DNA of 64,000 nt from Phyllobacterium endophyticum. Its GTDB lineage: Bacteria; Pseudomonadota; Alphaproteobacteria; Rhizobiales; Rhizobiaceae. The translations under genes and the position numbers were made by a program. The notes under the pieces are model-generated. The model worked only from the letters and a program-made list of their open reading frames with translations. It was not told the DNA's origin and made no database searches. Every line of letters begins with the position of its first letter. The first letter of the stretch is position 1. The DNA is taken from positions 496,001 through 560,000 of the forward strand of contig NZ_PGGN01000002.1 of assembly GCF_003010935.1 (NCBI RefSeq). Reading direction: 5' to 3'. Below are positions 1 through 64,000 of the stretch, in pieces.

Positions 1-387
<387 letters not shown>

Positions 388-390
388 TCC

Positions 391-1404
391 ATGTCACGCA
401 AGACGATGATCGAAGCCATTCGCGATGCGATGGACATCATGATGGAACGCGACGACAACGTTGTCGTGTTCGGTGAAGATGTGGGCTTTTTCGGCGGCGT
501 GTTTCGCTGTACGCAAGGGCTGCAGGCCAAGTATGGCAAAACGCGATGCTTCGACGCGCCGATCAGTGAAGCCGGGATCGTCGGTGCCGCAATCGGCATG
601 GCGGCCTATGGCCTCAGACCCTGCGTCGAAATCCAGTTCGCCGATTACGTCTATCCTGCCTATGACCAGATTGTCTCCGAGGCCGCACGCCTGCGTTACC
701 GGTCAAACGGCGACTTTACCTGCCCCGTCGTTATGAGAATGCCGGTTGGCGGCGGGATTTTCGGTGGACAAACCCACAGCCAGAGCCCGGAAGCACTGTT
801 CACGCATGTTTCGGGGCTGAAAGTCGTTGTTCCTTCAAATCCTCATGACGCCAAGGGTCTGTTGATCGCGGCGATCGAGGATCCCGACCCGGTGATATTC
901 CTGGAGCCGAAGCGTCTCTATAACGGCCCTTTCGATGGTCATTACGACAGGCCGGTCACGCCATGGTCGAAGCACGAGCTCGGCGAGGTACCGGACGGTC
1001 ATTACACCGTGCCGCTCGGAAAGGCGATCAAGCGCCGCGAAGGCTCCCAACTGACAATTCTTGCTTATGGCACAATGGTTTACGTGGCGCAGGCCGCCGC
1101 AGAGGAACAGAGCATCGATGCGGAGATCATCGACCTGCGCACGCTTTTGCCGCTGGATCTCGAGACCATTATCGAGTCCGTCTCCAAGACAGGGAGGTGC
1201 GTCGTGGTACATGAGGCAACACTGACTTCGGGGTTTGGTGCGGAGCTCGCCGCGCTGGTCCAGGAACATTGTTTCTACAAGCTGGAAGCGCCGGTAGCAC
1301 GGGTGACCGGGTGGGACACGCCCTATCCGCATGCACAGGAGTGGGATTATTTCCCAGGACCGGTCCGTCTCGGACGCGCGCTTGTCGAAACGCTGGAGGG
1401 ATAG
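391..1404 (+). CDS. bkdA2: Branched-chain 2-oxoacid dehydrogenase E1 beta subunit
   Basis: A 337-residue protein of the transketolase-like E1 beta family. It opens with a typical pyrimidine-domain start (TMIEAIRDAM, FGEDVGFFGG) containing the Glu that activates thiamine diphosphate in this family, and ends with the transketolase C-terminal domain (roughly residues 200-330). Length is normal for a separate beta subunit. It works as an alpha2-beta2 heterotetramer with the preceding gene product and transfers the acyl group to the lipoyl arm of E2. The ATG follows the bkdA1 stop by 3 nt and E2 begins 3 nt after its own stop, so the subunits are surely co-transcribed and probably translationally coupled. 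Confidence 0.95.
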   Translation: MSRKTMIEAIRDAMDIMMERDDNVVVFGEDVGFFGGVFRCTQGLQAKYGKTRCFDAPISEAGIVGAAIGMAAYGLRPCVEIQFADYVYPAYDQIVSEAARLRYRSNGDFTCPVVMRMPVGGGIFGGQTHSQSPEALFTHVSGLKVVVPSNPHDAKGLLIAAIEDPDPVIFLEPKRLYNGPFDGHYDRPVTPWSKHELGEVPDGHYTVPLGKAIKRREGSQLTILAYGTMVYVAQAAAEEQSIDAEIIDLRTLLPLDLETIIESVSKTGRCVVVHEATLTSGFGAELAALVQEHCFYKLEAPVARVTGWDTPYPHAQEWDYFPGPVRLGRALVETLEG

Positions 1405-1407
1405 GCT

Positions 1408-2709
1408 ATGGGTGAGTATATCATCAAGTTGCCGGATGTCGGTGAAGGCGTTGCGGAAGCGGAACTCGTTGAATGGAATGTGAAAATCGGCGACCTGGTG
1501 CGCGAGGATACCGTCCTTGCCGCCGTGATGACCGACAAGGCGACAGTCGAGATCCCATCACCGGTGGATGGCGAGATCATCTGGCTCGGAGGCGAAATCG
1601 GCCAAGTCCTTGCCATTGGATCACCGCTGGTCAGGCTGAAGATCGAAGGTGAGGGCCACGTTGCCGACGCCGCGCCAGCCAAACCAGTCAAAGCCGAGGC
1701 GCCGACTCCCGCTGTAGATCAGAAGGTACAAGCGCCGAAAGCTGCCGAGGATAAACCTAAACCGGTATCCGCTCCGGCAGCGCGAAAAGGTCCCACCGCA
1801 CCGAGCACCTTTAGCGCCAACGCGCCGCGCGGTGAGGGCGAAAAGCCCCTGGCATCGCCCGCTGTCAGGCTGCGTGCGAAGGAGGCCGGAGTGGACCTGC
1901 GGCAGGTTGGCGGCACTGGTCCCGCGGGCCGCATCACCCATGAAGACCTTGAAGCCTATTTTGCGCGCGGCTCGCAAAAACCTGGCGCTGCGGCGCTAGC
2001 ACCGGACAATTCTGTCAAGGAAATCAAGGTTGTGGGTCTGCGCCGCAAGATTGCGGAGAAGATGGCGATCGCCAAGTCGCATATCCCGCACATCACGTAT
2101 GTCGAGGAAATCGACGTCACCTCGATGGAGGAGTTGCGGTCCACTTTGAATTCCAACAAGCGCCCCGACCAGCCAAAACTGACCATATTGCCGTTCCTGA
2201 TGAGAGCAATGGTTCGTGCGATTGCCGATCAGCCGCAGCTCAACGCGCTTTACGATGACGAGGCCAATGTTATCCATCAACATGGTGGCGTCCACATCGG
2301 TATCGCAGCACAAACGCCGAACGGGCTCGTGGTCCCCGTCGTCAAGCACGCGGAGGCGAGGACGATCTGGGACTGCGCTGCCGAAGTCAATCTTCTGGCA
2401 GAAGCCGCGAAGACCGGAACGGCCACGCGCGAGCAGTTGAGCGGTTCGACCATCACGATCACGTCGCTTGGGAGCATGGGTGGTGTGGTGACGACGCCGG
2501 TCATCAATTACCCGGAAGTGGCGATCATTGGCGTGAACAAGATCATGACGAGACCGATCTGGGACGGGACGAACTTCATCCCGCGCAAGATGATGAACCT
2601 TTCGTCGAGCTTCGACCATCGTGTCATAGACGGCTGGGATGCTGCTGTTTTCATTCAACGAATCAAGACGCTGCTTGAAACGCCAGCGCTTATTTTCGTT
2701 GATGCTTGA
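1408..2709 (+). CDS. bkdB: Branched-chain 2-oxoacid dehydrogenase E2 (dihydrolipoyl transacylase)
   Basis: A 433-residue E2 with the standard order: one lipoyl domain (about residues 4-77, acceptor lysine K44 in MTDKATVE), a Pro/Ala/Lys-rich linker, a peripheral-subunit binding domain (about 148-186, ASPAVRLRAKEAGVD and GPAGRITHEDL), a second linker, and the catalytic transacylase domain ending with the active-site motif HRVIDG (H404, D408). It moves the branched acyl group from the lipoyl arm to coenzyme A and forms the core of the complex. A single lipoyl domain fits the BCKDH type better than the three-domain gammaproteobacterial pyruvate dehydrogenase E2. The E1 genes upstream and E3 downstream support the branched-chain assignment. 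Confidence 0.95.
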   Translation: MGEYIIKLPDVGEGVAEAELVEWNVKIGDLVREDTVLAAVMTDKATVEIPSPVDGEIIWLGGEIGQVLAIGSPLVRLKIEGEGHVADAAPAKPVKAEAPTPAVDQKVQAPKAAEDKPKPVSAPAARKGPTAPSTFSANAPRGEGEKPLASPAVRLRAKEAGVDLRQVGGTGPAGRITHEDLEAYFARGSQKPGAAALAPDNSVKEIKVVGLRRKIAEKMAIAKSHIPHITYVEEIDVTSMEELRSTLNSNKRPDQPKLTILPFLMRAMVRAIADQPQLNALYDDEANVIHQHGGVHIGIAAQTPNGLVVPVVKHAEARTIWDCAAEVNLLAEAAKTGTATREQLSGSTITITSLGSMGGVVTTPVINYPEVAIIGVNKIMTRPIWDGTNFIPRKMMNLSSSFDHRVIDGWDAAVFIQRIKTLLETPALIFVDA

Positions 2710-2727
2710 GGCTGGGAAGGTTGAGCG

Positions 2728-4125
2728 ATGAAGGATATCTCCTGCAAACTGCTGGTCATCGGCGCTGGTCCCGGCGGTTATATCTGCGCCATTCGGGCCG
2801 GCCAGCTGAATATCGATACGGTTATCGTCGAGGCGGCAAAGGTGGGTGGCACCTGCCTGATGGTGGGATGCATCCCGTCCAAGGCTTTAATCCATGCAGC
2901 ACAAGAATATGAAAAGGTTGAACATTTCGCTGCGCAACGGACGCCTCTCGGAATATCCGTGAGCGAGCCGGAGATCGATTTTTCGAAGACCATAGCCTGG
3001 AAGGATGGCATTGTGAGCCGCCTCAATAATGGCGTTGCCGGACTTTTGAAGAAGGCCAATGTCAAGATCGTCACCGGCAGGGCCAGGTTCCGCGACGGCA
3101 AGACAGTTGAAGTCGAGACGCTGACGGGCCAGCAGGTCATCAGGGCAGAAAACGTAGTGATAGCAACGGGTTCGACTCCTGTGGAAATTCCGTCTCTGCC
3201 GTTTGGCGGCAATGTAATCTCCTCGACCGAAGCGCTCGCCCTGCAAAAAATCCCGGAGAGGCTCGTCGTGGTCGGAGGCGGCTATATCGGTCTCGAACTC
3301 GGGACGGCCTTTGCCAAACTTGGCTCGAAAGTGACGGTCGTCGAGGCGTTGCCGAAGATACTGCCGCAATATGATGCGGAGCTGACCCGGCCAATCGTTA
3401 AACATATCAACGAGTTAGGTATAACCATACTGACCGGGGCCAAGGCTCGGGGCATGAGCACCAAGGGTGACGCGCTGCTGGTTGAAACCGCTGACGGCAG
3501 GGACGAGAGGATCCCCGCCGACAAGGTGCTGGTGACCGTCGGCCGCAAGCCGGTGACGACCGGCTGGGGCCTTGAGGAAATCGACCTCGACATGGACGGA
3601 AAGTTCGTTAGAATCGATGATAAGTGCCGCACCTCGATGCGCGGCGTTTTTGCCATCGGCGACGTGACAGGCGAGCCCATGCTCGCACATCGGGCAATGG
3701 CGCAGGGCGAGATGGTGGCTGAAATCATCGCCGGCGAAAACCGCAGCTGGGACAAACGCGCCATCGCCGCCGTGTGCTTTACCGATCCGGAGATTGTTTC
3801 TGTTGGCTTTTCTCCCGAAGAGGCAAAGCAGGCGGGACATGAAATCAAAATTGGCGTGTTTCCCTTCGCCGCGAATGGCCGCGCCATGACGCAGGAGGGC
3901 GAGGAGGGCTTTGTCCGCGTCGTGGCTGCTGCCGGCAATCATCTTATCGTCGGAATTCAGGCGGTCGGACAAGGCGTATCCGAACTCTCGGCGTCTTTCG
4001 CCCTCGCACTGGAAATGGGTGCGCGGCTGGAAGATATCGCCGGGACAATCCACGCGCATCCGACGCAGAGCGAAGGATTCCAGGAAGCCGCTCTCAAGGC
4101 GCTCGGACACGCATTGCATATCTGA
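2728..4125 (+). CDS. lpdV: Dihydrolipoyl dehydrogenase (E3) of the BCKDH complex
   Basis: A 465-residue flavoprotein of the pyridine nucleotide disulfide oxidoreductase class I. The N-terminal FAD-binding motif GAGPGG is followed by the redox-active disulfide pair C43 and C48 ([13 protein letters not shown]). A second Rossmann motif ([13 protein letters not shown]) binds NAD, and the C-terminal dimerisation domain carries the catalytic His-Glu region ([10 protein letters not shown]). It reoxidises the dihydrolipoyl arm of E2 and passes electrons to NAD+. It is the last gene of the bkd operon, 18 nt after bkdB. The name lpdV follows the Pseudomonas convention for the E3 encoded in a bkd operon; other E3 genes probably exist elsewhere in the genome. 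Confidence 0.95.
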
Positions 4126-4481
4126 ACTCAACTCGCTGCAACTAGATTGAAGCCTACGGTTGAAATAATGCAGCCGAATTGGAGCGTTTTGACTCCAAAC
4201 TGGTCGAAACTTGTTTGAGAAGGACACCAAGTCGATTAGCGGCGTCCGGAAACGCGGTTTTTTGGAGCGGAAAATATAAAGAGCGCCGGTGAAAAACCGG
4301 TCATGGCCAAGATTTCCGGATTTTGCAACTGGGGGTGGAATATGAGCAAGCGCCGTCACGCGTCGTTCACGCTTGACAAGCGGACGCGCCAGCAGCTCAA
4401 TTCAAGAAAAGTGATTTCATCGTGGAGGCCGAACCCCGTTAAAAATCACGACGAGCCGGAGACGCAGATACTACAAAAAAT
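4126..4481. other. Intergenic region after lpdV, no firm gene
   Basis: This gap follows the bkd operon and precedes the convergent RidA-like gene. I see only weak stem-loops (for example CCGGT/ACCGG at 4288-4300, and a short hairpin before a T run near 4245-4262) that could end the bkd transcript. A 72-codon open frame (ATG 4342, stop 4558-4560, preceded by a GGGGGTGG stretch) encodes a basic, unrecognised peptide and runs through the minus-strand terminator at 4475-4502; I do not treat it as a supported gene. Confidence 0.4.
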
Positions 4482-4502
4482 AGCCGGACTCGCGTCCGGC
4501 TT
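4475..4502 (-). terminator. Rho-independent terminator of the RidA-like gene
   Basis: On the minus strand a 7-bp perfect stem (AGCCGGA paired with TCCGGCT, plus-strand 4482-4488 and 4495-4501, loop CTCGCG) is followed by TATTTTTT. This is the classic intrinsic terminator layout and lies about 110 nt after the stop codon of the RidA-like gene. Read on the plus strand there is no T tract, so it serves the minus strand. Confidence 0.7.
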
Positions 4503-4611
4503 AGTGGGGGGAACCAGGCGCCCGCTGTTCAGGGAGGAGGGAGCCGCGCCTAGCTCCTAAGGTGTACTCCTGTAGCATCAAAAATTCAATGGCTAATCCT
4601 TTCGATTTAGT

Positions 4612-5010
4612 TCAGCCCATCACGGCGATCGCATCAACCTCGAGAAGGTAGTCGGCGTTGGAGAGAGCCGCGACGCCGCCCACCAGTGTGTCCGTCGGCT
4701 TGTGGTCCCCGAACAAGGCTACGCGGCCCTCTTCGATCATCGCCAAATGCTCGCGCCGGTAGTCGGCGACGAAGATGGTCAGCTTTGTCACCTGGTCAGG
4801 TCTTGCGCCCGCAGCGGCGAGCGCTCGCCCGATATTTGCAAATACCTGACGGGCTTGCGCCGTCATATCGCCGCGACCGACAAGGTTGCCCTTGCTATCC
4901 TCCGCCACCTGTCCGGCGATGAATACCATTCTGGTGCCTGTGGCAACGATGACATGGCTGTAGGTCTGCGGGGTGGAAATGCCCTCAGGATTGATACATT
5001 TCAATCTCAT
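4612..5010 (-). CDS. RidA/YjgF/YER057c/UK114 family protein
   Basis: A 132-residue protein of the trimeric RidA fold. The family pattern is visible: an N-terminal strand segment (INPEGIST, YSHVIVATG), the central hydrophobic segment FIAGQVAED, and the C-terminal strands. The start is set at the ATG at 5010 because an AGGAGG Shine-Dalgarno lies 9 nt upstream; an upstream in-frame ATG lacks one. True RidA proteins hydrolyse reactive enamine/imine intermediates; the canonical catalytic Arg near the C-terminus is not evident (the end reads YLLEVDAIAVMG), so this may be an Rid-like paralogue with another substrate. It is transcribed alone, convergent with the bkd operon. Confidence 0.85.
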   Translation of the reverse strand: MRLKCINPEGISTPQTYSHVIVATGTRMVFIAGQVAEDSKGNLVGRGDMTAQARQVFANIGRALAAAGARPDQVTKLTIFVADYRREHLAMIEEGRVALFGDHKPTDTLVGGVAALSNADYLLEVDAIAVMG

Positions 5011-5122
5011 GGGATTTGCCCTCCTGTTCACGGCAGCTGGAAATACAGCTTTCCTTTATAGGATCGCGGGAACATGACATGCACAAGCACGTTTTTTCCG
5101 GGAGAGAAATGAAGAACTCGAC

Positions 5123-5302
5123 CTATCTCACCCTTGTGGGAGAGAAAGCGATTTCAGCATCTTAGCTCCTTGCTAAGTGCTAGAAATCGCCAGAGAGGGG
5201 ATATTTGCTAGTCAACCACAATCCCTCTCTTGGATTTTCTAAGAATTTAGCAAAGAGACTAAATTCAAGAACACCCTTTCTCCCCCACAGAGGAGGGAGA
5301 TA
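5123..5302. repeat. Palindromic repeat family A, copy 1
   Basis: About 180 bp beginning TATCTC and ending GAGATA with imperfect terminal inverted repeats (TATCTC...CTTGTGGGAGAGAAAG against its reverse complement). Each half holds a further hairpin: an arm beginning GCGATTTCAGCATCTTAGC with its complement, and an arm GGATTTTC...CTAAATT. It fills the gap between the 3' end of parE and the start of the RidA-like gene. Other copies are at 12380-12555, 21189-21367 (opposite orientation) and a fragment at 37731-37756. Confidence 0.85.
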
Positions 5303-5311
5303 AGAAAGGCG

Positions 5312-7399
5312 CTAAATATCCAGTTCCTCAACGAATGCGGCGCGGTCCTGGATGAAACGGAAGCGCGCGTCGGGGCGGGTGCCCATCAGATCGTCAACGG
5401 CGAGCTTGGTTTCATTGGCCCATTCCTCGTCGATCTGAACGCGCAGCAAGGTGCGCTTCTTGCGGTCCATCGTGGTTTCCTTGAGCTGGTCCGCACGCAT
5501 TTCGCCGAGGCCTTTGAACCGGCCGATTTCGATCTTGCCCTTGCCGGTGAACATTGTCTTCATCAGCTCGTCCTTGTGCGCATCGTCACGCGCATAGGCG
5601 ACCTTGCCGCCCTGAGCGATGCGGTAGAGCGGCGGGACGCCGAGGAAGAGGTGACCGTTGCGGATGAGCTCCGGCATCTCCTGATAGAAGAAGGTGATGA
5701 GGAGCGAGGCGATGTGGGCTCCGTCCACGTCCGCATCGGTCATGATGATGATCCGGTCGTAGCGCAAATCCTCGTCGCGATATTTGGAGCGGGTGCCGCA
5801 GCCCAGCGCCAAAATGAGATCGCCGATCTGCTGGTTGGCCGTCATCTTTTCGCGGCCCGCGCTGACGACATTCAATATCTTGCCGCGCAGCGGCAGCACC
5901 GCCTGTGTGGCGCGGTCACGTGCCTGCTTGGCCGAACCACCGGCGCTGTCGCCTTCGACGATGAAGAGTTCGGCACCCAGGGCACCGCTCTGGCTGCAAT
6001 CAGCAAGCTTGCCCGGCAGGCGCAGCTTCTTGACCGCCGACTTGCGGTTGACCTCTTTTTCCTGGCGCCGTTTAACCCGCTCCTCGGCCCGGTCAACCAC
6101 CCAGTCGAGCAATTTGGATGCTTCCTGCGGCGAGGCGGCGAGCCAATGGTCGAACGGATCGCGGATGACATTTTCAACGATGCGCTGAGCTTCGACAGTC
6201 GCCAGCTTGTCCTTGGTCTGGCCGACGAATTCCGGTTCGCGGATGAACACCGAAAGCATGGCGGCAGCGGAGATCATCACATCGTCGGTGGTGATGATCG
6301 AGGCGCGCTTGTTGCCGGTGAGTTCCGCATAGGCCTTGAGGCCGCGTGTGAGGGCAATGCGCAGGCCCGCCTCATGGGTGCCGCCTTCACCGGTCGGGAT
6401 GGTGTTGCAATAGGAATTGACGAAGCCATCGCCGCCATACCAGGCGACAGCCCACTCCATGGCGCCGTGGCCGCTGGTCTTCTCGGTCTTGCCGGCGAAC
6501 ATCTCGCGCGTGATCTGAAAATCCTTGCCGAGCGATGCGCCAAGGTAGTCCTTCAACCCGCCCGGAAAGTGGAACACGGCCTTGTCCGGCGTCGGGTCCT
6601 TCGGATCCAGCAGCGATGGCGCACAATTCCACCTGATCTCGACACCGCCGAAGAGATAGGCTTTCGAGCGCGCCATCTTGTAAAGCCGCGCGGGATCGAA
6701 CCTGGCGCCCTGACCGAAAATCTCGGCGTCGGGGTGGAAAGTCACACGGGTTCCGCGGCGATTCTGTACTTCGCCAACCTCTTCAAGCGGCCCGAGCGCC
6801 TTGCCGCGCGAGAAGCGCTGGCGATACAGGCGCCGATTGCGCGCGACCTCGACTTCGACATGATCCGATAGCGCGTTGACCACGGAAACACCGACGCCGT
6901 GCAGGCCACCGGAGGTTTCATAGACCTTGGAGTCGAACTTGCCGCCCGCGTGGAGCATCGTCATGATGACTTCCAGCGCCGACTTGTCCTTGAATTTCGG
7001 ATGCGGATCGACCGGCATGCCGCGTCCATTATCCGTAACCGACAGATAGCCGTTTTGGTCCAGATCGATATCGATGAAATTGGCGTGACCGGCAACGGCC
7101 TCGTCCATGGAATTGTCGATGACTTCAGCGAAGAGATGATGCAATGCACGTTCATCGGTGCCGCCGATATACATGCCGGGACGGCGGCGAACGGGCTCCA
7201 GCCCTTCCAGCACCTCGATATCGGCGGCATTGTAGTTTCCGCTGGCCTCCGGCGTGGCGCGGGCTGTCCTTGCAGGAGTCGTCGGCGTCGCAGGTTTCGG
7301 CGAAGGCGCTACCGGCCGGGGAGGCGTCTGCTCGGCGGCGGCCTGCCGCTCGCGCGCAGTTTTTACGATCGCTGAAAAGAGGTCGTTACTGTCATCCAT
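5312..7399 (-). CDS. parE: DNA topoisomerase IV subunit B
   Basis: A 695-residue type IIA topoisomerase B subunit. After a Pro/Ala-rich N-terminal extension of about 55 residues, the GHKL ATPase domain shows EVIDNSMDEA, the DNGRGMPV loop and GGLHGVGVSVVNALS. The transducer domain follows, then the TOPRIM domain with EGDSAGGSA and DADVDGAH, and the C-terminal GyrB/ParE domain (RFKGLGEM). With ParC it decatenates replicated chromosomes. Length and the absence of a large TOPRIM insertion favour ParE over GyrB. The N-terminal low-complexity extension is common in alphaproteobacterial ParE. It is apparently monocistronic; repeat A copy 1 lies just after its stop. Confidence 0.95.
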   Translation of the reverse strand: MDDSNDLFSAIVKTARERQAAAEQTPPRPVAPSPKPATPTTPARTARATPEASGNYNAADIEVLEGLEPVRRRPGMYIGGTDERALHHLFAEVIDNSMDEAVAGHANFIDIDLDQNGYLSVTDNGRGMPVDPHPKFKDKSALEVIMTMLHAGGKFDSKVYETSGGLHGVGVSVVNALSDHVEVEVARNRRLYRQRFSRGKALGPLEEVGEVQNRRGTRVTFHPDAEIFGQGARFDPARLYKMARSKAYLFGGVEIRWNCAPSLLDPKDPTPDKAVFHFPGGLKDYLGASLGKDFQITREMFAGKTEKTSGHGAMEWAVAWYGGDGFVNSYCNTIPTGEGGTHEAGLRIALTRGLKAYAELTGNKRASIITTDDVMISAAAMLSVFIREPEFVGQTKDKLATVEAQRIVENVIRDPFDHWLAASPQEASKLLDWVVDRAEERVKRRQEKEVNRKSAVKKLRLPGKLADCSQSGALGAELFIVEGDSAGGSAKQARDRATQAVLPLRGKILNVVSAGREKMTANQQIGDLILALGCGTRSKYRDEDLRYDRIIIMTDADVDGAHIASLLITFFYQEMPELIRNGHLFLGVPPLYRIAQGGKVAYARDDAHKDELMKTMFTGKGKIEIGRFKGLGEMRADQLKETTMDRKKRTLLRVQIDEEWANETKLAVDDLMGTRPDARFRFIQDRAAFVEELDI

Positions 7400-7685
7400 G
7401 GTTTTGTTCGGCCAACTTGATAGAGATTCGAATCACCCCTGATGGTTGCACGCTTCATGGCGAAACGCGATGGGAGTTCGCTGTCTGTTCCGGTAGTCAC
7501 CCACAGAACTATACGCCTGAAGTTCAATATTCAAGGGTTGAAGATTTGGAGTGGCTGATAGAGTGCCGCATGGTCTGTCCGTCCTGAACACGGGTTGTAC
7601 TGCAGAGGTGCATTGCGCTCAGTGACCAACTCTGGTGAGCAGAGCTGCTCTCTTGCATCAAGGTCCCTAGGTCTGGGTTACGTTT

Positions 7686-8840
7686 TCATGCCGCTACCGC
7701 CATCGGACTAACCTTATCCGTCTGGATTGACGAAGGATTGCGCTCCGTAAGATAAGGCACACGGTATTGTAGGAATGCTTTTTCGATAATTTCGTAAGAT
7801 ATGGCGCTCATGGCTATGGTGATTGGATAATGGAAGAGCAGGAGGATTGCGGTGCTATTCCATATATCAGCATCGAAGAAGCGAACGTCGACGAACTTCC
7901 GATAGACCTTGTCAGACAAACCCAGGGTTATGAAGTGCAGCATGTAAGTGCTGTATGAGATGGTCCCCAAGTAAGCGATCGATCTCGTGAGGCGATCCCT
8001 TCTTTGAAGCGTCAACAAACAGTAAAAGACAAGCGTTGAAGCCCAGAGAACTGCGATGATGGTGGGCCAGAAGATCCATACAACTGATCTCGATGGATGA
8101 AACGCCTGGTTGTAAAATCCTCCGAACGCATTGAACCAGTGGGCGGCACAGACTATCCCAGTGAACGAAACCGCAATGGACGTAACATATACTATGGTTC
8201 CACTTCGCGGCGGGTGGTCTCGTAGATGCAGGAACATCAATCCGGCCAGTATGCCCGCTATGAATGCGTCGCCCTGCCCAAATATCGTCCAATAGGCCAA
8301 GTTCTGAGCACTTCCCATGGTAGAGAAACAGGCGACCCTCAAAACCGTGAGAAACAGCAAAAGCAATCCGCAACAGCCGATCGTTTTGGTCACCGAATCA
8401 AACACTAGACGCTCTCTAAGAAAAGGATACGCAGCGTAGAACTGGAACTCCACTATGAGTGTCCACGTCCCATAGACGGTGCCGCCTCCCAATAGCCCGA
8501 AAAATAGGAACAGAGATTGATTGGATTTCCCTTCTACATTCACCGCGTAGAGTGTGACCAGGAATATCAAAGGCACTAAACGAAGAAACCGGTTTTTAAG
8601 AAAGGCGAAATACTCGATTTTCTTGCCATGAGTTTGAATCGTAAACACGAAACCGGTTATCGTTATGAAGAGGGAGACACCTATCCAACCCTCTTCCATG
8701 AGGCTGGCAATCCAACTATTTGGTACTGTACCGAATGGGACACCAAGCTGGTGAAGACCGTGCCAAGAGAATACCATCACGGCTGCGAACGCACGCAAGT
8801 GGTCCAAGCCTATCACATAGGCTCCAAGTCTTGGTGTCAT
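7686..8840 (-). CDS. Acyltransferase 3 family membrane protein
   Basis: A 384-residue integral membrane acyltransferase (OafA/YrhL type). The N-terminal signature LDHLRAFAAVMVFSWHG contains the conserved Arg and His, and about ten hydrophobic helices follow. These proteins move acetyl or other acyl groups from the cytoplasm onto surface sugars (O-antigen, exopolysaccharide, Nod factors). There is no fused SGNH domain. The gene is visibly richer in A and T than parE and pccA on either side, which suggests horizontal acquisition. The substrate cannot be told from sequence. No operon partner is adjacent, though the AT-rich glycan genes at 13.7-19.0 kb may serve the same surface polymer. Confidence 0.85.
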   Translation of the reverse strand: MTPRLGAYVIGLDHLRAFAAVMVFSWHGLHQLGVPFGTVPNSWIASLMEEGWIGVSLFITITGFVFTIQTHGKKIEYFAFLKNRFLRLVPLIFLVTLYAVNVEGKSNQSLFLFFGLLGGGTVYGTWTLIVEFQFYAAYPFLRERLVFDSVTKTIGCCGLLLLFLTVLRVACFSTMGSAQNLAYWTIFGQGDAFIAGILAGLMFLHLRDHPPRSGTIVYVTSIAVSFTGIVCAAHWFNAFGGFYNQAFHPSRSVVWIFWPTIIAVLWASTLVFYCLLTLQRRDRLTRSIAYLGTISYSTYMLHFITLGLSDKVYRKFVDVRFFDADIWNSTAILLLFHYPITIAMSAISYEIIEKAFLQYRVPYLTERNPSSIQTDKVSPMAVAA

Positions 8841-9218
8841 ATGGTTTGTCTCTTAGCAAATCGCTGCCATAAGCAAGAGGTGAAGGCTGGGTGCGCATCG
8901 GACGTTAGTGGACTAAATCCCCACCTCCGCTGAAGCGGGAGGTACATGCGCAGTTGAAAGCGGGGTTCTTCGGGAAGCATAAAAATATTGTGCAATTGGG
9001 ACCGTAATTCTTGCAGATGATCGATCTAAATCCGTAAGCCAATGCATCCCATAAATTTTTTCGTAGAATGCGTCTATTGGACTTTAGACTAATCGAACAA
9101 ACGCTTTTTGCCGTTTCCGCCTGGAACTCAGTCTATAGGGCGACCGAGATTGCATTTTTCGGCAGAGACGATATGCCAGCAAGCCATGTCTGCCGCTTCA
9201 TCCAGAAAGATCGCCACC
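8841..9218. other. AT-rich divergent intergenic region with a hairpin
   Basis: This 378-bp gap separates the divergent acyltransferase and EamA genes. It contains a stem-loop at 8923-8943 (ACCTCCGC, loop TGAA, GCGGGAGGT, one bulged base) and an AT-rich stretch near 8980-9065 that could hold promoters. The hairpin recalls the foldback ends of IS200/IS605-type elements, but no transposase or TnpB remnant is visible. I see no gene here. Confidence 0.4.
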
Positions 9219-10130
9219 ATGGAGAATACGACCTCGCAACAATTGCAGGGTGTTTCGCTTATGGCGGGGGCGATGTTCCTTTTGCCCATCATGGACGCGA
9301 TCGCCAAGTGGCTTTCAACGGTGGACAGCGTGTCGCCGGGTACCGTAACGCTGTTCCGGTTTGCATTTCAGGCGGTGCTCGCGGCACTCATCATTGTCCC
9401 CACGACGGGGCTGGGATCGCTGCGACCGGTCAAGCTGTGGGGCAACCTGTTTCGCGGTTTCCTCATGGGCGTCGGCGGTCTTTGTTTTTATGCGGCGATC
9501 AAGTACATGCCCCTGGCGGACGCGATAGCGGTGTTTTTCGTCGAGCCGTTGATGCTGACGATGCTTTCGGCAATCGTCCTCAAGGAGCATGTCGGCTGGC
9601 GCAGGTGGATAGCTGTCGCAACCGGTTTTATCGGTACACTGATCGTCATTCAGCCGAGCTGGGAACTGTTCGGCTGGGTTTCGATCCTGCCGCTGGTGAC
9701 CGCCGCTTCCTTCGCGCTCTACCTGATGCTGAACCGTCGCTACGGCACCGCCGACACGCCGCTCGTCATGCAATTATATGCGGGAGTAGGCGGCACATTG
9801 ACGGTTCTCGTCGCACTGTTCTTTGGGGCGGCCTATGAGCTCGGCGACATGATGTTCAGCCTCCCTGCCAATGCCCTGTCATGGTCCTTGCTCTTGTTGA
9901 TGGGTGTGATTGCGACAACGGGGCACCAGCTGATCACCAATGCCTCGCGTCTTGCCCCGGCCTCGCTGCTGGCGCCGTTTCAATATCTTGAAATCGTCAT
10001 GGCCGTGCTCATCGGGCTTTTTGTCTTCAGCGAATTTCCCAGCGCATCGAAGTGGCTTGGCATCGCGATCATCGTCGCTTCCGGGGCCTATCTGATATGG
10101 CGCGAGGGCAAACGCAAAGCGAGAGCATGA
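9219..10130 (+). CDS. EamA-family drug/metabolite transporter (DMT superfamily)
   Basis: A protein of about 303 residues with ten predicted membrane helices in two EamA repeats (about residues 10-140 and 155-290). Family marks include FRFAFQAVLAALI in the first repeat and LLAPFQYLEIVMAVLIGLFVFSEFPS in the second. Such transporters export metabolites or amino acid derivatives; the substrate is unknown. I start it at ATG 9219 (MENTTSQQ) because the first helix begins soon after; an in-frame ATG at 9186 and longer starts are possible, and none has a strong Shine-Dalgarno. A family B repeat begins at its stop codon. Confidence 0.85.
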   Translation: MENTTSQQLQGVSLMAGAMFLLPIMDAIAKWLSTVDSVSPGTVTLFRFAFQAVLAALIIVPTTGLGSLRPVKLWGNLFRGFLMGVGGLCFYAAIKYMPLADAIAVFFVEPLMLTMLSAIVLKEHVGWRRWIAVATGFIGTLIVIQPSWELFGWVSILPLVTAASFALYLMLNRRYGTADTPLVMQLYAGVGGTLTVLVALFFGAAYELGDMMFSLPANALSWSLLLLMGVIATTGHQLITNASRLAPASLLAPFQYLEIVMAVLIGLFVFSEFPSASKWLGIAIIVASGAYLIWREGKRKARA

Positions 10131-10262
10131 ACGAAAATTCGCCATGGAGGGGCTGCAAATGGCGGTTTTCTGCGCTCCGGTGCTCACGTACCAAAACGTA
10201 CGCTGCGCTCCGGTGCTCGAAAACCACCATTTTCGCCACCCCCTGGCGGATTTTGGTTCGGG
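10128..10262. repeat. Palindromic repeat family B, copy 1
   Basis: A near-complete palindrome between the EamA gene and pccA. The outer arms begin at the EamA stop codon (GAACGAAAATTCGCCATGG, answered near 10240-10262). Inside are the family core elements: GCAAATGG...TTTTC, CCGGTGCTCACGTAC, CGTACGCTGCGCTCCGG and CGAAAACCACCATTTTCG. Six further copies lie between 55.5 and 63.5 kb. Confidence 0.8.
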
Positions 10263-10350
10263 CTCTGGCGAGCCTGCGTATAACTGACAAGAAGCAGTTG
10301 AGTAGAACGAAGTTTGGCAATAGAAACAAAGACCTGTTGGGAGGTTTGCT

Positions 10351-12363
10351 TTGTTCAAAAAGATACTGATTGCCAACCGTGGCGAGATTGCCTGCCGCGT
10401 CATCAAAACTGCGCGCAAGATGGGAATTGCCACCGTTGCGGTTTATTCCGATGCGGATCGCGATGCGGTGCATGTGGAGATGGCCGACGAGGCCGTGCAT
10501 ATCGGGCCGGCTGCTGCGGCCGAAAGCTATCTCGTGGCCGACCGGATCATCGCCGCGTGCAAGGAGACCGGCGCCGAGGCCGTTCATCCAGGCTATGGAT
10601 TTCTTTCCGAACGTGCATCCTTCTGCGAAGCGCTGGAAAAGCAGGGGATCATCTTCATCGGGCCAAAGCCCAAGGCGATCATCGCCATGGGCGACAAGAT
10701 CGAATCGAAGAAATTCGCCAATGCGGCCAAGGTGAGCACGGTCCCGGGCTTTCTCGACGTCATCACCGACCCGGCCCATGCGGAGCGGATCGCCGGCGAA
10801 ATCGGCTATCCCGTGATGATCAAGGCTTCCGCCGGTGGCGGCGGCAAAGGAATGCGCATCGCCTGGAACGAATCGGAGGTGCGTGACGGTTTCGAACGCG
10901 CCACGTCCGAAGCGCGCAATTCCTTTGGCGACGAGCGGGTCTTCATCGAGAAATTCATCGTCGACCCGCGCCATATCGAGATTCAGGTGCTGGCCGACAG
11001 CTTTGGTAGCTGCATTTATCTCGGCGAGCGCGAGTGTTCGGTGCAGCGGCGCAACCAGAAGGTGGTGGAAGAAGCGCCGTCACCCTTTCTCGACGAGGCG
11101 ACGCGCAGGGCAATGGGCGAGCAGGCTGTGGCGTTGGCGAAAGCGGTTGATTACCAGAGCGCCGGAACGGTCGAATTCATCGTCGACAAGGATCGGAACT
11201 TCTATTTTCTCGAGATGAACACGCGCCTGCAGGTGGAGCACCCGGTTACCGAACTGATCACCGGGATCGATCTGGTGGAACAGATGATCCTTATTGCGGC
11301 AGGCGAGAAGCTGGCGATCAGGCAGGCGGATGTGAAGCTGAACGGCTGGGCCATCGAAAGCCGGCTCTATGCGGAAGATCCGTATCGCAATTTCCTGCCA
11401 TCGATCGGACGGCTGACCCGCTATCGCCCTCCCGAGGAGGGTCCGGTCGGCAAGGCGATCATCCGCAACGACACCGGGGTGACCGAGGGCTCGGAAATCT
11501 CGATGTTCTACGATCCGATGGTCGCCAAGCTCTGTGCCTGGGCGCCGACACGGCCCGAAGCCATCGACGCCATGGCCGATGCGCTGGATGCATTAGTGGT
11601 GGACGGTATCGAACACAATTTACCGTTCCTCGCGGCGCTGATGCAGCATCCTCGCTGGCGGGAAGGGCGGCTTTCGACCGCCTTCATCGCCGAGGAATTC
11701 CCTGAGGGCTTTAAACCGGTTTCACCGACCGATGAGGATCGCGACGTTTTGGCGGCGATTGCCCTGGCTGCCGAACTGGTGCGCAAGGAGCGGCTCGATC
11801 GCTTGGGCGACAGGCTGCGCCCGCATACGGGCAAGGCGCGCACCGAATGGGAGGTGCGGATCAAAGACGATTATGTGCCGATCACGATCGCCGCATGTGC
11901 CGCCAGGCCGCCCGTGAAAATCGAGCTTTCGCTTCGGGGCGGCGATGTCGTCACTATTCGCAGCGACTGGCATCCGGGCGATGCCGTTTGGAGCGGCTAT
12001 GTCGACGACCGCGCGGTAAAGGCGCAGTTGCGCCCGGTTCTCAATGGTATGCGCATCGACTGGAAGGGCATGTCCATCATCGCGCACGCCATGCAGACCC
12101 ACGTGGCGGCGCTGGAAAAGCTGATGCCGGTGAAAATACCGCCGGATACGTCGAAGCTGCTGCTATGCCCGATGCCCGGTCTGATCGTCTCCATCAACGT
12201 GTCGGAGGGGCAGGAGGTCAAGGCTGGCGAGACACTGGCCATCGTCGAAGCGATGAAGATGGAGAATGTGCTGCGCGCCGACCGCGACCTGACGGTGTCG
12301 GCGATCAACGCCAGGCAGGGCGACAGCCTGGCTGTTGATGCGGTGATCATGGAGTTTATTTGA
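10351..12363 (+). CDS. pccA: Propionyl-CoA carboxylase biotin-containing alpha subunit
   Basis: A 670-residue acyl-CoA carboxylase alpha chain. The biotin carboxylase part (about 1-450) begins FKKILIANRGEIACRV and has the ATP-grasp Gly-rich loop (KASAGGGGKGM) and NTRLQVEHPVTE. A BT-type linker domain (about 480-600) follows, then the biotinyl domain with EAMKMEN, whose Lys carries biotin. It carboxylates propionyl-CoA to methylmalonyl-CoA with PccB, in the catabolism of odd-chain and branched-chain acids, including the propionyl-CoA made by the nearby bkd pathway. The start is a TTG at 10351 with GGGAGG five nt upstream. pccB is not in the window. Methylcrotonyl-CoA carboxylase alpha is the main alternative; length and the biotinyl domain favour PccA. 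Confidence 0.88.
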   Translation: MFKKILIANRGEIACRVIKTARKMGIATVAVYSDADRDAVHVEMADEAVHIGPAAAAESYLVADRIIAACKETGAEAVHPGYGFLSERASFCEALEKQGIIFIGPKPKAIIAMGDKIESKKFANAAKVSTVPGFLDVITDPAHAERIAGEIGYPVMIKASAGGGGKGMRIAWNESEVRDGFERATSEARNSFGDERVFIEKFIVDPRHIEIQVLADSFGSCIYLGERECSVQRRNQKVVEEAPSPFLDEATRRAMGEQAVALAKAVDYQSAGTVEFIVDKDRNFYFLEMNTRLQVEHPVTELITGIDLVEQMILIAAGEKLAIRQADVKLNGWAIESRLYAEDPYRNFLPSIGRLTRYRPPEEGPVGKAIIRNDTGVTEGSEISMFYDPMVAKLCAWAPTRPEAIDAMADALDALVVDGIEHNLPFLAALMQHPRWREGRLSTAFIAEEFPEGFKPVSPTDEDRDVLAAIALAAELVRKERLDRLGDRLRPHTGKARTEWEVRIKDDYVPITIAACAARPPVKIELSLRGGDVVTIRSDWHPGDAVWSGYVDDRAVKAQLRPVLNGMRIDWKGMSIIAHAMQTHVAALEKLMPVKIPPDTSKLLLCPMPGLIVSINVSEGQEVKAGETLAIVEAMKMENVLRADRDLTVSAINARQGDSLAVDAVIMEFI

Positions 12364-12379
12364 AAACGTTGATGCCGAT

Positions 12380-12555
12380 TATCTCCCCCTTGTGGGGGAG
12401 AAAGCGATTTCAGCATCTTAGCCCTTTGCTAAGTGCTAGAAATCGCCAGAGAGGGGATTTGCCTCACTGAACTACCCCCTCACTTGGATTTTCCAAGGAT
12501 TTAGCAGAGAGGCTAAATCCAGGAAAATCCTTTCTCTCCCACAAGGGGAGAGATA
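12380..12555. repeat. Palindromic repeat family A, copy 2
   Basis: A 176-bp copy with cleaner terminal inverted repeats than copy 1 (TATCTCCCCCTTGTGGGGGAG against its complement at 12532-12555). Both internal hairpins are kept. It starts 16 nt after the pccA stop and ends 20 nt before the end of lipB, so it occupies the convergent gap and could terminate transcription from both sides. Confidence 0.85.
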
Positions 12556-12575
12556 GACGGCATTCCGTGTCACAA

Positions 12576-13292
12576 CTAACGCTCCACTGGCCCGAACACA
12601 TCGCCGAACGCATCGAGCAGAGCCTGATCGAGGTCGTGCATATCCACCGGCAGGCCGAGATCGACAAGGCTGGTGACGCCATGGCCGCGCACGCCGCAGG
12701 GAACTATGCCGTCGAAATGCGCAAGCTCCGGTTCGACATTGATCGAGATGCCGTGAAAGCTGACCCACTTGCGCAGGCGGATGCCGATGGCGGCGATCTT
12801 GTCCTCGGCGGGCGAGCCATCGGGCAGGGCGGGCCGCTCCGGTCGCATCACCCAGACGCCGACGCGATCCTCGCGCCGCTCGCCCCTGACATTGAACGCG
12901 GCGAGGGTGGCGATGATCCACTGTTCGAGCGCGGTGACGAAGGCGCGGATATCCTCGCGGCGCCGCTTCAGATCGAGCATGACATAAGCAACGCGCTGGC
13001 CGGGACCATGATAGGTATATTCGCCGCCGCGCCCGGTGGCGTAGACCGGGAACCGGTCGGCAGCCAGGAGATCACCCGCCTTGGCGCTGGTGCCGGCCGT
13101 ATAGAGCGGCGGATGCTCGACGAGCCAGACGAGTTCGCGCGCCGCGCCATCCCGGATCGCCGCAACGCGGCTCTCCATGAAGGCGAGCGCATCGTCATAA
13201 TCGGTGAGGCCATCGGCAATCAGCCACTCCACCGGGGACGATCCATCCGTTGGCAAGAATGCGGGGACGAGATTGTCGCGGCTGGTCTTCAT
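12576..13292 (-). CDS. lipB: Octanoyl-[acyl-carrier-protein]:protein N-octanoyltransferase
   Basis: A protein of about 238 residues of the LipB family. It moves the octanoyl group from acyl carrier protein to the target lysine of lipoyl domains, the first step in making lipoate for E2 subunits such as BkdB at the left end of the window and for GcvH. Visible motifs are [12 protein letters not shown] with the conserved His, the catalytic Lys in [10 protein letters not shown], and the catalytic Cys in [14 protein letters not shown]. The start is placed at ATG 13292 (MKTSRDN), because the upstream extension is basic and low in conservation features. It is transcribed alone toward the convergent pccA. 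Confidence 0.92.
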
Positions 13293-13520
13293 GATGCGAG
13301 ATTCGTATCCGTTGCGGTTGCCTGCGCTGGAGATCTGGCAGGTCGAGACTGGGTGCGCGGGATATGGACCTTTTCTCAGGCGATTTCCAGTCGCATGGGA
13401 GTATGGGCGTGTTTTAAGCGCATCGGCGAAAAACAATCGCGATAGTCGACGATAGGGCTTGTTTAGCTGAAACCTATTTGCTACTAGCGCCAAGCCGACA
13501 TGTTCGGCTTCTACCACAGT

Positions 13521-13605
13521 GCGGTCGTGGCGGAATTGGTAGACGCGCAGCGTTGAGGTCGCTGTGTCGCAAGACGTGGAAGTTCGAGTCTTCTCGACCG
13601 CACCA
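13521..13605 (+). tRNA. tRNA-Leu (anticodon GAG)
   Basis: An 85-nt class II tRNA. The acceptor stem GCGGTCG (13521-13527) pairs with CGACCGC (13595-13601) and is followed by an encoded ACCA. The D arm carries AATTGGTAGAC. The anticodon stem CAGCG/CGCTG frames the loop TTGAGGT with anticodon GAG, which reads CUC and CUU leucine codons. A long variable arm (about GTCGCAAGACG) is typical of tRNA-Leu. The T arm has GTTCGAGTC. It lies at the left border of an AT-rich gene block. Confidence 0.95.
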
Positions 13606-13635
13606 TTCTCACTTTGAATGTGATGAGTTATTGCA

Positions 13636-13662
13636 AAAATGGCGGCCTCGTGCCGCCATTTT
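13636..13662 (+). terminator. Intrinsic terminator-like hairpin after tRNA-Leu
   Basis: A perfect 11-bp stem, AAAATGGCGGC paired with GCCGCCATTTT, loop CTCGT, 30 nt after the tRNA. The T run lies within the stem. The symmetric layout could also terminate the minus-strand GtrII-like gene that converges from the right. Confidence 0.75.
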
Positions 13663-13770
13663 GCGATGACATATCGGCTAAGGGAGTAGCACTGCCCGGC
13701 TCACGCTGGCAACACAACGGCATGATAGAACTCCTTCCGCCCAAGTGCTTGTCGCCCAGAAAGCAATAGA

Positions 13771-15189
13771 CTAATTGTCAGACACCTCGTTCAGGCGGAT
13801 TACCCCTACTTTTCCTGTAGTGCCTATCCATTGATAGGATCCTCGCGGCGAAATTCCCTCCATCGCTAATGTCGAGGATATGCGTGAGCATTCCACGCTC
13901 GGGACGCGACAATCGACGAAGCGTCGTACCCCTGTCGATAGTACAATTGGGTGCAGGTAGACTGGTGAGTTTACTGAGCCTGCCTCCGCAGAAGAAGGAT
14001 TGAGTTTCCCAAAAACTGCAACCGAATCGAAATTGGGAGATGATTCGTCGAGCAGAGATTTTAATTTAAGAGCGGCAAAATCGACCCGCTCGTGATGATC
14101 GATGAAATAGTTATATGCATAAGTAGCTTGGTTCCATGACGCCGCTGTAACCAGCACACAAGTCGCTGAAAGGATATGCTTGGATTTTCCTGTGTAGACA
14201 AACAATAGTAAAATTATCGATGTCGAGAGGGCTACCAAACTGCGAGTCTGGATAACGGGCGCAAGCGGTACAGAAAAAACAAAGAAACTTATCGCCGAAA
14301 GTACCAGAAGAAACCTGTCTTCTCTCACTCCTCGTGATAAAATGTCGGTCGCTAAAAATGCGCAGAGAACAACTAATGCGGCCAAGAGAGCCACGGTGTG
14401 CCCCCCAGACATTATATTTAAGATGTTACGAGTATTATCATAAAGTGATATGAGAGCGTATTTGATGTTCCTAAGCAGATCAGCAAATTCAGAAATTGGA
14501 TGCGCCATCCTCCAGTCTGCGACAGTCAGGCCAATCTGACCTGCCAAAATATATACCCATAGCAATGATACCATCAATCCGAGTACCGAGCCACCTGCGA
14601 ATAACAGGCAGTGATATGCCAATCCTCGTATGGACAAAGGGCGGTCCGAACCGAAGAATATAAGCGGTGTCAGAAAATAAAAATGTTGCGGAAGTCCAAA
14701 AAAGATAAGACCCGCTAGCAAATAGATCAAGACAACTGATTTGAATTGGTCATAAATTTTTAGGAGGACAAGCAAGGCGATAGGTTCAAGCAAATGTACG
14801 GTAGGCCAAAGGCTGCCTTCCACAACCGTTGGGTTGGATACGATCAGTACTGCGATCGCGCAGCTTATCGCCGGCGGGCATGATCGTCGTGAAAGCCAGT
14901 AGGCCGCTGTCCAGATCAATGATACGAATACAATCGACGTTAAGGGGGGCGGTAACTGACGAAGAGCATCGTGGAGAAGGAAGTTGATCCATCTCCCTTC
15001 TTCGACAAGCTTAAATTTTACGTTGTCATAGTATATAACCTCATCGTGGCCGAAAACTATCAACTGTGGTAACATGTGGTAAGTTATTGCTAAACAAAAG
15101 AAAGATACTGCAGCGAGCGCGTTGTTTAGATTGGGCGATGTGAATTGATCATTCGTTTGGGTCGCATCATCTATATTAAAGAAATTCAT
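13771..15189 (-). CDS. Polytopic membrane protein, GtrII-like glucosyltransferase family
   Basis: A membrane protein of about 472 residues with some ten or more hydrophobic helices. An early extramembrane loop (FGHDEVIYYDN...EEGRW) resembles the acidic loop of GtrII-type glucosyltransferases, which add glucosyl side groups to O-antigen from a lipid-linked donor in the periplasm. The C-terminal third (about 390-470) is soluble. The start is taken at ATG 15189 (MNFFNIDD), with AAGGGG a few nt upstream; a longer start at 15270 has no good ribosome site. The gene is AT-rich compared with the surroundings. Family assignment is tentative; a generic GT-C-fold glycosyltransferase is the wider alternative. 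Confidence 0.65.
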   Translation of the reverse strand: MNFFNIDDATQTNDQFTSPNLNNALAAVSFFCLAITYHMLPQLIVFGHDEVIYYDNVKFKLVEEGRWINFLLHDALRQLPPPLTSIVFVSLIWTAAYWLSRRSCPPAISCAIAVLIVSNPTVVEGSLWPTVHLLEPIALLVLLKIYDQFKSVVLIYLLAGLIFFGLPQHFYFLTPLIFFGSDRPLSIRGLAYHCLLFAGGSVLGLMVSLLWVYILAGQIGLTVADWRMAHPISEFADLLRNIKYALISLYDNTRNILNIMSGGHTVALLAALVVLCAFLATDILSRGVREDRFLLVLSAISFFVFSVPLAPVIQTRSLVALSTSIILLLFVYTGKSKHILSATCVLVTAASWNQATYAYNYFIDHHERVDFAALKLKSLLDESSPNFDSVAVFGKLNPSSAEAGSVNSPVYLHPIVLSTGVRRFVDCRVPSVECSRISSTLAMEGISPRGSYQWIGTTGKVGVIRLNEVSDN

Positions 15190-15358
15190 TTCCGCCCCTT
15201 GGCGCTCAACGTTTACGTGAATGCCTAGAACTTGGCATGTGCAATAATGTGATTTCTCAAGTGATCCCAACCGTAGGGGTTCGAATGAAGTTTCGCTCTT
15301 TACTTCACATAAATTATTCCCGCGACTGTGACGTGGTGCGAGCTCGCAAGCAGGTAAT

Positions 15359-18091
15359 TTATGCCGAGACTTCTAGTTGGCGTGAGGTGGCTTGAGGTGA
15401 AACCAATCCATTGTTTTCCGCGTCTATTCTTCTCCGAGTGCGAAAATCCCTCACTTTTTCTGCCAGCAACCTCTCACTTTTGGAGATCATCTCTCTCATA
15501 TCGCGATTATGAACGGGCCATATAGATGAAGCAAAATTCTCATGGTGACCAACAAGGAATGGGAGGGTAGTCACTGTTGTTAGATCGGACTTCTCCAGAT
15601 ACCGGTCTATTGAATTATTCATAATATTCCGATCGCTGTCTTCCCAACGCGAAATCAACTCTAGGGTCTTGCGGTTATAGATGTTGAAAACCATGCTGAC
15701 CATTTTGTCCAAAACGACGTATGTCACACCATCGTTGTCGATGACGTCCAGAATGTGTGCGTTGGCGTGAAGGTCTGAAATAAAGCCCGAAAAAACATCC
15801 CATGCTCCAGAATTCTCGTCCAGGAACCGGGTTATCTTTGCCATTTTTTCATCATGGTCTACATAGAACTCAGCATCATCTTCGTAGATCACGACTTGAT
15901 CCATTCTCGATCTGAGGACTTGGGTCGCGAGATATTTGTAGCTGTATGCCGCACCGATCCAACCGGGTCGTTTTCGCACCCCGTCAAAAATCACCACATC
16001 GTCTCGCTTTTGACTTTGAAAATATTGCCGACGTTCGACAGTTTCCGGCAGACTAAGCGCGATCTTGGCGCCAGTAGACTTAAAACTCATGGTGAGTGTT
16101 TCAAACGTCTTGTAATCGATTATGCCCACTCCATACGTCGCGCGGAACAGCATGAATTCAAACTGATTGTTTGAGTCTGTCAATTTGCTGGAAAATTCCA
16201 ATTGAGGGCGCTGGAGTTCTTTGGCGACAGCCTGAACCATCGCATCCATGTTGCCGATCGGCACAAAAGAGACCAGTGTCTGAAGTGAACCATGATCGTC
16301 TTGATCGGATCCCACCTCCGAAATAACTCTGGCGCCGAGCGACAGACATTCGTAAATACGAGTCGTCTCCAGCAGTGCGCCCTCGTAGTAGTGGATATTT
16401 ACGATAACTTTGGCGCCTCGAATTGCCCGGTACAGGCTCGCCCCAAACATATTTCCGACTATTCTGACTTTAAACTTCTGTTGAAGCGCGGAGAGCATAA
16501 GACGGCGACGTTCACTATTAACATCTCCATAAAAAAGGACGTCACATTGTTCGTCCGCAGCAATTTCCTCCCACTTTTCAGAGGATATCAACCAATTGCC
16601 ATAGTCTGGGAAAGCTCCAACGGGAACATAATATGTCAAGGGATAAGCAATATTCTTCGTGGCCAGAAACTCAAGATTCTTCGATGAGTAGTCAAACACA
16701 CAAAGTGAATTTTCGAGGAGACTTAAATACTCGGGCGTGAACCATCTGGAACTTACGGATTGTTCCATTTGTACAGCAATCCTCTTCTCCTGCGGAGGCT
16801 GGGTGCTGAACATCTGAGGGCAAATAACTATATAGAAATCACTCTCGAACTCCTGTGGCATCGAATTGGTGATTGAGACGATTATGTTCGCGCGCCGGAG
16901 GGCTTTCGTCATCAAATGCGCCACGTACATTGTATGTTCAGTTGCTATAATCATGATATGGGTTGCCGCCGCCAACCGCGGCGTTGAGACGATCCTGTCT
17001 CGCTCGACCTGCCAATGGCGAACGGCGTTCCCGGGTATCGGCGGTTTAGCGGCACGCACTCTCAGTCGTTGCCGCAGCGATTCAAGGTCTCCTGTGGCTA
17101 GTAAGCGCACCGCCGTCTTGAACTTTCGCAAATACGTCCCGACTGTGCGAACAGGTTTTGTAATTTTCCAGCTTGTAGATGATCGTACCGAAGCCAATTC
17201 TTGAACAACTGCCTCGGCTGCATAGGCTTTAGCGCTGTATTCTCGTACTTCAAACTCTTTTTGTACAAGGCGCTTCTTTAGTTGATTAATCTGCTCACGA
17301 CTTTCCCGCAAGGTGTTTTCAAATTCTATCTCGTTCGAGTCGATTTGCTTTTGAAGCTCTAGCTCGCGCGCTACCGAGGTGTGGGCATTCTGTTCAGCGA
17401 CAGCTCGCCATTCTAGTGAAGCGCCAACAGCAGTGAAGAATCGGTGCGCTTCACGCCAGTTTGGATTAGAATCCTTATGGTCAGCTAGCTCGACTAGTTC
17501 GTTGGGGCATTTCTCTCCAACCAGAAGAACGCCAAGTCCATTACTGTGATTAAATCGAAACGACTTATAATTTTTCGAGACTTCGTCCCACAACCTATGG
17601 ACACCAAAAGATCCCTGATAGACATCCGTGTCGTGAAACATAACGACCCCACGATTGCTCATCGCAGGCAGCCAGTTCTCGAAGTCATGCTTGACTTCGT
17701 CATATGTATGAAGTCCGTCTATATGCAGAAGGTCAATCGAGCCGTTCTGAAAGCGTGGCCTTGCTTCATCGAATGACATTTGAAGTAGCTGTGAGAAACT
17801 ACCGTAAAGTGGATCATGCTTTTTCTTAAGTTCAAGGAATATTTCATTGCCATAGTAACCGCTATGCTCGTCGCCCTTCCAAGTATCAACAGCGTATGCC
17901 CTGGTCGGTACGTTGTTGGCCAGAATAGATTGACAGAAATTCATATATGAGTTGCCACGGTAAGTACCCAACTCAACCAGGGATTGCGGCTTAAGGGAAT
18001 ATATTACCCAATGCGCGAAAGGAATGTGTCCGACCCAAGGTCCCGGTGTTGTAAAATGATCAGGACTAGCCAGTGCAGCTGCAAACTTCAT
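15359..18091 (-). CDS. Multidomain methyltransferase / coiled coil / double glycosyltransferase
   Basis: A 910-residue soluble protein with several parts. Residues about 30-195 are a class I SAM methyltransferase-like domain (LVELGTYRGNS, LLHIDGLHTYDEV, GVVMFHDTDVY), close to cephalosporin-hydroxylase/Methyltransf_24 proteins. Residues about 240-300 form a charged coiled coil, followed by SWKITKPVR (307-315). Residues about 375-640 look like a CgeB-type glycosyltransferase (RIYECLSLGARVISE). Residues about 665-850 resemble a glycosyltransferase family 25 domain with an acidic VIYEDDAEF motif. It probably assembles or modifies a surface glycan at the cytoplasmic membrane face. The gene is AT-rich and divergent from another methyltransferase gene. 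Domain names rest on motif recognition only. Confidence 0.7.
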   Translation of the reverse strand: MKFAAALASPDHFTTPGPWVGHIPFAHWVIYSLKPQSLVELGTYRGNSYMNFCQSILANNVPTRAYAVDTWKGDEHSGYYGNEIFLELKKKHDPLYGSFSQLLQMSFDEARPRFQNGSIDLLHIDGLHTYDEVKHDFENWLPAMSNRGVVMFHDTDVYQGSFGVHRLWDEVSKNYKSFRFNHSNGLGVLLVGEKCPNELVELADHKDSNPNWREAHRFFTAVGASLEWRAVAEQNAHTSVARELELQKQIDSNEIEFENTLRESREQINQLKKRLVQKEFEVREYSAKAYAAEAVVQELASVRSSTSWKITKPVRTVGTYLRKFKTAVRLLATGDLESLRQRLRVRAAKPPIPGNAVRHWQVERDRIVSTPRLAAATHIMIIATEHTMYVAHLMTKALRRANIIVSITNSMPQEFESDFYIVICPQMFSTQPPQEKRIAVQMEQSVSSRWFTPEYLSLLENSLCVFDYSSKNLEFLATKNIAYPLTYYVPVGAFPDYGNWLISSEKWEEIAADEQCDVLFYGDVNSERRRLMLSALQQKFKVRIVGNMFGASLYRAIRGAKVIVNIHYYEGALLETTRIYECLSLGARVISEVGSDQDDHGSLQTLVSFVPIGNMDAMVQAVAKELQRPQLEFSSKLTDSNNQFEFMLFRATYGVGIIDYKTFETLTMSFKSTGAKIALSLPETVERRQYFQSQKRDDVVIFDGVRKRPGWIGAAYSYKYLATQVLRSRMDQVVIYEDDAEFYVDHDEKMAKITRFLDENSGAWDVFSGFISDLHANAHILDVIDNDGVTYVVLDKMVSMVFNIYNRKTLELISRWEDSDRNIMNNSIDRYLEKSDLTTVTTLPFLVGHHENFASSIWPVHNRDMREMISKSERLLAEKVRDFRTRRRIDAENNGLVSPQATSRQLEVSA

Positions 18092-18349
18092 TTGAAAAAT
18101 CCATGTTTTTTAATTACTTTGTATAAAAAAATCGGTACAATATGGTTTCACTATCAAATACGGAGATTTTAGACCAGAGCGAATTGCGTCTTTTTTTCGA
18201 TGAAATTGACTTTTTAGACTGGAGATTGAAACTCCGGCAGTTTCAGATTGCTAGCATTTTAATACGAGCGATCCGGATCCGGTACAGCACTGCGCTGTGG
18301 CGGACACATACATTCTCGGACGCGTAAATTATCCCAAACGAAAGCAAAC

Positions 18350-19006
18350 ATGCACCCTTCTTCATATAACCAGATGGAAGCAGCCATCAACGAGCATCTT
18401 GGTAATATAACCCCTCTAAACATTCTCGATGTTGGTAGTTACGACGTCAACGGAAGTTATAAGCCAATATTTGCACGCATTGAGTGGAGTTATACCGGTT
18501 TTGACCAAACTGAAGGACCGAATGTCGATGTAGTTTCTACCGATCCACACAAGTTACCTTTCGACAACGATTCGTTCGATGCCGTCGTATCTGGCCAGGC
18601 ATTTGAGCACATGGAATACTTCTGGATCGCTATGCTCGAGATTGCGAGAGTTTTGAAACCGAACGGCAAAGCATTCATAATTGCTCCATCCAAAGGGTTC
18701 GAACATCGATATCCAATTGATTGTTGGCGGTTTTATCCTGACGGCTTCAGAACTTTGGGCAAGTGGAGCGGACTTACCGTTTTGGAAGTAAAGAGTGATC
18801 TTGCAGATCATGCGTCGATATGGGGTGATACGCTGGGTGTGTTCCACAAGCCCGCAGATTGGTCGCTGTTCGACACAGAGCTGTACGCGATTTCGGGTGC
18901 ACACGATGAGCGCCGCCGAGCTGAAATGATCCTCAATTCCAGGTCATGGAAAATAACGTCTCCGCTAAGGTCCATTGCCAAGGCGTTGGGGATTACGAGG
19001 TTATAA
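18350..19006 (+). CDS. Class I SAM-dependent methyltransferase (glycan-associated)
   Basis: A 218-residue methyltransferase. The SAM-binding glycine-rich motif appears as NILDVGSYDVNGSY (about residues 24-37), motif II-III as DPHKLPFDNDSFDAVVSGQAFEHM, and a post-motif as RVLKPNGKAFIIAPS. The C-terminal tail contains SRSWKITSPLRSI, nearly the same motif as in the divergent 910-residue protein (SWKITKPVR). Such tails recur in glycan-biosynthesis methyltransferases and glycosyltransferases. The likely role is methylation of a surface sugar. The gene is AT-rich and separated from its divergent neighbour by 258 bp that must hold both promoters. Confidence 0.8.
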   Translation: MHPSSYNQMEAAINEHLGNITPLNILDVGSYDVNGSYKPIFARIEWSYTGFDQTEGPNVDVVSTDPHKLPFDNDSFDAVVSGQAFEHMEYFWIAMLEIARVLKPNGKAFIIAPSKGFEHRYPIDCWRFYPDGFRTLGKWSGLTVLEVKSDLADHASIWGDTLGVFHKPADWSLFDTELYAISGAHDERRRAEMILNSRSWKITSPLRSIAKALGITRL

Positions 19007-19138
19007 GCGTTCGATGCTGCAAGTGTGTTCGGCGACGGCTCCGTACCAGAACACGTCGCGGGGGAGAAACTGCGGGCGCGGGGACAGAGGTAGGATCGTT
19101 CCAGACAGAGGGAATCTGGACAGAGGGAACCTGGTCCA

Positions 19139-21181
19139 TTGCCATCACATGACGATCCGCTGCTGCAACCTTATCAGCTCAAACATTTGCGGCTCAAGAA
19201 CCGCATCATGTCGACCAGCCACGAGCCTGCCTATTCGGAAGACGGCATGCCGAAGGAGCGCTATCGGCTCTACCACGCCGAGAAGGCAAGGGGCGGTATC
19301 GCGCTGACCATGACTGCGGGCTCCGCGGTCGTCTCGCGCGAGTCGCCGCCAGCCTTCGGCAATCTCCATGCCTACAAGGACGAGATCGTGCCGTGGCTGC
19401 GCGAACTCACCGACGACTGCCATGAGCACGGCGCGGCGGTGATGATCCAGCTGACGCATCTCGGCCGCCGCACCAGCTGGAACAAGGCAGACTGGCTGCC
19501 TGTGGTTTCGGCTTCCCCTATACGGGAGCCTGCGCACCGCGCCTTCCCGAAGGAAGCGGAGGAATGGGATATCGAACGTATCATCGGCGATTATGCGGCT
19601 GCGGCGCAGCGGATGCAGGCGGCGGGGCTCGACGGCATCGAGTTCGAGGCCTATGGGCACCTGATGGACGGGTTCTGGTCGCCCGCCACCAATCATCGCG
19701 ATGACGAATATGGCGGTTCGCTGGACAACCGGCTGCGCTTTACCTTTGCTGTCATCGATGCCGTGCGTAAATTGGTCGGCCCGGATTTCATCGTCGGCAT
19801 TCGCATGGTGGCAGACGAGGACTGGGAGCAGGGGCTTTCGAAGGCAGAAGGCGTCGAGATCGCCCGGCGCATAGCTGATTCGGGCAAGTTCGATTTTCTT
19901 AACATCATTCGCGGCCACATCGAAACGGACGCGGCGTTGAACGAGGTCATCCCTATCCAGGGAATGCGGTCCGCGCCGCATCTCGACTTTGCCGGTGAAA
20001 TCCGCCAGCAGACAAAATTTCCGACATTCCATGCCGCGCGCATCGCCGATGTCGCGACGGCACGCCATGCGGTTGCCGAAGGCAAGCTAGACATGGTCGG
20101 CATGACCCGGGCGCATCTGGCCGACCCGCATATCGTGCGCAAGATCATGGCCGGCGAGGAACATCGTATCCGGCCATGCGTCGGTGCCACCTATTGCCTC
20201 GACCGGATCTATGAAGGCGGCGAGGCGCTGTGCGTGCACAACGCGGCCACCGGGCGCGAGCAGACCATGCCGCATGTGATTGCAAGAGCGCAGGCCCCGC
20301 GCAACGTGGTCGTCGTCGGTGCAGGCCCGGCCGGGCTTGAGGCTGCGCGAGTTGCGGCGGAGGGCGGTCATAGGGTCCACGTGCTGGAGGCATCGGATCA
20401 GGCTGGCGGACAGGTGCGGCTCGCATCGCAAAATCCGCGGCGCAAGGAGATGATCGGCATTGTCGATTGGCGCCTGGATGAACTCGATCGGCTCGGTGTC
20501 TCGCTGCGCTACAACGTCTGGGCCGAGGCCGGCGACGTGCTTGGGCTGGCGCCCGATGTGGTGGTGATCGCGACGGGCGGTCTGCCGCACAACCCGCCAT
20601 TAACGGCGGGCGACGACCTGGTGGTCTCGAGTTGGGATATCCTGGCTGGCGCAGTCAAGCCGGGCGAGAATGTGCTCCTTTATGATGACAATGGCGGGCA
20701 TCAGGGCATGAGCGCTGCGGAGATGATTGCGCGCTCGGGTTCAAGGCTCGAACTCGTCAGTCCCGAGCGGTTTTTCGCGCCGGAGATGGGCGGCATGAAC
20801 CACGTGCCCTACATGCGTGCCTTCCAGGAAAAGGGCGTACGGGTGACGATCAACACGCGGCTTGTCAGCCTTGCGCGCAACGGCAACCAGCTTGTCGCGA
20901 CGCTCGGATCGGATTTCGCGCCGGACTATCGGGAAGAGCGTCTGGTAGATCAGGTGGTGGTCGAACACGGCACTTTGCCGATCGATGATCTCTACCGTGA
21001 GCTGAAGCCCTTGTCGCGCAATGGCGGCGCCGTGGATTACGACCGGCTGGTCAATGGAGGCGCGATTTTTCCGCTGCGCGGAGAGGGCACGTTCGATCTC
21101 CTGCGGATTGGCGATGCAGTCCACGCCCGCAATATACACGCGGCGATTTATGACGGGCTGAGATACGCGACAAGGTTTTAG
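19139..21181 (+). CDS. TMADH-type NADH:flavin oxidoreductase, probable N-methylproline demethylase
   Basis: A 680-residue protein of the trimethylamine dehydrogenase / 2,4-dienoyl-CoA reductase family: an N-terminal FMN-binding old-yellow-enzyme barrel (about 1-350, IQLTHLGRRTSW, NRLRFTFAVIDAVR), an Fe-S cluster segment (about 345-365), and a C-terminal FAD/NAD(P) domain (VVVVGAGPAGLEAA). The form resembles the N-methylproline demethylases of proline-betaine (stachydrine) catabolism. The cluster motif reads CVGATYC...ALC: one of the usual four Cys positions is Ala. The start is a TTG at 19139 with AGGGAA nine nt upstream. An orphan betaine-type binding protein gene converges on it. Demethylation of another secondary or tertiary amine is possible. 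Confidence 0.75.
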   Translation: MPSHDDPLLQPYQLKHLRLKNRIMSTSHEPAYSEDGMPKERYRLYHAEKARGGIALTMTAGSAVVSRESPPAFGNLHAYKDEIVPWLRELTDDCHEHGAAVMIQLTHLGRRTSWNKADWLPVVSASPIREPAHRAFPKEAEEWDIERIIGDYAAAAQRMQAAGLDGIEFEAYGHLMDGFWSPATNHRDDEYGGSLDNRLRFTFAVIDAVRKLVGPDFIVGIRMVADEDWEQGLSKAEGVEIARRIADSGKFDFLNIIRGHIETDAALNEVIPIQGMRSAPHLDFAGEIRQQTKFPTFHAARIADVATARHAVAEGKLDMVGMTRAHLADPHIVRKIMAGEEHRIRPCVGATYCLDRIYEGGEALCVHNAATGREQTMPHVIARAQAPRNVVVVGAGPAGLEAARVAAEGGHRVHVLEASDQAGGQVRLASQNPRRKEMIGIVDWRLDELDRLGVSLRYNVWAEAGDVLGLAPDVVVIATGGLPHNPPLTAGDDLVVSSWDILAGAVKPGENVLLYDDNGGHQGMSAAEMIARSGSRLELVSPERFFAPEMGGMNHVPYMRAFQEKGVRVTINTRLVSLARNGNQLVATLGSDFAPDYREERLVDQVVVEHGTLPIDDLYRELKPLSRNGGAVDYDRLVNGGAIFPLRGEGTFDLLRIGDAVHARNIHAAIYDGLRYATRF

Positions 21182-21188
21182 AGGGCTT

Positions 21189-21367
21189 TATCTCCCCCCT
21201 TGTGGGGGAGAAAGGATTTTCTTGGGTTTAGCCCTTGCTTAATCCTTAGAAAATCCAAGAGAGGGGATGATGTAGAGAGTTTGAAATCCCCTCTCTGGCG
21301 ATTTCTAGCACTTAGCTGAAGAAGCTAAGATGCTGAAATCGCTTTCTCTCCCACAAGGGGAGAGATA
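21189..21367. repeat. Palindromic repeat family A, copy 3 (inverted)
   Basis: A 179-bp copy in the opposite orientation to copies 1 and 2: its right half carries the complement of the GCGATTTC...GCTAAG arm. The ends TATCTCCCCCCTTGTGGGGG and its complement are well kept. It exactly fills the convergent gap between the demethylase stop (7 nt) and the end of the betaine-type binding protein gene (13 nt). Confidence 0.85.
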
Positions 21368-21380
21368 ACCGGCTGTCCTG

Positions 21381-22382
21381 TTAGTTGATTGCGGCCTTGA
21401 TCTTTTCGGCAGCGTCGGCGCTGACCCACTTGGTCCAGATATCCTCGTGGTTCTTGAGGAAGTATTTCGCGCCGTCTTCGCCGGTCGCCTGATTGTCGGT
21501 CATCCAGGCCAGAAGCGTGTTGACGGTCTTGTTGTCCCACGAACGTGCCTTGAGGTAATCCATGGCCGGTCCCGCTGCGTCGCTGAACTTCTTGGTGACG
21601 ACCGTATCGACTTCGGCGATTTCCCAATCGTTCTTCTTCGGATCCGGGCAATCGGCGACGGTGTTGCAGCGTTTCCACTCGGCGGCTTCGAATTTTACGC
21701 CATGGTCAAGCTTGACCATCGGATATTTTCCGAGAAGTGCCGTGGGCTCCCAGTAATAACCGAGCCAGCCTTCCTTGCGCTCATAGGCCTTTGCCAGTGC
21801 GCCATCGAGGCCGGCAGCCGAGCCGGTGTCGACGAGTGTGAAGCCTTTCTTCTCGGCGTCATAGGCCTTGAAGAATTGCGTGGTTGCGACAGTGCCGCCC
21901 CAGCCGGCAGGTCCGTTGAACACGGCACCCTTCGAAGAATCCTCGGGGGCGGGGAAAAGCTCCGGATGTTTCAGCGCATCATCGATGGTCTTGATGTCGG
22001 GATGGGCGTCGGCGAGATATTTCGGGATCCACCAGCCCTGCACACCGCCGTCCGACAGCGACTTGGAGGCGTAGACGAGCTTGCCGTCTGCAACCGCCTT
22101 GTCCATGATATCGCGCATGAAATCGATCCAGCCTTCAGGGGCGATATCGGGCTGGCCTTTCTCGGTCATCGAGGTGAGGGTCGGGATCGTGTCTCCCTGG
22201 ATGATCTCGGCCTGGCAACCATAGCCGGACTCGAGAATGATCTTGTCGAGATTGGCCAGAACTTCGGCGGACTGCCAGTTCATGCTTGCAATGGTGACGT
22301 TGCCGCATTCAGCGGCGGATGCACCGCCCGCAGCGCCGAGCAGCGCAAATGCCATGACACCGCTCAATAACAATGCTTTCAT
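21381..22382 (-). CDS. Glycine betaine/proline betaine-type ABC substrate-binding protein
   Basis: A periplasmic binding protein of 333 residues with a clear signal peptide (MKALLLSGVMAFALLGAAGGASA, cleavage after about residue 23). The mature part belongs to the OpuAC/ProX-like family, with NVTIASMNWQSAEV at the start and Trp-rich segments (GGVQGWWIP, WLGYYWEPTA) as expected for aromatic-cage binding of quaternary ammonium groups. The start at 22382 has an AAGGGAA site upstream. There are no permease or ATPase genes beside it, so it must use a transporter encoded elsewhere or be a scavenging duplicate. The neighbouring demethylase suggests proline betaine or a similar substrate. Confidence 0.85.
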   Translation of the reverse strand: MKALLLSGVMAFALLGAAGGASAAECGNVTIASMNWQSAEVLANLDKIILESGYGCQAEIIQGDTIPTLTSMTEKGQPDIAPEGWIDFMRDIMDKAVADGKLVYASKSLSDGGVQGWWIPKYLADAHPDIKTIDDALKHPELFPAPEDSSKGAVFNGPAGWGGTVATTQFFKAYDAEKKGFTLVDTGSAAGLDGALAKAYERKEGWLGYYWEPTALLGKYPMVKLDHGVKFEAAEWKRCNTVADCPDPKKNDWEIAEVDTVVTKKFSDAAGPAMDYLKARSWDNKTVNTLLAWMTDNQATGEDGAKYFLKNHEDIWTKWVSADAAEKIKAAIN

Positions 22383-22534
22383 CGTAGTTCCCTTTGTTTG
22401 TTTTTGTGAAAGTCCTTTTGAAAAGGTCATTCAACGATAGTCTTACACCCGGTGGTCGAGAAGCCCGCATGCGGCAAAGGCTTTGCCTTTTGCGACGCCG
22501 TTCCTGAATTGTTGAATGCAATCCGTGTAGCGCA

Positions 22535-24121
22535 TTAAACTATCAGTTTTTCATCAATTTCAACGAGATACGGCTTTCCGCTCGCCTTGGCGTCGAGCAA
22601 GGCTGCTGGCAGTTGCGAGATGTTCGCCAAGCGCTGCGACGCCACTCCGTAAGCCTCTGCGATTTTCAGGTAGTCCGGTGCCGATGGACGCACACCTATG
22701 GGATCGATATCGACTTCCACCATGGCGCGTTCGATTTCCTGGTAGCCCTGGTTGTTCCAGACGACGAAAATCACGGGTACATTCTCATCGACTGCCGCGC
22801 CAAGTTCGCCGAGGACGAATTGAAACCCGCCATCGCCGACGATGCAGATCGTCGACGTTTCCGGCTTTCCGAGCGATGCTCCGATAGAGGCTGGAGGGCC
22901 AAAACCGAGTGCGCCGAAACCTGTGGCGGCATTGAACCAGCCACCGACACGATCATGATCATAGTACATGTTGCCGGCGTAGACGGCTTGCGTGGAATCG
23001 CCGACGATGAGAGAAGCCGGCAAAGTATCGCGCAGAATATCAAGGAAGCGGACCATGCCCTGATAGCGTTGGCCGATATGAGCCCAGGCCGCATCGCGCG
23101 TTTGCTGCGCGCGTTGCGCGCCAGCATGGGTGTTGCGACGCTCTGGAAGGGCAGCGGCGAGCGCCTCGACAGTTTCCCTGGCCGAAGCCTCGATCGGCAT
23201 GAAGGCCGGGTGGCGATCGAGTTGCGCTGCATCGATGTCGATGCGAACGAGCCGCTTCAGGTCCGGAAAACCGCCCTCGCCATACATGTCATAATCAGTC
23301 GGGCCCATCTCCGTTCCGATGGCGAGGACGAGATCGCTGTCGGCGAGCAGTTCGCGGCAGGGCCTGAGGCTTGGGCTTGCGGGAACAAGGAGGGGATGGC
23401 CATGCATGATGCCACGCGCATTCGTGGTCGCAATCACCGGCGCATCGAGCCTTTCGGCAAGCGTTTGCAACGGGATTGCCGCAGCCTTCGCGCCGCCGCC
23501 GATCAGGATAACCGGCCGTTCGGCGCCGAGGCACAGGCGGGTGAGTTCCGCCATCGTCTCGGGCGAGGCGTGCGGGATGGGCGCGTCGGAGGGCAAACGC
23601 TCCGCCCCGTCGAGCGGCAGCGCCATCACATCGAGCGGGATCTCGATGTGAACTGGACCGGGACGCCGGGAGGCAAAAAGCGCGAAAGCACGCGCAAGAA
23701 CGATAGGCAGCTCATCGGGCGTTTCGATGCGATGCGAGAACATGGCGACGGTTTGAAGCATGGCGCGCTGATTGGGCAGTTCATGCAGGAAACCCATGCC
23801 CTTGCCCAGCGACTCACGCTGGTTTACGCCGGAAATGACCAGCATGGGAATGGAATCGGCCCGCGCCTGACCCATCGCGGTTATGGTATTGGTAATGCCC
23901 GGTCCCGTAATGACGAAGGCGACTCCCGGCTTGCCAGTGGCCCTTGCATATCCATCGGCCATGAAACCGGCGCCCTGTTCATGGCGCGGCGTGATGTGGC
24001 GGATCTTGGAGCCGGCGAGGCCGCGGTAGAGTTCGATAGTGTGAACGCCAGGAATGCCGAAAACCGTATCGACATCATAGGATTCGAGCAGATGGACGAG
24101 GGCTTCACCGACAGTGGTCAT
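22535..24121 (-). CDS. aruI: Thiamine-diphosphate 2-oxoacid decarboxylase, probable 5-guanidino-2-oxopentanoate decarboxylase
   Basis: A 528-residue enzyme of the acetolactate synthase/benzoylformate decarboxylase family. The N-terminal PYR domain has the catalytic Glu in PRHEQGAGFMADGYAR; the C-terminal PP domain has the TPP-binding motif GDGGFQFVLGEL...WNN. It follows the probable arginine transaminase gene with a 4-nt ATGA overlap, as aruH precedes aruI in Pseudomonas aeruginosa, where AruI turns 2-ketoarginine into 4-guanidinobutyraldehyde. The pairing is the main reason for the specific name; by sequence alone it could be another 2-oxoacid decarboxylase. The guanidinobutyraldehyde oxidation genes are not adjacent. 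Confidence 0.75.
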   Translation of the reverse strand: MTTVGEALVHLLESYDVDTVFGIPGVHTIELYRGLAGSKIRHITPRHEQGAGFMADGYARATGKPGVAFVITGPGITNTITAMGQARADSIPMLVISGVNQRESLGKGMGFLHELPNQRAMLQTVAMFSHRIETPDELPIVLARAFALFASRRPGPVHIEIPLDVMALPLDGAERLPSDAPIPHASPETMAELTRLCLGAERPVILIGGGAKAAAIPLQTLAERLDAPVIATTNARGIMHGHPLLVPASPSLRPCRELLADSDLVLAIGTEMGPTDYDMYGEGGFPDLKRLVRIDIDAAQLDRHPAFMPIEASARETVEALAAALPERRNTHAGAQRAQQTRDAAWAHIGQRYQGMVRFLDILRDTLPASLIVGDSTQAVYAGNMYYDHDRVGGWFNAATGFGALGFGPPASIGASLGKPETSTICIVGDGGFQFVLGELGAAVDENVPVIFVVWNNQGYQEIERAMVEVDIDPIGVRPSAPDYLKIAEAYGVASQRLANISQLPAALLDAKASGKPYLVEIDEKLIV

Positions 24122-25308
24122 GCGGATTTCCGTTGTTGCAGGCGCGAGGCGAGGCGAACAATACCGGCGCAGGCGGCGTCGATCTTGTCATCGGCAACGC
24201 TGAGGCTGAGGCGCAGATAGCCTGACAGATTGTCGCCGAAGGATTCGCCGGGCATCACCGCGACAAGTTCCTCTTCGAGAAGGCGCATCGCGAACTCCTG
24301 GCCGGAGAGCCCGGTTGCGCGGATGTCCGCGAGGATGAACATTCCGGCTTGCGGGACTTTGGAGACGATGCCCGCCTTGCCGTCCAGACGTTCCGAGATG
24401 CGCCGGGCGCGGCGCAAAAAGCTTTCACGCATGGTGGCGGCCGCGGCGGACGGACGGCCGAGGGCATAGGCCGTCATGTCCGCAATGAAGGGCTGTCCAC
24501 CAAAAAGCATGGATTCGGACAAAGGCAGCAGGCGCTCCGTAAATTCCTTCGGGGCGATGCACCAGCCGCTGCGGAAACCGGGAGCGGCATGGGATTTTGA
24601 AATGGATGCAACGGCAATCACCCGGTCGGCTAGCTCGGGGCGATCCAGCGGCGAGGCGAAAGCGCCGTCGTATATCATCAGTTCATAAACCTCGTCGGAG
24701 ACGATCCACAGATTGTGCCTGATACAGACCTCACCGATCTCCGCGATGTCGTCGGTGCTGAGAACAGCGCCGGTGGGATTGTGGGGGCTGTTGAGCAGCA
24801 GGACCCTTGATCGGGGCGTAATGACCTTCTCGAGATCGGCGGCCTGCATGCGGAAACCTTTTTCGGGCCGCAGCGGGACGGAAACACGCGTCGCGCCGGT
24901 GGCACGGACAACACCGTCATACGTAGCATAGAGCGGATCGCCGGTGATGATTTCATCGCCTTCTTCGGCAAGTCCCATCATGACCATAGCGAGGGCTGTC
25001 TGCGTGCCGGAAAAACACATGATGTTTTCCGGGCCAATTGGCCGGCCCGCGCGTTGGGTGTATTTCGCAGAAAGCGCCGCAAGCAAGGCCGGTTCGCCGC
25101 GACCGCTGGAATAGCCGGTCCGGCCCGCACGCATTGCGCGTTCGGCGACGTCTATCATGTCGGTTGGCGTTGGTATATCGGGCTCGCCGATCGTCAGTTC
25201 GATGATCTCGTGTCCGGCCTGCTTCATTTGGCGCGCGCGGAAATGGACAGCCCATTTGTCGGATCCAAGCCCGGCAAGACGTTCGGTGACAGACGCATAG
25301 CGCATCAT
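24118..25308 (-). CDS. aruH: PLP-dependent aminotransferase, probable arginine:pyruvate transaminase
   Basis: A 396-residue fold-type I class I/II aminotransferase. The cofactor lysine is in SISKSHAAPGFRSGW, the Asn and Asp contacts in NSPHNPTGAV and WIVSDEVYE, and the phosphate-binding Arg in the SGW region. The ATG overlaps the stop of the preceding TetR gene (ATGA) and is preceded by AAAGGAGG six nt upstream, a strong site. The downstream overlap with the TPP decarboxylase gene mirrors the aruHI pair: transamination of L-arginine with pyruvate yields 2-ketoarginine and alanine. Aspartate/aromatic transaminase is the generic alternative. Confidence 0.75.
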   Translation of the reverse strand: MMRYASVTERLAGLGSDKWAVHFRARQMKQAGHEIIELTIGEPDIPTPTDMIDVAERAMRAGRTGYSSGRGEPALLAALSAKYTQRAGRPIGPENIMCFSGTQTALAMVMMGLAEEGDEIITGDPLYATYDGVVRATGATRVSVPLRPEKGFRMQAADLEKVITPRSRVLLLNSPHNPTGAVLSTDDIAEIGEVCIRHNLWIVSDEVYELMIYDGAFASPLDRPELADRVIAVASISKSHAAPGFRSGWCIAPKEFTERLLPLSESMLFGGQPFIADMTAYALGRPSAAAATMRESFLRRARRISERLDGKAGIVSKVPQAGMFILADIRATGLSGQEFAMRLLEEELVAVMPGESFGDNLSGYLRLSLSVADDKIDAACAGIVRLASRLQQRKSA

Positions 25309-25964
25309 ATCGCGCCTCCTTTTTCAGGATTGAGAGAAATTGCAAGTACGGCTTCGATAGCGGCTATACCGGTCTCGGCCAATTCTCCATCGGCAAAAAT
25401 GTCGCCAGCGAGACAGCCTTCCAGCCACAGCCCGTCGATGATCGCGTTGACGGCGATGGCGTGGCGGCGGGTATGAACCGGCTCAGCCGGCTTGCCGGCG
25501 GCCAGCAGGGCTTGGCGGATCAGCGCTTCCAATTCGTCGCGGAAGCCGAGATAGCCATCCCGGTGCGCCAAAGCCATCGCTGGATCGGCATGAACCATCG
25601 CGATGAATCCCGCCCAAAGCGAAAGATTATCGGGATCCATGATTGGCTGACCGAGATTGGCCTTCACAAAGGCATTGAGGCGATCGCGCGGATCATCGGC
25701 GGCACTTTTCAGTGCATCGCTTGCCTGGACCGTCATTCGTTTCATGACGGCGCGATAGGCCGCGCTGATCAGATCGTCCTTGGCGGGAAAATAGTAGCGG
25801 ATGAGACCGGCGGTCACGCCAGCACGCAAGGCGATCTCGCGCACGGTAGCCCCCGCGAGACCACGCTCCGCCACACATTCAAGTGTTGCCGCGATCAAAT
25901 CTTCGCGGCGCTTGTCCTCGCCCTCGCGGCGGAAGCTCTTGCGTGTGGCAGTCTGGGTTTTCAT
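25305..25964 (-). CDS. TetR/BetI-type transcriptional regulator
   Basis: A 219-residue TetR-family protein. The N-terminal HTH is clear (TLECVAERGLAGATVREIALRAGVTAGLIRYYFPAKDDL), and the C-terminal domain resembles the BetI-type ligand domain (LWAGFIAMVHADPAMA). I start it at ATG 25964, which overlaps the stop codon of the DDAH-like gene (ATGA); its own stop overlaps the start of aruH. Being inside the operon, it probably senses arginine, 2-ketoarginine or a related compound and autoregulates the operon. An inverted repeat upstream of the first gene (26873-26893) is a candidate operator. Choline sensing as in true BetI is less likely here. Confidence 0.82.
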   Translation of the reverse strand: MKTQTATRKSFRREGEDKRREDLIAATLECVAERGLAGATVREIALRAGVTAGLIRYYFPAKDDLISAAYRAVMKRMTVQASDALKSAADDPRDRLNAFVKANLGQPIMDPDNLSLWAGFIAMVHADPAMALAHRDGYLGFRDELEALIRQALLAAGKPAEPVHTRRHAIAVNAIIDGLWLEGCLAGDIFADGELAETGIAAIEAVLAISLNPEKGGAI

Positions 25965-26830
25965 TGGCGCCAGACGGGCCGCGTCAGGCAGGTTGGCCCG
26001 CCCTCGCAGGCGATACATAGCGCATCGGCTTCGAACGTCGTGACCGTGCAGCCTGCTGCTTCCATTGCTGCCTTGGTCTTTTCGAAACCTGCCACGGCAA
26101 TCACTTCATAAGGGGCGGTCGGCAAGACATTGAGATTGAGCCCGTTGCTCGCGGCAAACTCTTCTTCCGGCGCCACGACAAGACGGATTCCGCGTTCCTT
26201 CAGCAGCTGGTAGAAGGCCGCCGGCATGAGCGGCAGATGCACCAGCGCCAAATCCTCGGCCAAGGGGGAAATGATCGACATCAGATGCAGGCAGGCTTCT
26301 TCGCCATGCCAGAGCGGCAGGTCGAAGCCAAGGACAGTGATGCCCAGCGGCTTCAGGATCGCCGAGAGCTGTTCGATGCCGGACTGGTTGGTGCGAACAC
26401 CGCGACCGACAGCCAGCGTCTTGCTATCGACCCAAACGCAATCGCCACCTTCGACAGTGCCCGGCGCTTCGATGCGGCCGAGAACGGGCACGTCCATCTC
26501 GCGGTAGGTTTCATGATGCAGATCGGGCTCATCAAGCCGCAGGCTCTTGCCCATTCGCAGGAGAACTGCGCCACTATCGGTGACGAGCGAGGGGTCATGA
26601 GTGAAAATCGAATCCGACAAGGCATCATTGCCGTCGCGAATCCAGGTGATGGCGGCACCCGACCGGGCGACAAGATCGGCAAAGACCTTGTGCTGCTCGG
26701 ATGCCCGCCGCGCATCGAACTGCGGCCCATAATGCCAGACGTTACGTTCGGCACCGGCCATGACCCTGTCCGGCATGCGCATGATGACGCGTTTCAAGGG
26801 GAGGGCCATGGACTGCGAACCGAATGACAT
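25961..26830 (-). CDS. Dimethylarginine dimethylaminohydrolase/arginine deiminase-like amidinotransferase
   Basis: A 289-residue protein of the guanidine-modifying pentein fold. The family's substrate and catalytic positions can be placed: acidic loop SDSIFTHDP (72-80), GTVEGGD (124-130), catalytic His H182 in LHLMS, and nucleophile Cys C281 in GGPTCLTRP near the end. Such enzymes hydrolyse methylated arginines to citrulline and methylamines (DDAH) or arginine to citrulline. The protein is much shorter than classical arginine deiminase (about 410), which favours the DDAH type. It is the first gene of a four-gene operon with TetR, aruH and aruI, and divergent from a polar amino acid transporter, so a role in use of arginine or methylarginines is inferred. 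Confidence 0.8.
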   Translation of the reverse strand: MSFGSQSMALPLKRVIMRMPDRVMAGAERNVWHYGPQFDARRASEQHKVFADLVARSGAAITWIRDGNDALSDSIFTHDPSLVTDSGAVLLRMGKSLRLDEPDLHHETYREMDVPVLGRIEAPGTVEGGDCVWVDSKTLAVGRGVRTNQSGIEQLSAILKPLGITVLGFDLPLWHGEEACLHLMSIISPLAEDLALVHLPLMPAAFYQLLKERGIRLVVAPEEEFAASNGLNLNVLPTAPYEVIAVAGFEKTKAAMEAAGCTVTTFEADALCIACEGGPTCLTRPVWRQ

Positions 26831-26864
26831 TTGCTGAACTCTCGAAAAATTGCTTCTGCCGGTA

Positions 26865-26893
26865 TTTATACGCTTGCATAATTAGAGCGCAAG
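26865..26893 (-). promoter_or_regulatory. Candidate promoter and operator of the DDAH-TetR-aruHI operon
   Basis: On the minus strand TTGCGC (plus 26887-26892) and TATAAA (plus 26865-26870) are spaced by 16 nt and lie about 40 nt before the DDAH-like start codon. An inverted repeat CTTGC/GCAAG (26873-26877 and 26889-26893) sits across the spacer and would suit a TetR repressor. This is pattern reading only. Confidence 0.35.
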
Positions 26894-27000
26894 TGGTGTG
26901 ATGGGCTAAATTCGGGCAATCAAGACCCATGCTGACAAAAGAGGCGGATCGAATAGTTGATGATTGAGCATGCACGACTGCTATGCGCGGGAATTCCGGA

Positions 27001-27819
27001 ATGACGGCGACTGTTGCCGTTGCGGCGGACCCCCTCCAGTCAGGCGCGGCCGAGCAGGCCGAAGCCATCCACATCGAGAACCTGCACAAGCGGTTCGGCG
27101 CGCTTGAAGTGCTCAAAGGCGTTTCCATGACCGCCAAGGACGGCGACGTCGTTGCCATGATCGGCGGCAGTGGCTCGGGCAAGTCCACGTTTCTTCGCTG
27201 TATCAATTTTCTCGAAAATCCGACCAGTGGCGTCATTCGCATCAATGGCGAAGACGTGAAAATGGTCGGCGACGGCCATGGCGGCCAAGTGCCGGCCAAC
27301 CGCCGCCAGATCGAGCGAATTCGCAGCCGGCTTGGCATGGTATTCCAGAACTTCAACCTGTGGCAGCACATGACGCTGATACAGAACGTTATCGAAGTGC
27401 CGGTGCATGTGCTCGGCATGAAACGCGATGAAGCGATGGCCATAGGCGAACAGCTTCTCGAGCGCGTCGGTCTTTCAGCCAAACGCGACGTCTATCCCGC
27501 CTATATGTCGGGCGGGCAGCAGCAGCGGGGCGCCATCGCCCGCGCGCTCGCAATTCAGCCGCGCGTCATGCTGTTCGACGAGCCGACATCGGCGCTCGAC
27601 CCTGAACTCGTGGGCGAGGTTCTCAAGGTCATTGCCGACCTTGCGAAAGAGGGCCGGACCATGCTGCTCGTCACGCATGAGATGAAGTTTGCCCGCGAAG
27701 TGGCAAGCCACGTCATGTACCTGCACAACGGCATCGTCGAAGAAGAAGGACCGCCGGAAGAATTGTTCGGATCGCCAAAGTCCGAGCGTCTGAAACAGTT
27801 TATACGCACTGTTTCATAA
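27001..27819 (+). CDS. Polar amino acid ABC transporter ATP-binding protein (HisP-like)
   Basis: An ATPase of about 272 residues. Walker A is GGSGSGKST, the signature is YMSGGQQQRGAIARAL, Walker B is VMLFDEPTSALDPE, and the H-loop is LLVTHEMKFA. The motif MTLIQNVIEVPVHVLGMKRDEA and overall form match the histidine/arginine/ornithine-type importers. I take ATG 27001 as start because GGGA lies eight nt upstream; an in-frame ATG at 26983 adds six residues. It is the first gene of a four-gene transporter cluster and divergent from the DDAH-like operon, so arginine or a relative is the likely cargo. Confidence 0.9.
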   Translation: MTATVAVAADPLQSGAAEQAEAIHIENLHKRFGALEVLKGVSMTAKDGDVVAMIGGSGSGKSTFLRCINFLENPTSGVIRINGEDVKMVGDGHGGQVPANRRQIERIRSRLGMVFQNFNLWQHMTLIQNVIEVPVHVLGMKRDEAMAIGEQLLERVGLSAKRDVYPAYMSGGQQQRGAIARALAIQPRVMLFDEPTSALDPELVGEVLKVIADLAKEGRTMLLVTHEMKFAREVASHVMYLHNGIVEEEGPPEELFGSPKSERLKQFIRTVS

Positions 27820-27873
27820 ATGTCATGAACAAAGACAGGGGGTAACCCCGGGGAACAGCAGGAGACAATGGAG

Positions 27874-28662
27874 ATGAAAATGAAGTCTTTTCTGAAAACA
27901 ACGGTAGCAGCCGTGGCGTTTGTCGTTGCCGGAATGGGTGCAGCGAGCGCCGAGCAGGTCAAGGTTGGTATTGCCGCCGAACCCTATCCTCCGTTCGCCT
28001 CTCCGGACGCGTCGGGCAAATGGCAGGGCTGGGAAGTTGAAATCGCCATGGCGATGTGCGAATCCGCAAAACTCGATTGCGTCATCACGCCTGTTTCGTG
28101 GGACGGCATCATTCCAGCGTTGACGACGAAGAAGATCGACATGATAGCCGCGTCGATGTCGATCACCGCCGAGCGTGAGAAGACGATCGATTTCTCCGAC
28201 AAGTACTACAATACGCCGACGATGATCCTTGGCACCAAGGGCGAGAAAATGGACGCGACGCCGGAAGGCCTGAAGGGCAAGATCCTTGGCGTGCAGGTTT
28301 CGACAGTGCACCAGGCTTATGCCAAGAAGCATTTCGCCGACACAGCGGCCGAGATCAAGGAATATCAGACGCAGGACGAGGCCAATCAGGACCTGGCTGC
28401 CGGACGCATCGACGCAACCCAAGCAGATGGACTGGCGCTCGAGACATTCGTCGCGACCCCTGAAGGCAAGGCCTGCTGCGAGATCAAGGGCAAGGTGGCC
28501 GATGATCTCGAAATTCTCGGCCCGGGCGTCGGTGTGGGCCTGCGCAAGGGCGACACAGAAATGAAGGAAAAGATCAACGCCGCAATCAAGGATATCCGCG
28601 CCAGCGGCAAATATAATGAAATCTCGAAGAAGTATTTCACCTTCGACGTCTATGGCGGCTAG
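27874..28662 (+). CDS. Polar amino acid ABC transporter substrate-binding protein (family 3)
   Basis: A periplasmic binding protein of about 262 residues with a signal peptide (MKMKSFLKTTVAAVAFVVAGM, cleavage near ASA). The mature protein begins KVGIAAEPYPPFASPDASGKWQGWEVEI, the usual SBP family 3 opening, with SITAEREKTIDFSDKY and the Arg/Asp region that binds the amino acid backbone. A lysine/arginine/ornithine or opine-type cargo is likely. ATG 27874 is preferred over ATG 27868 because AGGAG then has nine nt spacing. A short hairpin follows the gene and may make its mRNA more abundant than that of the permeases. Confidence 0.9.
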   Translation: MKMKSFLKTTVAAVAFVVAGMGAASAEQVKVGIAAEPYPPFASPDASGKWQGWEVEIAMAMCESAKLDCVITPVSWDGIIPALTTKKIDMIAASMSITAEREKTIDFSDKYYNTPTMILGTKGEKMDATPEGLKGKILGVQVSTVHQAYAKKHFADTAAEIKEYQTQDEANQDLAAGRIDATQADGLALETFVATPEGKACCEIKGKVADDLEILGPGVGVGLRKGDTEMKEKINAAIKDIRASGKYNEISKKYFTFDVYGG

Positions 28663-28670
28663 GTAAGGTG

Positions 28671-28688
28671 CCTGCCGGGGCAGGTTTT
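28671..28688 (+). terminator. Attenuator-like hairpin between binding protein and permease genes
   Basis: CCTGC, loop CGGG, GCAGG followed by TTTTCT, 9 nt after the binding protein stop. A weak intrinsic terminator here would partly stop transcription and raise binding protein over permease, as is common in such operons. Confidence 0.5.
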
Positions 28689-28745
28689 CTGCTCCGGCTC
28701 GCTCATCGATTGAAACCGCGCATGTTATGCTGAATCGAGGACGGC

Positions 28746-29498
28746 TTGGCCGACGCATCGATTATTCCAGCCGGGATTACCGGCATGTTCGACCTTCTTT
28801 CTCCTGTTGCACCGGGATGGGGTGCCAATCTTCTGCGCGGGCTGGTGCGGTCCCTGCAGATTGCATTGGGTGCGTTCGGCATGGGCCTGATGATCGGAAC
28901 GCTGGGCGCCTACGGCAAGCTTTACGGCGGCCCTATCGTGCGCGATCTCGCAGCAATCTATACGACGCTGGTGCGGGCGATTCCCGAGCTCGTCATGATC
29001 CTGCTGCTCTATTACGCGGGGACGGACCTTATCAATCGCATCCTTGAGGGGATGGGATACCAGCGCGTAGATATAAGCGGCCTCGTCGCGGGTATCGTGG
29101 TTCTCGGCTTTGTCCAGGGCGCCTATGCGACCGAAGTACTGCGCGGCGCCATCAAGGCCATTCCGCAAGGCGAGATCGAAGCGGCGAGGGCCTATGGCAT
29201 GTCGCCCGTGCTTATGATGCGCCGGATAACCCTGCCGGCCATGCTGCCGCATGCCCTGCCGGGGCTTGCCAATCTCTGGCTCATCTCGACGAAGGACACG
29301 GCGCTGCTGGCAGTCGTCGGGTTCAGCGAATTGACGCTGGAGACCCGCCAGGCTGCGGGGGCGACGAAGGCCTATATGACTTTCTACCTGGCGGCGGGTG
29401 CGCTCTATCTGTTTGTAACGCTGTTCTCCAATGTGATCCTCGAATGGGTCGAGAAACGGGCGCGGCGCGGCATGCCTTCCGTCAGGGAGGCGCACTGA
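28746..29498 (+). CDS. Polar amino acid ABC transporter permease (HisQ-like)
   Basis: A membrane protein of 250 residues with about five helices and the binding-protein-dependent transport motif EAARAYGMSPVLMMRRITLPAMLPHALPG (EAA loop, about residues 155-185), which docks on the ATPase. The start is a TTG with GAGG five nt upstream; ATG 28785 is an in-frame alternative. It pairs with the next permease, whose ATG overlaps its stop (TGATG). Confidence 0.9.
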   Translation: MADASIIPAGITGMFDLLSPVAPGWGANLLRGLVRSLQIALGAFGMGLMIGTLGAYGKLYGGPIVRDLAAIYTTLVRAIPELVMILLLYYAGTDLINRILEGMGYQRVDISGLVAGIVVLGFVQGAYATEVLRGAIKAIPQGEIEAARAYGMSPVLMMRRITLPAMLPHALPGLANLWLISTKDTALLAVVGFSELTLETRQAAGATKAYMTFYLAAGALYLFVTLFSNVILEWVEKRARRGMPSVREAH

Positions 29499-30337
29499 TG
29501 ACCGAAGCGCCTCTTGAAGCACCTATCGAAACATTTCCTATCCACAAGGACACGGGCCCAAATCTTCAGGCGCGCAAACTACCGCCGCATCGCATTGTTC
29601 TGATACTGATCGGATTGGCGCTTGTTGCGTCGGCCGCTTATTTCATGCGCTGGGAATGGCTTCCGAACTATGGCGGCCTGATATTGCAGGGCCTGTGGCG
29701 GACGATCTGGATATTGTGCGTTACAGTCTTCCTCGGCTTCCTGCTGGCGGTGCCGCTGGGCCTGGCGCAGGCCTCCGGTCCGGCGATCGTGGCCATTCCG
29801 GCACGATGGTTTTGCACCGTCATCCGGGGCACGCCGCTTCTGGTCCAGCTTTGGCTGCTTTATTACGGACTTGGCTCGCTGTTCCCGCAATATCCATGGA
29901 TCAGAGGATCCGAGCTGTGGCCTTACCTGCGCCAGGCCTGGCCTTACGCCGTGCTTGCCTTGACGTTGTCCTATGCAGGCTACGAGGGCGAGGTCATGCG
30001 AGGTGCCTTCGCAGGTGTTCCGAAGGGGCAGCTCGAATCGGCCCGTGCATTCGGAATGCCGCGCTTTACCATCTTCCGCCGCATCTGGCTGCCGCAAGCC
30101 ATCCACCGGGCTTTGCCGACGCTTGCGGGCGAAGCGGTGCTGCAACTCAAATCGACACCGCTCGTTGCCACGATCACTGTTGTCGATCTCTACTCGGTGG
30201 CGTCGCGCGTGCGTCAGGATACATTCCTGACTTATGAGCCACTTCTCTTGCTCGCGGCGGGCTATCTGGTGATTACCGGCGTTATCGTGTTCCTGTTCCG
30301 GCGGGTAGAGAGATTGATACCGTCGAAGCTTGGTTGA
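29498..30337 (+). CDS. Polar amino acid ABC transporter permease (HisM-like)
   Basis: A 279-residue permease with a cytoplasmic N-terminal extension of about 40 residues, then five to six helices and the EAA motif ESARAFGMPRFTIFRRIWLPQAIHRALP (about residues 178-205). It completes the heterodimeric channel with the preceding gene product. The ATG shares one base with the upstream stop. This ends the four-gene importer cluster (ATPase, binding protein, two permeases). Confidence 0.9.
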   Translation: MTEAPLEAPIETFPIHKDTGPNLQARKLPPHRIVLILIGLALVASAAYFMRWEWLPNYGGLILQGLWRTIWILCVTVFLGFLLAVPLGLAQASGPAIVAIPARWFCTVIRGTPLLVQLWLLYYGLGSLFPQYPWIRGSELWPYLRQAWPYAVLALTLSYAGYEGEVMRGAFAGVPKGQLESARAFGMPRFTIFRRIWLPQAIHRALPTLAGEAVLQLKSTPLVATITVVDLYSVASRVRQDTFLTYEPLLLLAAGYLVITGVIVFLFRRVERLIPSKLG

Positions 30338-30530
30338 GCGATTTCCGGTGGTGGCGCAAATGACGGGACTAATGTCGCAAGTGTTGGAGGCGCGTCGCTG
30401 AGCGGATGCGCATAGTGTGGGCAAAAGGAACACTTCGCAAAAGACGAGAAAATGGGACAAGGGTGATCAGCGGCATCGAGCCGGTGAGCATTATCCGTTT
30501 TCGGCTCTTTCTGCGGGGCGAAGGGCGATA

Positions 30531-32534
30531 ATGCGAACAGTCGAGACTTTTCAGCATAATATCCACGAAGATGCCGATATGGGCATCGTCCTGCCCGATG
30601 GCTGCCGGTTGTCGGCGAGGGTCTGGATGCCAGCCGACGCCGAACAGAACCCGGTTCCAGCCATTCTCGAATTTCTGCCCTACCGCAAGCGCGATGGCAC
30701 CACCGCGCGGGACAACCTTACCCACCCATATTTTGCCGGCCACGGTTATGCCTGCCTACGCGTGGACATGCGCGGGAACGGCGATTCCGAAGGGCTGATG
30801 GAGGATGAATATTCCGAGCAGGAACTCGCCGATGCCTGCGAGGTGATCAAGTGGATCGCGGCGCAGGCCTGGTCGACCGGGAAGGTCGGCATGATGGGCA
30901 TTTCCTGGGGCGGCTTCAACTCCCTGCAGGTGGCGGCGCTGCAACCCGAGGCGCTGAAGGCAATCATCACGCTCTGCTCGACCGATGACCGGTATGCGGA
31001 CGATATCCATTACAAGGGCGGCCTGTTGCTGAACGAGAATCTCGGTTGGGGTGCTACCATGCTCGCCTATTCCTCGCGTGCACCAGACCCGGCGCTCGTC
31101 GGTGAAAAATGGCGCGACATGTGGCTGGAAAGGCTCGACAATGAGCCATTCCTGCCGGCAGTCTGGCTCAACCATCAGACACGCGATGCCTATTGGCAGC
31201 GCGGTTCCGTATGCGCGGATTTCTCCGCGATCAAGGCGGCAACGCTTGCCGTGGGCGGCTGGGGCGACGCCTACAAGAACGCAGTGCCGAGGCTTATGGC
31301 GGGCATCACGGCGCCGGTCAAAGGCATCATCGGACCGTGGGTGCATAAATACCCGCATTTCGCCGTGCCCGAACCGCGCATAGGCTTTTTGCAGGAAGCA
31401 CTGCGCTGGTGGGACCACTGGCTCAAGGATATCGATACCGGCGTCGAAAACGATCCCGCCTATCGCGGTTACCTGATGGATTCAGTGCGTCCCAAGAGCT
31501 GGTACACGGAGCGAGCCGGCTACTGGATCGCAGAAGATGAGTGGCCATCGAAGACGATTGCCACGGAAGTCCTGCACCTGCAGGCGGACAAGTCGCTCTC
31601 GGCCGACGCCGCTGACGATTTTTGCCACCTTGTGGCGTCGCCGCAGGATTGCGGCATGATGGGCGGCGAATATTGCGCAATCTGGCTAGGGCCGGAAATG
31701 CCCGGCGACCAGCGCCGCGACGATGCGTTGTCGGTCTGTTACGATACAGTGCTGGACAGGCCGATCGACGTCGTCGGCGCGCCAGAAATCATCCTGATGC
31801 TTGCGAGCGACAAGCCGGTCGCCATGGTTGCGGTGCGGCTTTGCGATGTGCATCCGGACGGCGCTTCGACACGCATCACCTATGGCGTATTCAATCTTTG
31901 CCATCGCGACGGACATGACACACCGGCGCCGCTGGTGCCGGGCGAAGCAATCCAGATCAGCTTCAAGCTTGATGATATCGCCTATCGCGTGCCCGCGGGG
32001 CACACATTGCGGGTGGCTGTGTCGTCGTCCTATTGGCCGATGGTCTGGCCCTCACCGGAAAATGTCAGCCTGACCATAAGTGCGGGGCAAATCAGCATTC
32101 CGGCGCGGGAGCAAGCCACAGGCGATGAATGGGTTTTCCCAGAGCCGGAAGCTGCCTCGCCTTGGCAGCTTGAAACCTTGAGGAAGGGCGGAAACAGCCG
32201 GTCAATCGAGCATGATCAGGTCACGGGCAAGATCAGCCTTTTGATCGAAGACGATTTCGGCGAGGCACGCGACAAGGAACATGGCCTGGTCCATGGCGGC
32301 ATTGCCCGCGAGCGCTGGGAAATCAACGCCGAGGATCCGCTCTCCGCCTATGGCGAGACGCATTGGACCGAAATCTCGGGGCGCGACAACTGGCGGATAC
32401 GCACAGAGACGTTCACGACGATGCGGTCCGACAGGCGGAATTTCTATCTGACCGGCCGTATCGAAGCCTACGAAAACGACAACGTGGTGTTCGAGCGGGA
32501 TTTTACCGAAACGATTGCACGTAATTGCATCTGA
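30531..32534 (+). CDS. CocE/NonD family serine hydrolase (X-Pro dipeptidyl-peptidase-like)
   Basis: A 667-residue alpha/beta hydrolase of the CocE/X-Pro dipeptidyl-peptidase S15 family. The catalytic core (about 10-310) shows FLPYRKRDGT, the nucleophile elbow GISWGGFNS, and a C-terminal jelly-roll domain (about 320-560), with VPAGHTLRVAVSSSYWP typical of the family, and an extra C-terminal segment to 667. There is no signal peptide, so it acts in the cytoplasm. Members hydrolyse esters, amides or acylated peptides. The start ATG 30531 has AAGGG seven nt upstream. It precedes an oligopeptide-type ABC importer, so it probably processes the imported compound. Confidence 0.8.
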   Translation: MRTVETFQHNIHEDADMGIVLPDGCRLSARVWMPADAEQNPVPAILEFLPYRKRDGTTARDNLTHPYFAGHGYACLRVDMRGNGDSEGLMEDEYSEQELADACEVIKWIAAQAWSTGKVGMMGISWGGFNSLQVAALQPEALKAIITLCSTDDRYADDIHYKGGLLLNENLGWGATMLAYSSRAPDPALVGEKWRDMWLERLDNEPFLPAVWLNHQTRDAYWQRGSVCADFSAIKAATLAVGGWGDAYKNAVPRLMAGITAPVKGIIGPWVHKYPHFAVPEPRIGFLQEALRWWDHWLKDIDTGVENDPAYRGYLMDSVRPKSWYTERAGYWIAEDEWPSKTIATEVLHLQADKSLSADAADDFCHLVASPQDCGMMGGEYCAIWLGPEMPGDQRRDDALSVCYDTVLDRPIDVVGAPEIILMLASDKPVAMVAVRLCDVHPDGASTRITYGVFNLCHRDGHDTPAPLVPGEAIQISFKLDDIAYRVPAGHTLRVAVSSSYWPMVWPSPENVSLTISAGQISIPAREQATGDEWVFPEPEAASPWQLETLRKGGNSRSIEHDQVTGKISLLIEDDFGEARDKEHGLVHGGIARERWEINAEDPLSAYGETHWTEISGRDNWRIRTETFTTMRSDRRNFYLTGRIEAYENDNVVFERDFTETIARNCI

Positions 32535-32668
32535 ACGAAGGGCTGCCGCTGCAGCGCTATCTCAAATGCAAAAGATAAAGGGTTGAAATTTACGGATATC
32601 AAGTCGCATAATTCACGAAAACCAGAATTGGGACGCCGGGCGTCGCAAGCAGAAGAAGGGGAATAGAT

Positions 32669-34258
32669 ATGTCAAACGAACTCGATTATCTCAGCCGCAG
32701 AGTAGCACTTGGCAAGCTTTCACGCCGGGACTTCCTCGGGCGTGCGGCGGCTCTCGGCGTCACCACGGTCTTCGCCAACTCCCTGCTGTCGAGCGCGGCG
32801 CTTGCGGAAGGCCCTGTCAAGGGCGGCACGCTGAAAGCCGGTATGCAGGGCGGCGCTTCCACTGACAGCCTTGATCCGGCAACTTGGCAGAGCCAGGTAC
32901 CCTACAAGTTCGGGCGCCAATGGGGCGAGCAGCTTGTGGAGATACAGCCGGACGGCACACTCAATCCCAAGCTTGCGACGGAATGGGGCTCCTCCGACGA
33001 CGCCAAAGTCTGGACCTTCAAGATCCGCAAGGGCGTGCAGTTCCACGACGGCAAGGAGATGACGCCTGATGACGTCGTCGCCACGATGGAACGTCACTCA
33101 GATGCGAACTCCAAGTCCGGTGCGCTGGGTGTGATGGGCGGTATCGAGAATGTGAAGAAAGACGGCGATACCGTTGTTTTCACGTTGAAAGAAGCCAATG
33201 CCGACCTGCCGTTCCTCATGGACGACTACCACCTGATGATCCAGCCAAACGGCGGCAAGGACAAGCCGACTGCCGGTATCGGTACGGGACCTTACAAGGT
33301 CGTGACCGATGAGCCGGGCGTTCGGCATATCGGCACAAAATTTGCCAATTACTGGGACGGCGACAACCGTGGTCATGCAGAGCAGATCGAGATCATCGTC
33401 ATCAATGACGCAACGGCCCGCACAGCTGCTCTGCAGTCCGGTCAGGTACACATGATCAATCGTGTCGAGCCGAAGATCGTCGATCTGGTGAAGCGCGTTC
33501 CGGGCGTTACTATCCAGAACGTAGCGGGCAAGGGGCACTATGTCTTCATCGCCCATTGCAATACGGCCCCGTTCGACAATGCCGACCTGCGGCTTGCACT
33601 GAAATACGCCATGAACCGCGAAGACATGGTGAAGACGATCCTGCGCGGGTATGGATCGGTTGGCAATGACACGCCGATCAACAAGGCTTATCCGCTGTTT
33701 TCCGATGACATCGAACAACGCAAATACGATCCGGACAAGGCGGCTTTCCACTACAAGAAGTCCGGTCACGATGGCGCTGTGCTGCTTCGTACTTCCGATG
33801 TGGCATTCCCCGGCGCGATCGATGCGGCGCAGCTCTACCAGCAGAGCGCTGCCAAGGCCGGCATCACGATCGAGGTCAAGCGTGAGCCTGGCGACGGCTA
33901 CTGGTCGCAGGTGTGGAACAAGCAGCCATTCTCGACATCTTACTGGGGTGGCCGTCCAACACAGGACCAGATGTTCTCGACGGCGTATTATTCCAAGGCC
34001 GACTGGAATGACACACGCTTTTTCAACGAGAAATTCGACAAGATGCTGCTTCAGGCGCGCGGCGAACTGGACGAAGCCAAGCGCAAGGCAATGTATCGCG
34101 ACATGAATGTCATCGTACGCGATGAAGGCGGTGTCATCGTACCGATGTTCAATGACTTCATCGATGCGACAAGCAAGAAAGTCGGCGGCTGGGTGCCGGA
34201 CGGCAATCAGGAGATGAGCGGCGGTTACGCATTGTCGCGCTGCTGGCTGATGGCTTAG
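32669..34258 (+). CDS. Tat-exported oligopeptide-type ABC substrate-binding protein
   Basis: A 529-residue SBP family 5 protein (DppA/OppA type). The N-terminus carries a twin-arginine signal (LSRRDFLGRAAALG) followed by a hydrophobic stretch and an ALA cleavage site, so it is probably exported folded by the Tat route, unusual for this family outside alphaproteobacteria. The mature part has WTFKIRKGVQFHDGKEMTPDDVVATMER and NREDMVKTILRGYG, both typical. It begins the transporter part of the operon, 11 nt before dppB-like. Peptides, glycosides or other amines are possible ligands; the ligand cannot be read from sequence. Confidence 0.88.
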   Translation: MSNELDYLSRRVALGKLSRRDFLGRAAALGVTTVFANSLLSSAALAEGPVKGGTLKAGMQGGASTDSLDPATWQSQVPYKFGRQWGEQLVEIQPDGTLNPKLATEWGSSDDAKVWTFKIRKGVQFHDGKEMTPDDVVATMERHSDANSKSGALGVMGGIENVKKDGDTVVFTLKEANADLPFLMDDYHLMIQPNGGKDKPTAGIGTGPYKVVTDEPGVRHIGTKFANYWDGDNRGHAEQIEIIVINDATARTAALQSGQVHMINRVEPKIVDLVKRVPGVTIQNVAGKGHYVFIAHCNTAPFDNADLRLALKYAMNREDMVKTILRGYGSVGNDTPINKAYPLFSDDIEQRKYDPDKAAFHYKKSGHDGAVLLRTSDVAFPGAIDAAQLYQQSAAKAGITIEVKREPGDGYWSQVWNKQPFSTSYWGGRPTQDQMFSTAYYSKADWNDTRFFNEKFDKMLLQARGELDEAKRKAMYRDMNVIVRDEGGVIVPMFNDFIDATSKKVGGWVPDGNQEMSGGYALSRCWLMA

Positions 34259-34269
34259 GACTTCGGCGG

Positions 34270-35229
34270 ATGAGTACGCCTGTCCTTAAACTGGTCGCCC
34301 AGCGCATTGCGATGGGCGTACTCCTCCTCCTTGCGGTTTCCGTGCTGATCTTCGTCGGCACGCAAATCCTGCCTGGAGATGTCGCGCAATCCATTCTTGG
34401 ACAATCCGCCACGCCGCAGGCACTCGAAAACCTGCGTCGCGACATGGGGCTGAACGATCCGGCCTACATTCGCTACCTGCGCTGGCTCGGCGGTATCCTG
34501 ACCGGCGATCTTGGTACGGCACTTTCCAGCGGACAGGATATCGCGACGTCGCTGAAAGATCGTCTGTGGAACACGCTGTTTCTCGCTTCTGCCGCTGCTG
34601 CGGTTTCCATCCCGCTGGCCATAGGGCTGGGCCTGCTGGCGGTACGCTACCGCAACGGTTTCGTAGACAAGCTGATTTCCGGTCTCGGTCTTGCATCGAC
34701 GTCACTGCCCGAATTCTTCACGGGCTATCTGCTGATCTATTTCGTCGCCGTGCAATTGCAGTGGTTTCCAAGCGTCTCCACCGTTTACGAGGGCATGCCG
34801 CTCGGAGAGCGGCTCAGCGCGATTGCCCTGCCGGTTACCGTGCTGACGCTGGTCGTTCTGGCGCATATGATGCGCATGACGCGTGCCGCGATCCTCAACG
34901 TCATGCAGTCCGCCTACATCGAAACGGCGGAACTGAAGGGGCTTACGCCCTTCCAGATCATCACCCGGCATGCCTTTCCGAATGCGATCGCTCCGATCGT
35001 CAACGTCGTCATGCTTAATCTGGCGTTCCTGATCGTCGGCGTGGTCGTCGTCGAGGTGATCTTTGTCTATCCCGGCATGGGCCAGTATCTGGTCGATCAT
35101 GTTGCCAAGCGGGACGTTCCGGTCGTGCAGGCATGCGGGCTGGTTTTCGCGGCTGTCTATATCAGCCTCAATATTGTTGCTGATATCGTGGCGATTGTTT
35201 CCAATCCCCGCCTCAGACATCCCAAGTGA
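34270..35229 (+). CDS. Oligopeptide-type ABC transporter permease (DppB-like)
   Basis: A 319-residue permease with six membrane helices, the N-terminal motif FVGTQILPGDVAQSILGQSATPQALENLR common to DppB-like subunits, and the EAA loop ETAELKGLTPFQIITRHAFPNAIAP. It forms the channel with the DppC-like gene 9 nt downstream. Confidence 0.92.
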   Translation: MSTPVLKLVAQRIAMGVLLLLAVSVLIFVGTQILPGDVAQSILGQSATPQALENLRRDMGLNDPAYIRYLRWLGGILTGDLGTALSSGQDIATSLKDRLWNTLFLASAAAAVSIPLAIGLGLLAVRYRNGFVDKLISGLGLASTSLPEFFTGYLLIYFVAVQLQWFPSVSTVYEGMPLGERLSAIALPVTVLTLVVLAHMMRMTRAAILNVMQSAYIETAELKGLTPFQIITRHAFPNAIAPIVNVVMLNLAFLIVGVVVVEVIFVYPGMGQYLVDHVAKRDVPVVQACGLVFAAVYISLNIVADIVAIVSNPRLRHPK

Positions 35230-35238
35230 GGCCGCCGA

Positions 35239-36063
35239 ATGCTGAACGTTAAGACAATCCCGATCAGCGCCTGGATCGGTCTGATCATCACGGCGATTTT
35301 TCTCTTCGCAGCGATCTTCGCCCCTTGGGTCGCACCATTTTCGGTTGGCGAGACAGTGGGCGATGTGTGGGAGCCGAGCTCTGCCAAATATTGGCTCGGA
35401 ACCGATAATCTCGGACGAGACCTCTTGTCCCGCATGATATATGGCGCGCGCATCACGATTTTCATCGCGGCAATGGCGACGGCGTTGTCGTTCATTCTAG
35501 GCTCGGTGCTCGGGTTTGCGGCAGCAGTCATAGGCGGTTGGTTCGATCAGCTCATGTCGCGGTTCGTGGATCTGATCATGGCAATTCCGACCCTGATCTT
35601 CGCACTCGTCGTGCTTTCGGTGCTGCCCGCGAACGTTCTCACGCTGATCCTGGTCATGGGTCTGCTCGATTCAACCCGTGTCTACCGGCTGGCGCGTGCG
35701 GTCGCCGTCGATATCAATGTGATGGATTTCGTCGAGGCGGCAAAGCTGCGCGGTGAAGGACGCATGTGGATCATCTTCCGCGAAATCCTGCCGAACGCAC
35801 TGACGCCGCTGATTGCCGAGCTCGGGCTGCGGTTCATCTTTGCGGTTCTTTTTCTCTCCGCGCTGTCGTTTCTTGGTCTGGGTGTGCAACCGCCGGATGC
35901 GGATTGGGGCGGCATGGTCAGAGAAAACAAGGAAGGCATCGTGTTTGGCATTCCGGCAGCCCTTATTCCCGCCGCGGCCATCGCCATTCTTGCGATTTCC
36001 GTTAATCTGGTTGCCGACTGGATACTCAATCGCACCACCAGTTTGAAGGGAGGGCGCGGATAA
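35239..36063 (+). CDS. Oligopeptide-type ABC transporter permease (DppC-like)
   Basis: A 274-residue permease with the family marks FLFAAIFAPWVAP, WLGTDNLGRDLLSRMIYGARI and the EAA loop EAAKLRGEGRMWIIFREILPNALTPL. Its stop codon shares a base with the ATG of the ATPase gene (TAATG), indicating translational coupling. Confidence 0.92.
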   Translation: MLNVKTIPISAWIGLIITAIFLFAAIFAPWVAPFSVGETVGDVWEPSSAKYWLGTDNLGRDLLSRMIYGARITIFIAAMATALSFILGSVLGFAAAVIGGWFDQLMSRFVDLIMAIPTLIFALVVLSVLPANVLTLILVMGLLDSTRVYRLARAVAVDINVMDFVEAAKLRGEGRMWIIFREILPNALTPLIAELGLRFIFAVLFLSALSFLGLGVQPPDADWGGMVRENKEGIVFGIPAALIPAAAIAILAISVNLVADWILNRTTSLKGGRG

Positions 36064-37721
36064 TGGCCAAACGTCCTGTAGACAGAAGTGGAACCCTGCT
36101 CGACATTCGCAACCTGCGCATCGAGGCGACCAGTTATCCTCCGGGAGAGCCGCCACGCAACGTCGTTATTGTCGATGACGTTTCGGTGAAGGTCGAGCGT
36201 GGCAAGGTGCTCGGGCTGATAGGCGAATCCGGAGCGGGAAAATCGACCATCGGCCTTTCGAGCATGTGCTATGGTCGCGGCGGCGTTCGCATCACAGGCG
36301 GCGAGGTCCTGCTCAATGGCCGCGACATATTGAAAGGCGGGCCGAAACTGTTGCGGCAGGTGCGGGGACGTGAAGTCTGCTACGTCGCACAATCGGCCGC
36401 CGCAGCGTTCAATCCTGCACGCAAGCTGATGGATCAGGTAGTCGAGGCGGCGCTCCTGCACAGGATATGTTCGAGGGCCGAGGCCGAAAAACGTGCGATC
36501 GGGCTGTTCAAGAAGCTCGGCCTTCCCAACCCTGAGACATTCGGCCAGCGTTTCCCGCACCAGGTATCCGGCGGACAGTTGCAGCGGGCCATGACGGCGA
36601 TGGCGCTGTGTTCCGAGCCAGATCTGATCGTCTTCGACGAGCCGACGACCGCGCTGGATGTGACCACCCAGATCGACGTACTTGCTTCGATCAAGGATGC
36701 CATCCGCGACACGAATGTTGCGGCGCTCTACATCACCCATGATCTTGCAGTCGTTGCGCAGGTCGCCGACGACATTATCGTCTTGCGGCACGGCAAGAAG
36801 GTTGAGTACGGCGACACGCACCAGATCATCAAGGAACCGCGCCAGCAATACACCAACCAGTTGGTCTCGGTGCATCATATACCGCACGAAGAGAAGAACC
36901 CCACCGACGCGCCGATCCTCACGGTGAAGAACATAACTGCCGCGTATGGCGGCGGGCTGGTGAAGGTCCTGAAGAATGTGTCCGTGGATATCCACCTTGG
37001 TCAGACGCTGGCCGTGGTGGGTGAATCCGGTTCGGGTAAATCCACCCTGGCGCGTGCGATTACAGGACTGTTACCGCCGATGGAGGGAAGCATCACCTTC
37101 GACGGGCGGACGCTGTCTCCCCGGCTGGCGAACCGGACGCGCAACGATCTGCGCGAGTTGCAGATGATCTACCAGATGGCGGATACGGCGATGAATCCGC
37201 GACAGACCATCGGCACCATCATCGGGCGGCCGCTTGAATTCTATTTCGGCATGAAGGGCAGGGAGCGGGACAAGCGCGTAACGGAACTGCTCGAAAAGAT
37301 CGAAATGGGCAAAGGCTTTGCCGACCGCTATCCGGCCGAACTGTCCGGCGGCCAGAAGCAGCGCGTCTGCATCGCGCGGGCGCTGGCGGCGAAGCCCAAG
37401 CTCATCATATGCGACGAGGTCACCAGTGCGCTCGATCCGCTCGTTGCGGACGGAATATTGAAGCTGCTTCTTGATCTGCAGAAGGACGAGAACGTCGCTT
37501 ATCTCTTCATCACCCATGATCTTGCGACTGTGAAATCAATCGCCGATTCCATCGCCGTGATGTACCGGGGGGAAGTCGTGCGCTATGGGCCGAAATCCGA
37601 TGTGCTGAAACCGCCATTCGACGATTACACGGACCTGTTGTTGTCCTCGGTCCCCGAGATGGAACTCGGGTGGCTCGAAGGTGCGGTGAAGAACCGGCGC
37701 ATGGCCAGCGCCGGAAACTAG
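36063..37721 (+). CDS. Fused two-domain ABC ATPase of the oligopeptide-type importer (DppD-DppF-like)
   Basis: A 552-residue protein with two ABC domains in tandem. The first has Walker A GESGAGKST, signature VSGGQLQRA and Walker B LIVFDEPTTALD; the second has Walker A GESGSGKST, signature LSGGQKQRVCIARALA and Walker B LIICDEVTSALD. It replaces the separate DppD and DppF subunits, as in GsiA or YejF. Together with the preceding three genes it gives a complete importer energised in the cytoplasm. A family A repeat fragment follows its stop. Confidence 0.92.
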   Translation: MAKRPVDRSGTLLDIRNLRIEATSYPPGEPPRNVVIVDDVSVKVERGKVLGLIGESGAGKSTIGLSSMCYGRGGVRITGGEVLLNGRDILKGGPKLLRQVRGREVCYVAQSAAAAFNPARKLMDQVVEAALLHRICSRAEAEKRAIGLFKKLGLPNPETFGQRFPHQVSGGQLQRAMTAMALCSEPDLIVFDEPTTALDVTTQIDVLASIKDAIRDTNVAALYITHDLAVVAQVADDIIVLRHGKKVEYGDTHQIIKEPRQQYTNQLVSVHHIPHEEKNPTDAPILTVKNITAAYGGGLVKVLKNVSVDIHLGQTLAVVGESGSGKSTLARAITGLLPPMEGSITFDGRTLSPRLANRTRNDLRELQMIYQMADTAMNPRQTIGTIIGRPLEFYFGMKGRERDKRVTELLEKIEMGKGFADRYPAELSGGQKQRVCIARALAAKPKLIICDEVTSALDPLVADGILKLLLDLQKDENVAYLFITHDLATVKSIADSIAVMYRGEVVRYGPKSDVLKPPFDDYTDLLLSSVPEMELGWLEGAVKNRRMASAGN

Positions 37722-37730
37722 GCGCTGCGT

Positions 37731-37756
37731 TATCTCTCCCCTTGTGGGAGAGAAAG
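37731..37756. repeat. Fragment of palindromic repeat family A (copy 4)
   Basis: Only the terminal arm TATCTCTCCCCTTGTGGGAG plus AGAAAG remains. The hairpin CTCTCCC, loop CTTGT, GGGAGAG is intact. It lies in the short convergent gap between the ABC ATPase gene and the alpha/beta hydrolase gene, the same kind of position as the full copies. Confidence 0.75.
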
Positions 37757-37759
37757 AGG

Positions 37760-38710
37760 TTAGAGCTGGCCGGGCCAGCGGCCCTGACCGAGCAGATGCA
37801 AGGCTGTCGCGATGCGCCGAAAGCTGGCGCGAGCGCGATCAACGCTGTGGCGTGCACGCAGAAAGGCATGCACAAGACCCGGCTCATTATTCCAGATCGC
37901 CTTGCCGCCCGCGGCGAGTATCTTGTCGCGATAGTGCCGGCCATCGTCGGACAGCGGATCGCATTCAGCTGAGATGACTACAGTCGGCGGCAGGCCGGTA
38001 AAATCCGTGTCGTTGAGGGGCGAAAAACGCGCGTCCGTGGACCAGTTGAACCCACCGCCGCGGAGGTCGGCATAATAGATCGTATCGCGCGTCGTCAGCA
38101 TGGGCGCGTGCGCGTGGGTGACGTAAGAGCCCTGATCGGTCGCTCCGCCAAGCCCGGGATAAATGAGAACCTGGCCGATCGGCGCGCGTTCGTGGCGGCG
38201 GACGTGATGCGAGACGGCAGCGGCCAGATTACCGCCGGCGCTGTCGCCGCAAAGGACGATTGGCAGGTCTGTCGTCGAGGCGACATGCTCGAAGGCGGCA
38301 TGGCAATCCCTGAACGCGACCGGGTGCAGGTGCTCCGGTGCAAGCCGGTAATCCACCGACACAACCCGGAACCCGGTTGCTTCGCAGAGTTCCGCGCAGA
38401 CGTCGTCATGACTTTCAAGACCGCCGACGACGAATCCGCCGCCATGAAAGTAGAGGCAGACGGCCTGCGGATCGCTGCCATATTTCTCGTAGACGCGAAT
38501 GGGTATCTTGCGCTCGCCGGTCTCGATGAAGCGATAGGCGGACGACACGAGTTCCGGATAGCCGGTAAAGAACGCCCGGCACATGGTGTCGTAGACTTCG
38601 CGCTGCTGCTCGACTGAACGCTCGACCGCATCGGGCGGATAAAAGCTGTTGGTTCGCTCGATGAATGCCCAGGTCTGTTCGTCGATGAGTGTCGTATAGT
38701 CGGTGGTCAT
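37760..38710 (-). CDS. Alpha/beta hydrolase of the hormone-sensitive lipase type
   Basis: A 316-residue esterase-like protein with the oxyanion motif YFHGGGFVVGG, nucleophile elbow CGDSAGGNLAAAV, Asp in SAECDPLSDDG and His in PGLVHAFL. No signal peptide is present, so it is cytoplasmic. Its ATG overlaps the stop of the CaiD-like gene (ATGA), so it is the last gene of the carnitine-type operon. In that setting it could hydrolyse acylcarnitine-type esters or another trimethylammonium ester; this is inference from position. A general esterase is the fall-back. Confidence 0.8.
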   Translation of the reverse strand: MTTDYTTLIDEQTWAFIERTNSFYPPDAVERSVEQQREVYDTMCRAFFTGYPELVSSAYRFIETGERKIPIRVYEKYGSDPQAVCLYFHGGGFVVGGLESHDDVCAELCEATGFRVVSVDYRLAPEHLHPVAFRDCHAAFEHVASTTDLPIVLCGDSAGGNLAAAVSHHVRRHERAPIGQVLIYPGLGGATDQGSYVTHAHAPMLTTRDTIYYADLRGGGFNWSTDARFSPLNDTDFTGLPPTVVISAECDPLSDDGRHYRDKILAAGGKAIWNNEPGLVHAFLRARHSVDRARASFRRIATALHLLGQGRWPGQL

Positions 38711-39489
38711 TTTCCCTTCCAGACTGGATCGCGTTTTTCGGCGAAGGCCTTGAAGCCTTCCTGGCCGTCTTCCGATGCGTAGAGCGTATCCACTGTACGG
38801 AACTTGCGCTTGGTTATCCAGTTCATCGCATCCTGGAAGCCCATGCTTTCCGCTTCCCGCGCCACTTCCTTGATCGCCGCAAATACCAGCGGCGGTCCGC
38901 TTTCAAGCATTCGCGCGATCTCCCAGACACGCTCCATCAGTTTGTCCTTAGGCAGAACCTCATTGACCAGACCCCAGCGGTGCGCTTCAGTAACGTCCAT
39001 CCAGCGGCCTGTCAGCAGAAGGTCCATGGCGACATGGTAAGGTATGCGCTTGGGAAGCTTGACCGTTGCCGCGTCGGCGAGGGTGCCCGCGCGGATTTCC
39101 GGCAAGGCAAAGCTGGAATGGTCGGAGGCATAGATAAGATCGCAGGAGAGGGCGAGTTCGAAGCCGCCGCCCACAGCCATGCCGTTGACTGCGGCGATGA
39201 CGGGCTTGTTGAGGTCGATCAATTCTTGCAGACCGCCGAAGCCTCCAACGCCATAGTCGCCGTCGACAGCATCGCCGCCCGCGGCTGCCTTCAAATCCCA
39301 GCCGGCGCAGAAAAACTTGTCACCCTCGGTCTGGACAATGGCGACCCGCAGTTCGGGATCGTCACGGAATTTTTTGAACGTTTCGCCCATAAGCCGGCTC
39401 GTGGTGAGATCGATGGCATTGGCCTTCGGCCGGTCCAGCGTGACTTCGAGAATGCCGCCTTCGCGGCGCGTCCTGACTACATCGTTCAT
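38707..39489 (-). CDS. caiD: Enoyl-CoA hydratase, carnitinyl-CoA dehydratase (CaiD)-like
   Basis: A 260-residue crotonase-family enzyme. It closely follows Escherichia coli CaiD as I recall that sequence: TLDRPKANAID near the start, FRDDPELRVAI, AGWDLKAAA, KPVIAAVNGMAVGGGFELAL with the oxyanion loop, and the ending FAEKRDPVWKGK. CaiD interconverts crotonobetainyl-CoA and L-carnitinyl-CoA. The start at 39489 has GGGAGAG upstream. It overlaps the genes on both sides by 4 nt and stands in an operon with an acyl-CoA ligase, an acyl-CoA dehydrogenase and carnitine dehydrogenase. The match is far stronger than for a generic enoyl-CoA hydratase. Confidence 0.85.
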   Translation of the reverse strand: MNDVVRTRREGGILEVTLDRPKANAIDLTTSRLMGETFKKFRDDPELRVAIVQTEGDKFFCAGWDLKAAAGGDAVDGDYGVGGFGGLQELIDLNKPVIAAVNGMAVGGGFELALSCDLIYASDHSSFALPEIRAGTLADAATVKLPKRIPYHVAMDLLLTGRWMDVTEAHRWGLVNEVLPKDKLMERVWEIARMLESGPPLVFAAIKEVAREAESMGFQDAMNWITKRKFRTVDTLYASEDGQEGFKAFAEKRDPVWKGK

Positions 39490-41564
39490 CTCAACTCTCC
39501 CTTTGTCACCAGCAGCGCATCGGCGATCCAAGCGCCTTGTCCCTTACTGCAGACCAGCAGCGGATTGATATCGAGTTCAGCGATCCGTCCGGCATTTTCT
39601 ACCGCCAAGGCGGCAATGCCCATGATCGCATCGAGTGCAGCTTCCAGATCGGCCTTTGGCTTGCCGCGATAGCCGTCGAGCAGCGGGAACATGCGCAGCG
39701 AACGCAGGGCCGTCTCGATATCGTCGCGGCTCGAGGGCAAGAGCAACGTCACGCTGTCCTGCAGCAGTTCCACCAGAACGCCGCCGGTGCCGAGTGTCAT
39801 GACCGGACCGAATTGCGGATCATGGACGATGCCGACGATGAGCTCGGCAACCGCCCCCGTGACCATGCGCTCGACATAAAGGCCGAATCCGAGGCCGGCG
39901 AGATCATCAGCGGCGGATCTGACCGCATCGGCGTCCCCGAGATTGAGCCGTACGGCATTCTGTTCGGATTTGTGGGCGATACCGAGTGCCTTGAGCGCAA
40001 CCGGATAGCCAATCGCGTTGGCAGTTGCGACAGCCTCGCCGGAGTTTGCGCAGCGACGTCCCTCAGGCACCGGCAGGCCGGCGCTCCTCAGTCTGGCCTT
40101 GGCCTCGGCTTCGTCCGGAGCTGTTGTTTCACCTGCACCATCGCCAGCCGGAACCGCAACCGAAGTTGCGGGCGACCTTTTCCACGCCTGACCTATAAAA
40201 GCTGCAGCTTCCGCTGCGTCGAATGCTTCGGTGATACCGCAGAGCGGCGCGATACCCTTTTCCATCAATCCGGCCATATATTCTTCCGGAATATTTTCGG
40301 GGATCGAGGCGACGATGGCTCCCTTGGCCTTGTTGGTTCGAAGCGCGTTCTCAAATCCGCGGACCGTCGACCACCAATCCACATCCGAACAACGATCCTT
40401 GCGCGGAAAATCAAGGACGAGGCAGCTTAGCGAGAACCCGCCGGATACCATTGCCGTGAATGTCTCTGTCAGTGCCGGCTCATTGTTCCAGATGAACGTG
40501 TGATAATCGAGCGGATTGGCGACCGCGACGAATGTCCCGAGTGTGGATTTCACCCGGGCGCGATGCTCGGGCGACAACGGCGGAAATTCAACCGCGCGCC
40601 CCTCGGCGCTGTCGGCCATGACCGAGGCTTCACCGCCGGAGCAGCTCATGGAACAGAGCGTCTTGCCATCAAGCGGGCCGTGCACATGCAATAGCTTCAA
40701 TGTTTCAAGAAAGGACGCGATCGAGTCGACGCGGGCGATGCCGAGGCGCTTGAGGAAGGCGTCCGATGACGCGTCGGATCCCGCCAGCGAAGCCGTGTGC
40801 GAGACAGTTGCGGCGCGCGCCTGCGCAGAACGGCCGACTTTCATCGCGACGATCGGCTTGCCCAGCTCGCGAGCGCGCCTGGCAAGGAGTTCGAACTTTG
40901 GCGCCGACTGGAACGCCTCGATATGGAGGCCAAGCGCTGTAACGCGTTCATCTTCGAGCAGGGCTATCGCCATGTCCGGCAGGCCTGTTTGCGCCTGGTT
41001 GCCCGCCGTCATGACGTGGGCAATGGGGAGGCCGCGCGTTTGCATCGTCATGTTGATGGCGATGTTGGACGATTGGGTGATGATGGCGACGCCGCGTTCG
41101 TCAGCGCCGAGCCGCCGCCCGCCATGCTGGTCGGGCCAGAGCAGGGCGCCATCGCAATAGTTGATCAACCCGTAGCAGTTCGGCCCGATGATCGGCATGT
41201 CGCCTGCCGCTTCGACGAGTTCCTGCTGCAGTCTTGCACCGTCCGCGTCGTCGGCACCGGCTTCGAGAAAGCCCGAGGCATAGCAGACCGCGACGCCTGC
41301 GCCGGCTTCCCGCAACTCGCGGACGATGTCCAAAGTGAGAAAGCGATTGACGCCGACGAAAGCAGCATCGGGACTGCCCGGCAGATCAGCGACTGATCGG
41401 TAGACTTTCAGGCCGCAGATTTCATCATGTTTGGGATGCACCGGCCAAATTTCGCCGGCGAAGCCCATTTTTTGCGATTGTTTTATGACTTCGGCGGCTT
41501 GTAGACCGCCGAACACGGCGATGGTTTTTGGCCTGAGCAGACGATCGAGCTTATGCGATGCCAT
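39486..41564 (-). CDS. ADP-forming acyl-CoA synthetase (acetate--CoA ligase family)
   Basis: A 692-residue fused NDP-forming acyl-CoA ligase. The order is a CoA-binding Rossmann domain (about 5-135, TIAVFGG...), two ligase-CoA (succinyl-CoA synthetase-like) domains (about 150-450) with SHTASLAGSD around the expected phospho-His, and a C-terminal ATP-grasp domain (about 475-690, KALGIAHKSE). The ATG at 41564 has GGGAG six nt upstream. It overlaps caiD by 4 nt. In this operon it would replace CaiC or CaiB and activate gamma-butyrobetaine, crotonobetaine or carnitine to the CoA thioester; the substrate is inferred from neighbours only. Confidence 0.8.
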   Translation of the reverse strand: MASHKLDRLLRPKTIAVFGGLQAAEVIKQSQKMGFAGEIWPVHPKHDEICGLKVYRSVADLPGSPDAAFVGVNRFLTLDIVRELREAGAGVAVCYASGFLEAGADDADGARLQQELVEAAGDMPIIGPNCYGLINYCDGALLWPDQHGGRRLGADERGVAIITQSSNIAINMTMQTRGLPIAHVMTAGNQAQTGLPDMAIALLEDERVTALGLHIEAFQSAPKFELLARRARELGKPIVAMKVGRSAQARAATVSHTASLAGSDASSDAFLKRLGIARVDSIASFLETLKLLHVHGPLDGKTLCSMSCSGGEASVMADSAEGRAVEFPPLSPEHRARVKSTLGTFVAVANPLDYHTFIWNNEPALTETFTAMVSGGFSLSCLVLDFPRKDRCSDVDWWSTVRGFENALRTNKAKGAIVASIPENIPEEYMAGLMEKGIAPLCGITEAFDAAEAAAFIGQAWKRSPATSVAVPAGDGAGETTAPDEAEAKARLRSAGLPVPEGRRCANSGEAVATANAIGYPVALKALGIAHKSEQNAVRLNLGDADAVRSAADDLAGLGFGLYVERMVTGAVAELIVGIVHDPQFGPVMTLGTGGVLVELLQDSVTLLLPSSRDDIETALRSLRMFPLLDGYRGKPKADLEAALDAIMGIAALAVENAGRIAELDINPLLVCSKGQGAWIADALLVTKGELR

Positions 41565-41575
41565 CGAATGCTCCC

Positions 41576-42739
41576 TCACGCACCGTGCGGACGCAGAAGA
41601 GCGCGCGAGATGATATGCCGCTGGATTTCGGAGGTGCCCTCCCAGATGCGTTCGACACGCGCGTCGCGCCAGATGCGTTCGAGGGGCAAGTCATCCATCA
41701 AGCCCATGCCGCCATGGATCTGGATCGCCTCGTCAGCGACAAAAGCCAGCATTTCGGTGGCCTTGAGCTTGGCCATCGCCATGTCCTGATCCGTGACTGT
41801 ACCTTGGTCGAACTTCCAGCCAGCCTCAAAAGTGAGGAGGTCGGCGGCTTTCAGCTCCGTTGCCATATCGGCGAGCTTGAACGAAACGCCCTGGAACTTG
41901 CCGATCTGCTGGCCGAATTGCTGGCGCTGAGCCGCATATTCGATGGCGTGGCCAAGCGCGCGCTCGGCGCGGCCGAGACAGGTGGCCGCCACCTGGAGAC
42001 GGGTTGCGCCGAGCCAGGTATTGGCGACATCAAAGCCCTTGTGGACTTCACCAAGAATCGCATCCTGCGGCAGGCGGCAATCATCAAACTCGATGATCGC
42101 GTTGGTGTAACCGCGATGCGAGACATTGCGATATCCTTCGCGAATGGTCATGCCGGGATGACCCTTGTCAACGAAGAACGCCGTGATCTTCTTTTTCCTG
42201 CCGCGCGGCGTGTCTTCTTCGCCGGATGCGACGAAAAGGATAACGAAATCCGCTTCGAGCGCATGGCTGATGAAGTGCTTCGTGCCATTGACGACCCAGT
42301 CACCCCCGCTTTCAACGGCGGTGGCCTTCATGCCGCGAAGATCGGACCCGGCACCCGGTTCGGTCATCGCAAGGCAGTCGGACTTTTCGCCGCGAATGCA
42401 GGGGAACAGGTACTTTTCCCTCTGCGCATCGGTGCCGGCGAGCAGAATGTTGGAAGGCCGCCCGACACAGCTCCAGTGCAGCGCGTAATTGGCGCGGCCA
42501 AGTTCCTTTTCGTAAAGAAGCCATGTTACCGTATCGAGACCCGCGCCGCCCACGTCTTCCGGCATGTTGGCGGCGTAGAGGCCGGCGTCGATTGCTTTTT
42601 GCTTCAGCTCACCAGCCAGTTCCTTGCGCAGAACCCCCGTGCGCTCGACCTCCGCTTCGTGTGGATAGAGTTCGTTTTCGACAAACGAGCGTGTCGTCTC
42701 GACAATGAGCCTTTGTTCCTCCGAAAGACCGAAATCCAT
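41576..42739 (-). CDS. Acyl-CoA dehydrogenase, probably acting on gamma-butyrobetainyl-CoA
   Basis: A 387-residue flavoprotein of the acyl-CoA dehydrogenase family. The FAD-binding motif appears as CLAMTEPGAGSDL, the C-terminal helical domain as RQQFGQQIGKFQG and AIQIHGGMGLMDDLPLERIWRDARV, with the catalytic acid expected in the last part (WEGTSEIQ). The start at 42739 is preceded by GGGAAAGG eight nt upstream, and this ribosome site lies inside the terminal inverted repeat of the element at 42744-43098. In the operon it would oxidise gamma-butyrobetainyl-CoA to crotonobetainyl-CoA, or work in reverse as CaiA does. Its ligase neighbour is 11 nt downstream. Confidence 0.82.
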   Translation of the reverse strand: MDFGLSEEQRLIVETTRSFVENELYPHEAEVERTGVLRKELAGELKQKAIDAGLYAANMPEDVGGAGLDTVTWLLYEKELGRANYALHWSCVGRPSNILLAGTDAQREKYLFPCIRGEKSDCLAMTEPGAGSDLRGMKATAVESGGDWVVNGTKHFISHALEADFVILFVASGEEDTPRGRKKKITAFFVDKGHPGMTIREGYRNVSHRGYTNAIIEFDDCRLPQDAILGEVHKGFDVANTWLGATRLQVAATCLGRAERALGHAIEYAAQRQQFGQQIGKFQGVSFKLADMATELKAADLLTFEAGWKFDQGTVTDQDMAMAKLKATEMLAFVADEAIQIHGGMGLMDDLPLERIWRDARVERIWEGTSEIQRHIISRALLRPHGA

Positions 42740-42743
42740 GGTT

Positions 42744-43098
42744 AGAGCCTTTCCCGGCCATATTGGCCGTATTCTGTTTCTCGCCTGACGAGACAATCCG
42801 CGCGGAAGGTGGCGAGGCCGATGTGGTTCATCGGCCGAAGCCGCTTGACAAAGCGGGTGTTCGTCAGACGGAAACCCAGCCGTTGGTTTGCTTTGCAAAC
42901 CAACAAGCTTTCAAACCCGCTGGTCGCATTATCCACATTTCGAGAGGAATGCGGTTCGACCAGTGGGACGGGGCCTGTTGCGCCAATATCGGCGCCAAGC
43001 CTCTCGCCCGCACGCAGAGTGCGGGTCTTCGTGTCTTTGCTTGATCTTGTCACAACATGCCTCCGTCAGAATAGGTCAATATGGCCGGGAAAGGCTCT
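42744..43098. repeat. Hairpin-rich 355-bp element with perfect 22-bp terminal inverted repeats
   Basis: The ends 42744-42765 and 43077-43098 are perfect 22-bp inverted repeats (outermost bases AGAGCCTTTCCC... and ...GGGAAAGGCTCT), extended inward by a 7-bp match (42770-42776 with 43067-43073). Inside are several stems: 42816-42836 (8 bp), 42841-42856 (6 bp), 42883-42903 (9 bp), 42916-42967 (about 16 bp with a 4-base bulge) and 43007-43025 (7 bp). It fits exactly between the carnitine dehydrogenase stop and the acyl-CoA dehydrogenase start. No protein frame is evident. It may be a MITE-like insertion or a structured intercistronic RNA. Confidence 0.85.
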
Positions 43099-44163
43099 TT
43101 AGCCCTTCTTTTTCTTAGGCTTGCTGGTTTTGGCTTTTTCAGCAGCTTTGGATGTAGCGGGCTTTTGCGCCAGCTTCGACAGACGCTGGGTGTAGTCGTT
43201 GTGAAGTGCGCCTGCACCCCACCCCTTGCCCTTGTTCTGCTTGGAAAGGGCTTCCATGATGGCCACGAGATTATCGTCGCGGATGCGCTCCAATTCGCGG
43301 ATCGACAGGCCATGCGCCTGTTCGTCCGACTGATTGGCGATCTTGTCGACCAGTCCCTCGTCAAGTTCCGGCACATCCATCAGCTTGGTCCACGGCCAGG
43401 AGAGGCACGGGCCGAACTGGGCGATGAAGTGGCGCATTCCGGCTTCACCACCGGCAACGCGGTAGACCTGGAACATGCCCATCTGCGCCCAGCGAATGCC
43501 GAACGAATAGCGGATGATGTCGTCGAGCTCTTCGACGGTGGTAATGTCGTCCTTGATCAGCCACAGGGACTCGCGCCAGACGGCTTCGAGCAGGCGGTCG
43601 CCGACGAAGGCTTCGATTTCCTTGCGGATCACCACCGGTTTCATGCCGATCGAGGTGTAGAGTTCGCGTGCCTTTTCGACAGCTTCAGGCGAGGTTTGCT
43701 TGCCGCCGACGATCTCGACCAGCGGGAGGAGATAGACAGGATTATAGGGATGGCCGACGACCAGACGCTCAGGGTGCTTCATCGCCGTTTGCATTTCCGA
43801 CGGCAGGATGCCCGAAGTGGAAGAACCGACGATGGCATCGACTGCCGCGTGTTTGTCGATTTCGGCCAGCACCTTGTGCTTCAGGTCGAGCCGTTCCGGA
43901 ACGCTTTCCTGGATGAAGTCTGCACCGGCTACGGCGGCTTCGATCGTCTTGGAAAAGGTCAGCTTGCCTTCCTTCGGCAAGCCACCCGGCACCATTGTCT
44001 TATAGGCGCGGCGTGAATTCTTCATCACCTCGCTGACCTTGCGCTCGGCTTCAGGATCCGGATCGAAGATGGAGACGTCTATGCCGTTGAGAAGCAGGCG
44101 GGCAACCCAGCCCGCACCGATAACACCGCCGCCTATAGCTGCGGCCTTGCGAATACCTGCCAT
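43099..44163 (-). CDS. cdhA: L-carnitine 3-dehydrogenase
   Basis: A 354-residue enzyme of the 3-hydroxyacyl-CoA dehydrogenase family. The NAD-binding motif is AAIGGGVIGAGW, followed by GSSTSGILPSEM and HPYNPVYLLPLVEIVGG, as in L-carnitine dehydrogenases. It oxidises L-carnitine to 3-dehydrocarnitine. The assignment is supported by cdhC 6 nt upstream. The core ends near residue 325; the last 30 residues form a Lys-rich tail (KPATSKAAEKAKTSKPKKKKG, given here only in part as KTSKPKKKKG), which is not usual. Some relatives carry a fused thioesterase domain at this end; here the thioesterase is a separate gene at 46382-46873. Confidence 0.88.
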   Translation of the reverse strand: MAGIRKAAAIGGGVIGAGWVARLLLNGIDVSIFDPDPEAERKVSEVMKNSRRAYKTMVPGGLPKEGKLTFSKTIEAAVAGADFIQESVPERLDLKHKVLAEIDKHAAVDAIVGSSTSGILPSEMQTAMKHPERLVVGHPYNPVYLLPLVEIVGGKQTSPEAVEKARELYTSIGMKPVVIRKEIEAFVGDRLLEAVWRESLWLIKDDITTVEELDDIIRYSFGIRWAQMGMFQVYRVAGGEAGMRHFIAQFGPCLSWPWTKLMDVPELDEGLVDKIANQSDEQAHGLSIRELERIRDDNLVAIMEALSKQNKGKGWGAGALHNDYTQRLSKLAQKPATSKAAEKAKTSKPKKKKG

Positions 44164-44169
44164 GATTTC

Positions 44170-45075
44170 TTACCAGCCCTTCGTCAGTTTCATGCGCTCG
44201 CGGACTTCATTCGGTCCGAGAATTCGCGCGCCCATGCCTTCCGCAACCTTGACCGCCCGTTCGACCAAGGGGCCATTGGTGGCAAGAACACCCTTGTCGA
44301 GCCAGATATTGTCTTCGAGGCCGACGCGGATATTGCCGCCAGCGAGCATCGCCATAGCCGCATAGGGCATCTGGTTGCGGCCGATCGAGAAGGCAGAGAA
44401 TGTCCAGTTGGACGGGAGGTTGTTGGTCAAAGCCAGCAGCGTGTTGATATCATCCGGGGCACCCCACGGAATGCCCATGCAAAGCTGCACCATGACCGGA
44501 TCTTCAAGCAGTTTCTGATCGTAAAGCCACTTGGCCAGCAGCAGGTGCCCTGTATCGAAGATCTCGACTTCCGGACGAACGCCAAGCGCCTTGATCTGCG
44601 CCGCCATAGCCTTGAGCATGGCTGGCGTGTTGGTCATGACATAATCGCCTTCGCCGAAATTCATGGTGCCGCAATCAAGCGTGCAAATCTCGGGGCGAAG
44701 CTTTGCCACGTGTTCCAGGCGTTCGGTTGCGCCCGCCATATCGGTGCCGTCGAGCGAAGGCGGCATTGGCTGTTCCACGCTGCCGAGCGTGAGATCGCCG
44801 CCCATGCCTGCGGTAAGGTTCAGCACCATATCGACGCCTGACGCCTTGATGTGCTCGACAACCTCGGTGTAGAGCGCGACGTCGCGCGAACCCTTGCCAG
44901 TTTTCGGGTCGCGGACGTGAATGTGAGCAATTGCAGCGCCGGCATTGGCCGCGGCGATGCATTCATCGGCGATCTGGCGCGGCGTGACCGGAACCTTGTC
45001 GGAACGGCCCGTGGTATCGCCCGCACCGGTTACGGCGCAGGTGATGAATACTTCGCGGTTGGGGGTAAGTCCCAT
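44170..45075 (-). CDS. cdhC: BKACE family enzyme, 3-dehydrocarnitine cleavage (CdhC)
   Basis: A 301-residue beta-keto acid cleavage enzyme (DUF849/BKACE). The zinc-binding pair is in [10 protein letters not shown], further marks are [19 protein letters not shown] and VGLEDNIW. In Pseudomonas carnitine catabolism CdhC condenses 3-dehydrocarnitine with acetyl-CoA to give betainyl-CoA and acetoacetate. It is the first gene of the minus-strand operon and divergent from a CdhR-like regulator. The ribosome site is AAAGG seven nt before the ATG. Without the carnitine neighbours it would be called 3-keto-5-aminohexanoate cleavage enzyme. Confidence 0.85.
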
Positions 45076-45316
45076 TTTAGAGCCTTTCTTGCTTAACTAG
45101 AAAATCCTGCCGGGTAAATTCCGGCCAAATCCTTCGGGCTTCGGCATTGTCCGATGGAAAGGCATCGGCCTCGCCGAATCCCTTGACCTTGTCCATGAAT
45201 TTCCACCGGCAGAACTTCTCTATTTCAACAAGCAAGGCTCTGCGCTCCCATGTTCTCGTTGAAACGATCATGCCCCCATTGCCGGACGATGCTTTGCAAT
45301 ATACGAATAGAAATTG

Positions 45317-46297
45317 ATGAATAGCGAAACGTCGCCACTCTTTTTACCGAACACCAAAGCGCTCGACGTAACGGTCCTGGTCTTCAGCGGAGCTTCGTTG
45401 ATGTGCGTTGCCTCGACGATCGATCCCATGCGCGCCGCCAACCGGGTTTCCGGCGCGAACTTGTTTAACTGGCGAATTGTATCACTGGATGGCGAACCGA
45501 CAATGACTACGTGCGGCCTGCCGATTGCCGTATCCGGCTCATTCGATGCAGCAGAAAAAGGCGACATCCTATTGGTTGTTGGTGGTTTTGGTACATCCGA
45601 CATTGCGCGCACGACCTTCACGGCCAATTTGCGCCGTGCTGTGCACAATTATCGCATGATTGGCGGTATCGAAGCGGGATCATGGCTGCTCGGGCGGGCG
45701 GGACTGCTCTCAGGACGCAAGGCGACGACGCATTGGGAGGACATGGAGGAGTTTACGGCTGAATTTCCCGATGCGGATGTTCGCCCCGACCGCTACGTCA
45801 TCGATGGGCCGGTTTTCACGAGCGGCGGCGCGTCGCCCACCTTCGACCTGATGCTGCACCTCATCCGCTCACGGTACGGCATGTCCGTGGCGCTCGATGT
45901 GGCGAGTGTCTTCATCTATGACGATGCCCATGCGTCCAATGATGCGCAGCCGCTGGTTTCGCTGGGCCGGCTCGACGATGTGCATCCCAAGCTCGCGAGC
46001 GCCATTCGCCTGATGGAGCGCCATATCGAACAGCCGTTGACCATCGGCGCCATTGCCAGGCGTTGCGGCCTGAGCGCCAGAAGTCTTGAGAAGATATTCG
46101 CCAAGGCGGTCGGTGAGGGACCCGGACGGTATTATCTGCGGCTGCGGCTGAAAGTGGCGCGGCGGCTAATCACCGATACGAAGTCGCCGCTGGCAGATAT
46201 CGCCGCACGCACGGGTTTTTCGTCGGCATCGGCTTTCACCAGGACCTTTCGCAATTTCGAGGGCAAGCCGCCAAGTGCTTTCCGGCCTGTTCATTGA
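45317..46297 (+). CDS. cdhR: GATase1-like/AraC family transcriptional regulator (CdhR-like)
   Basis: A 326-residue regulator. The N-terminal DJ-1/PfpI-like sensor domain spans about 10-190 (VLVFSGASLMCVASTIDPMRAAN, GIEAGSWLLGRAGLL, TSGGASPTFDLMLHLI). The C-terminal AraC domain has two HTH motifs (about 225-320, TIGAIARRCGLSARSLEKIF and DIAARTGFSSASAFTRTFR). Pseudomonas CdhR and GbdR, activators of carnitine and glycine betaine catabolism, have this layout. ATG 45317 is preferred over TTG 45314; no strong Shine-Dalgarno is seen. It is divergent from cdhC across about 240 bp and upstream of the thioesterase gene, so it probably activates both. Confidence 0.85.
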   Translation: MNSETSPLFLPNTKALDVTVLVFSGASLMCVASTIDPMRAANRVSGANLFNWRIVSLDGEPTMTTCGLPIAVSGSFDAAEKGDILLVVGGFGTSDIARTTFTANLRRAVHNYRMIGGIEAGSWLLGRAGLLSGRKATTHWEDMEEFTAEFPDADVRPDRYVIDGPVFTSGGASPTFDLMLHLIRSRYGMSVALDVASVFIYDDAHASNDAQPLVSLGRLDDVHPKLASAIRLMERHIEQPLTIGAIARRCGLSARSLEKIFAKAVGEGPGRYYLRLRLKVARRLITDTKSPLADIAARTGFSSASAFTRTFRNFEGKPPSAFRPVH

Positions 46298-46381
46298 GCG
46301 TCGCTTTTGACAAAGCGGCAACGCAGACTTCATGTTTCAAACCGCCAACACCTAGTCGCACGATCCAGTCAGGAGCCCAGA

Positions 46382-46873
46382 ATGTCAGCCGAGAATGCAA
46401 AAGGTCAACTGCATCGCTCCGAACCGATCGCAATGGAAAAGGATTGGATCGACTATAACGGTCATTTGAACATGGCCTATTACAATGTGGTCTTCGATCG
46501 TGGCGGCGATGAGTTTCTTGCCGAATTGGGCTTCGGCCCGATATATGCCGCCGAGCGCAAATTGACGATCTACACCGCTGAAGTGCACATCTGCTACGTG
46601 CAGGAAATTCATCTCGATCATATCGTGACGGTCACCAGCCAGCTGATCGATTTCGACGCCAAGCGCCTGCACACATATAACGAGATCGTTCACAGGGATG
46701 GCTGGGTGGCGGCGACCGCCGAGGTGATGTCGCTGCATGTCGATATGAGCGGCCCCAAGGTCGTGCCGTTTCCCGATGATATCGTGCCGACGCTGGAAGC
46801 CTATAGAAAAGCACATTCGATGCTGCCAGTTCCTGCACGCGTCGGCCGTTCGATCGGGATCAAGCGGAAGTAG
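46382..46873 (+). CDS. cdhB: Hotdog-fold thioesterase, probable betainyl-CoA thioesterase (CdhB-like)
   Basis: A 163-residue 4HBT-type thioesterase with the active-site region KDWIDYNGHLNMAYYNVVFDRG (quoted in part: DYNGHLNMAYY). The family acts on small acyl-CoAs. ATG 46382 is chosen because AGGAG lies six nt upstream. In Pseudomonas the comparable enzyme hydrolyses betainyl-CoA to glycine betaine, the step between CdhC and glycine betaine oxidation. It lies 84 nt after the CdhR-like gene on the same strand and converges with the LysR gene. The specific substrate is inferred from context. Confidence 0.78.
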   Translation: MSAENAKGQLHRSEPIAMEKDWIDYNGHLNMAYYNVVFDRGGDEFLAELGFGPIYAAERKLTIYTAEVHICYVQEIHLDHIVTVTSQLIDFDAKRLHTYNEIVHRDGWVAATAEVMSLHVDMSGPKVVPFPDDIVPTLEAYRKAHSMLPVPARVGRSIGIKRK

Positions 46874-46906
46874 ATATAGCTTCGTGGCATCATTCTTGCC
46901 TCGATG

Positions 46907-47074
46907 CAGTGCGTGGTCCGACAAGCTCACCATGAGGGAGGGCAAGGGATTGCAGGGAGCGAGGACTTGAGACCTCGTAGGTCCGAATTGCAGGGCCGAA
47001 GATCAGAATTTACGACCTTGATGATTATTGTGTCATCAACCCACCTCCCTCTGAGCTTGTCGAACCACGCACTG
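46907..47074. repeat. 168-bp intergenic element with ~31-bp imperfect inverted repeats
   Basis: The ends are CAGTGCGTGGTCCGACAAGC... (from 46907) and ...GCTTGTCGAACCACGCACTG (to 47074), which pair with a mismatch and a short insertion (the left arm continues TCACCATGAGGGAGG, the right mirrors CCTCCCTCTGA). An inner stem CGAGG/CCTCG lies near 46961-46978. It fills the convergent gap between the thioesterase gene and the LysR gene. Similar GTTCGACAAGCTCA palindromes are familiar from several alphaproteobacteria. No coding sign. Confidence 0.75.
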
Positions 47075-47081
47075 TAAAACC

Positions 47082-47978
47082 TCAAGCCTCGAACTGCTCA
47101 ACCAGCCAGTTCTCGAATTGGCGGATGCGGGTTTCGCCGACGCGTTCCTTGCGGCAAATCATATACCAGGCGCCGGGCTGCGGGACTTTCAGCGGGAAGG
47201 GCGCCACCAGGCGACCGGCCTCGATGTCATCAGCCACCAAAAAATCGGGTGCGACCGCAAGGCCCTGGCCATCGAGTGCCGATTGCAGCGCGGCAAGATA
47301 GGTGTCGAACTTCAACGTTACCGCCTGCGCCGTATCGGCTATTCCGGCTGCTTCCAGCCATGTGCCCCAATCTTCGGGGGCGGTATAAAGCGCAAGCCGC
47401 GGCACCTTGTTCAAGCCCTTCGCGCCTGTATCGCTGCCGATCCTCGCAGCGACGTGCGGGCTGCAGACAGGGCGCATTTCCGCTTTCACCAATAGACGGT
47501 AATGCAGGTTCAGGCGCTCCGGACGCGTCGTGTGGATGATGCCTATATCCGAACTGTCGATGTTGAGTTCCCAATCGAGCTGGCTGGTACCGATGCGGAT
47601 GGCGAGGTTGGGATTGACCTTACGAAAATCGGTCAGTCGCGGGATGAGCCAGCGAATGGCGAATGTCGCATAGGTTTCGAGCGCGAGATCGTCGCTCGTT
47701 CCGATGCGGTTTATCAGCGCCGTGCCGCGCGCAATTTTCTCGAAGGCATCGCGCATATAAGGGTAGTAAAGCGTTCCGGCGTCCGTCAGCGAAACGCCGC
47801 GCGGCATGCGCTCGAACAGCTTGACGCCGAGGATGGTTTCAAGCTCCGCAATGCGGTGGCTGATGGCTGATTGGGTGACGCCAAGCTCATCCCCGGCGAG
47901 CCGGAAACTCAGAAGCCGCGCCGAGGCCTCGAATGCCCGCAGGGATCCGAGTGGCGGTATGCGAGGCTTGGACATCAT
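47082..47978 (-). CDS. LysR-family transcriptional regulator (GcvA-like)
   Basis: A 298-residue LysR regulator. The winged HTH is at about residues 8-67 (LGSLRAFEASARLLSFRLAGDELGVTQSAISHRIAELE, seen in parts such as VTQSAISHRI), and the effector-binding domain of the GcvA/AmpR subgroup fills about 95-295. It is divergent from the Rieske oxygenase gene, the usual position for a LysR regulator and its target, so glycine betaine, dimethylglycine or a related compound may be the effector. Candidate operators lie between the two genes. Confidence 0.88.
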   Translation of the reverse strand: MMSKPRIPPLGSLRAFEASARLLSFRLAGDELGVTQSAISHRIAELETILGVKLFERMPRGVSLTDAGTLYYPYMRDAFEKIARGTALINRIGTSDDLALETYATFAIRWLIPRLTDFRKVNPNLAIRIGTSQLDWELNIDSSDIGIIHTTRPERLNLHYRLLVKAEMRPVCSPHVAARIGSDTGAKGLNKVPRLALYTAPEDWGTWLEAAGIADTAQAVTLKFDTYLAALQSALDGQGLAVAPDFLVADDIEAGRLVAPFPLKVPQPGAWYMICRKERVGETRIRQFENWLVEQFEA

Positions 47979-48013
47979 GGCGGTAAATCTCGGGTAAGCT
48001 GGACCGGTGAAAA

Positions 48014-48035
48014 TTATTCATGTCTTTATGAGTAA
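48014..48035. promoter_or_regulatory. Candidate LysR-type operator upstream of the Rieske gene
   Basis: TTATTCAT, 6-nt spacer GTCTTT, ATGAGTAA: an 8-bp inverted repeat with one mismatch in the divergent gap, fitting the T-N11-A pattern of LysR sites. A second pair, ATTCT/AGAAT with 12-nt spacing, lies at 48067-48088. Confidence 0.4.
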
Positions 48036-48120
48036 CGATCGCTTGAATGCCGCGCAATGCGGAATCATTCTAAATTGCAGGACAGAATAATTGTCTCAGG
48101 GCGAACCTTCGGAGAATCAC

Positions 48121-49353
48121 ATGGGTGCAGAACAGGCATTTGCGGAAATTGCACCGGCTGTCGACAAGATCGATCGCATGATCGCCGGGCACAAGGCGGG
48201 TCATGGGCTGGTTCGCGCATTCTACATGGACCCGGATGTCTATGCCCGCGATATTGAGCGTGTGTTCCGCCGGCACTGGCATTGCATCGGTCATGCCAGC
48301 ATCATTCCAAATGCAGGCGATTTCGAGCTGTTCAAGATCGACACCGAGACAGTGGTGGTTTCGCGCACGGAAGATGGGTCAATCCATGCGTTTCTCAATG
48401 TGTGCCGTCATCGTGGCGCGGAGGTCTGCACCAAGCAGAAGGGCAACGCCCGGTTCTTCGTCTGCCCCTATCACGCCTGGACCTATGCCAATGATGGCAG
48501 CCTGCGTGCGGCGCGCCTGATGCCGAAGGACTTCGACCGCAGTGCTCATGGCTTGAAGACGCTGCATGTGCGGGTGACGGAAGGCTTGATTTTCATCTGC
48601 TTTGCCGACGAACCGCTCGATTTTTCCGTCATCGAACAGTCGTTGCGCACGACGTGCGGGCAGTATGGCTGGGCGGACGCCAAAGTCGCATATCGCGAGA
48701 CCTATCCCGTCGATGCCAACTGGAAGCTTGCGGTCGAGAACTATGTAGAATGCTACCATTGCGGTCCGGCTCATCCGGAATATTCGCAGACGCATGCGCT
48801 CGAACAGCCGCTCGAAAAGATCGCCGAACTGAATGCACGCATGGAGCAGCGCACCTGCGCTCTTGGCATCGACATCGCCACGGGCGATCACTGGCAGAGT
48901 TCGGCGCAGGGCCAGGAAGCGATCCACACGTTTCGCTATGCGCTCTACGATGGCGTTTCGAGCGGTAGCGAGGATGGCTCACCTGTGGGGCCGCTGATGG
49001 GCCGGTTCAAGGAGTTCGATGGCGGCGTGACGTCGATTCATCTCGGCGGGACAAGCTTTCTTGTCTGCTATCCGGACCATGGAATGATTTACCGCTTCAT
49101 TCCGAAGAGCGTCGACACATGCGAGATGGAACTGATCTGGCTGGTGCGCGGCGACGCCGAAGAGGGCAAGGACTACGACCTCGAAAAGCTGACCTGGCTG
49201 TGGAAGGTCACGACCGCCGAAGACAAGACGATCATCGAGCATACGGCGCGCGGGGTTCGCTCGCATTACTTCGTTCCAGGGCCAATTGCACCGATGGAAC
49301 AAAATGAATTGCGGTACATCCAGTGGTACCTCGACGAAATCGCGCGGCCGTAG
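48121..49353 (+). CDS. Rieske non-heme iron oxygenase, glycine betaine/quaternary amine type (GbcA-like)
   Basis: A 410-residue Rieske oxygenase alpha subunit. The [2Fe-2S] ligands are C95, H97, C115 and H118 (CRHRG...CPYHAW). The catalytic Fe ligands include H213 and H218 in ENYVECYHCGPAH. The residue that normally bridges the two metal centres as Asp is Glu here (E210), as known for the quaternary-amine group (CntA, and from memory GbcA and Stc2). ATG 48121 has GGAGA five nt upstream. It should demethylate glycine betaine to dimethylglycine and formaldehyde, given the two dimethylglycine-type dehydrogenases downstream; stachydrine or carnitine are alternatives. Its reductase is not in the window. 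Confidence 0.8.
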   Translation: MGAEQAFAEIAPAVDKIDRMIAGHKAGHGLVRAFYMDPDVYARDIERVFRRHWHCIGHASIIPNAGDFELFKIDTETVVVSRTEDGSIHAFLNVCRHRGAEVCTKQKGNARFFVCPYHAWTYANDGSLRAARLMPKDFDRSAHGLKTLHVRVTEGLIFICFADEPLDFSVIEQSLRTTCGQYGWADAKVAYRETYPVDANWKLAVENYVECYHCGPAHPEYSQTHALEQPLEKIAELNARMEQRTCALGIDIATGDHWQSSAQGQEAIHTFRYALYDGVSSGSEDGSPVGPLMGRFKEFDGGVTSIHLGGTSFLVCYPDHGMIYRFIPKSVDTCEMELIWLVRGDAEEGKDYDLEKLTWLWKVTTAEDKTIIEHTARGVRSHYFVPGPIAPMEQNELRYIQWYLDEIARP

Positions 49354-49386
49354 GCCGAAAAAGCATGAGACTACAGGGGACTGAAT

Positions 49387-51834
49387 ATGTCTGATTTTCC
49401 AACGTCGGCGCGCGTCGTCATCATCGGTGGCGGGGCGGTCGGCGTTTCATCGCTTTACCACTTGGCCAAGGCGGGCTGGACCGACTGCGTGCTGCTTGAG
49501 AAGAACGAACTGACATCGGGCTCGACATGGCATGCGGCCGGCAATGTGCCGACGTTTTCGGCATCCTGGTCGGTCATGAACATGCAGCGTTACTCGGCCG
49601 AACTCTATCGCGGGCTGGCTGCCGAAGTCGATTATCCCATGAACTATCACGTAACCGGATCGTTGCGGCTGGCGCATAGCAGGGAACGGATGCGGGAATT
49701 CCAGCGCGTCAAGAGCATGGGCCGCTATCAGGGCATGGATATCGACGTACTTGGCGTCGGCGAAATCAATGGACGCTATCCGTTTATTGCGACTCATGAG
49801 TTGGAAGGCGCGCTCTACGATCCCAATGATGGCGATATCGATCCGGCGCAGTTGACGCAGGCGCTGGCCAAGGGCGCACGCGATCTTGGCGCCAAGATCA
49901 TCCGGTTTTGCCCTGTTACGGGCGCTCGGCGAGAGAATGACGAGTGGTTGATATCGACGCCGCAGGGCGAGATTCGCTGCGAATACGTGGTCAATGCTGC
50001 AGGCTATCGCGCGCAGGAAATCGGCAGGCTGTTCGGGCGCGACGTGCCGATGATGGTGATGAGCCATCAATATCTGCTGTTCGACGAAATCCCGGAGATC
50101 GCCGCGTGGTCGCGCGAACATGGCCAGAAATTGCCACTGCTGCGGGACGTGGACTCGTCCTATTATCTCCGGCAGGAAAAAAACGGCATGAACCTCGGGC
50201 CATACGAGCGCAATTGCCGCGCCCACTGGGCGACCGCCGACGATCCGATGCCGGACGACTTCTCATTTCAGCTTTTCCCCGACGATCTGGAGCGGCTCGA
50301 ATGGTATCTGAACGACGCCATCGCGCGGGTGCCCATACTAGGTACCGCCGGTCTGTCGAAGATCATCAACGGGCCGATCCCTTACGCGCCCGATGGCAAC
50401 CCGCTGATCGGTCCGATGCCGGGTGTTCCTAATGCTTTCGAGGCCTGCGTCTTCACCTTCGGTATCGCGCAGGCAGGCGGCGCGGGCAAGGTTCTCGCCG
50501 AGTGGGTCACGGAGGGCGCGACGGAATGGGACATGTGGTCATGCGATCCGCGCCGGTTCACCGGTTTCACCGATCCTGACTATTGTGTCGCCAAGGGTGT
50601 TGAAGTTTACGGGCACGAATACGCCATCCATTTTCCGCGCCACACTTGGCCGGCGGGACGCAACAAGAAGCTTTCCCCCATCCATGACCGCATCGCCAGC
50701 CTTGGCGCACAGTTTGGAGCTTATAATGGCTGGGAGCGTGCCAACTGGTATGCGCAGCCGGGTGACGATGTATCGGAAGTATCGACGCAAACATTTCTGC
50801 GCGATGGACCCTGGCAGAAGCGTATTCGACAAGAGTGCCACGCGGTGCGCGACGCGGTCGGCATTCTCGACTTGCCCGGCTTCTCACGCTTCAAGGTGAG
50901 CGGCGAGGGCGCGCGCGCATGGCTGTCGACGTTGATCACCGGCGTCGTGCCCAAGCCAGGGCGTATCGGCCTCGGTTACTTCTCGGATGACAAGGGCCGG
51001 GTCGTCACCGAAATGTCGATCATGGCGATTGACGAGGATGTCTTTTTCCTGATCACCGCGGGCGTTGCGGAATGGCATGATCGCGACTGGTTGCTCAATC
51101 ATGTGCCGAAAAACAGTGCGATCAGCATCAGCAATGTGACGGACGACTTCTCCTGCCAGATCGTAACCGGTCCGAAGTCGCGCGATCTTTTCCGCGATAT
51201 CTGCGATGCGGACCTTGAGCGGTCCTGGCTGTCGCACCAGACGGCGCAGATCGCCGGGCGCTATTGCCAATTGGTACGGGTTTCCTTCGCCGGAGAACTC
51301 GGCTGGGAGGTCCACACCAAGGTGGCCGATACGGCCGCGATCTTCGATGCGGTGTGGGAGGCGGGGCAGAAATACGGGATCAAGCCGTTCGGCATGTTTG
51401 CGCTGGATTCGCTGCGGCTCGAGAAGGGTTACCGCGCATGGAAGGGCGACCTTTCGACGGATTATACGCCGCTGCAAAGCGGACTTGAACGTTTCATCAA
51501 ATGGGAGAAGCCGGAATTTCTCGGCAAAGCGGCGCTCGAGCGCGAAAAGCAACAGGGCATCAAGAAGCGTTTCGTGACGCTGACTGTCGATGCGGGTGAT
51601 TGCGACGCGCCTTACATGTCGACGCTCTGGCATGACGGCAATATCGTTGGCGAGACGACCTCTGGCGGCTGGGGTCACCGGATAGACAAGTCAATTGCGC
51701 TCGGCATGCTGAAGACGGAACTCACTGAACCCGGCACAGAAGTCGAAGTTGAGATATTCGGCGAGCGCTACAGGGCGACGGTTCATCCCGACCAGCCGCT
51801 GTGGGATCCCAAAAACGAAAGAATTCGCGCATGA
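49387..51834 (+). CDS. FAD-dependent dimethylglycine/sarcosine dehydrogenase-type protein, paralogue 1
   Basis: An 815-residue flavoprotein: N-terminal DAO domain (about 8-370, VVIIGGGAVGVSSLYHLAK), the covalent-FAD region SGSTWHAAGN with its conserved His, an FAO middle domain (about 375-430), then folate-binding GcvT domains (about 440-810). Enzymes of this design oxidise N-methyl groups of dimethylglycine or sarcosine and hand the formaldehyde unit to tetrahydrofolate. ATG 49387 has GGGGA six nt upstream and lies 33 nt after the Rieske gene. The next gene is a paralogue, so the two probably take dimethylglycine and sarcosine in turn; which does which cannot be read from sequence. Confidence 0.88.
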   Translation: MSDFPTSARVVIIGGGAVGVSSLYHLAKAGWTDCVLLEKNELTSGSTWHAAGNVPTFSASWSVMNMQRYSAELYRGLAAEVDYPMNYHVTGSLRLAHSRERMREFQRVKSMGRYQGMDIDVLGVGEINGRYPFIATHELEGALYDPNDGDIDPAQLTQALAKGARDLGAKIIRFCPVTGARRENDEWLISTPQGEIRCEYVVNAAGYRAQEIGRLFGRDVPMMVMSHQYLLFDEIPEIAAWSREHGQKLPLLRDVDSSYYLRQEKNGMNLGPYERNCRAHWATADDPMPDDFSFQLFPDDLERLEWYLNDAIARVPILGTAGLSKIINGPIPYAPDGNPLIGPMPGVPNAFEACVFTFGIAQAGGAGKVLAEWVTEGATEWDMWSCDPRRFTGFTDPDYCVAKGVEVYGHEYAIHFPRHTWPAGRNKKLSPIHDRIASLGAQFGAYNGWERANWYAQPGDDVSEVSTQTFLRDGPWQKRIRQECHAVRDAVGILDLPGFSRFKVSGEGARAWLSTLITGVVPKPGRIGLGYFSDDKGRVVTEMSIMAIDEDVFFLITAGVAEWHDRDWLLNHVPKNSAISISNVTDDFSCQIVTGPKSRDLFRDICDADLERSWLSHQTAQIAGRYCQLVRVSFAGELGWEVHTKVADTAAIFDAVWEAGQKYGIKPFGMFALDSLRLEKGYRAWKGDLSTDYTPLQSGLERFIKWEKPEFLGKAALEREKQQGIKKRFVTLTVDAGDCDAPYMSTLWHDGNIVGETTSGGWGHRIDKSIALGMLKTELTEPGTEVEVEIFGERYRATVHPDQPLWDPKNERIRA

Positions 51835-54275
51835 GCTCTCTACCGGCCAAGGCCCGGGCCGTCATCATTGGTGGCGGCATTTCCGGCTGTTCTGTCGCCT
51901 ACCATCTGGCGAAGCTGGGCTGGACCGACATCGTGCTGCTGGAGCGCAAGCAACTGACGTCCGGTACGACGTGGCATGCGGCGGGACTGATCGGGCAATT
52001 GCGGGCTTCGCAGAACATGACCCGGCTCGCCAAATACTCCGCCGACCTCTACGTGAAGCTCGAAGCAGAGACCGAGGTCGCCACCGGTATGCGTCAGGTG
52101 GGCTCGATCACCGTTGCGCTGACCGAAGAGCGCAAGCATGAGATTTACCGCCAGGCCTCGCTGGCACGCGCATTCGATGTCGATGTGCGCGAGATTTCTC
52201 CGCGCGAAGTCAAGGAGATGTACCCGCATCTTAATACCGGAGATGTGGTTGGCGCAGTGCATTTGCCGCTCGATGGACAGTGCGACCCCGCCAATATCGC
52301 CATGGCGCTTGCCAAGGGTGCACGCCAGCGCGGCGCGAGGATTGTCGAGAACGTCAAGGTCACCGAAGTTCTCAAGAAGAATGGCCGCGTGACTGGAGTC
52401 ACGTGGGCGCAAGGCGACGAGCAGGGCACGATCGAGACCGATGTCGTGATCAACTGCGCGGGTATGTGGGCGCGCGATCTGGCGGGAACGTCTGGCGTGA
52501 CTGTGCCGCTGCATGCTTGCGAGCATTTCTATCTCGTCACCGAAGCCATCGAGGGGCTTGGACGTCTGCCGGTGCTGCGAGTTCCCGATGAATGCGCTTA
52601 CTACAAGGAAGACGCGGGCAAGATGATGCTCGGCGCCTTCGAGCCAGTGGCAAAGCCCTGGGGCATGGATGGGATTTCCGAGGACTTCTGTTTCGACCAG
52701 TTGCAGGAAGACTTCGAGCATTTCGAGCCTATCCTGGAACTGGGCGTCAACCGCATGCCGATGCTGGGAAGCGCCGGTATTCACACATTCTTCAACGGCC
52801 CCGAAAGCTTCACCCCTGACGACCGCTATTATCTCGGCGAAGCGCCGGAACTCGGCGGCTACTGGGTTGCGGCGGGGTATAATTCCATTGGCATCGCCTC
52901 ATCCGGCGGCGCCGGCATGGCATTGGCTCAATGGATAAACGATGGCGAAGCGCCGTTTGATCTATGGGAGGTGGATATCCGCCGGGCGCAGCCGTTCCAG
53001 AAGAACCGGCGCTACCTGAAGGAACGCGTATCGGAAACGTTGGGCCTGCTCTACGCCGATCATTTCCCGTACCGGCAAATGGCTACATCGCGCAATGTCC
53101 GCCGCTCGCCCATTCACGAGCATCTGAAGGCGCGAGGTGCTGTGTTCGGCGAGGTAGCGGGTTGGGAGCGCGCCAACTGGTTCGCCAAAAAAGGTCAGGA
53201 GCGCGAGTACCGCTACTCGTGGAAGCGGCAGAACTGGTTCGACAACCAGCGCGAGGAACATCTTGCCGTGCGCAACAATGTGGGCCTGTTCGACATGACA
53301 TCCTTCGGCAAGATCCGCATTGAGGGCCGCGATGCCCTGGTGTTTCTGCAGAAGCTTTGCGCCAATCAGCTGGACGTGGAGCCGGGCCGCATTGTTTATA
53401 CGCAGATGCTCAACAATCGTGGCGGGATCGAAAGCGACCTGACGATCACGCGGCTTTCGGAAACGGCGTTTTTTGCCGTGGTGCCCGGCGCGACGCTGCA
53501 GCGCGACCTTGCGTGGATGCGCAAGCACCTCAAGGATGAATTCGTCGTCATTACGGACGTAACTGCCGCGGAGTCAGTGCTGTGCCTGATGGGGCCGAAA
53601 TCACGCGAACTGATCCAGAAGATCAGCCCGAATGACTTCTCCAACGAAGCCAATCCGTTCGGGACGGCACGCGAGATCGAAATCGGTATGGGATTAGCGC
53701 GGGCACACCGCGTGACCTATGTCGGCGAACTTGGCTGGGAGCTTTATGTCTCGACCGATCAGGCGGCACATGTGTTCGAAGCCGTCGAAGAAGTCGGTCA
53801 GGAACTTGGCCTCAAGCTCTGTGGCCTGCACACGCTCGACTCCTGCCGCATCGAAAAGGGATTCCGGCATTTCGGTCATGATATTACCGATGAGGACCAT
53901 GTGCTGGAGGCCGGGCTGGGCTTTGCGGTGAAGGCGGACAAGGGCGACTTCATCGGTCGCGATGCAGTTTTGCGCAAGAAGGAAGCAGGGCTGGATCGCC
54001 GTCTCGTGCAATTTCGCCTCAGCGACCCGGAGCCGCTGCTGTTCCACAACGAGGCGATCGTCCGTGACGGCAAGATTGTCGGGACGATCACGTCCGGCAA
54101 TTACGGGCACCATCTCGGCGGCGCGATCGGGCTTGGATACGTGCCGAGCAAGGGCGAGAGCGCCGAACAGGTGCTGGCTTCCGATTATGAGATCGAGATT
54201 GCCGGTGAGCGCGTGAAGGCCGAGGCCGCGCTGCGGCCGATGTATGATCCAAAGGCCGAGCGGGTGAGGGTATGA
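51831..54275 (+). CDS. FAD-dependent dimethylglycine/sarcosine dehydrogenase-type protein, paralogue 2
   Basis: An 814-residue paralogue of the preceding protein with the same order: DAO domain (AVIIGGGISGCSVAYHLAKLGW), covalent-FAD motif SGTTWHAAGLIGQLR, FAO domain, GcvT and GcvT C-terminal domains (MGPKSRELIQ, VTYVGELGWELY). The SGTTWHAAGL form is closer to mammalian dimethylglycine and sarcosine dehydrogenases than is the paralogue's SGSTWHAAGN. Its ATG overlaps the stop of the first paralogue (ATGA), so both are made together. It ends the operon and converges with rocD across 28 bp. Confidence 0.88.
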   Translation: MSSLPAKARAVIIGGGISGCSVAYHLAKLGWTDIVLLERKQLTSGTTWHAAGLIGQLRASQNMTRLAKYSADLYVKLEAETEVATGMRQVGSITVALTEERKHEIYRQASLARAFDVDVREISPREVKEMYPHLNTGDVVGAVHLPLDGQCDPANIAMALAKGARQRGARIVENVKVTEVLKKNGRVTGVTWAQGDEQGTIETDVVINCAGMWARDLAGTSGVTVPLHACEHFYLVTEAIEGLGRLPVLRVPDECAYYKEDAGKMMLGAFEPVAKPWGMDGISEDFCFDQLQEDFEHFEPILELGVNRMPMLGSAGIHTFFNGPESFTPDDRYYLGEAPELGGYWVAAGYNSIGIASSGGAGMALAQWINDGEAPFDLWEVDIRRAQPFQKNRRYLKERVSETLGLLYADHFPYRQMATSRNVRRSPIHEHLKARGAVFGEVAGWERANWFAKKGQEREYRYSWKRQNWFDNQREEHLAVRNNVGLFDMTSFGKIRIEGRDALVFLQKLCANQLDVEPGRIVYTQMLNNRGGIESDLTITRLSETAFFAVVPGATLQRDLAWMRKHLKDEFVVITDVTAAESVLCLMGPKSRELIQKISPNDFSNEANPFGTAREIEIGMGLARAHRVTYVGELGWELYVSTDQAAHVFEAVEEVGQELGLKLCGLHTLDSCRIEKGFRHFGHDITDEDHVLEAGLGFAVKADKGDFIGRDAVLRKKEAGLDRRLVQFRLSDPEPLLFHNEAIVRDGKIVGTITSGNYGHHLGGAIGLGYVPSKGESAEQVLASDYEIEIAGERVKAEAALRPMYDPKAERVRV

Positions 54276-54303
54276 GAGAGTAGGTGCACCACCAATCTCA
54301 GTC

Positions 54304-55515
54304 TCAATTCATGCTGGTGAGCACCGTATTGAACTGCTCCAGCGCCCAATCGACCTGATCGCGCTTGATGACGAGTGGCGGTGCAATGCGGATCGTATCG
54401 CCATGGGTATCCTTGGCGAGTATGCCGCGGGCTTTCAACTCATAGCAGAAACGGTTGGCACCCCCGGCTTCTGGATGAAGCTCGACAGCCAGCATCAGCC
54501 CGCGCCCGCGCACTTCGCGCACGATATTGCTGCGAATGCCCTTAAGCTCCTCCAGGAAATATTCTCCCTCAATGCGGGAATTCTCGATCATGTTTTCTTC
54601 GGTGAGCACGCGCAGCGCCGCGCGGGCGATGGCGCAGGCAAGCGGGTTGCCGCCAAAGGTGCTGCCGTGCTGGCCGGGCTTGAGAACGCCGAGGACATCG
54701 CTGTTCGACAGCACGGCCGAGACAGGATAGAAGCCGCCGGACAATGCCTTGCCGATCAGTGTCACGTCCGCTTCGATGCCTTCATGCGCTTCGGCGAGCA
54801 AAGCGCCGGTGCGGCCAAGGCCCGTCTGGATTTCATCAAGGATAAGCGTGATGTTATTCTCAGTGCACAGTTCGCGCACTTTGGTGAAATAGCCTTTCGG
54901 TGGAATGATAACTCCGGCTTCGCCTTGGATCGGTTCGACAAGAAAACCGACTGTGTTGGGAGTGAGGGCCGCGCTGAAAGCGTCGATATCGCCGAAGGGC
55001 ACGACCTTGAAGCCCGGAGCGAACGGGCCGAAATTATCGCGAGCCGATGGATCGGTGCTAAAGCCGACGATACCCATGGTGCGGCCATGGAAATTATCCG
55101 AACAGACGATGATTTCTGCGGCGTTTTCCGGGACGCCCTTGACCTCGTAGCCCCACTTGCGCACGGCTTTGATGGCGGTTTCGACGGCTTCCGCTCCGCT
55201 GTTCATCGGCAGGATCTTGTGCGAGCCGGTGAGTGCGGCGAGTTCCTCGTAGAACAGTGCAAGCTGATCGTTGCGGAATGCGCGCGAGGTCAGCGTAAGC
55301 TTGCCGGCCTGCTCGACCATTGCTTCAAGGATTTTCGGATGACAGTGACCCTGGTTGACAGCTGAGTAGGCCGAGAGGCAATCGAGATAGCGGTTGCCAT
55401 CGATGTCCCACACGTGCACGCCTTCGCCGCGCTCCAGCACCACGTCGAGCGGCTTGTAATTATGCGCCCCGAGGCGGGATTCTGTCGATATCAGGTCAGC
55501 GGCAGTGTGAAGCAA
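54304..55515 (-). CDS. rocD: Ornithine aminotransferase
   Basis: A 403-residue class III aminotransferase. Typical ornithine aminotransferase marks are [65 protein letters not shown] and the cofactor lysine in [13 protein letters not shown]. It converts ornithine and 2-oxoglutarate to glutamate semialdehyde and glutamate in the cytoplasm. It follows the arginase gene on the same strand, as in other alphaproteobacterial arginine catabolic operons. A family B repeat lies between the two. Confidence 0.93.
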
Positions 55516-55538
55516 GGTATCCTCCTATTATGTCATCA

Positions 55539-55680
55539 GGGTCTGTCGATATTCACGCCGAGACGGCCTGCAAATGGCACTTTTGTGCGGTCCGGTGCTC
55601 ATGAACCCAAAAGTTCACTGCGCTCCGGTCCTCGAAAAGTGTCATTTTCGGCTCGCCCCGACCTGAATTTCAACGGACCC
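55539..55680. repeat. Palindromic repeat family B, copy 2
   Basis: A 142-bp palindrome between rocD and arginase. Arms GGGTCTGTCGATATTCACG and its near complement at 55662-55680. The central hairpin has GAAC/GTTC where copies 1, 6 and 7 have GTAC/GTAC, a compensatory change. The arginase stop codon lies inside this copy (55642-55644), so the last residues of arginase are encoded by the repeat. Confidence 0.85.
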
Positions 55681-56661
55681 TAGAGCGGCGGCGCTCTGTT
55701 CGGCTAATGTCGGCTTGTCAAAAATCTGCCGGCCGAACAGGCTGGCAACCAGATCGACGAGGAGCAGGGCACTCTTGCCGCGTTCATCGAGAAAGGGGTT
55801 GAGTTCGACAAGGTCGAGCGAACCGACGATGCCGGAATCGTGCAGCATCTCCATGACGAGATGCGCCTCCCGGTAGGTGGCGCCGCCGGGAACAGTGGTA
55901 CCGACGCCAGGCGCAAAGGCCGGGTCGATGAAGTCCACGTCGAAACTCACGTGAAGCATGCCGTTGGCCTTCTGTACACGCTCGATTATGCGGCGCAGCA
56001 GCTTCGAGACACCGAATTCATCGATCTGGCGCATGTCGATCACGTCGATACCGCGCTCACGCAGGAGAACGCGTTCGGTCTTGTCGATCGAGCGAATGCC
56101 GAAGAGATGCAGGTTCTCCGGCTTGACGAAGCCATGCGGCTCATCTCCGAACACACCTTCGAGGCCGGGTTCGCGGCAAAGAAGGGCTGCCGACATTCCA
56201 TGCATGTTGCCTGACGGTGAAGTGGCGGGCGTATTGAAATCGGAATGGGCGTCGAGCCAAAGGACGAACAATTCGCGGTCATGTTCTTCGCAATAACGGG
56301 CAATGCCGCCAATCGAACCCATGGAGAGACTGTGGTCGCCGCCAAGAATGACGGGTAACGTGCCGTTCTTCATCGCGTCATAGGTCTCGGCGGACAGGAG
56401 GCGCGACCAAGCGGCGATTTTCTCGATATGATGCGCAAGGCCCTGCACGGGCGGCACGACAGGCAATGTTTTCGGCAAGCGCAGGTCGCCGCGATCCTCG
56501 ACTGGATGTCCGATCTCCTCGAGCATGCTTATGAGCCCGGCGGTGCGAAGCGCAGCGGGACCCATCAGTGCCCCAAGCGTACTCGCGCCTTCTTCGATCG
56601 GCGCGCCGATGACGGTCAGCTTCTGCTTGTGCGTATCCTCGAAATTGCTCTGCATGTTCAT
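55642..56661 (-). CDS. rocF: Arginase with a repeat-encoded C-terminal extension
   Basis: A 339-residue arginase of the ureohydrolase family. Manganese-binding motifs are GGDHSLSMG, WLDAHSDFN and SFDVDFIDPAFAPGVGT. It hydrolyses arginine to ornithine and urea; rocD next to it uses the ornithine. The core resembles Brucella arginase (about 306 residues) and should end soon after FDKPTL. The remaining residues include GSVEIQVGASRK, encoded by family B copy 2. ATG 56661 (MNMQSN) is the likely start; the upstream open frame is also repeat-derived. The gene is divergent from the Lrp-type regulator. Confidence 0.92.
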   Translation of the reverse strand: MNMQSNFEDTHKQKLTVIGAPIEEGASTLGALMGPAALRTAGLISMLEEIGHPVEDRGDLRLPKTLPVVPPVQGLAHHIEKIAAWSRLLSAETYDAMKNGTLPVILGGDHSLSMGSIGGIARYCEEHDRELFVLWLDAHSDFNTPATSPSGNMHGMSAALLCREPGLEGVFGDEPHGFVKPENLHLFGIRSIDKTERVLLRERGIDVIDMRQIDEFGVSKLLRRIIERVQKANGMLHVSFDVDFIDPAFAPGVGTTVPGGATYREAHLVMEMLHDSGIVGSLDLVELNPFLDERGKSALLLVDLVASLFGRQIFDKPTLAEQSAAALGSVEIQVGASRK

Positions 56662-56679
56662 TAGCAACCACCACTCTCT

Positions 56680-56820
56680 GGGTCTGTTGATATTCACGCC
56701 ATGACGGCCTGCAAACGGCGCTTTTCTGCGAGCCGGTGCTCATGAACCAAAGTTCACTGCGCTCCGGTTCTCGAAAATCACCATTTTCGGCACGTCCTGA
56801 TCGCGAATCTCGCCGGACCC
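56680..56820. repeat. Palindromic repeat family B, copy 3
   Basis: A 141-bp copy upstream of arginase. Arms GGGTCTGTTGATATTCACG and the complementary end CTCGCCGGACCC. The core has CATGAACCAAAGTTCACTGC and CGAAAATCACCATTTTCG. It lies between the arginase start and the presumed operator region, so it would be in the arginase mRNA leader if transcription starts near 56840. Confidence 0.85.
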
Positions 56821-56836
56821 CCCGCTCAGAAGACAT

Positions 56837-56860
56837 AATATCGCGTTTCGGCGCTATATT
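56837..56860. promoter_or_regulatory. Candidate Lrp-type operator between arginase and its regulator
   Basis: AATATCGCG, 6-nt spacer, CGCTATATT: a 9-bp inverted repeat with one mismatch. Nearby, TGCGCA occurs twice (56904-56909, 56916-56921). Both lie in the divergent gap between arginase and the Lrp-like gene, where an autoregulating activator would bind. Confidence 0.4.
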
Positions 56861-56955
56861 CTCATCTCGGCGCGGTGACAAAAAGACAGCATCCTGATAG
56901 ATATGCGCATTCTGATGCGCACTTTGCTCAGTCAAATTTGCCAGATTGAAAGACA

Positions 56956-57378
56956 ATGGATGATGTAGACCGGAAATTGCTGTCACTCCTGCGCGACGAT
57001 TGCCGCCTGCCGGTCTCGTCCATGGCGACGATCCTTGGCATTTCGCGCGCTACGGTGCGGGCGCGCATAGACAAGCTGACGACAGACGGCACTATCCAGG
57101 GGTTTACCGTAACGTTGAAGGCGGGCGCGGGCCTCTACGGCGTGCGCGCAGTCGCCATGGTCGAAGTGGCGGGGCAGGCGGCGGAAAAGGTTGTGCGGCG
57201 ATTGCAGGGCTTTCCGGAAATCCGTGCTTTGCACACGACGAACGGCCGCTGGGACATTGTCGCCGAAATAGAGGTCGAGACGCTTGAGGCTTTCGACCGA
57301 ACCCTGCGCGATATTCGCCATATTGACGGAATCACTTCCACGGAGACTAGTATCCTTCTGTCGACGCGCAAGAGCTAG
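56956..57378 (+). CDS. Lrp/AsnC-family regulator, probable activator of arginine catabolism
   Basis: A 140-residue Lrp/AsnC protein: N-terminal HTH (about 1-55, DDVDRKLLSLLRDDCRLPVSSMATILGISRATVRARI, seen in parts such as LGISRATVRARI) and a C-terminal RAM ligand domain (about 62-135, TTNGRWDIVAEIEV). Its divergence from arginase-rocD suggests it activates them with arginine or ornithine as effector, as known for comparable regulators in Agrobacterium and relatives. A family B repeat overlaps the last base of its stop. Confidence 0.88.
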   Translation: MDDVDRKLLSLLRDDCRLPVSSMATILGISRATVRARIDKLTTDGTIQGFTVTLKAGAGLYGVRAVAMVEVAGQAAEKVVRRLQGFPEIRALHTTNGRWDIVAEIEVETLEAFDRTLRDIRHIDGITSTETSILLSTRKS

Positions 57379-57519
57379 GATATACTGATATTCACGCCAG
57401 GACGGCCTGCAAATGGCACTTTTCTGCGATACGGTGCTCATGAACCCAAAAGTTCACTGCGCTCCGGTTCTCGAAAATCATCATTTCCGGCTCGCCCTGA
57501 CGCGAATCTCAATATACCC
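57378..57519. repeat. Palindromic repeat family B, copy 4
   Basis: A 142-bp copy starting at the Lrp stop. Its arms read GGATATACTGATATTC and, at the far end, GAATCTCAATATACCC: different from the arms of copies 2, 3 and 7 yet still complementary to each other. The centre has GAAC/GTTC. Confidence 0.85.
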
Positions 57520-57556
57520 GACCCCAGTAACGGCGGGCGGTTGAAGGAGGAGTGGT

Positions 57557-58960
57557 TTGCACATTCGTGAGATTCCATGGCTGGAGCCAGTCGAAGCCGC
57601 AGAGAGATTGCGTGCGCTCGGAGGGTTGAGCTTTCTCGATAGTGCCATGCGCCACGACAGCCTTGGACGTTACTCCTACGTGGCGGCTGATCCATTTGGT
57701 CGGCTTGTCGTCGAGAACGGCGTGGCGCGGTGGAACGGCACAGTGCTTCATCAGCACCCGCTCGATGCGATGTCGCACTATCTCGACTTTTACCGGCTTG
57801 AGGATCAGCCCGGTGTTCCGGCGTTCCAGGGAGGTGCAATCGGCTATTTTTCCTACGAATTCGGGCGCTTGCTGGAGCGTTTGCCACAGCCGGAAGTGCC
57901 GGCGCACGGCTCCATGCCGGATGCGGACTGGTATTTCTACGATGTGGTCGTTTCATTCGATCATGCGGCCGGCAAAGTCTGGCTCTTGTCATCCGGATTG
58001 CCGGAAACAGACGCTACGGCCCGCACCAGCAAGAGCGTCGAGCGTGCAGAACAATTCCTGCAGCTGGTGCAAGGGAATTTGTACCAGGACGGTACGGCTG
58101 GCAAGGAACAGAGAATCCCTCGATCGTCATGGCAGTCCAATTTCGAGCGCGACGCATATATGCAATCCGTTGCCAGGGTGGTGGAATATATTCTCGACGG
58201 CGATATTTTCCAGGCAAACATAGCCCAGCGATTTGTCGCCGACCTGCCCGAAGGGTTCGCACATTGGCCGTTCTACAAGGCGCTGCGCCAGCGCAATGCC
58301 GCGACCTTTGCCGCCTATCTCGATCGTGGCGAGATCGTCATCGCGTCGAGTTCGCCGGAACGTTTCATTGCGGTGAAAGGCGATCAGGTCGAGACGCGTC
58401 CGATCAAAGGCACGATGCCGCGATCCCCAGATTCCGATGAAGACAAGAATCTCGCCGACATTCTTCTCAAGTCGGAGAAGGATCGTGCGGAAAACCTGAT
58501 GATCGTCGATTTGATGCGCAACGATCTCTCCCGCGTTTGCCGCCCGCATTCCGTGCTGACGCCGGTCCTTTGCGGTCTCGAAACCTATGCGAGCGTTCAT
58601 CATCTGGTTTCCGTCGTTACCGGAAGGCTGGCGGAAGGCAAGTCCTTGATGGACTTGATCAGAGCGGCGTTTCCCGGCGGTTCGATCACTGGCGCACCAA
58701 AATTGCGGGCCATGGAAATCATCACTGATATAGAACGAGAGGCGCGAGGGGTCTATTGCGGCTCAATCGGCTATATCGGCTTCAACGGCAATTTCGATAG
58801 CAATATTGGCATTCGCACGGTGGTTTTCCAAGGCGGGAAGGCCGTCTTCCAGGCGGGCGGCGGCATCACCGCGCTATCCGACCCTGCTGCGGAATACCAG
58901 GAAACACTGGACAAGGCGGTGCGCATCTTCGCAGTGTTCGATCAGGGTGCTGCGCCATGA
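57557..58960 (+). CDS. pabB: Aminodeoxychorismate synthase component I
   Basis: A 467-residue chorismate-utilising enzyme. The C-terminal domain carries SSSPERFIA, the catalytic-lysine type motif TRPIKGTMPRS, NLMIVDLMRNDLSRV, FPGGSITGAPKLRAMEII and QAGGGITALSDP. PIKGT with Lys is the PabB form. The N-terminal domain (about 1-110) is the usual anthranilate synthase I N-domain. It makes 4-amino-4-deoxychorismate for folate with the PabA subunit. The start is a TTG with AAGGAGG six nt upstream, a strong site, so a TTG start is credible. A 4-nt overlap links it to pabA. Confidence 0.9.
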   Translation: MHIREIPWLEPVEAAERLRALGGLSFLDSAMRHDSLGRYSYVAADPFGRLVVENGVARWNGTVLHQHPLDAMSHYLDFYRLEDQPGVPAFQGGAIGYFSYEFGRLLERLPQPEVPAHGSMPDADWYFYDVVVSFDHAAGKVWLLSSGLPETDATARTSKSVERAEQFLQLVQGNLYQDGTAGKEQRIPRSSWQSNFERDAYMQSVARVVEYILDGDIFQANIAQRFVADLPEGFAHWPFYKALRQRNAATFAAYLDRGEIVIASSSPERFIAVKGDQVETRPIKGTMPRSPDSDEDKNLADILLKSEKDRAENLMIVDLMRNDLSRVCRPHSVLTPVLCGLETYASVHHLVSVVTGRLAEGKSLMDLIRAAFPGGSITGAPKLRAMEIITDIEREARGVYCGSIGYIGFNGNFDSNIGIRTVVFQGGKAVFQAGGGITALSDPAAEYQETLDKAVRIFAVFDQGAAP

Positions 58961-59535
58961 TACTGATCATCGACAATTACGATTCCTTCGTTTTCACTGT
59001 GGCGCGGTACTTCACGGAACTGGGCGTTGAAGTTCAGGTGCTGCGCAATGACGCCATAACCGCAGCGGAAGTCGAGAAACTGAGACCTGATGCCATCGTG
59101 GTTTCGCCTGGGCCATGCGGACCGCGTGAAGCGGGGCACTCGATGCAGATTATCGAGAGGTTGAGCGGACAGGTGCCAATTCTCGGCATATGCCTTGGGC
59201 ATCAGTGTATCGGTGAAGTTTTCGGTGGCAAGGTCGTGCGAGCGCAGGAGCCGATGCATGGGCGTTCATCAGCGATAGATCACGACGGTACAGACATTTT
59301 CAAGGGGCTGCCGAGCCCGTTCCGCGCTGGCCGTTATCACTCGTTGATCGTCGAGTCCGTCGATGGCAGCGACCTTTCGGTAACGGCGCGATCCAGTGCG
59401 GGCGAGATCATGGGGCTTGCCCATGTAAGTCACCCGACTTTTGGGGTGCAGTTTCATCCAGAATCCGTGCTGACGGAATATGGCCACGCCATGCTGGGCA
59501 ATTTCCTGCGGCTATCGCGAGCATTTAGGCCATAA
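58957..59535 (+). CDS. pabA: Aminodeoxychorismate synthase component II (glutamine amidotransferase)
   Basis: A 192-residue class I glutamine amidotransferase with MILIIDNYDSFVFTVARYF, the nucleophile Cys in GICLGHQ, and the catalytic His-Glu in FGVQFHPESVLTE. It supplies ammonia to PabB; in many bacteria the same subunit also serves anthranilate synthase. The ATG overlaps the pabB stop (ATGA). Confidence 0.92.
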   Translation: MILIIDNYDSFVFTVARYFTELGVEVQVLRNDAITAAEVEKLRPDAIVVSPGPCGPREAGHSMQIIERLSGQVPILGICLGHQCIGEVFGGKVVRAQEPMHGRSSAIDHDGTDIFKGLPSPFRAGRYHSLIVESVDGSDLSVTARSSAGEIMGLAHVSHPTFGVQFHPESVLTEYGHAMLGNFLRLSRAFRP

Positions 59536-59641
59536 CGGCCTGCAAATGGCGTTTTTCTGTGGCTGGTGCTCATGAACCCGAAGTCACTGCGCTCCGGTGT
59601 TCGCAATCTACCATCGTCGACTCGTACTGACGCAAAATCCC
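59533..59641. repeat. Degenerate copy of palindromic repeat family B (copy 5)
   Basis: Starts at the pabA stop with ACGGCCTGCAAATGGCG and keeps GGTGCTCATGAACCCGAAG and CACTGCGCTCCGGTG, but the second arm is decayed and the central stem is shortened. The rest of the gap to 59793 shows no gene; AGGAG eight nt before 59794 serves the aldehyde dehydrogenase gene. Confidence 0.7.
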
Positions 59642-59793
59642 TTAAGCCCGAAACGCCGCTATTTTAGCCTCATTGTTCGATATTCCTGTTGGCCGCAACG
59701 CCAATCATCCGCTACACACTCAATGGAACGCACGCCAATACTATCCGGCGCTGAATCAACGACAATCAGAGAACCACAGGCAGGAGAAAGACC

Positions 59794-61242
59794 ATGCTTC
59801 GCAAGACCGATTTCTACATCGACGGAAAGTGGATAGCGCCGGTATCAGCGAAAGAGCTTGAGGTGATCAATCCAGCCGATGAGCAGCCTTTTGCCGTTAT
59901 TTCGCTTGGCTCTGAAGCGGATGTGGACAAGGCCGTTTCTGCCGCGCGCAAGGCATTCACCACGTGGAGCGAGACCAGCCGCGAAGAGCGACTGGCCTGG
60001 CTGGAACGCCTGCTCGCCGTCTATAAGTCGCGCATCGCCGACATGGCCAAGGCTATTTCGTCCGAAATGGGCGCGCCGATCAAAATGGCGCTGGACGAAC
60101 AGGCGGCATCAGGCACGGGTCACATCGAGGCCTTCATCCAGGCATTGAAGAACTTCGAATTCGAGCGGCCGTTGAATGGCCATGGCGGAACCGTTCGGAT
60201 CGCCTATGAGCCGATCGGTGTCTGCGGTCTGATTACGCCGTGGAACTGGCCGATGAACCAGGTGGTCCTGAAGGTAGTCCCCGCGATCGCCGCAGGATGC
60301 ACGGTTATTCTCAAGCCTTCCGAGATCGCGCCCATCTCTTCGGTGATCTTCGCGGAAATGGTCGACGCATCGGGCCTTCCGGCAGGTGTGTTCAACCTCG
60401 TCAATGGCGATGGTCCGACTGTTGGTGCAGTAATGTCCGCCCATCCTGAGATCGACATGATGTCGTTCACAGGCTCCACCCGGGCCGGAATTGCCGTGAC
60501 CAAGGCAGCAGCCGATACGGTCAAGCGTGTATCCCTGGAACTTGGCGGCAAGTCGCCGAACATCGTGTTTGCGGATGCGGACGTGGAAGCTGCGGTCAAA
60601 CGCGGCGTCGAGCATGTATTCAACAATACAGGCCAATCGTGCAACGCGCCGACGCGCATGCTCGTCGAACGCTCGGTTTATGACAAGGCGACTGAGATCG
60701 CCGCCGAGACCGCGAAGGCAACCAAGGTCGGCGATCCCTCGCAGGACGGCGATCACATGGGGCCGCTCGTTTCGGAGTTGCAGTTCAACAAGGTTCAGGG
60801 TCTGATCGAGCAGGGCATCAAGGAAGGTGCGCGCCTGATTGCCGGCGGTACTGGACGCCCTGAAGGATTCAATCGTGGTTACTACGTACGTCCGACCGTT
60901 TTCGCCGACGTGAACAATGAGATGACGATTGCCCGCGAGGAAATTTTCGGTCCGGTGCTCGCCATAATTCCATTCGACACCGAGGAAGAGGCAGTAGAAA
61001 TCGCCAATGACACGCCTTATGGGCTGGCTGCCTACATCCAGTCGGGAGACCGCGAGCGAATCAAGCGTGTGTCAAAGCAGTTGCGTGCGGGCATGGTTCG
61101 GATAAATGGCGCCGAACATGCGGCTGATGCGCCTTTCGGCGGCTACAAGCACTCGGGCATAGGACGGGAAGGCGGACACTTCGGGATCGAGGATTTCCTG
61201 GAGGTGAAGGCAATCAGCGGCTGGGAAGACAGCGCTGCCTGA
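59794..61242 (+). CDS. NAD(P)-dependent aldehyde dehydrogenase
   Basis: A 482-residue ALDH superfamily protein. The catalytic Cys is in NNTGQSCNAPTRM, the general-base Glu in LELGGKSPNIV, and cofactor-binding residues in ITPWNWPMNQ and FTGSTRAG. AGGAG lies eight nt before the ATG. The substrate is unknown. In this neighbourhood guanidinobutyraldehyde (from AruI) or a betaine-type aldehyde would be attractive, but the gene is more than 35 kb from aruI and stands alone between repeats, so no link is shown. Confidence 0.9.
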   Translation: MLRKTDFYIDGKWIAPVSAKELEVINPADEQPFAVISLGSEADVDKAVSAARKAFTTWSETSREERLAWLERLLAVYKSRIADMAKAISSEMGAPIKMALDEQAASGTGHIEAFIQALKNFEFERPLNGHGGTVRIAYEPIGVCGLITPWNWPMNQVVLKVVPAIAAGCTVILKPSEIAPISSVIFAEMVDASGLPAGVFNLVNGDGPTVGAVMSAHPEIDMMSFTGSTRAGIAVTKAAADTVKRVSLELGGKSPNIVFADADVEAAVKRGVEHVFNNTGQSCNAPTRMLVERSVYDKATEIAAETAKATKVGDPSQDGDHMGPLVSELQFNKVQGLIEQGIKEGARLIAGGTGRPEGFNRGYYVRPTVFADVNNEMTIAREEIFGPVLAIIPFDTEEEAVEIANDTPYGLAAYIQSGDRERIKRVSKQLRAGMVRINGAEHAADAPFGGYKHSGIGREGGHFGIEDFLEVKAISGWEDSAA

Positions 61243-61257
61243 ATGCCGGTTTGAAAC

Positions 61258-61362
61258 GTGCGACGGTCATCTGACGCGATTTTCTGCGCTTCCGGTGCTC
61301 ACGTACTTGATGTACGCTGAGCTCCGGTTCTCGTAAACCGCGCCATCCGACTCAGCGTAGCG
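61258..61362. repeat. Palindromic repeat family B, short copy 6
   Basis: Keeps the core: GCGATTTTCTGCGCTTCCGG, TGCTCACGTACTTGATGTACGCTGAG and CTCCGGTTCTCGTAAACCGCG, with a GTAC/GTAC central stem. The outer arms are short or diverged. It lies between the aldehyde dehydrogenase gene and mgtE. Confidence 0.75.
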
Positions 61363-61432
61363 TCTTTTCCAAACGGACACTGAGTTTTAACTGACGAGAC
61401 GCCATATTTGTCAGGAAGGCAGGTGCGGATAC

Positions 61433-62842
61433 ATGGAACCAGAAACTCTCCCCGAATTCGCACCTGACGATGATGCCGTTGATATCTACGGTGAGGATGG
61501 TGCTGTCCGCACCTCCTATCTGGCGCGTGTCGGCGCCGCCATCGCCGACCGGGATGTTCTGTTTCTCCGCTCGCACGTGGGCAAGCTCCATCAGTCGGAA
61601 CTCGGCCACGTTCTCGAGGCCCTGCAACCCGATCAACGCAGAGCGCTCGTCGAGCTTCTCGGCGATGAGTTCGATTTTGCCGCGCTGACCGAAGTCGACG
61701 AGGCGGTTCGCCTCGAAATCGTCGATGCAATGCCTAACCGGCAGATCGCCGAAGGCGTCCAGGAACTCGATTCCGACGATGCAGTCTACATTCTCGAAGA
61801 TCTCGAGCAGGAGGATCGCGACGAGATCCTGGCGCAGCTGCCTTTCACCGAACGGGTTCGACTACGCCGCTCCCTTGGCTATCCGGAGGAGACAGCCGGC
61901 CGCCGCATGCAGACGGAATTCGTTGCGGTGCCGCCATTCTGGACCGTCGGCCAGACCATCGACTACATGCGCGAGAACGACGATCTGCCCGAATCCTTTT
62001 CCCAGATATTCGTCATCGATCCGATGTTTCGTCTTTTGGGGGCTATTGACCTCGATCGCATCCTGCGTACGCGGCGCGATGTCAAGATCGACGAGATCAT
62101 GCACGAAACGCGCCACGCAATTCCGGCGACGATGGACCAGGAAGAAGCGGCCCAGATTTTCGAGCAATACGATCTCCTGTCGGCTGCTGTCGTGGATGAA
62201 AATGACCGGCTTGTCGGTGTTCTGACGATCGAGAACATCGTCGACGTCATTCAGGAAGAGGCCGAGGAAGACATCCTGCGTCTTGGCGGCGTCGGCGACG
62301 AAGAGTTGTCTGACTCGGTTCTGTCGACGTCGCGCTCCCGTACACCCTGGCTTGTGATCAACCTGTTTACGGCTTTTCTCTCGGCCTCGGTGATCGGGCT
62401 CTTCGACGGAACGATCCAGCAGATGGTTGCATTGGCAGTGCTCATGCCGATCGTGGCTTCGATGGGTGGCAATGCGGGCACGCAGACGATGACCGTGACC
62501 GTTCGCGCTCTTGCGACACGCGACATGGACATTTACAACGCCGGCCGGATCATCCGGCGTGAAGCCTTCGTGGGGCTGATCAATGGCGTTATTTTCGCCA
62601 TAATGATCGGCGTCGTCGCCGGTTTGTGGTTCACCAACGTCAACATCGGCGGAATCATCGCAGCGGCGATGATCATCAACATGCTTGCCGCCGCACTTGG
62701 CGGTATATTGATTCCCCTGTTGTTGCACCGCTTCGGGGCAGATCCGGCGATAGCTTCCGCGGTGTTCGTTACCACGGTAACCGATGTGGTTGGTTTTTCA
62801 TCGTTTCTTGGCCTTGCGACTTGGTGGTTCGGCTTCAGGTAA
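61433..62842 (+). CDS. mgtE: Magnesium transporter MgtE
   Basis: A 469-residue MgtE channel. It has the acidic N-terminal superhelical domain (about 30-150, with repeats like EALQPDQRRALVELLGDEFD), a pair of CBS domains (about 155-280), and a five-helix transmembrane domain (about 315-469) with VALAVLMPIVASMGGNAGTQTMTV, the conserved pore signature. It imports Mg2+ and is gated by cytoplasmic Mg2+ binding to the N and CBS domains. No magnesium riboswitch is evident in the 70 bp between repeat B copy 6 and the start. Confidence 0.95.
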   Translation: MEPETLPEFAPDDDAVDIYGEDGAVRTSYLARVGAAIADRDVLFLRSHVGKLHQSELGHVLEALQPDQRRALVELLGDEFDFAALTEVDEAVRLEIVDAMPNRQIAEGVQELDSDDAVYILEDLEQEDRDEILAQLPFTERVRLRRSLGYPEETAGRRMQTEFVAVPPFWTVGQTIDYMRENDDLPESFSQIFVIDPMFRLLGAIDLDRILRTRRDVKIDEIMHETRHAIPATMDQEEAAQIFEQYDLLSAAVVDENDRLVGVLTIENIVDVIQEEAEEDILRLGGVGDEELSDSVLSTSRSRTPWLVINLFTAFLSASVIGLFDGTIQQMVALAVLMPIVASMGGNAGTQTMTVTVRALATRDMDIYNAGRIIRREAFVGLINGVIFAIMIGVVAGLWFTNVNIGGIIAAAMIINMLAAALGGILIPLLLHRFGADPAIASAVFVTTVTDVVGFSSFLGLATWWFGFR

Positions 62843-62954
62843 CAGCTGTTGCAGAACGATTGGACTTAAGTTCACAACCGAGTACAATCGTGCAATTGAC
62901 TTTTACGTAATTGCGTGAGCACAACATTGATATATGACGAGGGGCTGTGACTGC

Positions 62955-63341
62955 ATGCGCGAGTATTACACCATCACCGAACTGACACGGGAATTCGGCG
63001 TGTCGACGCGCACGTTGCGATTCTATGAGGACGAGGATTTGATCCACCCGGTCCGACGCGGACGTACGCGGCTGTTCCGGCCGTCCGACCGGCATTTGCT
63101 CAAGCAGATATTACGCGGCAAACGGCTCGGTTTTTCGATCGCCGAAATTCAAGAAATCATCCAGATGTACAAGGAGCCGCCCGGTGAAATGGGACAGCTG
63201 CATCTGATGATGAAGCGCGTCGAGGAAAGGCGCGCAGAGCTGCGCCAGAAGCGCAGGGATATCGAGGAAACACTGGCTGAACTCGATCAGGTCGAAGAAG
63301 GTTGTATAGAGCGTTTGGCTGAGTTGGGCGTAAACACCTAG
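62955..63341 (+). CDS. MerR-family transcriptional regulator
   Basis: A 128-residue MerR-type regulator (from ATG 62955, MREYYTIT): HTH at about residues 1-70 (YTITELTREFGVSTRTLRFYEDEDLIHPVRRGRTRLF, seen in parts such as VSTRTLRFYEDEDL) and a long dimerisation coiled coil (about 80-115, MMKRVEERRAELRQKRRDIEETLAEL). Only one Cys follows (EEGCIERL), so a metal-binding MerR is unlikely; the form recalls LiuR-type regulators of branched-chain acid catabolism. An upstream in-frame ATG at 62934 adds seven residues. Its target is not evident. Confidence 0.85.
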   Translation: MREYYTITELTREFGVSTRTLRFYEDEDLIHPVRRGRTRLFRPSDRHLLKQILRGKRLGFSIAEIQEIIQMYKEPPGEMGQLHLMMKRVEERRAELRQKRRDIEETLAELDQVEEGCIERLAELGVNT

Positions 63342-63482
63342 GATGTGCTGATATTCACGCCATGACGGTCTGCAAACGGCGTTTTTCTGCGATCCGGTGC
63401 TCACGTACTATAAGTACGCTCCGCTCCGCTTCTCGAAAACCACCGTTTTCGCCTTGTCACGATCGCGAATCTCAGCACACCT
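63340..63482. repeat. Palindromic repeat family B, copy 7
   Basis: A 143-bp copy in the convergent gap after the MerR gene. Arms AGGATGTGCTGATATTC and GAATCTCAGCACACCT pair with each other but differ from the arms of other copies. The centre has GTACTATAAGTAC, and the inner arm AAACGG/CCGTTT replaces AAATGG/CCATTT of copy 1. Confidence 0.85.
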
Positions 63483-63494
63483 AATCTACGCGAA

Positions 63495-64000
63495 CTAGGG
63501 CAGGTTCTGCTGCGTGCAGACGCCGGCGATCTGCTGCATCTGCGGATCGTTCTGATCGCGCTTTCCCGCGAACATTTCCTCGAAGATGCCCTGCGCTTCG
63601 GTCTGGCCGATGACGCAATCGCAAAACTTCTCGCAAAAAGCCTTGTCATTGTCGTTCTGGCAACTCTGGACACAGGCCCTGCCGAAGACCTCGCGTGGTG
63701 CTGGAACCGACGGCGGGGATAGTTGCGAAACAAGAAAAACGCAAGCGATGATCACCGGTTGGTGGATCAGGTAAAAGGCAAGGCTGTGCCTGCCGATGAA
63801 ACGCAGACCGCGATCTAGCCAGGATGGAGTGATGTTTCCGGCAAGCAATTCGATCGCGCCGAAATATTGCATCGTCTTGGCGAGCGCCACGCCGGCAAGA
63901 ACGGCGCCGAACCACGGGAAGATCGGGACGTAATCGTTTGACTTTATGATGATTTCGGAGAGGCCGAGCGGCCAGAATATCGGCGCGTCGAAGGTGGGAG
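63495..64000 (-). CDS. DUF1624/HGSNAT-type membrane acetyltransferase with Cys-rich tail, 5' end outside the window
   Basis: The frame is open to the right edge, so only the C-terminal 168 residues are visible. The first visible part includes FDAPIFWPLGLSE and DYVPIFPWFGAVLAG, typical of the heparan-alpha-glucosaminide N-acetyltransferase catalytic family (DUF1624), with further membrane helices and SLAFYLIHQP. After the last helix comes a soluble tail of about 65 residues with six cysteines (RACVQSC, AFCEKFCDC, GVC), not part of the family core as I know it. The protein probably transfers acetyl groups to an envelope sugar; the tail's role is unknown. Confidence 0.8.
   Translation of the reverse strand, partial: PTFDAPIFWPLGLSEIIIKSNDYVPIFPWFGAVLAGVALAKTMQYFGAIELLAGNITPSWLDRGLRFIGRHSLAFYLIHQPVIIACVFLVSQLSPPSVPAPREVFGRACVQSCQNDNDKAFCEKFCDCVIGQTEAQGIFEEMFAGKRDQNDPQMQQIAGVCTQQNLP

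Follow-up and report, generated by a model that had tools for sequence, protein, structure and literature searches.

The segment that separates the carnitine 3-dehydrogenase gene (cdhA) from an acyl-CoA dehydrogenase gene in Phyllobacterium endophyticum raises the question of whether it is a mobile element, a regulatory RNA acting between two operon genes, or a transposable repeat that has come to serve translation. The locus was analysed within a 64,000-nucleotide stretch of contig NZ_PGGN01000002.1 (positions 496,001 to 560,000; assembly GCF_003010935.1), referred to here as the window, with genes defined by an open reading frame (ORF) together with a profile match. An original prediction, made from the letters alone, had described a structured 355-bp element bounded by a perfect 22-bp inverted repeat. 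The terminal arms (42744-42768 and 43074-43098) were found to be 25 nt long and 96% complementary, with the outer 22 nt free of mismatches, and the element lies, as had been described, exactly between the two genes of a minus-strand operon: the cdhA stop codon TAA (43101-43099) directly abuts one edge, and the ATG of the acyl-CoA dehydrogenase gene (42739-42737) stands 4 nt beyond the other. The Shine-Dalgarno (SD) sequence that had been placed eight nt before that ATG, within the downstream arm, was likewise recovered there, and its predicted anti-SD pairing energy is -8.0 kcal/mol. The TA bases noted near both edges were present at the downstream edge, but the upstream edge of the window copy reads AA. 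The features of the locus are collected in Table 1.

Table 1. Features of the cdhA-acyl-CoA dehydrogenase junction, in window coordinates
Feature	Position	Strand	Evidence or remark
Whole element, long form, 355 bp	42744..43098	- (sense)	Same-ended copies elsewhere and empty sites
5' arm of terminal inverted repeat (AGAGCCTTTCCCGG...)	43077..43098	-	Complementarity and covariation with 3' arm
3' arm of terminal inverted repeat, SD-bearing; portion retained in four truncated copies elsewhere	42744..42765	-	
Shine-Dalgarno-like GGGAAAGG	42748..42755	-	Separated from the acyl-CoA dehydrogenase ATG by 8 nt
Small ORF, GTG start, 103 codons, end CTC-TAA at element edge, 2 nt before next ATG	42742..43053	-	
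GGAGG, putative SD ahead of the small ORF	43060..43064	-	
87-nt segment replacing the 3-nt UUC loop of the 271-bp form	42878..42964	-	Extra hairpins; ORF frame kept (+84)
Downstream gene, acyl-CoA dehydrogenase	41576..42739	-	Alignment with related profiles begins at residue 1
Upstream gene, carnitine 3-dehydrogenase (cdhA)	43099..44163	-	NF005716, 602 bits, cut-off 592

Copies of the repeat beside start codons

The host genome contains a second full copy of the element on contig C4 (96% identical) as well as shorter relatives, and some match to the element was seen in at least 18 of 20 Phyllobacterium genomes, among the matches listed. With a core pattern allowing up to three mismatches, 27 copies were identified in 13 of the 20 genomes; all 27 were read, and two main forms, of 271 and 355 bp, were distinguished. 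As copies share junctions and are therefore not independent, they were grouped by us into 19 junctions. At 16 of these (23 copies, all in sense orientation) an ATG or GTG lies 1-5 nt beyond the sense end of the element, between co-directional ORFs, the upstream one ending anywhere from 12 nt before to 49 nt inside the element. Start-adjacent junctions numbered 16 in sense against one in antisense (two-sided binomial, 0.0003), the latter being a reversed copy that nevertheless has an ATG at +2 (L046). The other exceptions are a single MurB junction (L051 and L061), where the start codon lies at +57/58 with an SD-like sequence of its own, and a junction that looks convergent (L047). Profile searches placed MurJ, FabI, FtsW-like, ThrB, MoaD, PhnM (downstream of L042), GlcE-like, and ABC permease and ATPase families among the downstream genes. 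The original prediction had proposed looking for further copies and for the same operon without the insert; besides the copies described above, empty sites were present in relatives at all seven junctions tested, of the 19 in total. At the cdhA junction itself, the window copy (L001) is of the long form and its orthologue in a second species (L054, genome G002) is of the short form; their sense 5' halves are 99% identical and their 3' halves 92%, suggesting gene conversion between copies.

Before all 23 start codons, the 3' terminal arm consists of GGGAAAGG or GGAAAGGG (or variants) followed by CTCT, with predicted anti-SD pairing energies of -4.7 to -10.0 kcal/mol. It is proposed that the element is probably a MITE of the IS630 type in which the inverted repeat also serves as a Shine-Dalgarno sequence, a process termed SD capture here, rather than a conserved on/off switch. 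Under this proposal, a non-autonomous IS630-type (TA-target) MITE would insert just ahead of start codons in operons with closely packed genes and, where a clear native Shine-Dalgarno sequence exists, on the downstream side of it, and its terminal repeat, ending GGRAARG-CTCT or a close variant, would be used in vivo as a well-spaced substitute. The downstream gene would stay translated because the element itself brings an SD, and operons appear to survive insertion because the repeat end seems to replace the ribosome-binding site. The host would then become dependent on the 3' arm, which would be retained even after the remaining element had been lost. When the arm was compared with the joined flanks, anti-SD pairing was better for the arm in 14 of the 23 copies, equal in three and worse in six, so that what the host gains would be preservation at most. 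A strong native SD (joined flanks pairing at -7.0 kcal/mol or below) was left ahead of the element at only 9 of the 16 junctions.

The strongest evidence for SD capture comes from the way in which copies appear to decay. A census of the 3' arm (up to three mismatches) returned 28 matches in 14 of the 20 genomes, four of which have no 5' arm; each of these four has an ATG 1-4 nt away, and they precede an ABC-ATPase gene (in the host genome), a FabI gene, a RecO-like gene and an aldehyde dehydrogenase gene. By comparison, not one lone 5' arm was found among 28 matches to that arm in 13 of the 20 genomes. The aldehyde dehydrogenase remnant recurs in plasmid record NZ_CP104968, where 40 nt lie between the deoC stop codon and the ATG. 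Furthermore, where the outer 14 nt were compared at six shared junctions (ten non-independent pairs), the 5' arm had 23 differences and the 3' arm nine; the counts were 16 and six when the L040/L052 pair (J5), in which the arm is shifted by a deletion, was left out.

Two further loci were noted in this context. At one remnant, that of the RecO-like gene, which follows an Era-like gene, the arm is changed (L219, G003:C1:136919-136950), and a local hairpin would show the SD-like sequence GGAAAA in its loop. In the host genome, a divergent 356-bp subfamily member (L003, contig C9:59434 and around) has the arm AAGAGGCTCT and is possibly another SD capture, since only 2 nt separate its end from an ATG.

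Were SD capture to be correct, a transposable element would have a route into dense bacterial operons that leaves them unbroken, its terminal repeat bringing the signal for translation to start, and the host would depend on the element at loci including fabI, murJ and ftsW, genes which are usually essential. The filled, empty and decayed versions of one junction in sister species constitute natural sets in which this could be tested.

A small open reading frame within the repeat

A further reading, compatible with SD capture, is that the small ORF within the element is translated, its SD, GTG and open frame handing ribosomes on to the next start codon while the sequence of the peptide is unimportant; this was regarded as possible, if somewhat doubtful. 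The GTG mostly stands behind GGAGG, and by our reading the frame stays open, in 15 of the 16 sense junctions, until a stop codon at the downstream start or immediately beside it; these 15 include L055, where the frame runs about 23 nt into the next gene. Such a stop is, however, almost automatic from CTC plus a TA target, other frames are nearly open too, and in L048 both the start and the frame of the small ORF are lost and yet the ATG is still adjacent. Similar small ORFs are also kept in copies from other genera, which lie mostly away from start codons. Among 18 short copies (a set omitting L051, L061, L050, L052, L053 and the long forms), 41 synonymous substitutions were counted against 32.8 expected, 74 nonsynonymous against 79.1, and no stop against 3.1; changes at the three codon positions numbered 38, 36 and 41, however, with no excess at the third. 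In the sense copies beside a start codon, the frame is preserved by six of seven net indels (+84, -3, -6, -15, -75 and -108, with L048 the exception), which is our own, post hoc count (binomial, 0.007), and the small ORF is frameshifted in the antisense copy L046 and in the non-adjacent copies L051 and L061. The fabI remnant has retained a mini-ORF that ends CTC-TGA beside the ATG. These data favour translation without a conserved peptide. No Pfam family matched the product, and a protein-coding element was rejected on this result and on the lack of a strong codon signal. By bringing ribosomes to the downstream start codon, as a third step added to SD capture, a small ORF that reaches that codon may contribute translational coupling, for which the evidence is weak to moderate.

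Mobility and relation to known repeats

The element is short and transposase-free, with terminal inverted repeats, several copies and empty sites, in agreement with the MITE that the original prediction had considered: dispersed, structured and set between two operon genes. TA was found at the left edge of 13 of the 27 copies and at the right edge of 21. IS630-type elements duplicate TA, with a preference for CTAG, and the element ends together with the TA edges suggest an IS630-type MITE. Against this part of SD capture, only 11 of the 27 copies have TA at both edges, and a profile search for DDE_3, which matched in 6 of the 20 genomes, gave no match in the host genome. When 17 loci were checked for TAGAGC...GCTCTA at a spacing of 700-2600 bp, one was positive: a 1065-bp IS630 element in one Phyllobacterium genome (G004, L183:1383-2447), with two ORFs whose matches to HTH_Tnp_IS630 and DDE_3 exceed the cut-off. 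For each of the 17 loci examined, the two six-base ends would fall within 200 nt by chance with a probability of about 0.0015. Its ends, TAGAGCG(G)TTTA, resemble those of related subfamilies of the repeat, and it is a candidate partner of the repeat superfamily by whose transposase copies might be moved; it shares only the outermost bases, however, with the 27-copy subfamily. The visible end of a second IS630 relative (L182, 69%) reads TAGAGCGTTTCC / CTAGAGCGTTTCC.

Relatives of the 3' module were found in at least 19 of 199 genomes of the family, two of them Phyllobacterium, this being a lower bound with three candidates scored per genome. Many are closed by different arms that are nonetheless complementary and end TAGAGC/GCTCTA. 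Among 47 related loci (54 minus seven with no clear ends), three have a start codon 1-5 nt past the sense end, and in one more (L020) an ATG overlaps the last base; the gene-calling rule here differed from that used for the 27 copies and omitted short ORFs (L027, for example, has an ATG at +2). That most loci of the subfamilies with different arms are found away from such positions would be expected of an ordinary MITE, in which the junction bias is survivorship only and the SD likeness of the terminal repeat is due to chance. This alternative was considered unlikely, as lone 3' arms are retained and lone 5' arms are not, and as survivorship would need to act on one subfamily only, given that the related copies remain intact at sites not adjoining a start codon. 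The 5' core, with compensatory-looking changes, was recognised in Rhizobium alvei and in MAGs of Salaquimonas, Tepidamorphaceae, Hyphomicrobiales and Aestuariivirgaceae. A distant relative in the Salaquimonas MAG (L115/L137/L169; in L115 at about 1501-1834) lies 3 nt before a ferredoxin-like gene, which we take to be fdxA, and SD capture may therefore occur outside Phyllobacterium.

In the literature available as open-licence papers, no account was found of this element or of any MITE that provides an SD by such a route. A phage origin was rejected, there being no match to a phage record at E 1e-5. RIMEs are abundant on Sinorhizobium meliloti pSymB; a blastn search of that replicon with the 134-nt 3' module (E up to 1) gave no match, an indirect sign against identity with RIME, as the comparison was with the replicon rather than with a RIME sequence. 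A general likeness to the rhizobial RIME, Sm and A/B/C palindromic repeats, as these are outlined in PMC2573895, lies in being dispersed, intergenic and of conserved secondary structure. The Bru-RS repeats of the related genus Brucella are also palindromic and intergenic, and on the account in PMC2267715 they differ in length, at 103-118 bp against 271 or 355 bp. The pneumococcal BOX elements, as far as these are described in PMC3049150, are comparable as modular, folded repeats that are co-transcribed with operons and in some cases contain ORFs; three expressed BOX ORFs reportedly have no good SD candidates, and SD capture does not figure in that account. MITEs in general, of which the 113-bp, AT-rich MITEAba12 is an example (with 9-bp target duplications and, in the description given in PMC6382973, no known coding sequence), share short length, terminal inverted repeats, the lack of a transposase, multiple copies and empty sites with the present element. 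Unlike MITEAba12 as described there, the Phyllobacterium repeat bears an SD in its terminal arm, and its copies stand 1-5 nt before start codons in a single orientation.

Folding of the repeat and possible sequestration of the Shine-Dalgarno sequence

The structure claimed for the element was borne out by folding: the minus-strand RNA folds at -186.5 kcal/mol (z -12.3) and the plus-strand DNA at -105.1 kcal/mol (z -12.8), with none of 100 shuffles as good in either case. A 75-pair structure over 25 copies, a set that includes orthologues and from which L052 and L053 were left out (both in alignment A1 and in the arm-pairing test), has 98.2% of its cells paired. Both sides had changed at 13 of the 75 pairs, against a mean of 6.4 in shuffles (none of 500 as high) and 0-3 in slid versions of the structure, a lenient control since the structure was derived from the same sequences. 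The covariance analysis that had been proposed thus shows compensatory changes that keep the structure. The two arms of a copy also covary: own arms pair at 8.92 of 10 variable positions and arms taken from different copies at 6.99 (permutation p 5e-5; 25 copies, orthologues included). The further proposal that arm pairing would hide the SD agreed with the in silico model, in which the SD of the intact element has an unpaired probability of 0-0.22 in all 23 copies, a calculation made without a shuffled control. Blocking 20 nt of flank together with the first 13 nt of the element raised this to 0.32-0.85 in 22 of the 23, again without a shuffled control, and L043 remained closed (0.02). For the window copy, the values for the 8 nt of GGGAAAGG, shifted by 1 nt, were 0.00 and 0.41.

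These results are compatible with an intercistronic switch, as put forward in the original prediction, in which arm pairing sequesters the SD until a signal (ribosome traffic, temperature, a protein or a ligand) opens it, and in which selection keeps the pairing. The copies do share the kind of fold that a cis-regulatory switch would have, one that is conserved, shows covariation and closes over the SD; it is, however, equally expected of transposon ends, and the pairing of the arms can be explained in that way because complementary arms also close related subfamilies that mostly do not adjoin start codons. Mispairs of the G-U and A-C types were balanced (13:13; 70 shared pairs, 20 copies), and the consensus fold was more stable antisense to the operon (-122.0 kcal/mol against -98.8 in sense; -104.1 against -95.2 in a second estimate), which gives no favour to selection on folding of the mRNA. 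A switch is also at odds with the four remnants that have lost the 5' arm, with the faster divergence of that arm at shared junctions and with downstream genes that have no obvious common regulatory need. In Rfam 15, no family was matched by the window stretch (E up to 1) or by five related loci (at gathering thresholds), a result on which a known structured RNA or riboswitch was rejected. A role as a conserved switch was therefore judged improbable, more so than that of an ordinary MITE.

SD capture itself could make use of the same fold in a second step, in which the arms would pair in the mRNA, looping the element out and hiding the SD, and a ribosome that ends translation at the stop codon of the upstream gene, at or close to the element edge, would cover the 5' arm and free the SD, so that the two genes would be translationally coupled. 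Such coupling through the terminal stem is plausible because, in the model, the SD is freed when the start of the element is blocked, as it would be by a ribosome at that stop. In its fullest form, which we put forward only tentatively, the proposal would be of a mobile element invisible to operon translation, one that rebuilds the upstream stop codon where this is hit (TA + GAG = TAG), provides a substitute SD, brings stop and start together by looping out its body, hands on ribosomes by its small ORF and leaves hosts dependent on the SD-bearing arm. In the window, two weak terminator-like hairpins (42755-42769 and 42867-42884; 1.2 expected) were found on the plus strand only, antisense to the operon; they could make insertion in the reverse orientation polar, partly accounting for the orientation bias.
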